36,458 bases of DNA, taken from positions 1 through 36,458 of the forward strand of contig JANWKE010000148.1 in assembly GCA_025451535.1 (NCBI GenBank), written 5' to 3'. This stretch comes from Verrucomicrobiia bacterium. GTDB taxonomy: Bacteria > Verrucomicrobiota > Verrucomicrobiia > Limisphaerales > UBA11358. Position 1 is the first letter of the stretch; the number at the start of each line of letters is the position of its first letter. Below the pieces are notes generated by a model, which did not search any database, was not told the DNA's origin, and saw only the letters and a list, made by a program, of their open reading frames with translations. A program made the translations under genes and the position numbers. Positions 1 to 36,458 of this stretch are shown here, in pieces.

Positions 1-372
1 GAGCCAACAGCAAACGCGGAAACGAAACTTCTGGAGGGCATTCCGGTTTCTCCCGGCGTTGTCACCGGACCAGCCCGCGTTATTCTGAAAGCGAACAATC
101 ACGAGCAGGTTCTCCCCGGCGAAATCCTCGTTGCCCCCTTCACCGATCCGGCGTGGTCCCCGTATTTCATCACCGCCGCCGGTCTGGTCGTTGAACAGGG
201 CGGGGTTCTCTCGCATGGCAGCATTGTCGCACGGGAATACGGATTGCCGGCGGTAACGAACGTGGCTTCGGCTACGCGAGTCATTCGCACGGGCGATCTG
301 GTACAAGTGGATGGGGACCGGGGTGTGGTGAAGATGCTCGACCCGGCACCGAAGAAGACATTGACGCAGTGA
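1..372 (+). CDS. PEP-utilising enzyme, C-terminal mobile (phosphohistidine) domain, 5' truncated
   Basis: The reading frame is open from the first base of the window and ends at TGA 370-372, so only the last 123 residues are visible. They contain the swivelling phosphohistidine domain of PEP synthase, pyruvate phosphate dikinase and related enzymes: an SPGVVTGPARV segment, then GGVLSHGSIVAREYGLPAV, whose His is the residue phosphorylated during phosphate transfer from PEP. The chain ends a few residues after the VDGDRGVV strand, as in PEP synthases and rifampicin phosphotransferase-like proteins. A PPDK or EI-type enzyme would continue into a TIM-barrel domain. The ATP-grasp part expected upstream lies outside the window, so PEP synthase and a stand-alone homologue cannot be told apart. 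Confidence 0.85.
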   Translation, partial: EPTANAETKLLEGIPVSPGVVTGPARVILKANNHEQVLPGEILVAPFTDPAWSPYFITAAGLVVEQGGVLSHGSIVAREYGLPAVTNVASATRVIRTGDLVQVDGDRGVVKMLDPAPKKTLTQ

Positions 373-427
373 GATTCAATTTCGGCGTGCCTCAAATCGG
401 AATCGCCCGTATCTTCACGCCGCTTTT

Positions 428-1642
428 ATGGCCAGTGTAAAACCCTTTGCCGCGGTGCGGCCCCGACCGGAACTCGCCCCGCAAATCTGCGAATTGCCCT
501 ACGACGTGATGTCGTCGGACGAGGCGCGCGCCATCGCTGCGGGCAATCTGCTTAGTTTCCTGCACGTCAGCAAACCGGAGATAGATCTGCCACCGGAAAC
601 GGATGTGCATGCACCGGAAGTCTATGCCCGGGGCCGGGAAAATTTTCAAAAACTCATCCAGGACGGCGCGCTCAAACCGGATGTACAACCCTGCTTTTAT
701 CTGTACCGGCAGGTCATGGGTTCACATGTGCAGACCGGCCTGGTTGCGGCCGCCAGTTGCGAGGAATATCAACGCGGCATCATCCGGAAACACGAGCAGA
801 CGCGCGTGGACAAGGAGAACGATCGTGTGCGGCACATCGAAACCCTGAATGCGCAAACCAGCCCGGTCTTCCTGACCTATCCCGCCGCCCGCGCTTTGGA
901 CACATTCATCGCGGAAAAGACCGCCGGCAAACCGGAGATTGATTTCACAGCCCGGGACGGTGTGCGGCATATGTCCTGGACCCTTCGGGAGCCGCACGAT
1001 ATCAGGTTCATCGAAACGCAATTTGCGCGGATTCCCAACCTGTACATCGCCGACGGCCATCATCGCAGCGCGGCCGCGGCGCGCGTCTATCAATCGCGCC
1101 AGGGCACGGGTGAAAGCGGCCGGTTCCTCGCCGTGATTTTTCCGCACAATCAAATGCAGGTTTTGCCTTACAACCGGGCATTGAAGGATTTGAACAGCTG
1201 GACGCCGGAGCAGTTACTGGAAATTCTCGGAAAGGTTTTCGCGATCGACGCCCGGGGTGCCGCCGTACCTGTCCACGAACACGAACTCGGCCTTTATCTG
1301 GCCGGTAAGTGGCACACCCTGGTGTTCCACCCTCACGTTCTGGGCGGGCACGCCGCCGGCGAATTGCTCGACGTGGCTCTGCTGCAAAAGCATGTACTCG
1401 GGCCGGTCTTCGGCATTACCGATCCGCGCACGAACCAGCGCATCCATTTCGTTGGTGGTATTCGCGGCGCGGCAGAACTGGAAAAGCTGGTGGACAGCGG
1501 CGAATTCGCCTGCGCGTTTTCGATGTTTCCCCTGAGTGTCAGGACGTTGATGGCCATCAGCGACGCGGGCGGCGTCCTGCCGCCGAAAAGCACATGGTTC
1601 GAGCCGAAACTCCGCGACGGGATGTTCTGCCACCTGATTTAA
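428..1642 (+). CDS. DUF1015 family protein
   Basis: A 404-residue protein that reads as a full-length DUF1015 member. The N-terminus has the family pattern VKPFAAVRPRPELAPQICELPYDV followed by NLLSFLHVSKPEIDLP. The middle carries the highly conserved IADGHHRSAAA segment around residues 212-222, and a TDPRTNQRIHFVGG stretch lies near residue 340. Members are usually about 400 residues and are often found near serine or phosphoglycerate metabolism genes; their activity is not established. The ATG at 428 is the natural start because the conserved domain begins within five residues of it. No Shine-Dalgarno sequence is evident. It lies 55 bp after the PEP-utilising gene on the same strand. Confidence 0.85.
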   Translation: MASVKPFAAVRPRPELAPQICELPYDVMSSDEARAIAAGNLLSFLHVSKPEIDLPPETDVHAPEVYARGRENFQKLIQDGALKPDVQPCFYLYRQVMGSHVQTGLVAAASCEEYQRGIIRKHEQTRVDKENDRVRHIETLNAQTSPVFLTYPAARALDTFIAEKTAGKPEIDFTARDGVRHMSWTLREPHDIRFIETQFARIPNLYIADGHHRSAAAARVYQSRQGTGESGRFLAVIFPHNQMQVLPYNRALKDLNSWTPEQLLEILGKVFAIDARGAAVPVHEHELGLYLAGKWHTLVFHPHVLGGHAAGELLDVALLQKHVLGPVFGITDPRTNQRIHFVGGIRGAAELEKLVDSGEFACAFSMFPLSVRTLMAISDAGGVLPPKSTWFEPKLRDGMFCHLI

Positions 1643-1661
1643 TTTATGATTTACGATTTTC

Positions 1662-1717
1662 GATTTATGATTGAGCCGCGGCCGCTTTTGAAAATCATCG
1701 ATCCCAAATCATAAATC
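1662..1717. repeat. Inverted repeat between DUF1015 gene and CDF transporter gene
   Basis: Perfect 11-bp arms (GATTTATGATT at 1662-1672 and its reverse complement at 1707-1717) enclose a GC-rich loop. The left arm extends back into another ATTTATGATTTACGATTTT-like unit. It could form a hairpin in the message, but there is no U tract, so it does not look like an intrinsic terminator. AT-rich TTTATGATTT-type spacer repeats resemble the other intergenic repeats of this window. Confidence 0.5.
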
Positions 1718-1728
1718 GGAAATAGATT

Positions 1729-2625
1729 ATGCCGCCGAACCGTCTGCAACGCAGCCTGCGCGCCACCTTCATCGGGATGGCGACCAACGCCGTTCTGTCG
1801 GCGGTCAAGCTGGCGGCGGGCATCGCCGGCCATTCGCACGCGCTCGTCGCCGATGCCGTCGAGTCCTTCGCCGACGTTTTCAGTTCGCTCATCGTCTGGC
1901 GCGGCGTGGTGGTGGCGGCGGAACCGGCGGACGAGGATCATCCCTACGGGCACGGCAAGGCCGAGCCCATTGCGGCGGCGATTGTTTCGGGGATGCTTTT
2001 GTTCGCCGCCGGCTGGATTGTGACCAAGGCGCTTGGTGAAGTGGCCCAGCCGCATCCCTCGCCCGCGCCGTTCACCCTCGCGGTTTTGGTCGTGGTGGTC
2101 ATTGTGAAGGAAATCCTGTTCCGCTTCGTCCGGCGCGAAGGCCGGGCGGTGGACAACCTGGCTGTGCGCGCCGACGCCCGGCATCATCGCAGCGACGCCA
2201 TCACCTCATTTGCTGCCGGCATCGGCATCAGCGTGGCCCTCCTCGGCGGTCCGGGTTTCGAGGCGGCGGACGACTGGGCGGCAATGGCGGCGGCGTGCGT
2301 CATCGCGTGGAACGGCTTTAAAGTGCTGCCTCCGGCGTTGAATGAATTGATGGACACCGCGCCCGACCGCAAAATCCGCGAGCAAATCCGGCGGCTGGCC
2401 GAAACGATTCCCGGGGTGGCGCGCGTCGAGAAATGTTTTGTCCGCAAGATGGGCTATCAATTTTACGTGGACATGCATGTGGAGGTGGACCCGCAGATGA
2501 CCGTGCTGCATTCGCACGAAATCGCCCACGAAGTGAAGGACAAAATCCGCGACACCATGCCCTCCGTCAACGACGTGCTCGTGCACATCGAACCGCTGGG
2601 CATCGCGGCGAAGCGCGTCCGTTAA
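1729..2625 (+). CDS. Cation diffusion facilitator (CDF) family transporter
   Basis: A 298-residue inner-membrane exporter of divalent metals (Zn, Co, Cd, Fe or Mn; the metal cannot be fixed from sequence), driven by proton antiport. The second helix carries the family signature SHALVADAVESFADVFSS with the metal-binding Asp residues. The fifth helix carries DARHHRSDAITS, giving the HxxxD half of the tetrahedral transport site. HPYGHGKAEP between helices 2 and 3 is the usual CDF loop. From about residue 205 a soluble ferredoxin-like dimerisation domain follows (MDTAPDRKIREQI, YVDMHVEVDP, VLVHIEP). Length is normal for bacterial CDFs. The ATG at 1729 follows the inverted repeat directly; no strong ribosome-binding site is visible. 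Confidence 0.93.
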   Translation: MPPNRLQRSLRATFIGMATNAVLSAVKLAAGIAGHSHALVADAVESFADVFSSLIVWRGVVVAAEPADEDHPYGHGKAEPIAAAIVSGMLLFAAGWIVTKALGEVAQPHPSPAPFTLAVLVVVVIVKEILFRFVRREGRAVDNLAVRADARHHRSDAITSFAAGIGISVALLGGPGFEAADDWAAMAAACVIAWNGFKVLPPALNELMDTAPDRKIREQIRRLAETIPGVARVEKCFVRKMGYQFYVDMHVEVDPQMTVLHSHEIAHEVKDKIRDTMPSVNDVLVHIEPLGIAAKRVR

Positions 2626-3003
2626 TTTTCTCTCTTGCCAGCCGGTGTCAGGCGGTCAGTGTTCCGATAAAGCAACCCGGGGTTTCCGGCGGCAATTCTT
2701 TTCGCCAGAGGGCCGGGGATGGTGATGAGTTGAATTAATGCTGGACAAATCTATTGGAAAGCCGCCTGATTGAGGCGTATCCGTGATTTCCGGTTAAGAA
2801 CTTTGGTTTTCTGGTCGCCTTGGGAATGGCACCGGCCACGGCCAAGAGACCTGGAAATTTATGAATTCAAACAACCGCCGGTGCACCGCCTTTGTGAAAT
2901 TCAATGGTTCTGGAACAACAAATATAAAAACCGTGCAACTATTGGCCAATTTTTCCTAAGTATAGGGTGGTGCAATGAATCTCGGAACAATTTACCTGAT
3001 CCT
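2626..3003. other. Intergenic region, no gene recognised
   Basis: 378 bp between the CDF gene and the lipoprotein gene. The frame of the downstream lipoprotein is open back to about 2770, but those residues (RRIRDFRLRTLVFW...) precede an obvious lipoprotein signal sequence and have no family resemblance, so they are treated as non-coding. The stretch just upstream of the lipoprotein is AT-rich (2930-2975) and could hold a promoter; no good -35/-10 pair was found. No tRNA or convincing hairpin was seen. Confidence 0.5.
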
Positions 3004-4002
3004 ATGAAAAAACTTGGTGTTATTCTCCCGCTCTGTGTCGTGGCTGGCGCGGTCTTGCTGGCCGGCTGTTCCAAATCCAGAAATGCGGCCGCCACCCCCG
3101 GAAACAACGGGAACGGAGCTGATGCCACCCTGGCCTCCGGCGCGTCCGATAAGCCGGTGGACATGAGGATCAAATGGACGGTCGGCAAAAAATATCCCAT
3201 GCGCATAGAAGTGTCCCAATCCACCAAAACAGATGTGCCTGATCAACCGCAGCCCGTGGCGCAGGAAATGAAACTCACCCAGGGTTTTGATATATCCGCG
3301 CTCAAGGCGCTGGATAATGGCGGCCGGCAACTGGAACTAGAATTTGAGACCGAATCGATGGATGTTTCCCAGGGCGACCACAACGTGTTGAGTTTCGATT
3401 CCCTGCAAAATCCGGCCCAGGACGGCAGCAGTCCGGTCGCGCCGGTGCTGCGCGCGATGATTGGTTCGCGCATTCAATATTTTACTGATGCGAACGGCAA
3501 GGTGGAAAAGATGACGGGCGTCGACGAATTGACCAGGCGCATTGCCGCGACCGCGCAGCCGCAGTCACAGGCGATGTTCCGGCAAATGTTCAGCGAGGAC
3601 ACGCTCAAACGGTACGGTTCTTTCGCCGATTCCCTCCCGGGCCACACGGTCAATATTGGCGACACCTGGCCTTTTAAGGAAGACGTGTCCACCTCCATCG
3701 GGGTTCTAACGGTGGATCTGAAGTATACCTTCAAGAATTGGGAACAGCATGGCGACCGCCAATGCGCGCACGTGGATGCGGTGGGCAATATTTCGACCAA
3801 AACCATTTCCACGGCCAGCGGCATGGTGGTTGAAATCAAAAAGGGGAAAATCTCCGGTGAATTTTGGTATGACCCGGCCCTCGGCATGATCGTGGAGGCG
3901 AATAACGACCAGGATTTGGCCCTGAAAATCACCACCCGGGCACAAACCATGTCGTCGCAATTCAATCAGAAAGTCCGGGTTGCGTTGGTGGATACGCCGT
4001 GA
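3004..4002 (+). CDS. Putative lipoprotein, DUF6263-like
   Basis: A 332-residue exported lipoprotein. The chosen ATG at 3004 gives a classical lipoprotein signal peptide: MKK, a hydrophobic core, and the lipobox LLAGC with the acylated Cys at residue 22, followed by a low-complexity Ala/Gly/Asn linker. The mature part is beta-rich with no catalytic motif visible. Segments such as [37 protein letters not shown] and [14 protein letters not shown] resemble the DUF6263-type proteins of Verrucomicrobia and Planctomycetes, from memory and not checked by search. It is followed by the pseudopilin gene 34 bp downstream. Function unknown; probably anchored at a membrane facing the periplasm. Confidence 0.75.
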
Positions 4003-4036
4003 GTCTTTGAACCGTGCAACCTGCTGCCAGACAATT

Positions 4037-4834
4037 ATGAAGTCTCCCGACTATGGCGGCATTTGCGCCGGACGAAATTTCCGGCTGGCCTTCACACTGA
4101 TTGAACTGCTGGTGGTCATCGCCATCATCGCGATCCTGGCGGCGCTGCTCTTGCCGGCGTTGTCGCAGGGCAAGGAGAACGCGAAACGCACCGTCTGCCT
4201 GAACAATCAAAGGCAGTTGAATCTGGCCTGGCAAATGTACGCTGACGCAGATCACGGCGTGCTGGCGCTCAACGACTGGGACATGCGCACGCCGAACGTC
4301 GCCGAAAGTCCGACCAACTCGTGGGTGATCGGCAATACCGGTCTGGATTCGGCTCCGTCGACGATTACCGCCGGCACGATTTATCCGTATGTGAAAAATG
4401 TCCAAGTTTACCGGTGTCCGGCAAATCGTAGCCTGGTTCTGGGCACCAGCCTTCCGATCCTGCGCACCTATTCCCTGAGTTGTTTCATGGGCGGGCCGTC
4501 GCGAGACACGAATGATTACGGCGTCTATCCTCTGCACCAGATGAGCCAAATCCGGAATCCGTCGCGGACGCTCACGTTTCTGGAGGAGGATGATGCCACG
4601 ATTGATGACGGGCATTTTCTTTACTCACCCGCGATCAACAACTGGTACAACATCCCGGCGTGGGCGCATCGGAACGGCACCACGCTCGCCTTCGCCGACA
4701 GCCACGCAGAATACTGGCAATGGCGGGGCGCGCGACCGACGACCACTTATTTCTCGTCCGGCAGCGCGCTCACGGATCCGGCGGCGCTTGCGGACGTCGC
4801 CCGGATGCAAAAGACGGCGCCGGCCTCAAATTGA
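4037..4834 (+). CDS. Type II secretion/type IV pseudopilin-like protein with H-x9-DG-like C-terminus
   Basis: A 265-residue protein with a prepilin-type N-terminus: after a basic leader, [24 protein letters not shown] begins at about residue 19. The residue before the cleavage site is Ala (RLA/FTLIE) rather than the usual Gly, a variant common in Verrucomicrobia. The processed segment contains the fifth-position Glu needed for methylation and assembly. The C-terminal part has the [18 protein letters not shown] pattern that matches the H-x9-DG domain of the large DUF1559/XcpH-like pseudopilin families of Planctomycetes and Verrucomicrobia. The ATG at 4037 is preferred over an in-frame TTG at 3980 because it sits just before the leader. 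Many paralogues per genome are usual; the exported substrate is unknown. Confidence 0.88.
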
Positions 4835-4852
4835 CCGTCTTCCATTTCCCCT

Positions 4853-4881
4853 TTGCGTTTGTGGCGGCTTGGACGGATAAT
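4853..4881 (+). promoter_or_regulatory. Candidate argG promoter, nearly leaderless
   Basis: A GATAAT box (4876-4881, five of six to consensus) lies 17 bp after a weak TTGCGT (4853-4858). The argG ATG begins at 4890, only eight bases after the -10 box, so transcription would start at or next to the start codon. There is no Shine-Dalgarno sequence upstream of argG. Confidence 0.4.
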
Positions 4882-4889
4882 ATCCGCTC

Positions 4890-6110
<1,221 letters not shown>

Positions 6111-6114
6111 CCAA

Positions 6115-6993
6115 TTGAATACTGATGACAAAATCGAAATTCCCGAAGTAGTAGGAGACGATGCGAAAGTTGAGCAGATCAACAATCAAATCGCGGAATT
6201 GACTCCTTCGGGACGAAAAAGATTCTTCGAGAAATTCTTGCTGGCGGCACTTGGCAGCGTTCCTTGGGTTGGTGGGTTCATCAGCACTATGGCCAGCCTT
6301 AAAACTGAAGCTCCCGACTTTAAAGCGGATGATTTGAGAACGCAGTGGTTGAATGAACATAAGAAGAAAATCCGACAGTTGGCGGAAACACTCAGCGAAA
6401 TCTCCGACAGATTTGAAAAACTGGGTAGCCAGATTGATGAGCGTATACAAAGCGAAGAGTATCTAAATCTTGTGCGCAAGGCATTCCGCACATGGGATCG
6501 AGCCGATACCGATGAAAAGCGTAGATATGTTTTAAACCTCCTCGTGAACGCTGGTGGCACGCGCTTGTGTTCTGACGATGTTGTTCGTTTGTTTATAGAT
6601 TGGTTGAACCTCTATCACGAAGCTCATTTCGCGGTGATTAACCAGATTTTCCACAACTCTGGTGCAACGAGGTTTGATATCTGGACGGAGATATATGGAA
6701 ATCTTCCGAGAGAAGACTCGGCAGAAGCTGATCTTTACAAGATGTTAATTCGTGATCTAAGCATAGGTGGCGTCATCCGGCAGGAACGAGAAACTACTGT
6801 GGACGGTCACTTTCTGCGTAAAAATCCAAGGCGTTCCAAGGCGCTCGCGCCGACCACAATGGAATCCGCATTTGAGGATACGAAGCCATACATGCTGACT
6901 GCACTTGGACGGCAATTCGTTCACTACACAATGACTGACACAGTGGGACGACTCGGGTCGGGAGACGGTTCTGCCGGCCAGCCAACACAATGA
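6115..6993 (+). CDS. Uncharacterised helical protein, first gene of the TIR-containing cassette
   Basis: A 292-residue protein I do not recognise. A TTG at 6115, five bases after the argG stop, gives the sensible N-terminus MNTDDKIEIPEVV; the frame is open back to a TTG at 6088 inside argG, but that adds only Arg-rich residues. Around residues 33-59 is a basic patch then a hydrophobic stretch (FLLAALGSVPWVGGFISTMASL), possibly a membrane-inserting helix. Next comes a charged helical region (about 75-105), likely coiled coil. From about 115 to the end is a compact part with RKAFRTWDRADTDEKRRYV, DDVVRLFIDWL and a winged-helix-like DLYKMLIRDLSIGGVIRQ segment. Base composition is more AT-rich than argG. 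With the two following genes it suggests a membrane-linked effector or sensor, by context only. Confidence 0.7.
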   Translation: MNTDDKIEIPEVVGDDAKVEQINNQIAELTPSGRKRFFEKFLLAALGSVPWVGGFISTMASLKTEAPDFKADDLRTQWLNEHKKKIRQLAETLSEISDRFEKLGSQIDERIQSEEYLNLVRKAFRTWDRADTDEKRRYVLNLLVNAGGTRLCSDDVVRLFIDWLNLYHEAHFAVINQIFHNSGATRFDIWTEIYGNLPREDSAEADLYKMLIRDLSIGGVIRQERETTVDGHFLRKNPRRSKALAPTTMESAFEDTKPYMLTALGRQFVHYTMTDTVGRLGSGDGSAGQPTQ

Positions 6994-7086
6994 ATTTGCC
7001 AGCGCATGCCTTAATCCGGCCCAACGTCCTACATTCCGCAAAACGAGGTCGCGGCGCATGTGCAGGGTAGAAGATTTGCTTCTTTT

Positions 7087-7100
7087 TGTAAGCGCTTGCA
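7087..7100. promoter_or_regulatory. LacI/CcpA-type operator-like palindrome
   Basis: TGTAAGCGCTTGCA in the 147-bp gap ahead of the dCTP-deaminase-like gene differs at one position from the classical TGTAAGCGCTTACA operator of LacI/GalR-family repressors (the cre motif of Firmicutes). Its core AAGCGCTT is a perfect palindrome 40 bp before the ATG at 7141. One 14-bp near-match can arise by chance and no regulator gene is adjacent. Confidence 0.25.
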
Positions 7101-7140
7101 TTTCGGACGGTGGGGGCTCAACATGCACTAACCCGCGATT

Positions 7141-8155
7141 ATGGCGACAATCCTCAACGACAATGAACTGAAAAAGTTGCTTGGGACAGTCATAACTTAA
7201 TGGCGACCCTAGCTCGGTTCGCCCAAATTCCTATGTTCTGCGTCTCGGAGACGAAGGTGAATTCCTGAATGCGAGTAAGGAATTCACGCTCGGCAAAACC
7301 AAAAAGGGGATCCGAGTTCCGCCGGGGCATTCGGTCGCAATCACTTCATTGGAAACGATTGATTTTCGTCCGGCCACGGTGGAGAAAATTTATCCCGGAT
7401 GCGCGCTTCATGCCATCCTCAGCCCGTGCACCGATCTTTCCAGAGAAGGGATTGTCGCTCCGACAACCCAGATTGATGCCGGCTATCACGGAACTCTGAA
7501 TTGGACAATTACGAACACGTCGAACCAAGAACGGCGATTTCTCCAAAAGGAACGGATTTATCGGGTAACAATTCTGAAGTTAGAAGAAGGCGAGGTTCCG
7601 CTAAAGTGTTACGAGGGCAGTTACCAAGGTCAAACTGGTTACGTGCGCTCACGGCGCACCGGCGCCCCTGTAGGTATGCGAGACAACGAGTGGGAAGATG
7701 CGGTTGCCGAGGGTGGGCCTGAAGCCTTACTCGATAACCTTATCAAGTCAGGGTATCCCTGGCACGCCTTGGCTCAGAAACTCAAGACAATAGATCAGCA
7801 GTTCAAAATAGTTTCAGATGAATATGGGGCCATTCATGATTCGCTCAATAACCTGAGCATAGAAGTTGATACGCTCAATCGTCAGCAGAACGAAGCGTCG
7901 CGCTCCATTCCACAAGTGATTAGTACAACGCTGAGGGACGAGGCTGCGTCGCTGCAGAACCGCTGGCTTCTCACTTCAGGCTCATTGCTTTTGGCGCTGT
8001 TGGGACTGATTGTTTCGTTCACCAGTAGTCAAAACGCGATCAGTTTTCTCAAGGCTAATGGGGCTTGGATCGGTGTGGTGCTGGTTCTCATTGGTGTGAT
8101 TTCTGCCGTAGTCGCAATTCGCAGGCCACGACCTAAAGCACCTGTACAGAAATGA
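7141..8155 (+). CDS. Degenerate dCTP deaminase/dUTPase-like domain fused to coiled coil and two TM helices; apparent frameshift
   Basis: The gene begins at ATG 7141 (MATILNDNELKKLLGTVIT), hits TAA at 7198, and continues in the next frame from 7199 (NGDPSSVRPNSYVLRLG...) to TGA 8153-8155. Removing one base near 7196-7198 restores a 337-residue protein. Residues about 1-145 follow the dCTP deaminase/dUTPase fold: ILND.EL at the start, SYVLRLG, VPPGHSVAITSLETI, DLSREGIVAPTTQIDAGYHGTL and ITNTS. The catalytic RSS triplet of dCTP deaminases is CTD here and the family's active-site Glu appears to be Thr, so deamination is unlikely; nucleotide binding or sensing is possible. Residues about 205-265 are coiled-coil-like, and two helices (about 276-293, 309-326) precede a basic tail. 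The second frame alone is open with a TTG at 7349. Sequencing error, true mutation and frameshifting remain possible. Confidence 0.78.
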
Positions 8156-8210
8156 TGCTCATACCGCGCTGTACCTGAAGGTTGCGGTGAAGATACAGAG
8201 GAAAAAATAG
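8144..8210 (+). repeat. Degenerate copies of the argG 3' end
   Basis: Two nearby segments resemble the last codons of argG (6075-6110). First, 8144-8155 (GTACAGAAATGA) matches argG 6099-6110 (GTGCAGAAATGA) at 11 of 12 positions, so both genes end in VQK-stop. Second, 8166-8210 reads ALYLKVAVKIQRKK-stop in one frame, against [12 protein letters not shown]-stop in ArgG, with about two thirds of bases shared. The second copy lies between the membrane gene and the TIR gene, outside any good ORF. This is the footprint expected if elements inserted at the argG terminus and duplicated it. Confidence 0.5.
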
Positions 8211-8223
8211 AAAGGGCAATGCA

Positions 8224-9297
8224 ATGAGTGAATCAGAGAAAGGCAAAACCGCCGCCACAGAGAATGACGTTCTTGCATCGTCGGCATCCGGACCGCTTGT
8301 ATTCATCAGTCACGACACCCGGGATGCCGATCTCGCAGAGGCGTTCAGCAAATTACTCAAGAGCGTGAGTGCGGGGATGATCAAGTCATTTCGTTCTTCC
8401 GACAAGAAAGGCACTGAGGGAATTGATTTCGGAGACGAATGGTATAAGAGGTTGATGACAAAATTGCAGAGTACGTCGGATGTTGTTTGCCTGTTCTCCG
8501 AGAGAAGCCTCGACCGCCCATGGATATTGTATGAAGCAGGGGTCGCAAAGGGTAAGTTGAATACTCCCGTTCTAGGAATCGCGTTAGGCGTTCCATTGAG
8601 TCGCGTCAGCACCGGACCGTTCTATCAATTCCAGAACTGTGACGACAGCGAGACGGATTTAACGAAGCTCGTTCAACAACTTGCTCGGCGCGTTCCTACG
8701 CTTGAACTTGATGCGGATGTTGTCAAAGCACAGGTCACCGCGTTCAAGGTAACAGAAGATGAAATCCTGAAGAAATTGGCGAAGCGGGAAGGAAAAGTGG
8801 AAAAAGAAACCGCTGAGGACAGTCCTGTGGCAAAATTGGTTGAAGAAATGAAAGCTTTGCCATCACGTGTGGCCGAACGTCTCGCCGGAAACGGTGAACC
8901 TTTTCGCCGCAGAAAACTCCGCCGATTCCATCCAATGATGTTCGAAGAGATGATGCACATGACTGGCGACCCAAGCGACCCAGTGGGGATTCTCATGGCT
9001 GCGAGCATGATCAAAGACGATGTTCCTTGGCTTTATGAATTGGCAATGGAAGTATATCGAGCAGTGAAGTCAGGCGAACTTGCCGCCATCGAACATGAAA
9101 TGCACCGGCTTCGACGCTTCACTGAGTTCACTATGCACGGGCCATTCATGGAGGAAATGGGTTTTGGAGACCGAGAAAGTCATATGTTCCTCATGGAATT
9201 TCCACGCATGCTTGAACACATGCTTGAACGCTCGCTGCGTGAGAAAAAATCTGGTCCACCGCCACGGCGGCCGAGGCTGCCGAAGGAGCCGGGCTAA
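8224..9297 (+). CDS. TIR-domain protein, probable NAD-cleaving or signalling effector
   Basis: A 357-residue protein with a TIR domain at about residues 24-160. It starts with PLVFISHDTRDADLAEAFSKLL (strand A and helix A), continues with SDVVCLFSERSLDRPWILYEAGVAKG, and Glu104 in WILYEAG sits where NADase TIR domains have their catalytic Glu. Bacterial TIR proteins degrade NAD or make cyclic ADP-ribose signals in anti-phage systems such as Thoeris, TIR-CBASS and TIR-STING; the exact class is not evident here. The remaining 195 residues begin with a charged linker (KVEKETAEDSP, LVEEMKALPSRVAERL) and end in a Met- and Arg-rich helical region I do not recognise. No membrane helix. An AAAGGG sequence seven bases upstream supports ATG 8224. 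It lies 68 bp after the membrane gene, same strand. Confidence 0.85.
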   Translation: MSESEKGKTAATENDVLASSASGPLVFISHDTRDADLAEAFSKLLKSVSAGMIKSFRSSDKKGTEGIDFGDEWYKRLMTKLQSTSDVVCLFSERSLDRPWILYEAGVAKGKLNTPVLGIALGVPLSRVSTGPFYQFQNCDDSETDLTKLVQQLARRVPTLELDADVVKAQVTAFKVTEDEILKKLAKREGKVEKETAEDSPVAKLVEEMKALPSRVAERLAGNGEPFRRRKLRRFHPMMFEEMMHMTGDPSDPVGILMAASMIKDDVPWLYELAMEVYRAVKSGELAAIEHEMHRLRRFTEFTMHGPFMEEMGFGDRESHMFLMEFPRMLEHMLERSLREKKSGPPPRRPRLPKEPG

Positions 9298-9314
9298 AAC
9301 CGCATTCCGAGAAT

Positions 9315-9403
9315 CCCAACGGGGTTCCATCCATCGGCCCGGGGTTGGAGCGCCCGCCGCCGCTACGCTTTGGCGCGGCAAGGAAGCGACTACCCTGGGT
9401 CAC
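9315..9403. repeat. Interspersed repeat downstream of the TIR gene
   Basis: Begins CCAACGGGGTTCCATCCATC, contains CCCGGGGTTGG and ends CTACCCTGGGTCACC; the last two are imperfect inverted copies around a GC-rich centre. The pattern resembles an intergenic repeat I associate with Verrucomicrobia/Planctomycetes genomes (from memory). It marks the right edge of the TIR cassette. Confidence 0.45.
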
Positions 9404-9461
9404 CGTTTTGACGTGATTTGATTCAAACTCTTCAGGGTTGATTTTAATTTATGATTCACCA

Positions 9462-9498
9462 CCCAGCGTAACCCCGACTCCGTCGGGGCAACGCCGGG
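9462..9498. repeat. Strong palindrome (CCCxGCGT..CCCCGA / TCGGGG..ACGCxGGG)
   Basis: CCCAGCGTAACCCCGA pairs with TCGGGGCAACGCCGGG around a five-base loop, giving about 16 bp per arm with few mismatches. No T run follows, so it is a REP-like palindrome rather than a typical terminator, though it may block read-through from the TIR gene. Confidence 0.55.
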
Positions 9499-9534
9499 CT
9501 GAATGACACAATCCCTTTGGGATATTTCTGCATA

Positions 9535-9571
9535 CCTCTGCGGCTTTGCGACTTGGCATCTTTGCGTTAAA
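9535..9571. repeat. CGCAAAG-type spacer repeat
   Basis: On the minus strand this reads TTTAACGCAAAG-ATGCCAAGTCGCAAAG-CCGCAGAGG, built from CGCAAAG units. A related run (AACGCAAAGACGCAAAGACG) lies at 22645-22664 upstream of nuoG. Non-coding. With the two preceding repeats it fills the 373-bp gap between the TIR gene and padR; nothing else is seen there apart from the padR promoter. Confidence 0.45.
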
Positions 9572-9634
9572 TCGTTGCTTTAAATGAGTTTGCCGGTGTT
9601 CAAATCCGCGCCGCCGTAGCCTCACAGTTTGAGG

Positions 9635-9663
9635 TTGACAAGCCTCATGGTTATAGGTATTAT
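9635..9663 (+). promoter_or_regulatory. Near-consensus sigma-70 promoter of the PadR gene
   Basis: TTGACA at 9635-9640, a 17-bp spacer and TATTAT at 9658-9663. The regulator's ATG is at 9671, so the predicted transcription start falls at about the first base of the start codon. The -35 box lies in an imperfect palindrome (GAGGTTGACAAGCCTC, 9631-9646) that could be an autoregulatory operator. Confidence 0.65.
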
Positions 9664-9670
9664 CACCGTG

Positions 9671-10006
9671 ATGAAGAAAACCAATCCCAGTTTTTTGAAC
9701 GGTGTCCCGGAACTGCTGGTGCTGCGGCTGCTGGCCCGCCAGGAAATGTACGGGTACCAGATCGTGGAGGAAATCCGGACCCGGACGGGGGAGGCTTTGG
9801 CTTTTGGCGAGGGTTGCATTTACCCGTACCTGCATTATCTGGAAGCGGAAAAGCAGGTGAGCAGCCGGCGGCAAGAGGTGGAGGGCCGGAACCGCAATTA
9901 TTACAAACTCACCGCCCGCGGTCGGAAACGGCTCGACGAATTAACCAGCGAATGGAATCGCGTGACCACCGGTGTCTCGTTGTTAATGGAGGAACGCCGT
10001 GCCTGA
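9671..10006 (+). CDS. PadR family transcriptional regulator
   Basis: A 111-residue winged-helix repressor. The N-terminal part (FLNGVPELLVLRLLARQEMYGYQIVEEI) is the PadR signature, in which the conserved GYQI helix precedes the recognition helix. GCIYPYLHYLEAEKQVSSRR and GRNRNYYKLTARGRKRLDEL complete the wing and the start of the dimerisation helix. Length is that of the small PadR class. ATG 9671 is chosen because an upstream extension would run into the strong promoter. PadR proteins usually repress themselves and an adjacent membrane or transporter gene; here the next gene starts inside this one (GTG 9999), so the two form a translationally coupled regulator/membrane pair. Confidence 0.92.
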   Translation: MKKTNPSFLNGVPELLVLRLLARQEMYGYQIVEEIRTRTGEALAFGEGCIYPYLHYLEAEKQVSSRRQEVEGRNRNYYKLTARGRKRLDELTSEWNRVTTGVSLLMEERRA

Positions 10007-10703
10007 TTTCATTGAACCTTTGCGGCGCCGGCTGGTGGAACTGGGCTGTCCTATCGTACAGATGCGGCGGTTGGTCCGGGAAGTGGCCGACCATTGCGAC
10101 GACTTGAAACAAGCTGCCTTGGCGGAGGGATTGTCCGAGGTTGATGCGGAAACTCGCGCGAACGCACAACTCGGCGACCCGTTGGTTCTGGCGGAACAAA
10201 TGATGGTGACGCTGCGACGCTCATCCTGGTGGGGCCGGCATGACGTCGTCACTTTCGGTCTGCTGCCGCTGCTGGCTTATCCGGTATTGTGGGCCCTGTT
10301 CCTGGTCCTCGAGCTGTTGTTGGTAATCACGCTGGGTTACGGCTGGGATTCAAAGAAACTCGATGTGGCTGCCAACGACCCGGTTGCCTTTCACCGTTTG
10401 CTCCTGGCCTGTCATGTCGTGGATTATCTCGCGGTTGCGCTGGCAACGCTCCTGTTCTGCTGGTTGGCGCGGCGCGCGGCGGTGAAACTCAAGTGGATGG
10501 CGATTTCCTGCGCCCTCTGTTCGCTCTACGCAGTGATCTGGTACGTTAAGATCGAGCCGCATTCTTTTTACCTGGGTTTTTCAGCAAACAGCCACCTGGC
10601 TATGCCCTGGGGCCGCGGGGTGATTCCGCTCCTGGTTGCCGGCGCCATGTATTTCTTCCAGCGGCGAACGATAAGGCTCTTTCAGGCCAAAGTTGCAGTT
10701 TAG
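9999..10703 (+). CDS. Membrane protein with N-terminal permease-prefix (HAAS-like) domain
   Basis: A 234-residue protein starting at GTG 9999, eight bases inside the end of padR. Residues 1-65 are a soluble helical segment (FIEPLRRRLVELG, VADHCDDLKQAALAEGLSEVDAETRANAQLGDP) of the kind found in the HAAS/DUF1700 and permease-prefix domains that accompany PadR regulators. The rest has about four to five hydrophobic helices (LLPLLAYPVLWALFLVLELLLVI, VDYLAVALATLLFCWLA, and others). No catalytic motif is visible. Known PadR/HAAS pairs suggest this protein transmits an envelope signal to PadR; that role is inferred, not shown. Confidence 0.78.
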   Translation: MPDFIEPLRRRLVELGCPIVQMRRLVREVADHCDDLKQAALAEGLSEVDAETRANAQLGDPLVLAEQMMVTLRRSSWWGRHDVVTFGLLPLLAYPVLWALFLVLELLLVITLGYGWDSKKLDVAANDPVAFHRLLLACHVVDYLAVALATLLFCWLARRAAVKLKWMAISCALCSLYAVIWYVKIEPHSFYLGFSANSHLAMPWGRGVIPLLVAGAMYFFQRRTIRLFQAKVAV

Positions 10704-10779
10704 CTGCCGGCTCTGCCCCGTGAGGAGCGAAATCTTTGTCGCCACCCGCTCGCTCCGGTTTTGTGCGGGGTTCCGCACC

Positions 10780-11394
10780 TCACCGTTGCGCCAACGACCG
10801 GGCCTGGGCGTCAAGGCCGGCCTGGTCAAATGCGTACTTGAGGAGCGGTTCCGGATTGCCCTGGACGGAAACGAGAACCATTTCCTTGCCGTCAAGCACC
10901 AGCACACAGCATTTCAAGTAATGGGCGGAAATATTTTTTTCCGGCAGGTAAACCGCAACCAGATCGTGGCCGTCCATCACCCCCACCACGCGTTCCCAAC
11001 CGCGGATGGTCATGGCCGAGTCGGCAGCGGCGAGCATGGCAACGCGATCCGGCGACGGCGTTCCCGAGGCCAACTGATAGACACCCACCTCGGCACTCCG
11101 GACGGATTGAACTGCGGCACGCGCCCCGGGGTCCAGCCGGGCGCATGACAACCCGGCGCGGACGGCGCCCAGCGTGAGGCGGCCCGCATTCAGGGCGATC
11201 CGCTGTCGCCACTCAACACCGCTGGACTTCATCAATCCATTGCGCAACGCCCGGGCATCGGAACCCAGGTAAAAGAAACTGGCCACGCCTGCGCCCACCA
11301 GAAGGAGCAGCAGCAAAGGCGTGGCGAGGAGACCCCAGAGCCAAAGCCGGCGGGCCGAACGGCGCGTTGCCGGTGGTGGTGAAGTCGGATTCAT
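10780..11394 (-). CDS. Membrane-anchored DUF4252-like protein
   Basis: A 204-residue protein from ATG 11394; a TTG 33 bases upstream would add PLLKLSPPKA, which looks unnatural. It has a basic N-terminus, one transmembrane anchor (LWGLLATPLLLLLLVGAGVASFFYL) and a periplasmic domain. The domain, SVRSAEVGVYQL then WERVVGVMDGHDLVAVYLPE then LDGKEMVLVSVQGNPEPLLKYA, parallels the neighbouring secreted protein (11471-12088), which has VGIYTKTRGG then DAKDQVVLINIVGDIRPEQVAAL. The two are probably diverged paralogues of the DUF4252 type, which in Bacteroidota often accompanies sigma/anti-sigma operons. No such partner is adjacent here. Function unknown. Confidence 0.65.
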   Translation of the reverse strand: MNPTSPPPATRRSARRLWLWGLLATPLLLLLLVGAGVASFFYLGSDARALRNGLMKSSGVEWRQRIALNAGRLTLGAVRAGLSCARLDPGARAAVQSVRSAEVGVYQLASGTPSPDRVAMLAAADSAMTIRGWERVVGVMDGHDLVAVYLPEKNISAHYLKCCVLVLDGKEMVLVSVQGNPEPLLKYAFDQAGLDAQARSLAQR

Positions 11395-11470
11395 GGCTTT
11401 GGGGGGCGAGAGTTTGAGGAGGGGCAATGGCGGTCAGGTTGAAAACCAGCACCGCCTATAACATGACCAA

Positions 11471-12088
11471 TCAATTCTCCGGAGCCGCTTCTTTGGGGGT
11501 TTCTTCTTTCGGCGCGGCATCTTTGGAAGCCGTATCTTTCAGGGCGGCGCCAATGTCTTTGAGGGGTTTGATGTCCAGCTTCTCACCCAGGGCCGCAACC
11601 TGTTCGGGCCGGATGTCGCCGACGATGTTGATCAGCACGACCTGGTCCTTCGCATCGATCACGGTAATGGCGAGTCCAGCCAGCGCCTCTCCGCCGCGTG
11701 TTTTGGTGTAGATGCCGACATCCTGGCCGTCCTTTCCCTGCACCACCACGTTATGGTCCCAGCCCTGGGCGTCGAGGTCGTGGCGGATTTGTCGGACGCG
11801 TTTCGTCATCTCGGCGCGGTTCTCGTCGGTAAGCCCGACGACGTTCACGTGAACGAGTTGCACGCCGTGCAAAAGTTTGGCTGCCTCGGGTTGTTGTTTC
11901 TCAACCACCTGGGCGGCGAGTGACAGCAAGTTGCTGTTGATCTGGATTTCCACAAATTGGCCACCGTCGCCGGGCGGGGTGAATTTGCCAAAATCCACCT
12001 GGCCCGCGGGAAGACCGGCGAGAACATTGAAGCTGGCGCCAGCGACCAGGGCGGCGACAGCCAGGGGGTAACGAAGCATTGTTTTCAT
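11471..12088 (-). CDS. Secreted DUF4252-like protein
   Basis: A 205-residue protein with a Sec signal peptide (MKTMLRYPLAVAALVAGASFNVLAG, probable cleavage after about residue 24-25). The mature part has FVEIQINSNLLSLAAQVVEKQQPEAAKLLHGVQLVHVNVVGL, then a VRQIRHDLDAQGWDHNVVVQGKDGQDVGIYTK core and VVLINIVGDIRPEQVAALGEKLDI, the usual layout of DUF4252 proteins. The C-terminus is a low-complexity tail of Lys, Asp, Ala, Pro and Glu repeats (DTASKDAAPKEETPKEAAPEN). It is 76 bp upstream of its membrane-anchored paralogue on the same strand, so they are likely cotranscribed. Function unknown. Confidence 0.8.
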   Translation of the reverse strand: MKTMLRYPLAVAALVAGASFNVLAGLPAGQVDFGKFTPPGDGGQFVEIQINSNLLSLAAQVVEKQQPEAAKLLHGVQLVHVNVVGLTDENRAEMTKRVRQIRHDLDAQGWDHNVVVQGKDGQDVGIYTKTRGGEALAGLAITVIDAKDQVVLINIVGDIRPEQVAALGEKLDIKPLKDIGAALKDTASKDAAPKEETPKEAAPEN

Positions 12089-12274
12089 AGGTCAGCCATG
12101 GTTGATTCAGTCATTTTCGTTGGGAACCCGGAGATGCCGGTTCCCGAAAGGTGTTCCATCATTTGCATCTTCATGGCTGTACTTAGGAATCCACCCGGGA
12201 AAGTTGCAAAAAAGTTGAGTTTTTCGGGTTTGGCATCACTTGACAGAACGCGCCAGGTGGGTCGAGGTTAACTC

Positions 12275-12604
12275 ATGAAAAAGGAGCGGATATTGTTTCT
12301 CACGGTTCTGTTCGCCGCGTGCCAGGTTCTGGCCCAGCAACAGGTTAACACCAATTCCACGTCACAAACCAATAACCCGTCCGCCTCCACGACCTTCAAA
12401 GCCCCCAAACCGACATTTCATTGGCTCGGGCCGGTTGAACCGGTGCAAACCGGGAACCAGCCGCGGTACATTGAGGGCTTGGATACACGGGCGTGGACGA
12501 CGGTGGCGGAAGTTGATGCACGAAGAGCGGCTTTCCAGGACGGGGAAACGCATGAAGCCGGACTGTGCCTGGTGTGGTGGGGCGCCGAGCCGAAGTCACA
12601 CTGA
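12275..12604 (+). CDS. Small secreted hypothetical protein
   Basis: A 109-residue protein with a signal peptide (MKKERILFLTVLFAACQVLAQQ; cleavage likely after LAQ) and a Thr/Ser/Asn-rich stretch, followed by a short domain with PTFHWLGPVEPVQTGNQPRYIEGLDTRAWTTVA and a Trp-rich end. No family recognised. A GAGGT sequence six bases before the ATG supports the start, one of the few clear ribosome-binding sites here. It is divergent from the DUF4252-like genes and ends 34 bp before a palindromic repeat. Confidence 0.65.
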   Translation: MKKERILFLTVLFAACQVLAQQQVNTNSTSQTNNPSASTTFKAPKPTFHWLGPVEPVQTGNQPRYIEGLDTRAWTTVAEVDARRAAFQDGETHEAGLCLVWWGAEPKSH

Positions 12605-12637
12605 GCGGCGTTACCCGATTGACGAGCGATGAATTCC

Positions 12638-12717
12638 GTAGCGCAGGCGTTCTCGCCTGCGGATTTACCGGGCGTCCCGCCCGGGTGATGTTCCCGCCGT
12701 CGGGACGACTGCGCTAC
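12638..12717. repeat. GTAGC-ended palindromic element, 80 bp
   Basis: Starts GTAGCGCAG and ends CTGCGCTAC, a perfect 9-bp terminal inverted repeat. Inside are smaller hairpins (GCAGGCGTTCTCGCCTGC, CCGGGCGTCCCGCCCGG). It lies between the small secreted protein and the end of nuoN, in convergent orientation, and may act as a bidirectional stop. It shares its GTAGC...GCTAC ends with the elements at 14224, 18071 and 22681. Confidence 0.65.
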
Positions 12718-12731
12718 ATCTTTTGAGGGGA

Positions 12732-14177
12732 CTACAGCGCCAAAGCTTTGGCTGCTTCCGTGGCGAGGTTGAGCACCACGCTCGGAAACAGGCCGATCCA
12801 GAACATCCCGGCGATGCAAACGCAGGCGGCGAATTTGACCGACCCGGACAAAGGAATCGGCGACAAATCCGGCACATTCTTGCTCCAATAAATTGCGCGG
12901 ATGACGCCGAAATAGTAATAGAGCGAAATCACCACGCCAGCGAGCGCCGTGAAAGCGAGGCAATAGTAGCCATGATTGTGATTTATCGCGCCTTGCTGGA
13001 TGACGGCTTTCAGCAGCAGAAATTTCCCGAAGAAACCTGCCATCGGCGGAATACCCGCCAGTGACACCATGGCCAGCGTCAGGGTTGTGGCCAGTAACGG
13101 CGAGCGTTGATTCAAACCCGCGAGTCCCGAAATGTCCTCGCTGTCCAGGTGCCGCATCATGACGCAAATGACCAGGAACGCCGCCACCACCGTGAACAGA
13201 TAACCCGCCAGATAATAGAGCAGTGCCGCCTGCCCGGTGATGCTCAGCGCCGCCACGCCCAGCAGCAGATAGCCCGCGTGCGAGATGCTCGAATAACCGA
13301 GCAGCCGTCTCAAATTGCGTTGCGGCAGTGCGCACAGGTTGCCGTAAAGAATCGTGATGCCGGAAATGACGATGAGCAAATCCGCCCAGTGTTTCGCCAC
13401 GTCCGGCAGGGCGGTAAACAGCACGCGCAATAAAAGAACGAACCCGGCGGCCTTGGAACCGACGGCGAGAAAGGCTGTGGATGGTGTCGGTGCGCCCTGG
13501 TAAACGTCCGGCACCCAGATCTGAAACGGAAACGCCGCGATTTTGAAGCCGAGGCCAACGAGCACGAACAGCACGCCGATGAGGAAGATTTTGTTGGTCT
13601 CAAATTGCGCGGCCACCCTGGCCAGTTCGGTGAAATTCAGCTGGCCCGTGGTGCCCCACACCAGCGCGATGCCGAACACGAGAAACGCCGACGACAACGC
13701 GCCGAGGATCAGGTATTTCACGCCCGCTTCCAGTGAAACCAGCCGGCTGCGCTGGAAACTGGTCAGCACGTAAAACGTGATGGTGATCAGTTCGACGGAG
13801 ACAAAGAGCATGGCGAAGTCGTTGGCCGACGCCGCGAACAACATCCCCGACAGCGCAAAGGCAATGAGCGAGTAGTATTCGCTGATGCCACCGGCGATGC
13901 GGTCGGAAAATTCCAGCGACATGAACAGCACCAGCATGGCGGCAATCAGGAAGAACCGCTTGAAAAAGATCGCCAGTGTATCTTCCACGAACGCGCCGTG
14001 GAAAGCCGTGCCGGTGGTGGCGTCGCCCAGGTTCGTAATCAGCAGGGCTCCGAGCGTGGCGATGGCGAGGTAAGCCAGAAAGCGCCGGCGTTCGGGCGCG
14101 ACGAGGAAATCCGCCAGCATCAGCACCACGCCGAGCACAATCACCCAGAGTTCCAGACTCATCAAGGAAGCGTTCAT
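12732..14177 (-). CDS. nuoN: NADH-quinone oxidoreductase subunit N
   Basis: A 481-residue antiporter-like proton-pumping subunit of the membrane arm of complex I. It carries the proton_antipo_M pattern: ASANDFAMLFVSVELITITFYVLTSF, then LSSAFLVFGIALVWG, then WVPDVYQGAPTPSTAFLAVGSKAAGF containing the TM7-8 Lys, and RNLRRLLGYSSISHAGYLL. About 14 helices. ATG 14177 is chosen over TTG 14180; it shares a base with the nuoM stop (TGATG), so translation is coupled. It is the last gene of the cluster, followed by a palindromic element. C-terminal LATEAAKALAL is normal. Confidence 0.96.
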   Translation of the reverse strand: MNASLMSLELWVIVLGVVLMLADFLVAPERRRFLAYLAIATLGALLITNLGDATTGTAFHGAFVEDTLAIFFKRFFLIAAMLVLFMSLEFSDRIAGGISEYYSLIAFALSGMLFAASANDFAMLFVSVELITITFYVLTSFQRSRLVSLEAGVKYLILGALSSAFLVFGIALVWGTTGQLNFTELARVAAQFETNKIFLIGVLFVLVGLGFKIAAFPFQIWVPDVYQGAPTPSTAFLAVGSKAAGFVLLLRVLFTALPDVAKHWADLLIVISGITILYGNLCALPQRNLRRLLGYSSISHAGYLLLGVAALSITGQAALLYYLAGYLFTVVAAFLVICVMMRHLDSEDISGLAGLNQRSPLLATTLTLAMVSLAGIPPMAGFFGKFLLLKAVIQQGAINHNHGYYCLAFTALAGVVISLYYYFGVIRAIYWSKNVPDLSPIPLSGSVKFAACVCIAGMFWIGLFPSVVLNLATEAAKALAL

Positions 14178-15877
14178 CAATTTAAAATCGTGTTTTCTCC
14201 CAGGGCGACGCTGGAATTGTCGTGTAGCACCCGCGTCCCGCGGGTGGTTTCAGGCGTCGCGCCCGAAACCGCTTGCGGATGAAGCCCGCGATTGCCTGTG
14301 TGATCCACCCCAACCAGTTGCGCGCCGTCGCAATCCGGCGGGACGCCGAATTGAACCCGCCAGAGGCGGGTGCCACCCATGGCTACTGTTTCACCTCGCG
14401 CCATCGTCACAATTTTCTGCGCGTCGGGCGTGATTTTCTCCGTCAGCAGCCGCGGGAAACAACCGAACACGAACAGGCTCGCCAGCAACAGTGCATACGG
14501 CAGCTTGCGCCAGAGGCTCGTGGCGTCGGCCAGGCCCGCCCATTTGTCCGGCAACGGCCCGTGCAAAACGTTGCGAACGGCGCGGGTCATATAGACCGCG
14601 CCGATGATGAGCCCGCCCCACAGCGCCAGACCGGTCACGAGCGGGAACACCGTCCACGAGCCGAAGAACACCGTGACTTCACCGACGAAATTGGCAAAAC
14701 CCGGCAGTCCGCACCCGGCCATCGCGGCCATGAGCAGCGCGGTGCCAATGAACCGCAATTGCCGGCACAGCCCGCCGAGCTCGCTGATTTGGAGCGTACC
14801 GGTCTTTTGAAAAATGTAACCGCTCAGGGCAAACGTCAACGCCGCCAGGAAGCCATGCGCCACCATGATGAATTCCGCACCGGTCACGCCAATGAGGTTC
14901 AGGCTGGCGATGCCGAGGAAAATAAAGCCCATGTGCGCCACGCTGGAGTTGCCGATGAGCAGGTTGAGGTCCTTCTGCCGCATCGCCACCCAGCCGATGT
15001 AGAGGATGTTGCCGAGGCAAAGCCAGGCGAGGATTTGCATCCAGCTTTGCGCCGCCTGCGGCACCAGGGGCAGCGCGATGCGGATCAGACCGTACAGGCC
15101 GAATTTTTTCAGCACGCCCGCGTGCAACATGGAGGTGGGCGAGGGCGCGGAACCGTAACCCAGCGGCGCCCAGGAATGAAACGGCCAGAGCGAGACCAGA
15201 ATGCCGAACCCGAACAGCAGGAGCGGGAAAATGAAATTTTGGGCGTGCGCTGACAACGGTTGTTGCCGGATGTATTCCGTCAGTTTGGGAATGTCGAACG
15301 TGTTCGCGCCGGATTGCACGTAAAGGGCGATCAGCCCGATCAAGGCGATGAGCGCGCCGAGGCTCAGGTAAAGCGTGATCTGGAACGTGGCGTAATTCTT
15401 CCGTTCACCGCGGCCCCAGACGCCAATCATGATGAACGTCGGCACCAGCGCAAGTTCATGCAGGAAATAGAAGAAGAACAAATCCAGCGACGCAAAGGCG
15501 CCGAGGATGCCACCGCTCATCACCAGCAGCAGAATATAAAACTCCTTCTCGCGCTCCTTGATTTCCCACGCGCAACACGCCGCCGCAAAGGCGACGATGG
15601 CGCCCATCAAAATCAGGCCCACGTTCAAACCATCCACGCCGACGTGGTAACTGATGCCGAGCGATTCGACCCAGGGAACCTGCTGTACGAAACGGTAACC
15701 GTCCGCGTCGATGGGCGCGTGGCCATAGGCGCAGAACATTTTCACGGCCAGGACGGCCGAGATGAGCGTGGCGAGCACGGCGATACCGCGGATGATGACG
15801 CGGTAGTTGCGCGGCACGAACACCAATGCCAGCGCCACCACCAGCGGCCAGCCCAAAATGTAAGTTAACATCGACAT
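14177..15877 (-). CDS. nuoM: NADH-quinone oxidoreductase subunit M with a repeat-encoded C-terminal tail
   Basis: A 566-residue antiporter-like proton-pumping subunit. Diagnostic parts include FFYFLHELALVPTFIMIGVWG near residue 135, WPFHSWAPLGYGSAPSPTSMLHAGVLKKFGLYGL near 233, and IGNSSVAHMGFIFLG. The normal subunit ends around residue 498 (ITPDAQKIVTMARGE). The next ~52 residues (about 500-551) are translated from a palindromic repeat at 14224-14379 that occurs again at 22681-22836, and the final ~15 residues come from the sequence beyond it. The tail should lie in a soluble face after the last helix. Whether it is kept is unknown, but the frame runs right up to the start of nuoN. Confidence 0.95.
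   Translation of the reverse strand: MSMLTYILGWPLVVALALVFVPRNYRVIIRGIAVLATLISAVLAVKMFCAYGHAPIDADGYRFVQQVPWVESLGISYHVGVDGLNVGLILMGAIVAFAAACCAWEIKEREKEFYILLLVMSGGILGAFASLDLFFFYFLHELALVPTFIMIGVWGRGERKNYATFQITLYLSLGALIALIGLIALYVQSGANTFDIPKLTEYIRQQPLSAHAQNFIFPLLLFGFGILVSLWPFHSWAPLGYGSAPSPTSMLHAGVLKKFGLYGLIRIALPLVPQAAQSWMQILAWLCLGNILYIGWVAMRQKDLNLLIGNSSVAHMGFIFLGIASLNLIGVTGAEFIMVAHGFLAALTFALSGYIFQKTGTLQISELGGLCRQLRFIGTALLMAAMAGCGLPGFANFVGEVTVFFGSWTVFPLVTGLALWGGLIIGAVYMTRAVRNVLHGPLPDKWAGLADATSLWRKLPYALLLASLFVFGCFPRLLTEKITPDAQKIVTMARGETVAMGGTRLWRVQFGVPPDCDGAQLVGVDHTGNRGLHPQAVSGATPETTRGTRVLHDNSSVALGENTILN
14224..14379. repeat. 156-bp GTAGCAC repeat, copy A, inside the nuoM 3' end
   Basis: It begins GTAGCACCCGCGTCCCGCGG and ends GCGGGTGCCACCCA; the ends are an 11-bp inverted repeat with one mismatch. 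Copy B at 22681-22836 has exactly the same length, with conserved ends (including GACGCCGAATTGAACCCGCC) and a diverged centre. On the minus strand both copies are open in the same frame, giving related peptides (TRLWRVQFGVPP and TRLRRVQFGVSP; both contain TPETTRGTRVL). No target-site duplication was recognised. Confidence 0.75.
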
Positions 15878-15930
15878 TAGTTGTAAAAACCGTCTTGCGA
15901 AGACTGAAATCCAGAATTAGTCCGAACGTC

Positions 15931-16067
15931 CGCCCTCACCCTGACCCTCTCCCCCGGGGAGAGGGAACAGGAAAGATCGCCTTTCGAAACTCTCGACCGG
16001 ACCCGTTTCACCGACCGGCTGACGATAATTCTCCCTCTCCCGGGGGAGAGGGCCGGGGTGAGGGCGG
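15931..16067. repeat. Large inverted repeat between nuoL and nuoM
   Basis: 25-bp arms at 15931-15955 and 16043-16067 (CGCCCTCACCCTGACCCTCT... against its complement) pair with two mismatches around an 87-bp loop. Each arm has a CTCTCCC/GGGAGAG core, a form of intergenic repeat common in GC-rich bacteria. It fills most of the 238-bp gap between the two genes and, if transcribed, would form a very stable stem inside the nuo message. Confidence 0.7.
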
Positions 16068-16115
16068 GCCGGCCACCGCTCACTTCAATTCGTTTACTGT
16101 TCTTGCGAGTTGTCG

Positions 16116-18005
16116 TCATTTTCCAAGCACGAAGTACATGACCACCGCCACGCCGAGCACAAACAGGAAGGCGTAGGTCTGGAGGTTGCCGGTCTGGACC
16201 AGCCGCAAGGCGCGTCCGGTCAAATCCGTGCCGCCGCGCACCAGGCCGATGCACAGGCCTTCCACCAGCCAGCGGTCAATCCAATCCATCACCGCCGCGA
16301 TGAAATCGTGCAGGCGGATGACGGTGGCTTCGTAAAGTTCGTCGAAGTAAAATTTGTTTTTCATCGCGGTCGCCAACGGGCCAAGGATTACCGGCAGCGG
16401 GTCTTTATCGGCTTTGGCGTAAAGCGAGAAGGCGGCAAAGAAACCAATCGCCACCACACATAAACCAAGCGCCGCGGCCAGCGGTGAATTAATGAACGGC
16501 TCGAAAAGCGCCGCGGCCAAGCCTGCGGATTTTTCGGTTTCACCGGCAAACAGGCCGTGATAGACACCGGCGATACCGAGGTAGCCGCCAATGAAACTGA
16601 AAATGGCGAGCACGACCAGCGGCAGCGTCATCACCGCCGGCGATTCGTGCGCGTGCGATGCGATTTCGGATTTTTCCTTGCCGAAGAAAACAACGAAGAA
16701 CAACCGGAAGATGTAGAACGTCGTCAATCCGGCAACCAGAACGCCGGTGATGAAAAGCGGATAGCCCAGCCATGGAAGTTGATGGCCCTGCTCCAACGCT
16801 TGCGCGAGAATGCTGTCTTTGCTGAAAAATCCGCTGAATGGCCACATGCCGGACAGGGCCAGCGCGCCGACGAGGAAGGTCCAGAACGTGACAGGCATTT
16901 TCTGTTTCAGGCTGCCCATCTTCCAGATGTTCTGTTCGTGGTGCAGCGCGATGATGACCGAGCCGGCGCTCAAAAACAGCAGGGCTTTGAAGAAGGCGTG
17001 GGTCGTCAAATGAAACATCGCGGCGGTCTGCCCGGAAAGTCCCACGGCCATCACCATGTAACCCAGTTGCGACAGCGTCGAGTAGGCGATGATGCGTTTG
17101 ATGTCGTCCTGTTGGACGGCGATGAGCGCGGCGAGCAACGCTGTGAATCCGCCGATATAGGCGATGACGTGCAGCGCCTCGGGATTAAGCACAAAGAAGA
17201 TCCGGCACAACATGTAGACACCGGCGGCCACCATGGTCGCGGCGTGGATGAGGGCGCTGACCGGCGTCGGGCCTTCCATGGCATCCGGCAACCACACGTG
17301 CAGCGGAAATTGCGCGGATTTACCTACGGCGCCGCAGAAAACCAGAAGGCCGGCGATGGTCGACATCGCTCCGAGGGCTAAAGAATTCTGTGAAAGTTGG
17401 CCTTGCAGCACGGAAAAATTCAATGAACCGAGAATTCCCCAGATCATCAAAATACCGAGCAGGAATCCGAAGTCGCCGAGACGGTTGACGATAAACGCTT
17501 TTTTCGCGGCGTCACCGGCGCTGGGCTTTTCAAACCAAAAACCGATGAGCAGATAGCTGGAAACACCGACCAGTTCCCAGAAGATGAACATTTCAATGAA
17601 ATTATTGGCCAGCACAATGCCGAGCATCGAGAAGGTGAACAGGCTCATGAATGCGAAGAAGCGCGAGAACCCGCTGTCTTCGTGCATGTAGCCGAACGAA
17701 TAAATGTGAATCGCGCCGCCCACCCCGGTGACAACCAGGAGCATCATCATGCTCAAAGCGTCAAGTTTCAGTCCGAAATCGATGTGCAGGGTGCCGATGG
17801 ACAGCCAGTTTTTGGAAATCTCACCGACCGCCGGCTGCCAGCCGTTGGCGTTGATGAAGATCAGGGAAAGGACGAAACCGGTGACAATGGCGCCGATGGA
17901 CAACAACGCGCTCACCGTGCGGTAACGCAACGTGAACAACGTGATGCCGCCCGCCGCGACCAGCGGCAGGAACAAAATGAGCCAGGGCAGGAGTTCGTAT
18001 TTCAT
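16116..18005 (-). CDS. nuoL: NADH-quinone oxidoreductase subunit L
   Basis: A 629-residue distal proton-pumping subunit. Key segments: NNFIEMFIFWELVGVSSYLLIGFWFEKP (TM4-5 with the coupling Glu), KSAQFPLHVWLPDAMEGPTPVSALIHAATMVAAGVYML (TM7-8 with Lys and His), IKRIIAYSTLSQLGYMVMAVG and FFKALLFLSAGSVIIALHHEQNI. The C-terminal part (KNKFYFDELYEATVIRLHDFIAAVMDWIDRWLVEG) is the start of the long amphipathic helix that lies along the membrane arm, followed by the last TM helix. Length matches typical NuoL. ATG 18005 directly precedes MKYELLPWLILFLPL. The 277-bp gap to nuoK upstream is filled with repeats. Confidence 0.97.
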   Translation of the reverse strand: MKYELLPWLILFLPLVAAGGITLFTLRYRTVSALLSIGAIVTGFVLSLIFINANGWQPAVGEISKNWLSIGTLHIDFGLKLDALSMMMLLVVTGVGGAIHIYSFGYMHEDSGFSRFFAFMSLFTFSMLGIVLANNFIEMFIFWELVGVSSYLLIGFWFEKPSAGDAAKKAFIVNRLGDFGFLLGILMIWGILGSLNFSVLQGQLSQNSLALGAMSTIAGLLVFCGAVGKSAQFPLHVWLPDAMEGPTPVSALIHAATMVAAGVYMLCRIFFVLNPEALHVIAYIGGFTALLAALIAVQQDDIKRIIAYSTLSQLGYMVMAVGLSGQTAAMFHLTTHAFFKALLFLSAGSVIIALHHEQNIWKMGSLKQKMPVTFWTFLVGALALSGMWPFSGFFSKDSILAQALEQGHQLPWLGYPLFITGVLVAGLTTFYIFRLFFVVFFGKEKSEIASHAHESPAVMTLPLVVLAIFSFIGGYLGIAGVYHGLFAGETEKSAGLAAALFEPFINSPLAAALGLCVVAIGFFAAFSLYAKADKDPLPVILGPLATAMKNKFYFDELYEATVIRLHDFIAAVMDWIDRWLVEGLCIGLVRGGTDLTGRALRLVQTGNLQTYAFLFVLGVAVVMYFVLGK

Positions 18006-18013
18006 TTCTGGTC

Positions 18014-18278
18014 AACCACGGATGGACACGGATGGACACGGATAAAACTGCGGCGTGAAACGGGTTGCTCGTAGCGTAGACTTCCAAGTCTGCTGTATCG
18101 CGGGTTTCCCACTCGCAGCAGTGGCACGGGCGTCTCGCCCGTTCGATTCAAGCCAGAAACACACGGGCGGGACGCCCGTACCACTATGCGCTCCGCTGAT
18201 TTGGAAATCGGCGACACAGCAGGTTTAAAAACTGGCGCTACGCGATTGAATCCGTGTTTATCCGTGTTCATCCGTGGT
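18014..18278. repeat. Composite repeat between nuoK and nuoL: CACGGAT arms around a GTAGC element
   Basis: The outer arms are an imperfect ~30-bp inverted repeat made of CACGGAT/ATCCGTG units (18014-18043 and 18249-18278). The right arm includes 33 bp (18246-18278) identical to 27024-27056 upstream of nuoC. Nested within is a 171-bp element (18071-18241) that begins GTAGCGTAG and ends GGCGCTAC, with inner hairpins such as AGACTTCCAAGTCT and ACGGGCGTCTCGCCCGT. The arrangement suggests one repeat inserted into another. No coding sequence is seen here. Confidence 0.65.
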
Positions 18279-18282
18279 TTAA

Positions 18283-18588
18283 TCAAAGCTTCATGCTCGT
18301 CAGGTCTTCGACGTGGGCGGACTGGCGTTTGCGGTACAGCGCCACAATGAGCGCCAGGCCGACCGCCACTTCCGCCGCCGCCACGGTGATGATGAAGAAG
18401 ACCAGGACCTGGCCGTCCAGTTTGTTGTTGAACCGCGAAAACGAAACGAGCGCGAGGTTTGCCGCATTGAGCATCAACTCCAGCGACATGTAAATCACCA
18501 GCAGGTTGCGCCGCATGATGACGCCGAGCAGCCCGAGTGCGAATAACAAGAAACTCACCGTTAAATAATGTTCCAAGCCTACGTTCAT
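18283..18588 (-). CDS. nuoK: NADH-quinone oxidoreductase subunit K
   Basis: A 101-residue, three-helix membrane subunit (MrpC-like). [48 protein letters not shown] includes the conserved Glu in the second helix (MSLELML), and [25 protein letters not shown] holds the second conserved Glu in the third helix; both belong to the proton path. Length is exactly that of the family. The stop lies five bases from the repeat arm that separates it from nuoL. Confidence 0.97.
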
Positions 18589-18692
18589 GGGTTAGTTAAA
18601 AAAGTGACTGGTTAAATGGGTTAAATAAGTGCCGGCAGCAAAAGCCGCCAACCTTTTTAACCTGCGCCACCCGTTTGACGAATTAACCGATT

Positions 18693-19232
18693 TCATTTCA
18701 AATCTTTTTTGCTCAGCAAAATCACGCCGACCATCGCCACCAACAGCAGGACAGAAACGACTTCAAACGGCAGGACGTATTGCGTAAACAGCAGTTTACC
18801 GAGGGCAGCCGTTCCGCCTTCGAGTTGCGGCGCCGTCGCCTCCGCGCCTGGCGGCATCGCCCCCAAAGCTTTCAAGGAAATCGTCACTATCGCGCCGACG
18901 GATATCAGCCCGGTAACGATGCCGAACAATTTGATTTTCCGGCGTTGTTCCTCCTTTAAATCAAGCAGCATGATGACGAAGAGGAACAGGACGATGACCG
19001 CGCCGGCATAGACGATGATCTGCACCGCCGCGAGAAAGAACGCGTGCAACAGCACGAACAGGCCGGCCATCGAAATGATGGTCAGCACCAGGAACATCGC
19101 GCTGGTGACCGGACTGCGGCTGAAGGGATTGGCGACGACGAGCACGCCGCACAACAGCGTCAGTGCCGCGAAGACGTAAAACAAAACGTCCGGCACCATG
19201 CTTCCGCCGAGCAAGTTGTTGATGGCTTCCAT
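18693..19232 (-). CDS. nuoJ: NADH-quinone oxidoreductase subunit J
   Basis: A 179-residue, five-helix membrane subunit. The third helix (FLAAVQIIVYAGAVIVLFLFVIMLLDL) contains the conserved YAGAV pi-bulge region involved in coupling, and it is preceded by PVTSAMFLVLTIISMAGLFVLLHA. A soluble loop with Pro, Glu and Gly precedes the last helix. It starts six bases after the nuoI stop and is followed by a 104-bp gap before nuoK that holds no recognised gene. Confidence 0.96.
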   Translation of the reverse strand: MEAINNLLGGSMVPDVLFYVFAALTLLCGVLVVANPFSRSPVTSAMFLVLTIISMAGLFVLLHAFFLAAVQIIVYAGAVIVLFLFVIMLLDLKEEQRRKIKLFGIVTGLISVGAIVTISLKALGAMPPGAEATAPQLEGGTAALGKLLFTQYVLPFEVVSVLLLVAMVGVILLSKKDLK

Positions 19233-19238
19233 TGCCGA

Positions 19239-19796
19239 TTAGACTTTCACCGGAAAATTTTCCTGTTCCTTCGCCTCTTCCAGTTTGTGTTTCCATTTCT
19301 GGATGCCGCCATGAACGCCGCCGAGCGCGAGCAGTTTTTCCTTGCCGTAAACCATTTCCTCGCGGCTCAGGCCGGTGAGGGAATAATCCTTGAGCAGGAA
19401 AATCGCCTCCTCCGGGCAGACTTCCTGGCACAGGCCGCAGTAAATGCAACGCAGGAAATTGATTTCGAATTCGTGCGGCATTTTTTCCGCGTTCGGGCGG
19501 TCGGCGAGTTCGCCCGCCGGGCCGGGGGGGATGATTTTGATGGCCTTGGGCGGGCAGACGAATTCGCACAGCTGGCAGGAGACGCACTTGGTATGACCAT
19601 CCTGATCCTTCACCAGATACGGCGCGCCGCGATAATCCGGCGGCACGGCCCATTTCTGCTCCGGATATTCCATCGTGACGGTCTTGCCGCCGAACAATGA
19701 ACGGAGAGCATGCCGGATCGTGACTCTGAATCCGCCGACAATGGCCGGCAAATAAAGCCGCTCCGCAAGCGTCAATGGTTTGCGATTAACAATCAT
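19239..19796 (-). CDS. nuoI: NADH-quinone oxidoreductase subunit I, 2x[4Fe-4S] ferredoxin type
   Basis: A 185-residue peripheral-arm subunit carrying clusters N6a and N6b, which pass electrons toward NuoB. Two motifs are intact: CVSCQLCEFVCPPKAI (about residues 71-86) and CIYCGLCQEVCPEEAI (about 117-132). The N-terminus (LAERLYLPAIVGGFRVTIRHALRSLFG) is the amphipathic membrane-contacting part. The C-terminal 45 residues (YGKEKLLALGGVHGGIQKWKHKLEEAKEQENF) are charged and longer than a minimal NuoI. Confidence 0.97.
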   Translation of the reverse strand: MIVNRKPLTLAERLYLPAIVGGFRVTIRHALRSLFGGKTVTMEYPEQKWAVPPDYRGAPYLVKDQDGHTKCVSCQLCEFVCPPKAIKIIPPGPAGELADRPNAEKMPHEFEINFLRCIYCGLCQEVCPEEAIFLLKDYSLTGLSREEMVYGKEKLLALGGVHGGIQKWKHKLEEAKEQENFPVKV

Positions 19797-19873
19797 TTCA
19801 AATTTTCAATCCGTTTGCGAATCGTTGTTCACGTTTCACGCTTTACGAACACCGCTTGAAACGTGAAACACGA

Positions 19874-20935
19874 TTAACTTTTTGCCCACAAAACTATCGC
19901 CGTCACCAAAATGTTCACCAGCGCCAGCGGCACGAATTTCCGCCAGCCCAAATCCATCAACTGGTCATACCGGAAGCGTGGAAACATCCAGCGCACCCAG
20001 ATGAACAACACCACGAACAAAAGCATTTTCACCAGGAAAACCAGGATGTGTGCGATACCCATCCCCAGGTTCCCCGCCGGGTGATCCAGCCCCCAGAACG
20101 GCAGCGTCCACCCGCCAAAAAACAGCGTTACCATCATCGCCGCCGAGGCGATCATATTGGAATATTCCGCGAGAAAAAACAGCGCGAATTTCATCGAGCT
20201 GTATTCGGTATGATAGCCGCCGACCAGCTCGGTTTCCGCCTCCGGCAAATCGAACGGCAGCCGGTTGGTTTCCGCAAATGACGCGACCAGAAAGATGATG
20301 AACGAAACCGGCGAGTACAACGCCAGCCAGCCGTGTTGCGACTGCCAGCCGATGATCTGGCTCAGGTTCAAATTGCCCACGATGAGAAGGACCGGAATCA
20401 CCGACATGCCCATCGAAATTTCGTAGGAAATCATCTGCGCGCTCGACCGGATGCCGCCCAGAAACGGATATTTCGAGTTCGCCGCGTAACCCGCCAGCAC
20501 GATGCCATAGACGCCGAGCGACACGATGCCGAACGTGTAAAGGATGCCCACATTCAAGTCTGAGATGACCATCTGCTGGTGGCCGATCTGCGAGCCGAAC
20601 GGGATCACCGCGATGACCAGCATCGAAGGAATCACCGCGATGGCCGGCGCGAGCCAGAAATACACCTTCCGCACCCCGGCCGGCGTGAAATCTTCCTTGA
20701 GCATGAACTTCAAGCCGTCGGCCAGCGGCTGGAACAAGCCCAATCGAATCAATACCGGTCCGAGACCGGGGATGGCCTTGACGAATGGCGGGGCGGCGCG
20801 GTTGGGCCCGACGCGGTCCTGAATCCACGCCGAAATTTTGCGCTCGGCCAGCACTGCATAAGCCACCATGCCCTGCACCACGCCAACCACAATGGCGATC
20901 TTGATCACGCTGAAAATGATGAAATTCCAGTTCAT
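19874..20935 (-). CDS. nuoH: NADH-quinone oxidoreductase subunit H
   Basis: A 353-residue membrane subunit that forms the quinone chamber with NuoB and NuoD. Diagnostic pieces: AVLAERKISAWIQDRVGPNRA (about residues 27-47), a PLADGLKFMLKEDFTP segment, and FDLPEAETELVGGYHTEYSSMKFALFFLAEY, which contains the acidic E-channel loop. Length is normal for the family. The start lies one base from the nuoG stop. The 77-bp gap before nuoI contains an inverted CGTTTCACG/CGTGAAACG pair but no gene. Confidence 0.97.
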   Translation of the reverse strand: MNWNFIIFSVIKIAIVVGVVQGMVAYAVLAERKISAWIQDRVGPNRAAPPFVKAIPGLGPVLIRLGLFQPLADGLKFMLKEDFTPAGVRKVYFWLAPAIAVIPSMLVIAVIPFGSQIGHQQMVISDLNVGILYTFGIVSLGVYGIVLAGYAANSKYPFLGGIRSSAQMISYEISMGMSVIPVLLIVGNLNLSQIIGWQSQHGWLALYSPVSFIIFLVASFAETNRLPFDLPEAETELVGGYHTEYSSMKFALFFLAEYSNMIASAAMMVTLFFGGWTLPFWGLDHPAGNLGMGIAHILVFLVKMLLFVVLFIWVRWMFPRFRYDQLMDLGWRKFVPLALVNILVTAIVLWAKS

Positions 20936-20936
20936 G

Positions 20937-22637
20937 TCAGGTGGGGACAGTTACGCCGGTATCGCCGAGGCCCGCCCAGGTCAAACCGTTGAACGCGGGC
21001 ACGTCTTTCGCCATTTCATTGAACAGCCCTTCGATGGTCAGGAAACCGTCCTGGCCGGTGACGTTATAAACCAGGTCGTGCAAAAATTCCCATTCCGGCC
21101 GGGCATCGCCGGGTGCTTCCACGGCCTTCATGAATTTCTGGACGCGGCCTTTGATATTCGTGAACGTGCCGCGCTTCTCGACGTGGGCGCAGCCGGGCAG
21201 AAGGTAATGCGCCCGCTTCGTCGTTTCATTCGGCAGAATGTCGCTGACGATGAGCGTGTCCAGCTTGCCGAGCAGTTCGGCGTCAAGGCTGCTTTTCGTC
21301 ACGTCCTCCCCGAACACAATCAGGGTTTTCACCTTGCCGACCTTGATGCTGTCGGCAATGACCATCATCTTGATGCCCACGTTCGCCTGACAGATGCCGA
21401 TAAGCCGCGCGCCGGTCCGGTTGGGGGTCCGGTCCACGTTCAGCAACAGCTTGTCGCCTTCGCCGAAATACCCGATCGAATCCGTGAGCGCGCCGAACTT
21501 GTCGGCCAATTTTTTGAGCAGCCAGAACTCTTCATTCGTCTGCCGGGCCGAGGCGACGATGGCCACCGAACCGTGGGGCGCCTTTTTCAGCTTTTCAGCA
21601 ATTTCGTTCAACGCCACGGTCCAGGTGGTCTTTTCACTTCTGCCTTCTGAAGTCTGCCTTCGGACTTCCGCCAGCCGGTCGGCGCGGCCTATCCACTTGT
21701 AGTTCAACCGGCCGTGATCGCACATCCAGCAGGCGTTGACGGCGTCGTTTTCGCGCGGCGTGTAGCGGTAAACCTTTTCCTCGCGCGAGCCGACGATGAT
21801 GTTGCAACCGGTCGCGCAGCTCGTGCAGATGCTTTTGGTCTCCTTAAGGAACCACACCCGCATCTGAAAACGGAAATCCTTCGACGTAAGCGCGCCAACC
21901 GGACAGATGTCCACCGTATTCAGGGTGTAATTGTTATCAAACACCTTGCCCGGATAAGCGGTGAGCGTGTTGTAACTGCCGCGATTGACGATGCCGAGCG
22001 CGTCGTCGCCGGCGATGTCCTTGGTGAACCGGATGCAGCGCGTGCACAGGATGCAGCGTTCGTCGTCGAGCACAATGCGCGGACCGAGATCAACCGCCTT
22101 GGGCTTGTGCACTTTCGGCTCCACGAAACGGCTCGCGCTCTGGCCGTAATCCACCGAGTATTCCTGCAATTTACATTCGCCGGCCTGGTCGCAGATCGGA
22201 CAATCCAGCGGATGATTGATGAGCAAAAATTCCAGCACGCCCTCGCGCATCTGTTTTACGCCGGGTGTCTGGGTGTAAATCTCCATGCCGGGCGAAATCG
22301 GCGTGGCGCAGGCGATGGCCGGGCGCGGCGATTTGGCGATTTTCGGCGTGCCGTCGGGATTTATCACCGGCTTGCGGTCCGGGCCGAGCGCCGGCGTGCC
22401 GAATTCAACCAGGCACATGCGGCAGTTGCCCGCAACCGGCAGCTTCGGATGATAGCAATAGTGCGGCACGTCCGTCTTCGCCAGTTCGCACGCCTGAATC
22501 ATCGTCGTGGGCACGAGCTTGCCCTGCCAATCCGGCATCAGCTTCGGCACCTCGAGCTCGCGCCCGTCCACCTTCACCTTGATTTTTTCAATCGCCGGCG
22601 CGGCGGGTTTTGTTTCAGTTGTGGCGGTGTTTGACAT
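20937..22637 (-). CDS. nuoG: NADH-quinone oxidoreductase subunit G, short form
   Basis: A 566-residue peripheral-arm subunit. The N-terminal [2Fe-2S] ferredoxin domain has HYCYHPKLPVAGNCRMCLVEF; the HxxxCxxC...C cluster follows (HPLDCPICDQAGECKLQEYS); then the [4Fe-4S] motif CILCTRCIRF...CPVGAL; then CTSCATGCNI and CWMCDHGR at the start of the molybdopterin-oxidoreductase-like domain. That last domain is shortened: the protein is well below the 690-900 residues typical of NuoG, though LPGCAHVEKRGTFTNIKGRVQ, its usual late motif, is present. Short forms occur in several phyla. The initial ATAT-rich linker (MSNTATTETKPAAPA) is extra. A repeat-filled gap of 224 bp separates it from nuoF. Confidence 0.95.
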   Translation of the reverse strand: MSNTATTETKPAAPAIEKIKVKVDGRELEVPKLMPDWQGKLVPTTMIQACELAKTDVPHYCYHPKLPVAGNCRMCLVEFGTPALGPDRKPVINPDGTPKIAKSPRPAIACATPISPGMEIYTQTPGVKQMREGVLEFLLINHPLDCPICDQAGECKLQEYSVDYGQSASRFVEPKVHKPKAVDLGPRIVLDDERCILCTRCIRFTKDIAGDDALGIVNRGSYNTLTAYPGKVFDNNYTLNTVDICPVGALTSKDFRFQMRVWFLKETKSICTSCATGCNIIVGSREEKVYRYTPRENDAVNACWMCDHGRLNYKWIGRADRLAEVRRQTSEGRSEKTTWTVALNEIAEKLKKAPHGSVAIVASARQTNEEFWLLKKLADKFGALTDSIGYFGEGDKLLLNVDRTPNRTGARLIGICQANVGIKMMVIADSIKVGKVKTLIVFGEDVTKSSLDAELLGKLDTLIVSDILPNETTKRAHYLLPGCAHVEKRGTFTNIKGRVQKFMKAVEAPGDARPEWEFLHDLVYNVTGQDGFLTIEGLFNEMAKDVPAFNGLTWAGLGDTGVTVPT

Positions 22638-22680
22638 TTCTATTTAACGCAAAGACGCAAAGACGCGGAGAAAAATGTCG

Positions 22681-22836
22681 GTAGCACCCGCGTCCCGCGG
22701 GTTGTTTCGGGCGTCACGCCCGAAACCGACTGCCGACGGACATCTCCAGTAATTCTTTGTCGGATTCCTGTCATGCGCGCGCCGTGGCAATTCGGCGAGA
22801 CGCCGAATTGAACCCGCCGGAGGCGGGTGCTACCCA
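22681..22836. repeat. 156-bp GTAGCAC repeat, copy B, between nuoF and nuoG
   Basis: Ends GTAGCACCCGC (22681-22691) and GCGGGTGCTAC (22823-22833) are a perfect 11-bp terminal inverted repeat. It matches copy A (14224-14379) closely in its outer parts and has the same length. The adjacent 22645-22664 is a run of CGCAAAGA units. No transposase is encoded, so if mobile it would be a non-autonomous (MITE- or REP-like) element. Confidence 0.75.
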
Positions 22837-22861
22837 CAGCTTTTGAGTGTTCAATTTTCAT

Positions 22862-24322
22862 TTAATGCGCAGTTGCCGATTCATGTTGCTGCGACGGCGT
22901 CGTGTCCGGGTCAATTTTTCCCTGCGCGCGGCGTTCCTCGTCGGCCTTGCCTTTGGCGATAAATTCGTCCTTAAATTTCGCGACAAAACTTTGCACCGGC
23001 CACGAGCAGGCCTCACCAAACGCGCATATCGTCCGGCCGCCGGGAATATTGTCGGCGATTTTAACCAGATAATCCGCGTCGCTCGCCCGGCCTTCGCCGT
23101 GCGTGAGCCGATGCAATGCCTTGCTCATCCAGAGCGAGCCTTCGCGGCAGGGCGTGCATTGGCCGCAGCTTTCGTGCGCGTAAAATTCAGCTATGTTGGC
23201 CAGCGCTTCGACAATGTCCACACTGTCATCCATCACGATGATGGCGCTGGAACCGCTCATGGAACCGGCGGCGATGAGCGAGTCGAAATCGTAAGGCAAA
23301 TCCAGCATGTCCATTTCCTGTTCGACCATCTGGCCGTCCGGACCTTTGCGCTTGAGCTTGAACTTCTCGCCCGCTTTGAAAACTTTCGCCGACGAACCAC
23401 CTGGAATAACGGCCTTCAGCTTGCGTGGTGGCCGGCCCGGCTCGGGCTCACGGAGACCGCCGCCAAACGCCGGATCGTTGATCAGCTGGCCGATAGTGAC
23501 CTTGCCGGTCTCGATTTCGTAGTAGCCGGGTCGTTTGACGTGGCCGCTGAGGCTGACAATGCGCGTGCCGGTATTGTTTGGGGTGCCGAGCTTGGCATAC
23601 TCCGCGCCGCCCAGCGCGACGATGTGTTTCACGTCGCACAGCGTCTCGACGTTGTTGACGATGGTCGGGCACATCCACAGGCCGAGCACGGCCGGGAAAT
23701 ACGGCGGCTTGATGCGGGGATACGGCCGCTTGCCTTCAAGCGATTCGATAAGGCCGGTTTACTCGCCGCAAATGTAGGCGCCGGCACCGCGATGAACGGA
23801 AATCTCCAGATCGTATCCGCGGCCAAGAATGTTTTTGCCGAGAAAATTCTTCGCGCGGGCTTCTTTCAACGCCCGGTTCAGCAGCTTCGCGCCTTCGGGC
23901 ATTTCGCCGCGGATGTAAATGTAGGCCAGCTTCACATCGTTCGCGAAGCACGAGATGATCATGCCCTCGATGAGCTGGTGCGGGTCCTTGTGGATGATCT
24001 GGCGGTCTTTGAACGTGCCCGGCTCGGATTCATCGGCGTTACAGATCAGGTAAATCGGCTTGCCGCTCTTGCGGTCAACGAAGCTCCATTTCAGCCCGCA
24101 GGAAAAGCCCGCGCCGCCGCGGCCGCGCAGGCCGGAGATCTTCACGTCCTCGCGGATTTGTTCCTGCGGCGACTGGGTTTTGCCATCGGGCAGGGTCCGG
24201 GGCGGTATCATCAACGCCTTCTTCAGCGCTTCGTAGCCGCCGTGGCGCAAATAACATTCGATGTCGGGCGTGTAACCCGGTTCATCGGCGTATTTTAAAA
24301 CCAGTTTGTATTCCTGCGGCAT
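22862..24322 (-). CDS. nuoF: NADH-quinone oxidoreductase subunit F, interrupted by an in-frame TAA
   Basis: The NADH- and FMN-binding subunit. From ATG 24322 it reads [17 protein letters not shown], then [18 protein letters not shown] (NADH/FMN glycine-rich site), [14 protein letters not shown], and GAGAYICGE. It is then stopped by TAA at 23759-23761 (codon 188). The same frame continues without a break as [30 protein letters not shown] and the N3 cluster motif [11 protein letters not shown], ending at TAA 22862-22864, about 486 codons in all. The stop occupies the second Glu of the conserved CGEET motif (GAA to TAA is one change). Sequencing error, recent nonsense mutation and read-through are all possible; as written the gene yields a 187-residue fragment without the iron-sulfur cluster. 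Confidence 0.93.
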
Positions 24323-24417
24323 GTTAAAGTGACAAGTGACGAGTGGCGAGTGACAGGTTGCGAAACGCACGGCTTGACTGGCTGACGAAACCCTTTAGCC
24401 TGTCAGACGTTCCGGCT

Positions 24418-24491
24418 TGCCCGATGGTGTAACGGTAGCACAGCAGACTCTGGATCTGTTTGTCATGGTTCAAATCCATGTCGGGCAGCCA
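24418..24491 (+). tRNA. tRNA-Gln (CTG)
   Basis: A complete cloverleaf: acceptor arms TGCCCGA (24418-24424) and TCGGGCA (24481-24487) pair over 7 bp; D-arm with GTAACGGTAG; anticodon stem GCAGA/TCTGT with loop CTCTGGA, so anticodon CTG; T-arm CATGG-TTCAAAT-CCATG; discriminator G and encoded CCA. The U1-A72 end pair is typical of tRNA-Gln. It lies on the plus strand in the nuoE-nuoF gap, opposite to the nuo genes. Confidence 0.93.
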
Positions 24492-24529
24492 TTCAATTGT
24501 GGAATTCGGATTTCGGAGTGCGGAATTTT

Positions 24530-25063
24530 TCATTGGCAACCTCCTAAGATCTCGTCGGCCTTTTTATGGCTGACGCCTTCGTAAAAGGCGTCGTTGCACA
24601 TCATCACCGGCGCGGTGCCACAACCGGCGAGACATTCGACGAATTCGACCGTGAACTTTCCGTCCTTCGTCGTCTGCGGGCCATGCGCGTGCGCGTTCAG
24701 GCCCAGCTTCTCGCAAAAATATTGGTGCAGCTCACACCCGCCTCCCAGCGCACAACTCAGCGTCCGGCAGACCTTGATTTGATATTTACCCATCGGTTGC
24801 TGCCGCAACATGGGATAAAACGTGACCAACTCGTAAACATTGATCGGCTGCAACTCGAGTTTGCGCGCTGTCCATTCGACCGCCTCCTGCGAAATCCAGC
24901 CGAATTGCTCCTGGATGGCGTGCAGCACCATGAGCGCAGCGGCGCGCTTCACCGGATAATGAGTGACCAATTCGTCCACTTCCGCCTCCAGCGCCGCCGA
25001 CGCGGCAAAGCCGCTTTGGCGCTGGAGCGGATTGGGTATCGGTTCGGTATGCGCGGTGCTCAT
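24530..25063 (-). CDS. nuoE: NADH-quinone oxidoreductase subunit E
   Basis: A 177-residue thioredoxin-fold [2Fe-2S] subunit (cluster N1a). The four Cys ligands are visible in VCRTLSCALGGG (about residues 98-109) and VECLAGCGTAPVMMCND (about 145-161). The helical N-terminal part has VKRAAALMVLHAIQEQFGWIS and LELQPINVYELVTFYPML, as in other NuoE. ATG 25063 overlaps the nuoD stop (ATGA) and a GGAG lies nine bases upstream, so it is preferred to the in-frame ATG at 25072. An extra charged N-terminal tail precedes the domain. The gap to nuoF carries the antisense tRNA-Gln. Confidence 0.97.
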   Translation of the reverse strand: MSTAHTEPIPNPLQRQSGFAASAALEAEVDELVTHYPVKRAAALMVLHAIQEQFGWISQEAVEWTARKLELQPINVYELVTFYPMLRQQPMGKYQIKVCRTLSCALGGGCELHQYFCEKLGLNAHAHGPQTTKDGKFTVEFVECLAGCGTAPVMMCNDAFYEGVSHKKADEILGGCQ

Positions 25064-26331
25064 CGGTCGCATTCTCCCATCACAAAATCAAGCGAGCCGA
25101 GAATCGCCACCGTATCGCTGATGAGACAACCGGTGAAAATTTTCGGGATGATGCTCAAGTTCACGAAGCTGGGCGAACGAATCTTCATCCGGTAAGGCGT
25201 GCCGCCGCCTTTGCTGTTGATGTAAAAACCGAGTTCACCCTTCGGGTTTTCGTGGCCGAAATAAATTTCGCCGGGTGGACAGTTCATGCCTTCGGTGACG
25301 AGCATGAATTGATGGATCAACTCCTCCATCCTGGTCAGCACCTTCTGCTTCGGCGGCAAAACCACCTTGCCGTTGGCCACGTTGATCGGTTCTTTCGTCT
25401 GGTTTTCCGCTCCGCCGGGAATTTTCGCGATGCATTGCCGTAAAATGCGGACACTCTGGCGCATTTCCTCCATGCGCACGAGGTAACGGTCGTAGCAATC
25501 ACCGACGGCCCCGACCGGAATGTCGAATTCCAGATCCGGGTAGCAAAGATACGGCTGGTTCTTGCGCAAGTCCCATTCCACGCCGCTGCCCCGCAGGTTC
25601 GGGCCGCTTAAGCCGTAATCAATCGCATCGGACTTCGAGATCGCCGCGAGGCCGCGGACGCGGTCCACCCAGATGCGGTTGCGGGTGAGCAGAACTTCGA
25701 CTTCGTCAAGGGCGGGGATGAATTCGTCGCAGAATTTGCGGCATTGATCCAGCCACGTGGGCGGCAGGTCGCGCATCAGACCGCCAATGCGCGTGTAACT
25801 GGTGGTGAACCGCGCGCCGCTGACCGCCTCGGCCAGGTTGTAAATTTTTTCACGCTCGGTGAACGTGAGCAGGAAGACCGTCACCGCACCCATGTCCATG
25901 GCGAACGCACCGAGGCCGAGCAGGTGCGCCGAGATACGCGCCAGTTCCGCGCACATGACGCGGATGTATTGGCAGCGCGGTGGCAAATCCTTTTCGATAC
26001 CGAGCAGTTTTTCCACCGCCAGCGCGTAGGCGACGTTGTTGGCCAGCGGCGCCAGATAATCCAGCCGGTCGGTGTAGGGAATGAACTGCGTGTAGGTCAT
26101 GTTCTCGGCGATTTTCTCGTCGCCGCGATGCAGATAACCCACGTCCGGATCGGCTTTGGTGATGATTTCGCCGTCCAGTTCCAGCACGATGCGCAACACG
26201 CCGTGTGTGGCCGGATGCGATGGCCCCATGTTCAGGACCATCTTGTCGCCCTGGACATCTTGAAGTTCTTCCGCCGCCTGGGCTGCCCGCGCGGCGGAAT
26301 CACGAATCTCAATGTCTTGAACGGTGGCCAT
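25060..26331 (-). CDS. nuoD: NADH-quinone oxidoreductase subunit D
   Basis: A 423-residue 49-kDa-type subunit that forms the quinone pocket with NuoB. NMGPSHPATHGVLRIVLELDGE holds the conserved quinone-facing His, followed by DVGYLHRGDEKIAE and DRLDYLAPLANNVAY. ARFTTSYTRIGGLMRDLP, GLSGPNLRGSGVEWDLRK and the C-terminal SFVNLSIIPKIFTGCLISDTVAILGSLDFVMGECDR are diagnostic. About 25 charged residues precede the domain. The stop overlaps the nuoE start by four bases; nuoC ends five bases upstream. Confidence 0.98.
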   Translation of the reverse strand: MATVQDIEIRDSAARAAQAAEELQDVQGDKMVLNMGPSHPATHGVLRIVLELDGEIITKADPDVGYLHRGDEKIAENMTYTQFIPYTDRLDYLAPLANNVAYALAVEKLLGIEKDLPPRCQYIRVMCAELARISAHLLGLGAFAMDMGAVTVFLLTFTEREKIYNLAEAVSGARFTTSYTRIGGLMRDLPPTWLDQCRKFCDEFIPALDEVEVLLTRNRIWVDRVRGLAAISKSDAIDYGLSGPNLRGSGVEWDLRKNQPYLCYPDLEFDIPVGAVGDCYDRYLVRMEEMRQSVRILRQCIAKIPGGAENQTKEPINVANGKVVLPPKQKVLTRMEELIHQFMLVTEGMNCPPGEIYFGHENPKGELGFYINSKGGGTPYRMKIRSPSFVNLSIIPKIFTGCLISDTVAILGSLDFVMGECDR

Positions 26332-26336
26332 GAAAA

Positions 26337-26915
26337 TTATTCTTCCGGATTGCGAACGCGCGGTTCACGGTTGGTAGCGTCCCCGCTACCGGCCACCGTT
26401 ACGAACGGCCCGCCTTCGAGCGGTGCCGGTTTGGTGAACGCGATGCCGGGCAGCTCACTGGGTTTGCCTGCCAGCGGAAAGTCCTTGCGCAGAGGGAAAT
26501 ACGGATAGCCTTCCCACATCAAAATCCGGCGCAAATCGGGATGGCCACGGAACCGGATGCCCATCATGTCGTAAATTTCGCGTTCGTGCCAGTTGGCCGT
26601 GTTCCAGACATCGATGACGCTCGGCAATTCTGATTTTTCCTCGCTTACGTCCGTTTTAAGCCGCAGTTCGCAGCCATGCCTCAGGCCACGCAAATGGTAC
26701 ACCACCGTCCAGCGCGGGTCGTCGCCGTAGTTGTCCACGCTGCTGATGTCCACCAGGTAATTGAAATCCAGGTCGCTTTTCGCGTAGCGACAGACCTCGG
26801 GAATCTTCTCCGCGTCGGCAACTTTAAGGGTGACTTCGCTGCGAAACTCCGCCGGTTCGGAGATTAAGTCGCCGAACCTGACCTTGATTTTCTGTGCTTG
26901 TTCCAGAGAATTCAT
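26337..26915 (-). CDS. nuoC: NADH-quinone oxidoreductase subunit C
   Basis: A 192-residue 30-kDa-type subunit. DFNYLVDISSVDNYGDDPRWTVVYHL, then VWNTANWHEREIYDMMGIRFRGHPDLRRILMWEGYPYFPLRKDFPL, is the classical family signature; the last segment is the quinone-arm stretch contacting NuoD. The last ~40 residues (PAPLEGGPFVTVAGSGDATNREPR) are a loose tail. It is not fused to nuoD, unlike in E. coli. A repeat-filled 147-bp gap separates it from nuoB. Confidence 0.97.
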   Translation of the reverse strand: MNSLEQAQKIKVRFGDLISEPAEFRSEVTLKVADAEKIPEVCRYAKSDLDFNYLVDISSVDNYGDDPRWTVVYHLRGLRHGCELRLKTDVSEEKSELPSVIDVWNTANWHEREIYDMMGIRFRGHPDLRRILMWEGYPYFPLRKDFPLAGKPSELPGIAFTKPAPLEGGPFVTVAGSGDATNREPRVRNPEE

Positions 26916-26917
26916 TT

Positions 26918-27057
26918 AACCGCGGATGAACACAGATGGACACGGATGTTTGACGCGAATTTCACGAATTGACGCGAATTCAAATTCATTCGCGATGATG
27001 CACGAAAGGGACGACCAGCCTTTTTGAATCCGTGTTTATCCGTGTTCATCCGTGGTC
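26918..27057. repeat. CACGGAT inverted repeat between nuoB and nuoC
   Basis: A left arm of GATGAACAC/GATGGACAC units (26918-26947) faces a right arm of ATCCGTG units (27024-27057). The 33 bp at 27024-27056 are identical to 18246-18278 between nuoK and nuoL. The interior includes two GACGCGAATT units (26953-26982 region). It fills essentially the whole gap. Confidence 0.65.
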
Positions 27058-27062
27058 AAAAT

Positions 27063-27602
27063 TCAAGCCGCCGCCTTGGGTTCAGGATGCAACGCTTGGA
27101 CGGCCACGAGGTCCTGCAGGACCGGCTGCGTGCCGATTTTGTCCTGTAATTTCATCAGCGCGTCGAGCACGGCCTCGGGTCGCGGCGGGCAGCCGGACAC
27201 ATAAACGTCCACCGGGATGATATGGTCCACGCCCTGGAGCACGGCGTAGCTGCGATACATGCCGCCGGTGGAGGCGCAGGCGCCCATGGCGATGACCCAT
27301 TTCGGCTCGGGCATCTGGTCATAGATGCGTTTGACGCACATGGCCATTTTGTAAGTGACGGTGCCGGCCACGATCATGCAGTCCGCCTGCCGGGGGGAAA
27401 ACCGCATCACTTCGGAGCCGAAGCGGGAAATATCGAACCGGCTGGCGCCCGCCGCCATCAATTCAATGGCGCAGCAAGCCAGGCCCATGGGCATCGGCCA
27501 GACGGAATTTTTGCGAAACCAGTTGAGCGCGGCGTCCACGCGGGTGACAATCACGTCTCCTTCAATCTTGGAATCGTAACCGATTTCGGTGTTGGCGCGC
27601 AT
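27063..27602 (-). CDS. nuoB: NADH-quinone oxidoreductase subunit B
   Basis: A 179-residue subunit carrying the terminal cluster N2, which reduces quinone. [14 protein letters not shown] gives the unusual tandem Cys pair, followed by [15 protein letters not shown] and [17 protein letters not shown] with the other two ligands. Length is typical. It is the first nuo gene on this strand; normally nuoA precedes it, but upstream lies only a 203-bp intergenic region with a CRP-like palindrome and the divergent kinase pair. Confidence 0.98.
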
Positions 27603-27606
27603 AGAC

Positions 27607-27635
27607 CTTATTTGCTAAAAAACTGGCAAAATCAA
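27607..27635 (-). promoter_or_regulatory. Candidate nuoB promoter (minus strand)
   Basis: On the minus strand TTGATT (27635-27630), a 17-bp spacer and AATAAG (27612-27607), each four of six to consensus. The nuoB ATG begins five bases downstream at 27602, so this would give a leaderless or almost leaderless transcript. The TAAGG overlapping the -10 could instead be a weak ribosome-binding site for a longer message. Confidence 0.3.
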
Positions 27636-27667
27636 CGTAATGGGTGCCTGCAACACGGGCAAGCAAA

Positions 27668-27687
27668 TTTGTGATTTTTTTCACAAA
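27668..27687. promoter_or_regulatory. CRP/FNR-family binding-site-like palindrome
   Basis: TTTGTGA and TCACAAA flank six T residues, an exact TGTGA-N6-TCACA match to the E. coli CRP consensus cores. It is centred about 75 bp upstream of the nuoB ATG and about 128 bp upstream of the kinase-like start at 27806. A palindrome of this quality in a divergent control region supports a regulator of the CRP/FNR superfamily, which is not encoded here. Confidence 0.55.
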
Positions 27688-27747
27688 GGCGAAAAATTCA
27701 CCAGAATTTAACGGAGCCGGCGGGTGCCGCCGTGCTACAACTTGCGC

Positions 27748-27775
27748 TTGTGACCGGCGGCCGCTTGCGTAGAAT
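27748..27775 (+). promoter_or_regulatory. Candidate promoter of the thymidylate-kinase-like pair
   Basis: TTGTGA (27748-27753), a 16-bp spacer and TAGAAT (27770-27775; five of six). The ATG is at 27806, so a leader of roughly 24 bases is expected, without a recognisable Shine-Dalgarno sequence. Confidence 0.4.
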
Positions 27776-27805
27776 TAAGAAACGCAATACGCGTTTGCTT
27801 CACGA

Positions 27806-28558
27806 ATGATGAAAACTTTTGCCGAACTGAATTTCCCCGGGCGGCTCATCGCGGTCGAGGGCCTCGACGGGTCGGGCAAGTCCACGCAGATTTACCTGCT
27901 CAAGCGCTGGCTCGAAGCTGAGGGCATCAAGGTCTACTTCAGCGAATGGAACTCCTCGGAGTTGGTGAAATCTGCCACCAGCAAGGGCAAAAAGCGCGAG
28001 CTGTTGACGCCGACCACCTTCAGCCTGATTCACGCGACGGATTTTGCCGACCGTTACGAACGCCATTTGCTGCCTTTGTTGCGCGCGGGCTACGTGGTGC
28101 TGTGCGACCGTTACATTTTCACCGCGTTCGCGCGCGATGTGACGCGCGGTTGTCCGCCGGACTGGGTGCGTGGCATCTACAACTTCGCTGCCCTGCCGGA
28201 CATCGTGTTCTTTTTCAAGGCGGACCTGGAAGTATCACTCAACCGGATTCTGGAAGGCCGCCCGAAGCTGAAGTTTTTCGAGGCGGGCATGGATTTGCGG
28301 CTCTCGGCCGATCCCTACGAAAGTTTTCGCATCTTCCAGGGCCGCATTCTGGAGCAGTACCTGGCGATGGCGGGCGAATTCAAATTCATGGTGATTGACG
28401 CCAATCAGAATGTCGAAAAACAGCAATCGTTCGTGCGCAAGGTCGTGGGCGAGCGGATCAACCTGGTGCGGTTTCGCCGCCGCCGGCCGCTGCCGTTGCC
28501 GCCCCCGCTCCCGCCCGACAACAAGGTCAAGGAAACCGAGGAAGATCTGGCCGCATGA
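27806..28558 (+). CDS. tmk: Thymidylate kinase-like P-loop kinase, canonical member of a tandem pair
   Basis: A 250-residue nucleoside-monophosphate kinase of the dTMP-kinase family, which phosphorylates dTMP to dTDP with ATP. The Walker A motif VEGLDGSGKSTQ (about residues 18-29) is canonical, and VVLCDRYIFTAFARD (about 95-110) is the DR(Y/F/H) catalytic motif. FFFKADLEVSLNRILEGRP precedes the lid region. It is longer than ordinary Tmk (about 210) and ends in a basic, Pro-rich tail (RFRRRRPLPLPPPLPPDN). The specificity for dTMP is not proven, since the sequence between the motifs is divergent and a conventional tmk may exist elsewhere. The stop overlaps the next start by four bases. Confidence 0.82.
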   Translation: MMKTFAELNFPGRLIAVEGLDGSGKSTQIYLLKRWLEAEGIKVYFSEWNSSELVKSATSKGKKRELLTPTTFSLIHATDFADRYERHLLPLLRAGYVVLCDRYIFTAFARDVTRGCPPDWVRGIYNFAALPDIVFFFKADLEVSLNRILEGRPKLKFFEAGMDLRLSADPYESFRIFQGRILEQYLAMAGEFKFMVIDANQNVEKQQSFVRKVVGERINLVRFRRRRPLPLPPPLPPDNKVKETEEDLAA

Positions 28559-29280
28559 AAAGACCGATGACTAATCCCGAAGGCGCCAAAAAGGGCCGCC
28601 ACTATTATGGGCACGGCATTCCCCGCTACCCTTTGGAGGAGCTGGTGGGCAAATTGATTGTGGTCGAGGGCGCGGACGGTTCGGGCCGTTCCTCGCAGAT
28701 TGCACGGCTGGTGGACTGGTTGGAAACCTGCGGACACGCGACGGTGCAGGTGGGCTTGAAGCACTCCACCCTGGTCAGTTCCGAACTGGCCAAGGCGCAG
28801 GAGGGAAACATCCTGAGCCGGACGACGTTGAGTTTGTTTTACGCAACCGACTTTGCCGACCAGCTGGAAAACATGATTATGCCCGCGCTCAAGGCCGGTT
28901 TCATTGTGCTGTCGGATCGTTATATTTACACGCTCATGGCGCGCGACATGGTGCGGGGCATGGATGAGGCGTGGCTGAAAAATTTATACGGAATTGCGCT
29001 CGAACCCGACGCGGTGTTTTATCTTTCCGTCGAACCCCAGGAACTGGTGCAGCGCAACCTCGCCAAAAACGCGGCGCTCGACTATTGGGAAAGCGGCATG
29101 GACCTTGGCCTCTCTCGCGACATGTTTGACAGCTTCCTGAAGTATCAAACCGCGATGCAGGCGGCGTTTCGCCAGTTGCGGAAGAATTACGGCTTCACCG
29201 TTGTGGATGGCAACCGCCCCGTCGGCTCGATCACCAAGGAGCTGCGGAAAAAAATCCGCGCGCTCCTGGTTGAAAAATGA
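28555..29280 (+). CDS. Thymidylate kinase-like protein with Arg in place of the P-loop Lys
   Basis: A 241-residue paralogue of the preceding protein, beginning within its stop codon (ATGA). The P-loop reads VEGADGSGRSSQ (about residues 38-49), so the Walker A Lys that normally contacts ATP phosphates is Arg. The second motif IVLSDRYIYTLMARD is intact, and the remaining alignment (LSRTTLSLFYATDFADQLEN against LLTPTTFSLIHATDFADRYER) is close throughout. A 30-residue His/Tyr-rich N-terminal extension (KKGRHYYGHGIPRYPLEEL) is extra. Likely a catalytically weak or regulatory partner of the first protein, perhaps in a heterodimer, since Tmk enzymes are dimers. This is inferred from sequence only. 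Confidence 0.8.
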   Translation: MKRPMTNPEGAKKGRHYYGHGIPRYPLEELVGKLIVVEGADGSGRSSQIARLVDWLETCGHATVQVGLKHSTLVSSELAKAQEGNILSRTTLSLFYATDFADQLENMIMPALKAGFIVLSDRYIYTLMARDMVRGMDEAWLKNLYGIALEPDAVFYLSVEPQELVQRNLAKNAALDYWESGMDLGLSRDMFDSFLKYQTAMQAAFRQLRKNYGFTVVDGNRPVGSITKELRKKIRALLVEK

Positions 29281-29286
29281 AATGAT

Positions 29287-29814
29287 TCAAACCCCGGGCG
29301 TTCCGCCCGATGGCGGCGGCGGGACATTGTTCGTGGCGGGCGGCGTACCCGTCGGCGGTCGGTCACGGGGTGGGCCGTGCGGCGTGAATTGTTTTATCAT
29401 CGCCTCAAACTTCTTCTGTTGTTCCGGCGTCAGTTCTTCCCGGATGCGCTGATGGACCTGCTCCATTTCCTCGCGCATTTTCGGAGCGACATTGGTCCAG
29501 ATTTCGCGGTTCCGTTCCTGGCCTTCGGCGATGATTTTTGAAATCGCCGCGTGTTGTTCCGGCGTCAATTTGAGTGCTTTGTCCAGGTGTTGGATGAAAT
29601 CTCTCCGCCAGATTTCCGGTGAGCGCGGCCGGGACAACTCTCCCGGGTGCGACGGTTCCCGATCGCCTGTCGCGGCGCGCGGATTTTCCCTCCAGGCCAG
29701 AAAGCGGGCGTTGGGTCCATGCTCGCGGTCAACGTAGTTCACCAGCAAGCCGCCGGTCAAAACGCCCGCGCCAAAAATCACCACGGTAGCCAGAACCACT
29801 TTCCATGAATTCAT
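29287..29814 (-). CDS. Periplasmic LTxxQ-motif (Spy/CpxP/ZraP-like) protein
   Basis: A 175-residue protein from ATG 29814, with an N-terminal signal anchor (MNSWKVVLATVVIFGAGVLTGGLLVNYV). The mature part has two LTPEQ repeats: LDKALKLTPEQHAAISKIIAEGQERNREIW and IREELTPEQQKKFEAMIK, typical of the helical Spy/CpxP/ZraP superfamily that senses or chaperones in the periplasm. The C-terminus is Pro- and Gly-rich. The ATG overlaps the stop of the upstream membrane protein by four bases. With an ECF sigma factor at the head it forms a probable three-gene envelope-response operon. Confidence 0.82.
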   Translation of the reverse strand: MNSWKVVLATVVIFGAGVLTGGLLVNYVDREHGPNARFLAWRENPRAATGDREPSHPGELSRPRSPEIWRRDFIQHLDKALKLTPEQHAAISKIIAEGQERNREIWTNVAPKMREEMEQVHQRIREELTPEQQKKFEAMIKQFTPHGPPRDRPPTGTPPATNNVPPPPSGGTPGV

Positions 29815-30122
29815 TGGGTTTGTGCGTTTTGATCCACCGCCGCCAGCAGCGTGTTTTCGAAATTTTGCGAAAGGTCCCCGGCGTTCGCAGTGGTCGTCGG
29901 ATTGAAGAAGGCCCATGCGCCGAGCATCAGGGCGATGGCGAGGCACGAAACCGCCGCCCGCCAGAGCCCGCGCACCCATAAGACCGGATTGGTGTTCAAG
30001 GTGCGCGCCGCCAGCAAGGCCATCACCCGCTTCTCAAACGCGTAGGGTACACCATCCCCCGGTGGATTCGCGCGGGCGGCGGCGATCAATTTCTTTTGTA
30101 ATTCAGCAGGGTTCATACGCAT
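29811..30122 (-). CDS. Small single-pass membrane protein, anti-sigma-like by context
   Basis: A 103-residue protein. The N-terminal ~45 residues are a soluble cytoplasmic segment (PAELQKKLIAAARANPPGDGVPYAFEKRVMALLA), then a transmembrane helix (GLWRAAVSCLAIALMLGAWAF) and a short periplasmic tail. It follows the ECF sigma gene by 33 bp and overlaps the LTxxQ protein, the position in which an anti-sigma factor is usually found. No zinc-binding anti-sigma motif is present, so the role rests on layout. ATG 30122 and ATG 30116 are both possible starts. Confidence 0.6.
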   Translation of the reverse strand: MRMNPAELQKKLIAAARANPPGDGVPYAFEKRVMALLAARTLNTNPVLWVRGLWRAAVSCLAIALMLGAWAFFNPTTTANAGDLSQNFENTLLAAVDQNAQTQ

Positions 30123-30155
30123 CTGATGTATCAGACGCCGGCTTGCGGTGTCGGG

Positions 30156-30731
30156 TTACAGGTACTTGTCTTTGGGCAATCTGGCCAGAATTTTTCGCAT
30201 TTCGGCGCGTGCCCGGAACGCGCGCACCTTCACCAGGGGTACCGACCACCCGGTCAACCGGGCGATTTCCTTGACCGGCCGGTCTTCGATTTCCAGCAAC
30301 GTGATGATCAACCGTGCCGAGGGTGAAAGCCGCTCCAGGACGCGCGCAATCAGCAATCGCGCCGCATCGGCATTTTCGGTCACGGCTTCCGGTTGCGTCA
30401 CGAAACGTTCCAGCCAGTCGTTCTCCGGGTCGGTCAAATCGGAGAAGGCCGATTCCCGATTGCGCTGGTGGCCGCGCAAAAAGTCGTAGCAGGTTCGGAC
30501 CGTCAATCGCATGAGCCAGTGCTCGAACGGCGCTTCCCCGCGGAAACTGTTCAGTTTTTCGAACGCCTTGAGCCAGACCTCCTGGGCAATATCCGCGACC
30601 TCACTCTCGCGCCGGGCGTAGCGGCGGGCGGTGGCAAACACCCGCGGGGAATATTTTTGGACAAACGGTTCGAAACTCGCGGCGTCTCCGGCAAGCACGG
30701 CGGCGATCAACTCCGCTTCGGTTCGTTCCAT
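30156..30731 (-). CDS. ECF-type RNA polymerase sigma factor
   Basis: A 191-residue sigma-70 family regulator from ATG 30731. Region 2 is FEPFVQKYSPRVFATARRYARRESEVADIAQEVWLKAFEKLNSFRGEAPFEHWLMRLTVRTCYDFLR, with the DIAQEVWLKAF core-binding and -10-recognition helices. Region 4 is LERLSPSARLIITLLEIEDRPVKEIARLTGWSVPLVKVRAFRARAEMRK, the -35 recognition helix-turn-helix. It heads the group with the small membrane protein and the LTxxQ protein; membrane-bound anti-sigma control is likely. An in-frame TTG nine codons... upstream of this ATG (30740) is less likely as start. Confidence 0.93.
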   Translation of the reverse strand: MERTEAELIAAVLAGDAASFEPFVQKYSPRVFATARRYARRESEVADIAQEVWLKAFEKLNSFRGEAPFEHWLMRLTVRTCYDFLRGHQRNRESAFSDLTDPENDWLERFVTQPEAVTENADAARLLIARVLERLSPSARLIITLLEIEDRPVKEIARLTGWSVPLVKVRAFRARAEMRKILARLPKDKYL

Positions 30732-30789
30732 TGCCCGCAAGCTGCCAGAAAAATTTTCACGGCTAAAGCCAAAAGCCGCCGGCGGAAAT

Positions 30790-31044
30790 TCAAGGCCGCG
30801 TGATGCGGAGTGCGGCTTCCAAATCCCCCGAGAAATTTTTGACGACCGTCACGATTTTGGGCGGTTGTTCGAGCAGGTTGACCATCATCCGCTCGGCGCT
30901 TTCGGGCCGGCGGCGCATCAATTCGGCGCTGGCGAGGATCAGCGAAACGTAATTGTTGATGTCATGACGCATATCGGCGAGTTTCTGGTTCAGCTCACCA
31001 ATTTGTTCCACGCTCAAGGTGACCGGCTCGGTTGGCAGTGACAT
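30790..31044 (-). CDS. Tiny protein resembling a histidine-kinase dimerisation (DHp) segment
   Basis: An 84-residue protein. Residues about 14-45 (QIGELNQKLADMRHDINNYVSLILASAELMRRRPE) resemble the H-box helix of sensor kinases of the RHDxxN type, with the candidate phospho-His in MRHDINN. The rest (RMMVNLLEQPPKIVTVVKNFSGDLEAAL) could form the second helix of the hairpin. No ATP-binding catalytic domain follows. It lies upstream of the ECF gene on the same strand. A phosphotransfer role, perhaps with the stand-alone receiver at 34618-35055, is speculative; the gene may simply be a kinase remnant. Confidence 0.55.
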   Translation of the reverse strand: MSLPTEPVTLSVEQIGELNQKLADMRHDINNYVSLILASAELMRRRPESAERMMVNLLEQPPKIVTVVKNFSGDLEAALRITRP

Positions 31045-31173
31045 TGATAAGATAATCGCGCAAGGTCAGTTGAAAGCAAGCGGCTTTCTCGCCGGCGGCG
31101 GAGGAATTGGGGCGGGCGAAAGGATTCGGACCGGCCGGGATCCACGAAAGAGCTGACGCAGCGTCAGGGAAAT

Positions 31174-33078
31174 TTACCAGGCCGCCCAATGCCAAAATTG
31201 GCGCACCACGGCCCGAACTTGCGGTGTCATGGGAGGCAGTCGGTTCTGTTTGGTAAAATTGACATCGAATCCCCATGACCGATTGGGGGCGTTGTAATAA
31301 TTCCCGGTTTGTTGCCAGAAATTGGTGGCGTAGATGCTCGGGAACAGCACAACAATCGAACCGTTGTAGGTCAGTACGCCCGAGCCGTTGTGCCCATTGC
31401 TATTCTTGGTCCAGTCCTCCAGCAGGCGGAGAAAGTTTTCCACCCCGCCGCTGTAATGTTTGTTACCGCCCGCGTCCTTGGCGGAGGGAACGATACCTTC
31501 CAAGGTCGCGGCGTTGATGGTGGTATCCGCCGACTTGCGCGTGCCAAGGGCTAATCCCTTGATATCATTTGCATCATTCCAGTTGGTGGAGAGAATGGTG
31601 ATGGCGTCGCCCATGAGTGCGGCCGGAACGGTGTTGTTGGTGGAGGAACCCAGCGTGAGCGCGAAGTTAACGCCATTGGTGGTGACGTTGTAATTGCCCA
31701 TCACATAGAGTGGCTGGGGTGTGGCGACGGTCAACCCGTCGGAAGGCAATTGCTGGCCGTTGACGACCCGCACGGCCGGGAGCTGGCCGGCGGTGGACGG
31801 AGAACCACCAATTTGCGGAACACTGTTATACACATAAATGCCGTTAATCCAGTGGCCCTTGTCACCACCATTACCCGTCATGCCGCCGTTTTTGATATTA
31901 TATTGCCTGCCGCCGGTGGCGGTAGCGTTGGTAAGCCAGGCATTCAACCCCGCGACGTCAATCTGGACCGCCTGCACGGTGGCATATTCACGGAAATCAT
32001 AGAAGCTGATGTTCGTGACAAAGGAAAAGTATGAGTTGGTGACCGTCACTTTGTTCTTTCCGCTGCCGGTGGTAACGATGTTGGTGGCATCCGGTTTGAG
32101 TTGGATCAAGGCGGGGGCATTGTACTGGTCTTGATAGAAAACTGAGAGATTGGTACCGCTCGGTGCGTTGGAAATAACGAGGTCGGCCTCGTTGTAAGGA
32201 TAGACCTGACCCTGGACCGAATACGCGTTGGCATTGGGAGCTCCCAAACCGGCAGGCGGCAGATTGAGAATGCCTTCCGCCGCGACGGGGTTGTTATTCG
32301 TGCCGATGGGCAGCGTCAACAACTTGGCACCGGCCAGCGGATTGTTGGTGGTGTCCAGGAAATTTACATTGCCGTTGCGACCGGTGTTCACGGGGTCGTT
32401 GGGTCCGCAAGTTTCCGTAACTTTGCCAACGGCTTCAACCGTATCGGAAAATGTCAAAGGCGTCGCGGCCCCGCTCCCGGTCGCCCAGATATTGGCGTTG
32501 GAGTGGACTTTGCCGTTGATGGTCATGGCGGCACCCGGGTTCATTTCCAGGTCCGGGTTATAGAAGATGGCGTATTGAAAGACCGGGATGACGCCAAACC
32601 AGATCGATTGCGAAACGGAGGCCGGGACCGACATACTTTGATTCAAGGGTGTGGCGGTCGAAGCGACCAGGCAATTTTGTCCCAGGCCATACAAACCGGT
32701 GTAAGGGTACGGCAACGGTGTCCAGCTCGTCGCATCCATGGCGACGGTAGTCTGATTCGGAGTGCCATTGGTGTCGGAAAACAGGAATTGGACGGGCCAG
32801 CCGGTTTCGGCCGGGACCAGACCGGCATAAGTACTTGCTGAATTCAGGTTCTGATTGTTGAAATCGCGCATCATGGTGGCCAGAACGTTTTCGGTGGCCG
32901 ATTCGGCGGCGGCCTCGGATTGATTGAAAAGGTTGTTGCGCGTCGTAATTTTTGCGTTGGTAGCCACCCAGGACATGAGGCTGGCATAAGTCAGCAGGGT
33001 TACCGCCAGGAACACCAACACAATGACCAGGGCGTAGCCGATTTTAAGCAGCTTCCGTGAACGACGGGTGATACGCAT
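31174..33078 (-). CDS. Large PilX-like type IV pilus assembly protein
   Basis: A 634-residue protein with an N-terminal membrane helix (LLKIGYALVIVLVFLAVTLLTYASLMSW) and a helix after it containing NLFNQSEAAAESATENVLATMMRDF, the pattern of PilX-family minor pilins. The rest is a long beta-rich Asn/Thr/Gly/Pro-rich extracytoplasmic domain, with a conserved-looking end, RSWGFDVNFTKQNRLPPMTP, found in many such Verrucomicrobia proteins. There is no G/FTLxE prepilin motif, as in several PilX forms. AGAGGAGAG upstream of ATG 33078 is a strong ribosome-binding site. It is the third gene after PilV- and PilW-like genes. Confidence 0.8.
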   Translation of the reverse strand: MRITRRSRKLLKIGYALVIVLVFLAVTLLTYASLMSWVATNAKITTRNNLFNQSEAAAESATENVLATMMRDFNNQNLNSASTYAGLVPAETGWPVQFLFSDTNGTPNQTTVAMDATSWTPLPYPYTGLYGLGQNCLVASTATPLNQSMSVPASVSQSIWFGVIPVFQYAIFYNPDLEMNPGAAMTINGKVHSNANIWATGSGAATPLTFSDTVEAVGKVTETCGPNDPVNTGRNGNVNFLDTTNNPLAGAKLLTLPIGTNNNPVAAEGILNLPPAGLGAPNANAYSVQGQVYPYNEADLVISNAPSGTNLSVFYQDQYNAPALIQLKPDATNIVTTGSGKNKVTVTNSYFSFVTNISFYDFREYATVQAVQIDVAGLNAWLTNATATGGRQYNIKNGGMTGNGGDKGHWINGIYVYNSVPQIGGSPSTAGQLPAVRVVNGQQLPSDGLTVATPQPLYVMGNYNVTTNGVNFALTLGSSTNNTVPAALMGDAITILSTNWNDANDIKGLALGTRKSADTTINAATLEGIVPSAKDAGGNKHYSGGVENFLRLLEDWTKNSNGHNGSGVLTYNGSIVVLFPSIYATNFWQQTGNYYNAPNRSWGFDVNFTKQNRLPPMTPQVRAVVRQFWHWAAW

Positions 33079-33102
33079 ACGTCTCTCCTCTTCTTATTCT
33101 TC

Positions 33103-33735
33103 TTATTTTTCGCGCCGGGCAACTCGCGTGCGCAGCTGGTAGTAATCATACGCATTGGCGGCGTTGCCGCCGATGACGGCAACGGGATATTCCCATTGGG
33201 AAAATTGCATGGTGACGCGAATGACCGGATTGTTGTCATAATTGGTCAGAACGTTGCCCTGGTAATCCTCGGCCTGAAAGCAATAGTAGTTGGTCACGTA
33301 TTTTGCCAGAATGTCCGTCGTCCCGTTAATGAGGCTGCAGACGATGTTTGTGGGATTGGAAGGATCCTTGTAAAAAACAAAGCTATTGGTTGAAGCGCCA
33401 TTGGTATATTGGATTTCAAGCGCGTTTCCAATTTGAGGCAGGCCATTGGTAATCTGGACGAAACCGGCGGCGTTGGCCGGATTATAGATGCCCACCATGA
33501 CAATGTTGGCCGACCGGATTCGGTCGCGCATGGCATTGAGGGTTTCGCGTGCGCCGGTGGTGGCGATCACTTTGGTGGCGGCCAGCGTATAAACCCTCAT
33601 TCCAAAAAGCTGGACGGAAACCATGGCAATAATGACGAGTGAAAAGATGGCCATCGCCACCATGATTTCGGTAAGGGTAAAACCGGAAACCATCGTCCCA
33701 CGGCCGGGCAGTTTATTGTGAATCAACTGTTTCAT
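33103..33735 (-). CDS. PilW/PulJ-type minor pseudopilin
   Basis: A 210-residue prepilin. The leader MKQLIHNKLPGRGTMVSG is followed by FTLTEIMVAMAIFSLVIIAMV, so cleavage after Gly18 and the fifth-position Glu are intact. The body has GARETLNAMRDRIRSANIVMVG, the post-helix segment of PilW/PulJ proteins, followed by beta-rich sequence with Asn-rich loops. ATG 33735 abuts the stop of the upstream PilV-like gene, so translation is coupled. Confidence 0.85.
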   Translation of the reverse strand: MKQLIHNKLPGRGTMVSGFTLTEIMVAMAIFSLVIIAMVSVQLFGMRVYTLAATKVIATTGARETLNAMRDRIRSANIVMVGIYNPANAAGFVQITNGLPQIGNALEIQYTNGASTNSFVFYKDPSNPTNIVCSLINGTTDILAKYVTNYYCFQAEDYQGNVLTNYDNNPVIRVTMQFSQWEYPVAVIGGNAANAYDYYQLRTRVARREK

Positions 33736-34227
33736 TTACTGATCGGGTGCGCGCAAAAGGATGGTGGTGTTGGTATATCGCTGGTTCGTGCGGGGGAAAG
33801 TCCACACACAGTCCGAACGGATCTGTCGCACCGCCGGATTGGCCGACACGTCAGTGACCCTGATGTAATTGGTGACCCAAAAGTCGGTATTCGTCGCTCC
33901 GGGTTGTCCTTTGGATGGAATGTCCAGGATGTCCGATGTCGTATAGTTTGTGGGTGGCAATTCATCCATGGTTCCCGGACCAGTGGCCGGCGGCCAGTCC
34001 CGCGGACGCCAGTCGGCCGCGCGTGCCTGTTCGGCTCCCTGGGAGGAATAGGATTGTGCGGCATACGACATGGAACTCCATTCCGCCATGCGATTGGCCT
34101 GCACGTACCCGTAAATGGCACCGGAGATAACCATGGCAAAAATGACGATTGCCACAACGATTTCAACCAAGGTGAAACCCCTGTTGGCCTTTCTGTCCGA
34201 TGGCCCGAGGCGTGTTTGCATAGGCAT
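33736..34227 (-). CDS. PilV-type minor pseudopilin
   Basis: A 163-residue prepilin. The basic leader (MPMQTRLGPSDRKANRG) is followed by FTLVEIVVAIVIFAMVISGAIYGYVQANRMAEWSSMSYAAQS; cleavage after Gly17 gives a typical N-terminal Phe and Glu5. QGAEQARAADWRP follows the long helix, as in PilV/GspI-like proteins. It is the first of three minor-pilin genes on the minus strand (PilV-, PilW-, PilX-like), the conventional order of the minor pilin clusters that prime pilus assembly. No major pilin or assembly ATPase is in the window. Confidence 0.85.
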   Translation of the reverse strand: MPMQTRLGPSDRKANRGFTLVEIVVAIVIFAMVISGAIYGYVQANRMAEWSSMSYAAQSYSSQGAEQARAADWRPRDWPPATGPGTMDELPPTNYTTSDILDIPSKGQPGATNTDFWVTNYIRVTDVSANPAVRQIRSDCVWTFPRTNQRYTNTTILLRAPDQ

Positions 34228-34486
34228 TACTCGCGATTATCAAAATCAATCCGCTGAAGTGATAAAGCAGCAAATCGAATGCCGGTTCATTGAGGTTTAA
34301 TCCCTCATTTTATCGTTTTCGCCCCGGAAAACACCCGGTTCACCCCATTCGTCAAATCAATCGTGTTGCGATACTTCCCGGGAGTTGGCAGAAAAATCTT
34401 CCGGCAGTAAAGAGGCGGAAAATGGTCAACGGTTTGAGAATGACAGAAGTTGCCCGCTCTGGCGCCGCTGGTCGCAGAAGTAAAAT

Positions 34487-34563
34487 TGGAGCGAGCGAAG
34501 GGATTCGAACCCTCGACACTCACGTTGGCAACGTGATGCTCTACCAGGCTGAGCTACGCTCGC
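34487..34563 (-). tRNA. tRNA-Gly (GCC)
   Basis: On the minus strand: acceptor arms GCGAGCG and CGCTCGC (7 bp), D-arm GCTCAGCCTGGTAGAGC, anticodon stem TCACG/CGTGA with loop TTGCCAA, so anticodon GCC, T-arm GAGGG-TTCGAAT-CCCTT, discriminator T and encoded CCA. Confidence 0.95.
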
Positions 34564-34617
34564 TTCCGAAAGCGGAGAATCAGGTTAGGAAAATACCGCG
34601 AAATGGCAAGCCCGAAT

Positions 34618-35055
34618 TCAGGCCGGTTTGGGAGCGTGGCTGCCCAGGGTCGCACGGATCACCTTGAGCAGATCGTCGTGGTTGATCGGCTTGTGGAAGA
34701 AGGCCACCGCCCCGCTGGCCATGGCGCGGTCCTTGTTCTTAATGTCCTCGCCGCCGGTGATGATGATGATGGGAATTTTCCGGGATTCATCCACGCGGTG
34801 TAGCCATTCCATGATACGGAACCCATCCCACGGCACGCCCGCCACGTCCGGCGGAAAAGTGATGTCGAGCAAAATCAAATCGGGCTTCTCCATGCGTATG
34901 ACGGACATGGCTTCCGCGCCATCCTGCGCCGTCGCCACGTGATAACCCGCCCCCTTCAATTTGAGGGAAAGGGTTTTCACGATCACCTCGTTGTCATCCA
35001 CCACCAAGATTTTCGCCGGCATGCTCGTCGGCGGTGTAGGGGCATTGACACTCAT
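34618..35055 (-). CDS. Stand-alone response-regulator receiver protein
   Basis: A 145-residue CheY-like protein with a single receiver domain. From ATG 35055: KILVVDDNE with acidic residues Asp20-Asp21, LILLDITFP with the phospho-acceptor Asp64, IIIITGG with the switch Thr100, and AFFHKP with the conserved Lys122. A short insertion (PPDVAGVPWDGF) after the Asp lengthens the loop beside the active site. No output domain follows, so it would act through protein partners. In-frame upstream Met codons (35079, 35151) precede non-domain residues and were not used. The cognate kinase is not in the window. Confidence 0.9.
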   Translation of the reverse strand: MSVNAPTPPTSMPAKILVVDDNEVIVKTLSLKLKGAGYHVATAQDGAEAMSVIRMEKPDLILLDITFPPDVAGVPWDGFRIMEWLHRVDESRKIPIIIITGGEDIKNKDRAMASGAVAFFHKPINHDDLLKVIRATLGSHAPKPA

Positions 35056-35213
35056 ACGTGACTTTTGCGCATCTGGCATTTTATCGGCCAGAAACGGAAT
35101 TTTTAATTTCACACCCGTGTTGCAAGCAGGGTCTGTACCAAAAAAAGGCACAAACGTAAACAGAAATTTATGCGTTTTGACTTCGACACGGGCCTGTCTG
35201 CTAGACTGTGGCC

Positions 35214-35942
35214 GTGAGCAACGTCTTTTACGCCCCGGGTAAACATCGCGCCGCGAAGGTCAACGACCTTTTCGCCGCCATCGCGCGGCGTTATGACCTG
35301 CTCAACGACCTGCAAAGCTTTGGCCTCCACCGGCATTGGAAGCGCCAGGTTGTTGCCTTGGCCGACCTTCGTCCCGGCCAGCGCGCGCTGGATGCCTGTT
35401 GCGGCACGGGCGACATTGCCCTGGCCCTCAGCCAACAGGGCGCGGAAGTCACCGGCCTTGATTTCAGCCGGGCCATGCTCGAGATCGCGGAAACCCGCCG
35501 TCTGAAAAATACACAGTCCGCCACCGCCAATCCGAAATTCATCCAGGGCGACGCGCAGCAACTGCCTTTCCCGGACAACGCATTCGATGCCGTCACCGTC
35601 GGGTACGGTTTGCGCAATCTGGCTGGTTGGGAGACCGGTTTGCACGAAATGCTCCGCGTGGCCAAACCCGGCGGGCGGTTGGTGGTGCTGGATTTTGGCA
35701 AGCCGCCAAACGCCGTGTGGCGCGCGATTTATTTTACGCATCTGAAAATGACCGTGCCGTTGCTAGGCTGGCTGTTCTGCGGCAACGCGGATGCCTACGC
35801 CTACATCCTCGAATCATTGAAACATTACCCGGCTCAGGAAGGCGTCGCGGCGAAGATGCGGGAACTGAACCTGTCAAACGTGCGCGTCCTCAACCTGCTC
35901 GGCGGCGCCATGGCCATCAATTACGGGGAAAAGCCAAAATAA
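35214..35942 (+). CDS. ubiE: Demethylmenaquinone/ubiquinone methyltransferase
   Basis: A 242-residue SAM-dependent methyltransferase that carries out the last C-methylation of menaquinone (and ubiquinone where present). VNDLFAAIARRYDLLNDLQSFGLHRHWKRQ is the UbiE/MenG N-terminal signature; ALDACCGTGDIALALSQ is the SAM-binding motif I (usually DVAxGTGD); VTVGYGLRNLAGWETGLHEMLRVAKPGGRLVVLDF is the second diagnostic block. GTG 35214 (SNVFYAPGKHRAAKV) is preferred over GTG 35208, two codons upstream. A weak -10 (TAGACT, 35202-35207) sits immediately before it. The quinone product links it to the nuo cluster. Confidence 0.93.
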   Translation: MSNVFYAPGKHRAAKVNDLFAAIARRYDLLNDLQSFGLHRHWKRQVVALADLRPGQRALDACCGTGDIALALSQQGAEVTGLDFSRAMLEIAETRRLKNTQSATANPKFIQGDAQQLPFPDNAFDAVTVGYGLRNLAGWETGLHEMLRVAKPGGRLVVLDFGKPPNAVWRAIYFTHLKMTVPLLGWLFCGNADAYAYILESLKHYPAQEGVAAKMRELNLSNVRVLNLLGGAMAINYGEKPK

Positions 35943-36001
35943 TGTCAGTGAAGGACGCCCAGAAAATTTGCTGCCTATCCTCGTATTAGGCGGCATGGCT
36001 C

Positions 36002-36319
36002 TCATCTCTGATTATTTGTGTCGGCTACTCGCTGTGAATAAACCATTTTCCAGCCAGTTGGTGTCTGCACCAGAAAATAATTTACCCATGTGTTAATGTT
36101 TGTGATGTCGCCGGTGCGAACCATAACTCTGACATCTTTGATGGTAAAGATTGGGTATTTGGTAATCCCAACTCGCTGCACTTCGTTGGTCAGAGCCATC
36201 AACTCCTGCTGGGAAAGCTCGTGACTTGCAGAACCTGTCAATGGGCTGGTGCGTTTGCACCCGGTGAACGCAAATGAAACTATCAAAACCGCGAGTAACA
36301 ATTGGATGTGTGTTTTCAT
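36002..36319 (-). CDS. Small putative lipoprotein
   Basis: A 105-residue protein from ATG 36319, with a lipoprotein signal (MKTHIQLLLAVLIVSFAFTGC; acylated Cys21). The mature part has ELSQQELMALTNEVQRVGITKYPIFTIKDVRVMVRTGDITNINTWVNYFLVQTPTGWKMVYSQRVAD, a small alpha/beta fold resembling NTF2/SnoaL-like or DUF-type tails in its TGWKMV ending, but no family can be named confidently. The longer version from 36364 adds residues with no signal-like character. Confidence 0.65.
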   Translation of the reverse strand: MKTHIQLLLAVLIVSFAFTGCKRTSPLTGSASHELSQQELMALTNEVQRVGITKYPIFTIKDVRVMVRTGDITNINTWVNYFLVQTPTGWKMVYSQRVADTNNQR

Positions 36320-36458
36320 AAAAGTGTGAATGCCGCCTCCTATGAAGGTTGAAGGGTCAAGCACTAAGTGAAGGGTTTCATTTTTTTCTAAAAGCGGTTT
36401 TGGTTTTTTCCGGTCAGCGTCTCCGTCCGCAACGCGTGGGATTCCCGTCCCAGCTCAA

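What the first reader, a model, noticed from the sequence alone, without database searches (positions are those of the whole stretch)
7141..8155. dCTP-deaminase-like membrane protein: full start only recovered by correcting a frameshift
MATILNDNELKKLLGTVIT ends at TAA 7198, and the next frame continues at 7199 with NGDPSSVRPNSYVLRLG, exactly where Dcd-type proteins continue. One extra base near 7196-7198 explains it. The domain would be missed by annotation that starts at an internal TTG (7349). The eroded RSS (now CTD) and missing Glu make it a probable non-catalytic nucleotide-binding module.
Basis: partly seen in the sequence, partly recalled or inferred. Interest (0 to 1): 0.7.

Follow-up and report, generated by a model that had tools for sequence, protein, structure and literature searches.

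The report
Frame-broken dCTP-deaminase-like membrane gene
The gene carries a one-base reading-frame break that none of its eight known relatives shares, and it belongs to a rare, seemingly uncharacterised family that joins a dCTP-deaminase/dUTPase-type domain to a membrane anchor, perhaps a phage-defence sensor.

Summary
From 7141 a 19-codon opening runs into TAA 7198-7200 and the matching protein continues in the next frame from 7199. All 8 homologues found carry this N-terminus in one frame; the window peptide ranks first of 46,746 stop-free 19-mers. Third-position differences predominate on both sides, so the break is recent or a sequence error; reads must decide. A programmed shift is unlikely.

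The fold is firm: the DCD part of an intact relative is predicted at pLDDT 87.6 and matches Dcd-fold enzymes at Z about 20. 'Non-catalytic' is not shown: the deaminase Glu is missing in 9 of 9 members, but also in the three solved relatives found by sequence, two of them titled dUTPase.

The larger finding is the family: DCD-type domain, helical linker, two hydrophobic segments. It is rare, scattered over distant phyla and matches no PADLOC model credibly; some copies lie near restriction or Schlafen-type genes. A nucleotide-sensing membrane effector of phage defence is my best guess; that function is inferred.

The parts
7141..7200 (+). N-terminal segment MATILNDNELKKLLGTVIT with stop TAA 7198-7200
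   Evidence: rank 1 of 46,746 windows; matches 8 of 8 homologous N-termini
7190..7200 (+). site of the net one-base frame break
   Evidence: DNA alignment: window alone has one extra column vs 7 of 7 homologues given
7199..7657 (+). rest of the DCD (dCTP deaminase/dUTPase-type) domain, frame 2
   Evidence: TIGR02274 3e-10 for P0001, below cut-off; PF22769 at E <= 0.01 in 9 of 9 members; fold of the intact relative's domain
7349..7351 (+). first ATG/GTG/TTG of frame 2 (TTG), where mechanical annotation would start
7427..7435 (+). CTD, at the place of Arg-Ser-Ser (8y1w, 9ln0) or Lys-Ser-Thr (ordinary Dcd here)
7475..7477 (+). Asp at the motif-3 place, kept in 9 of 9 members
7505..7507 (+). Thr at the place of the Dcd catalytic Glu (NWT in 9 of 9 members; TLE in 4 of 4 ordinary Dcd compared)
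7763..7945 (+). linker predicted helical in the family; coiled coil likely (limits approximate)
   Evidence: weak coiled-coil-type matches; helices in the low-confidence full-length model of L008
7958..8131 (+). two hydrophobic segments, P0001 residues 255-282 and 281-312 (membrane hairpin)
   Evidence: Kyte-Doolittle mean above 1.5

Best explanation
The locus is a recently broken copy of an uncharacterised, apparently horizontally spread bacterial family (my label: DCD-2TM). In an intact member a cytosolic dCTP-deaminase/dUTPase-fold domain, presumably a trimer, is joined by a helical linker to a C-terminal two-helix membrane hairpin. Most likely mechanism (inferred): the DCD domain binds a deoxynucleotide or a phage-made dNTP-metabolism protein, and its change of state opens or reorganises the hairpin so that the membrane is damaged when a phage upsets the nucleotide pool. 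In this genome a net one-base gain after codon 19 ends translation at TAA 7198; restart at TTG 7349 would lose about the first 70 residues, which include several strands of the fold, so the copy as sequenced is probably inactive. Shown: the break, the homologues with intact frames, the DCD fold, loss of the deaminase Glu, hydrophobic segments, rarity. Inferred: trimer, ligand, membrane action, defence role, and that the break exists in the cell.
For: Break. Recent: differences from 4 of 4 homologues compared peak at codon position 3 before and after the break (e.g. 4/3/12 and 6/6/14 against L008). Family: 8 homologues at 33-60% identity to P0001, aligned end to end; PF22769 in 9 of 9 members at E <= 0.01. 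Fold: AF2 of the DCD part of L008, pLDDT 87.6, pTM 0.83; best Z 20.5 over 154 residues at 1.9 A, then 20.0 for Thermococcus pacificus dUTPase and for Bacillus halodurans DCD-DUT. Two hydrophobic segments in 8 of 9 members. Patchy and rare: matches in 3 of 387 phylum genomes, own included; among 384 of the class only its own is strong (2 weak others); among 345 of the class of G442 only G442 is strong (5 weak others). Low-GC stretch 0.45-0.53 beside 0.60. Defence-type neighbours: TIR gene 68 bases downstream in the window; Eco57I-type restriction-methylase near L013, SLFN_AlbA_2 next to L005. Precedent for the idea: phage dUTPases as dUTP-dependent signalling proteins (PMC5593958, passages) and the two-TM SLATT domain predicted as a nucleotide-responsive pore (PMC7159879, passages).
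Against: No conserved partner: the TIR relative (L037) and the 6088-6993 relatives (L038, L039) have no DCD-2TM gene in the stretches held, and no relative of this TIR protein lies in the stretches around the 8 homologues (these differ in length, L007 has under 100 bases downstream). No PADLOC model at E <= 0.01 for any of 9 members. None found in plasmid records, phage records or viral contigs (one weak phage dUTPase hit, E 6e-3). Full-length model failed (pLDDT 49), so nothing is known of the linker-hairpin geometry. The break may be a sequence error.
Confidence: 0.45

Rival explanations
1. Sequence or assembly error: the gene is intact in the cell and only the assembled sequence is broken.
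For: Both halves are still constrained as coding and the N-terminus is fully family-like, as an artefact would leave them. The same contig has a second break, an in-frame TAA in nuoF where 3 of 3 relatives read Glu, and a weak TIR-type match on contig C87 of the genome holds a TAG.
Against: The site is not a homopolymer. No other frame shift in 20 window genes compared with relatives; 39 of 39 full-length ABC domains and 2 of 2 sulfatase domains in the genome uninterrupted. A second, uninterrupted nuoF-family gene exists in the genome (C71), so the nuoF stop could be a real mutation.
Confidence: 0.35
2. The DCD domain is a working membrane-anchored nucleotide hydrolase (dUTPase-like) for pool hygiene, not a sensor.
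For: Asp at the motif-3 place kept in 9 of 9; the motif-3 Asp is catalytic in dUTPases (PMC4827122, passages; that the two are the same position rests on my alignment and recall). Solved relatives found by sequence lack the Dcd Glu, and two are titled dUTPase. No other Dcd and no Dut was found in the genome at E <= 0.001.
Against: Motif 2 Ser-Ser/Ser-Thr replaced by Thr-Asp in 8 of 9 and Thr-Thr in L005; no match in 96 of 96 other relatives searched and no strong one in 383 others of the class, so it is no housekeeping gene of the group.
Confidence: 0.25
3. Programmed +1 frameshift at ACT TAA that makes the full protein.
For: Stop codon at the shift point; both halves constrained.
Against: 8 of 8 homologues have one frame; no RNA structure around and after the site beyond chance (z -0.03); the site does not resemble the release-factor-2 shift site (recalled).
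Confidence: 0.04
4. A DCD-like decoy: it is bound by phage anti-defence or dNTP-metabolism proteins and reports them to the membrane.
For: Deaminase Glu lost, fold kept; inactive enzyme copies as decoys are proposed in other conflict systems (PMC7159879, passages).
Against: No interaction evidence; overlaps with the best explanation.
Confidence: 0.15

Closest known systems
Dcd-fold dUTPases of archaea (P45, PDB 9ln0/9ln3; Thermococcus pacificus 8y1w; Sulfolobus tokodaii 2yzj/2zdc)
   Same: Fold over the DCD part (Z 18.0-20.5); no Glu at the deaminase position in 9ln0, 8y1w and 2yzj
   Different: Chains of 143-158 residues without linker or membrane part; 8y1w and 9ln0 keep Arg-Ser-Ser. Naming is mixed: 9ln0 and 8y1w are titled dUTPase but their molecule is named dCTP deaminase; 2yzj the other way round
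dCTP deaminase Dcd and bifunctional DCD-DUT (PF22769, TIGR02274)
   Same: Domain and fold; Bacillus halodurans DCD-DUT 4xjc ties at Z 20.0
   Different: Catalytic Glu and motif 2 lost, below the TIGR02274 cut-off (40.1 of 92.8 bits), linker and two hydrophobic segments added
SLATT and PycTM two-TM effectors of nucleotide-signal defence systems
   Same: Proposed membrane action through a short TM pair
   Different: Sensor domain is DCD-type; PycTM match only 0.013 in 1 of 9 members; no signal-making partner gene recognised
Phage dUTPases that act as signals on SaPI repressors
   Same: Same superfamily used for signalling in phage conflict (PMC5593958, passages)
   Different: Phage-encoded dUTPases that bind a repressor; no membrane part was mentioned in the passages seen

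Membership tests
dCTP deaminase (Dcd / DCD-DUT) | Dcd/dUTPase beta fold | tested here: met
   AF2 of L008 DCD part, pLDDT 87.6; Z 14.2-20.0 to the Dcd and DCD-DUT chains listed; window copy itself not folded alone
dCTP deaminase (Dcd / DCD-DUT) | catalytic Glu | tested here: not met
   Thr in 9 of 9 members; Glu in 4 of 4 ordinary Dcd compared
dCTP deaminase (Dcd / DCD-DUT) | score over the TIGR02274 cut-off | tested here: not met
   40.1 of 92.8 bits for P0001, 41 bits; frame 2 only
Pfam DCD (PF22769) | score over the gathering cut-off of 27 bits | tested here: inconclusive
   window 17.6 bits frame 2 only, 25.1 with the halves joined; intact L008 27.7
trimeric dUTPase (Dut) | motif-3 catalytic Asp | tested here: met
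   Asp in 9 of 9; equivalence to the Dut residue by alignment and recall
trimeric dUTPase (Dut) | motif-2 serines | tested here: not met
   Thr-Asp in 8 of 9, Thr-Thr in 1 of 9
trimeric dUTPase (Dut) | dUTP hydrolysis | not testable with these tools
   needs protein
known anti-phage systems of PADLOC-DB 2.0.0 | match to a system model | tested here: not met
   best E 0.013 over 9 members scanned; the neighbour TIR gene matches TIR-TM at 1.8e-11
two-TM membrane effector | two C-terminal membrane segments | tested here: met
   8 of 9 members by hydropathy, L010 shows one above the cut-off
two-TM membrane effector | membrane damage on signal | not testable with these tools
   needs experiment

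The most novel reading that the evidence does not exclude
DCD-2TM proteins are a new class of single-gene phage-defence effector: a retired dCTP-deaminase/dUTPase domain senses deoxynucleotide imbalance (or the phage enzymes that cause it) and fires an attached membrane hairpin.
Probability: 0.3. Interest if true: 0.7.

Novelty: new variant of a known kind. Interest (0 to 1): 0.4.

Why it matters
The frame break itself is ordinary. The family matches no model of the defence catalogue searched at E <= 0.01, and the paper searches listed nothing that, by title or abstract start, describes a Dcd-type domain fused to a membrane hairpin (most subscription journals are not in that library). If it senses dNTP pools, it would add a direct nucleotide sensor to phage defence. 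It also shows how a broken start can hide a domain: a gene model from TTG 7349 would lack about the first 70 residues of the fold.

Tried and rejected
Programmed frameshift: set aside for lack of a conserved site or structure. Integron cassette: the TIR relative in L037 lies beside what looks like an integrase gene (my reading of the ORFs), so I scanned for attC-like sites by a simple pattern-plus-fold test; none in window 5900-9700, L037, L005 or L007-L012; one place in L013 (both strands) and one at window 31942 judged chance. Conserved operon with TIR: not found. NuoM tail as another frame shift: no good match of the relatives' tails in another frame there. Full-length AF2 with 9 sequences: pLDDT 49, not used for fold search. 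Single-protein scans of viral and genome contigs found nothing; the alignment scan of genome contigs found 8, the alignment scans of viral contigs none; these scans look for short patterns first, so they are lower bounds. Weak matches and 52 other than G000 and G442: L020, L023, L024 and L027 read like ordinary Dcd; L021 lies opposite a long repeat-protein frame and is probably chance; L021, L025 and L026 were read on one strand only, and L025 and L026 stay unresolved. Papers: PMC10733785 passages gave nothing on residues; a search on broken defence genes gave nothing useful (listing). Rows dropped: the L005/L014 member was left out; the window copy, having no in-frame N-terminus, is not among the 8 N-termini; one shadow-frame match (35133-35837) was left out of the 20 genes.

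Full report
What is in the sequence. Frame 1 from ATG 7141 gives 19 codons and then TAA 7198-7200. Frame 2 is open from 7196 to 8155 (319 codons, protein P0001), and its first usual start codon is TTG 7349.

Is it more than chance. P0001 was used to find relatives: 2 other genomes in a phylum sample of 387 (3 matches with its own), none in 96 close relatives besides its own genome, and with a 3-row alignment 8 contigs in the genome collection, two of which are the same two genomes. So 8 distinct homologues are in hand: Victivallales, Kiritimatiellae, Methylomirabilota, Hydrogenedentota, Gammaproteobacteria, two Bacteroidota and another Verrucomicrobia MAG (record titles). All 8 begin with the same kind of segment in one frame with the rest. 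At DNA level the window alone has one extra column against 7 of 7 homologues given. The window's 19-mer is the best of 46,746 stop-free 19-mers of the window against the homologous N-termini (58.6; next 25.0; homologues among themselves 44.1-57.4). Differences from four homologues fall mostly on third codon positions on both sides of the break, so both parts were under protein-level constraint until recently, or still are.

Error or mutation. I cannot see reads. For error: the same contig carries an in-frame TAA in nuoF where 3 of 3 relatives have Glu; a weak TIR-type match on C87 of the genome holds a TAG. An interrupted nuoF match (one TGA) also turned up in one other genome, G051, of the 20 searched, so such stops occur in other assemblies too. 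Against: the site is no homopolymer, no frame shift was seen in 20 window genes covered by at least one of three relatives' stretches (13 nuo genes and 7 others, my count, leaving out shadow frames), and all 39 full-length ABC-transporter domains in the genome are uninterrupted; the other two of the 41 ABC rows are a domain cut by a contig end and a match below cut-off. Both sulfatase matches are uninterrupted. The two neighbouring genes of the low-GC stretch, 6088-6993 and the TIR gene 8224-9297, are open and match open relatives. I put a real mutation at about 0.6 and an error at about 0.35. A programmed shift is unlikely: no homologue has it and the RNA there folds no better than shuffles (z -0.03).

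What the protein is. P0001 matches TIGR02274 dCTP deaminase at 3e-10 but below cut-off, and all 9 members match PF22769 and phrog_1663 dCTP deaminase at E <= 0.01. The family profile finds 2yzj, 8y1w and 9ln0 in the PDB at 1.8e-15 to 1.8e-11. AlphaFold2 of the DCD part of the intact L008 gave pLDDT 87.6, closest to Dcd-fold enzymes (9ln0 Z 20.5, 8y1w 20.0, 4xjc 20.0). The window copy was not folded alone. The C-terminal part is helical in a poor full-length model (pLDDT 49) and ends in two hydrophobic segments in 8 of 9 members.

Catalysis. The Glu of Dcd (TLE in the 4 ordinary Dcd compared) is Thr in 9 of 9 members, so deamination is improbable. The three solved relatives found by sequence have Met, Met and Ala there, and 9ln0 and 8y1w are titled dUTPase, although their molecule is named dCTP deaminase; so the missing Glu does not show an inactive domain. 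The Asp at the motif-3 place, which I take to be the residue that is catalytic in dUTPases (PMC4827122, passages), is kept in 9 of 9; the 4 ordinary Dcd have Glu in that column. Motif 2 is Thr-Asp in 8 of 9 and Thr-Thr in one, which argues against ordinary triphosphate binding. I leave sensor against weak hydrolase open, leaning to sensor.

Context. The stretch 6050-9300 has GC 0.45-0.53 beside 0.60 upstream, fitting acquisition. A TIR gene follows 68 bases after the DCD gene (TIR_2 just under cut-off; PADLOC TIR-TM 1.8e-11). Other members lie by an Eco57I-type restriction-methylase (L013), SLFN_AlbA_2 (L005), DUF790 (L007), a PIN gene (L008), Uma2 (L011) and an IS1-type transposase (L012) (ten neighbour genes scanned, three without a match; no neighbour of L010 was scanned). 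No partner is constant. No match in plasmid records, one weak dUTPase hit in phage records, none in viral contigs. In this genome no other Dcd and no Dut was found at E <= 0.001, which does not exclude divergent ones.

Mechanism. My best guess is a membrane-tethered DCD-type sensor that reacts to dNTP imbalance or to a phage enzyme and acts through its hairpin; in this genome it is off because of the frame break. Steps shown: domain, fold, residues, hydrophobic segments, break. Steps inferred: oligomer, ligand, membrane action, defence. The signalling use of phage dUTPases (PMC5593958, passages) and the predicted two-TM SLATT pores (PMC7159879, passages) are precedents, not tests.

Novelty. 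A new domain architecture of a known superfamily; no listed paper described it by title or abstract start (listings only). The broken copy adds little by itself.

Noticed in passing
22862-24370 (-), stop at 23759-23761: nuoF is interrupted by an in-frame TAA after ...GAGAYICGE where three relatives read Glu; a second uninterrupted nuoF-family gene exists on contig C71.
   Followed up: partly
8224-9297 (+): TIR-type gene (PF13676 9.2e-6, just under cut-off; PADLOC TIR-TM 1.8e-11); a 45-49% identical open relative in another genome of the phylum (L037) lies beside integrase-like ORFs.
   Followed up: partly
6088-6993 (+): ORF of 301 aa without a credible Pfam family; 72% and 46-48% identical relatives in 2 other genomes of 337 searched (own included), patchy like its neighbours.
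   Followed up: partly
14177-14408 (-): NuoM has a C-terminal tail unlike those of two relatives; no good trace of the relatives' tails in another frame there.
   Followed up: partly
G000:C87:8582-8911 (own genome, outside the window): A second, weak TIR-type match (36% identity) with one TAG inside.
   Followed up: no
whole genome G000: No Dcd other than this gene and no trimeric Dut at E <= 0.001, so the control of dUTP is unclear.
   Followed up: no
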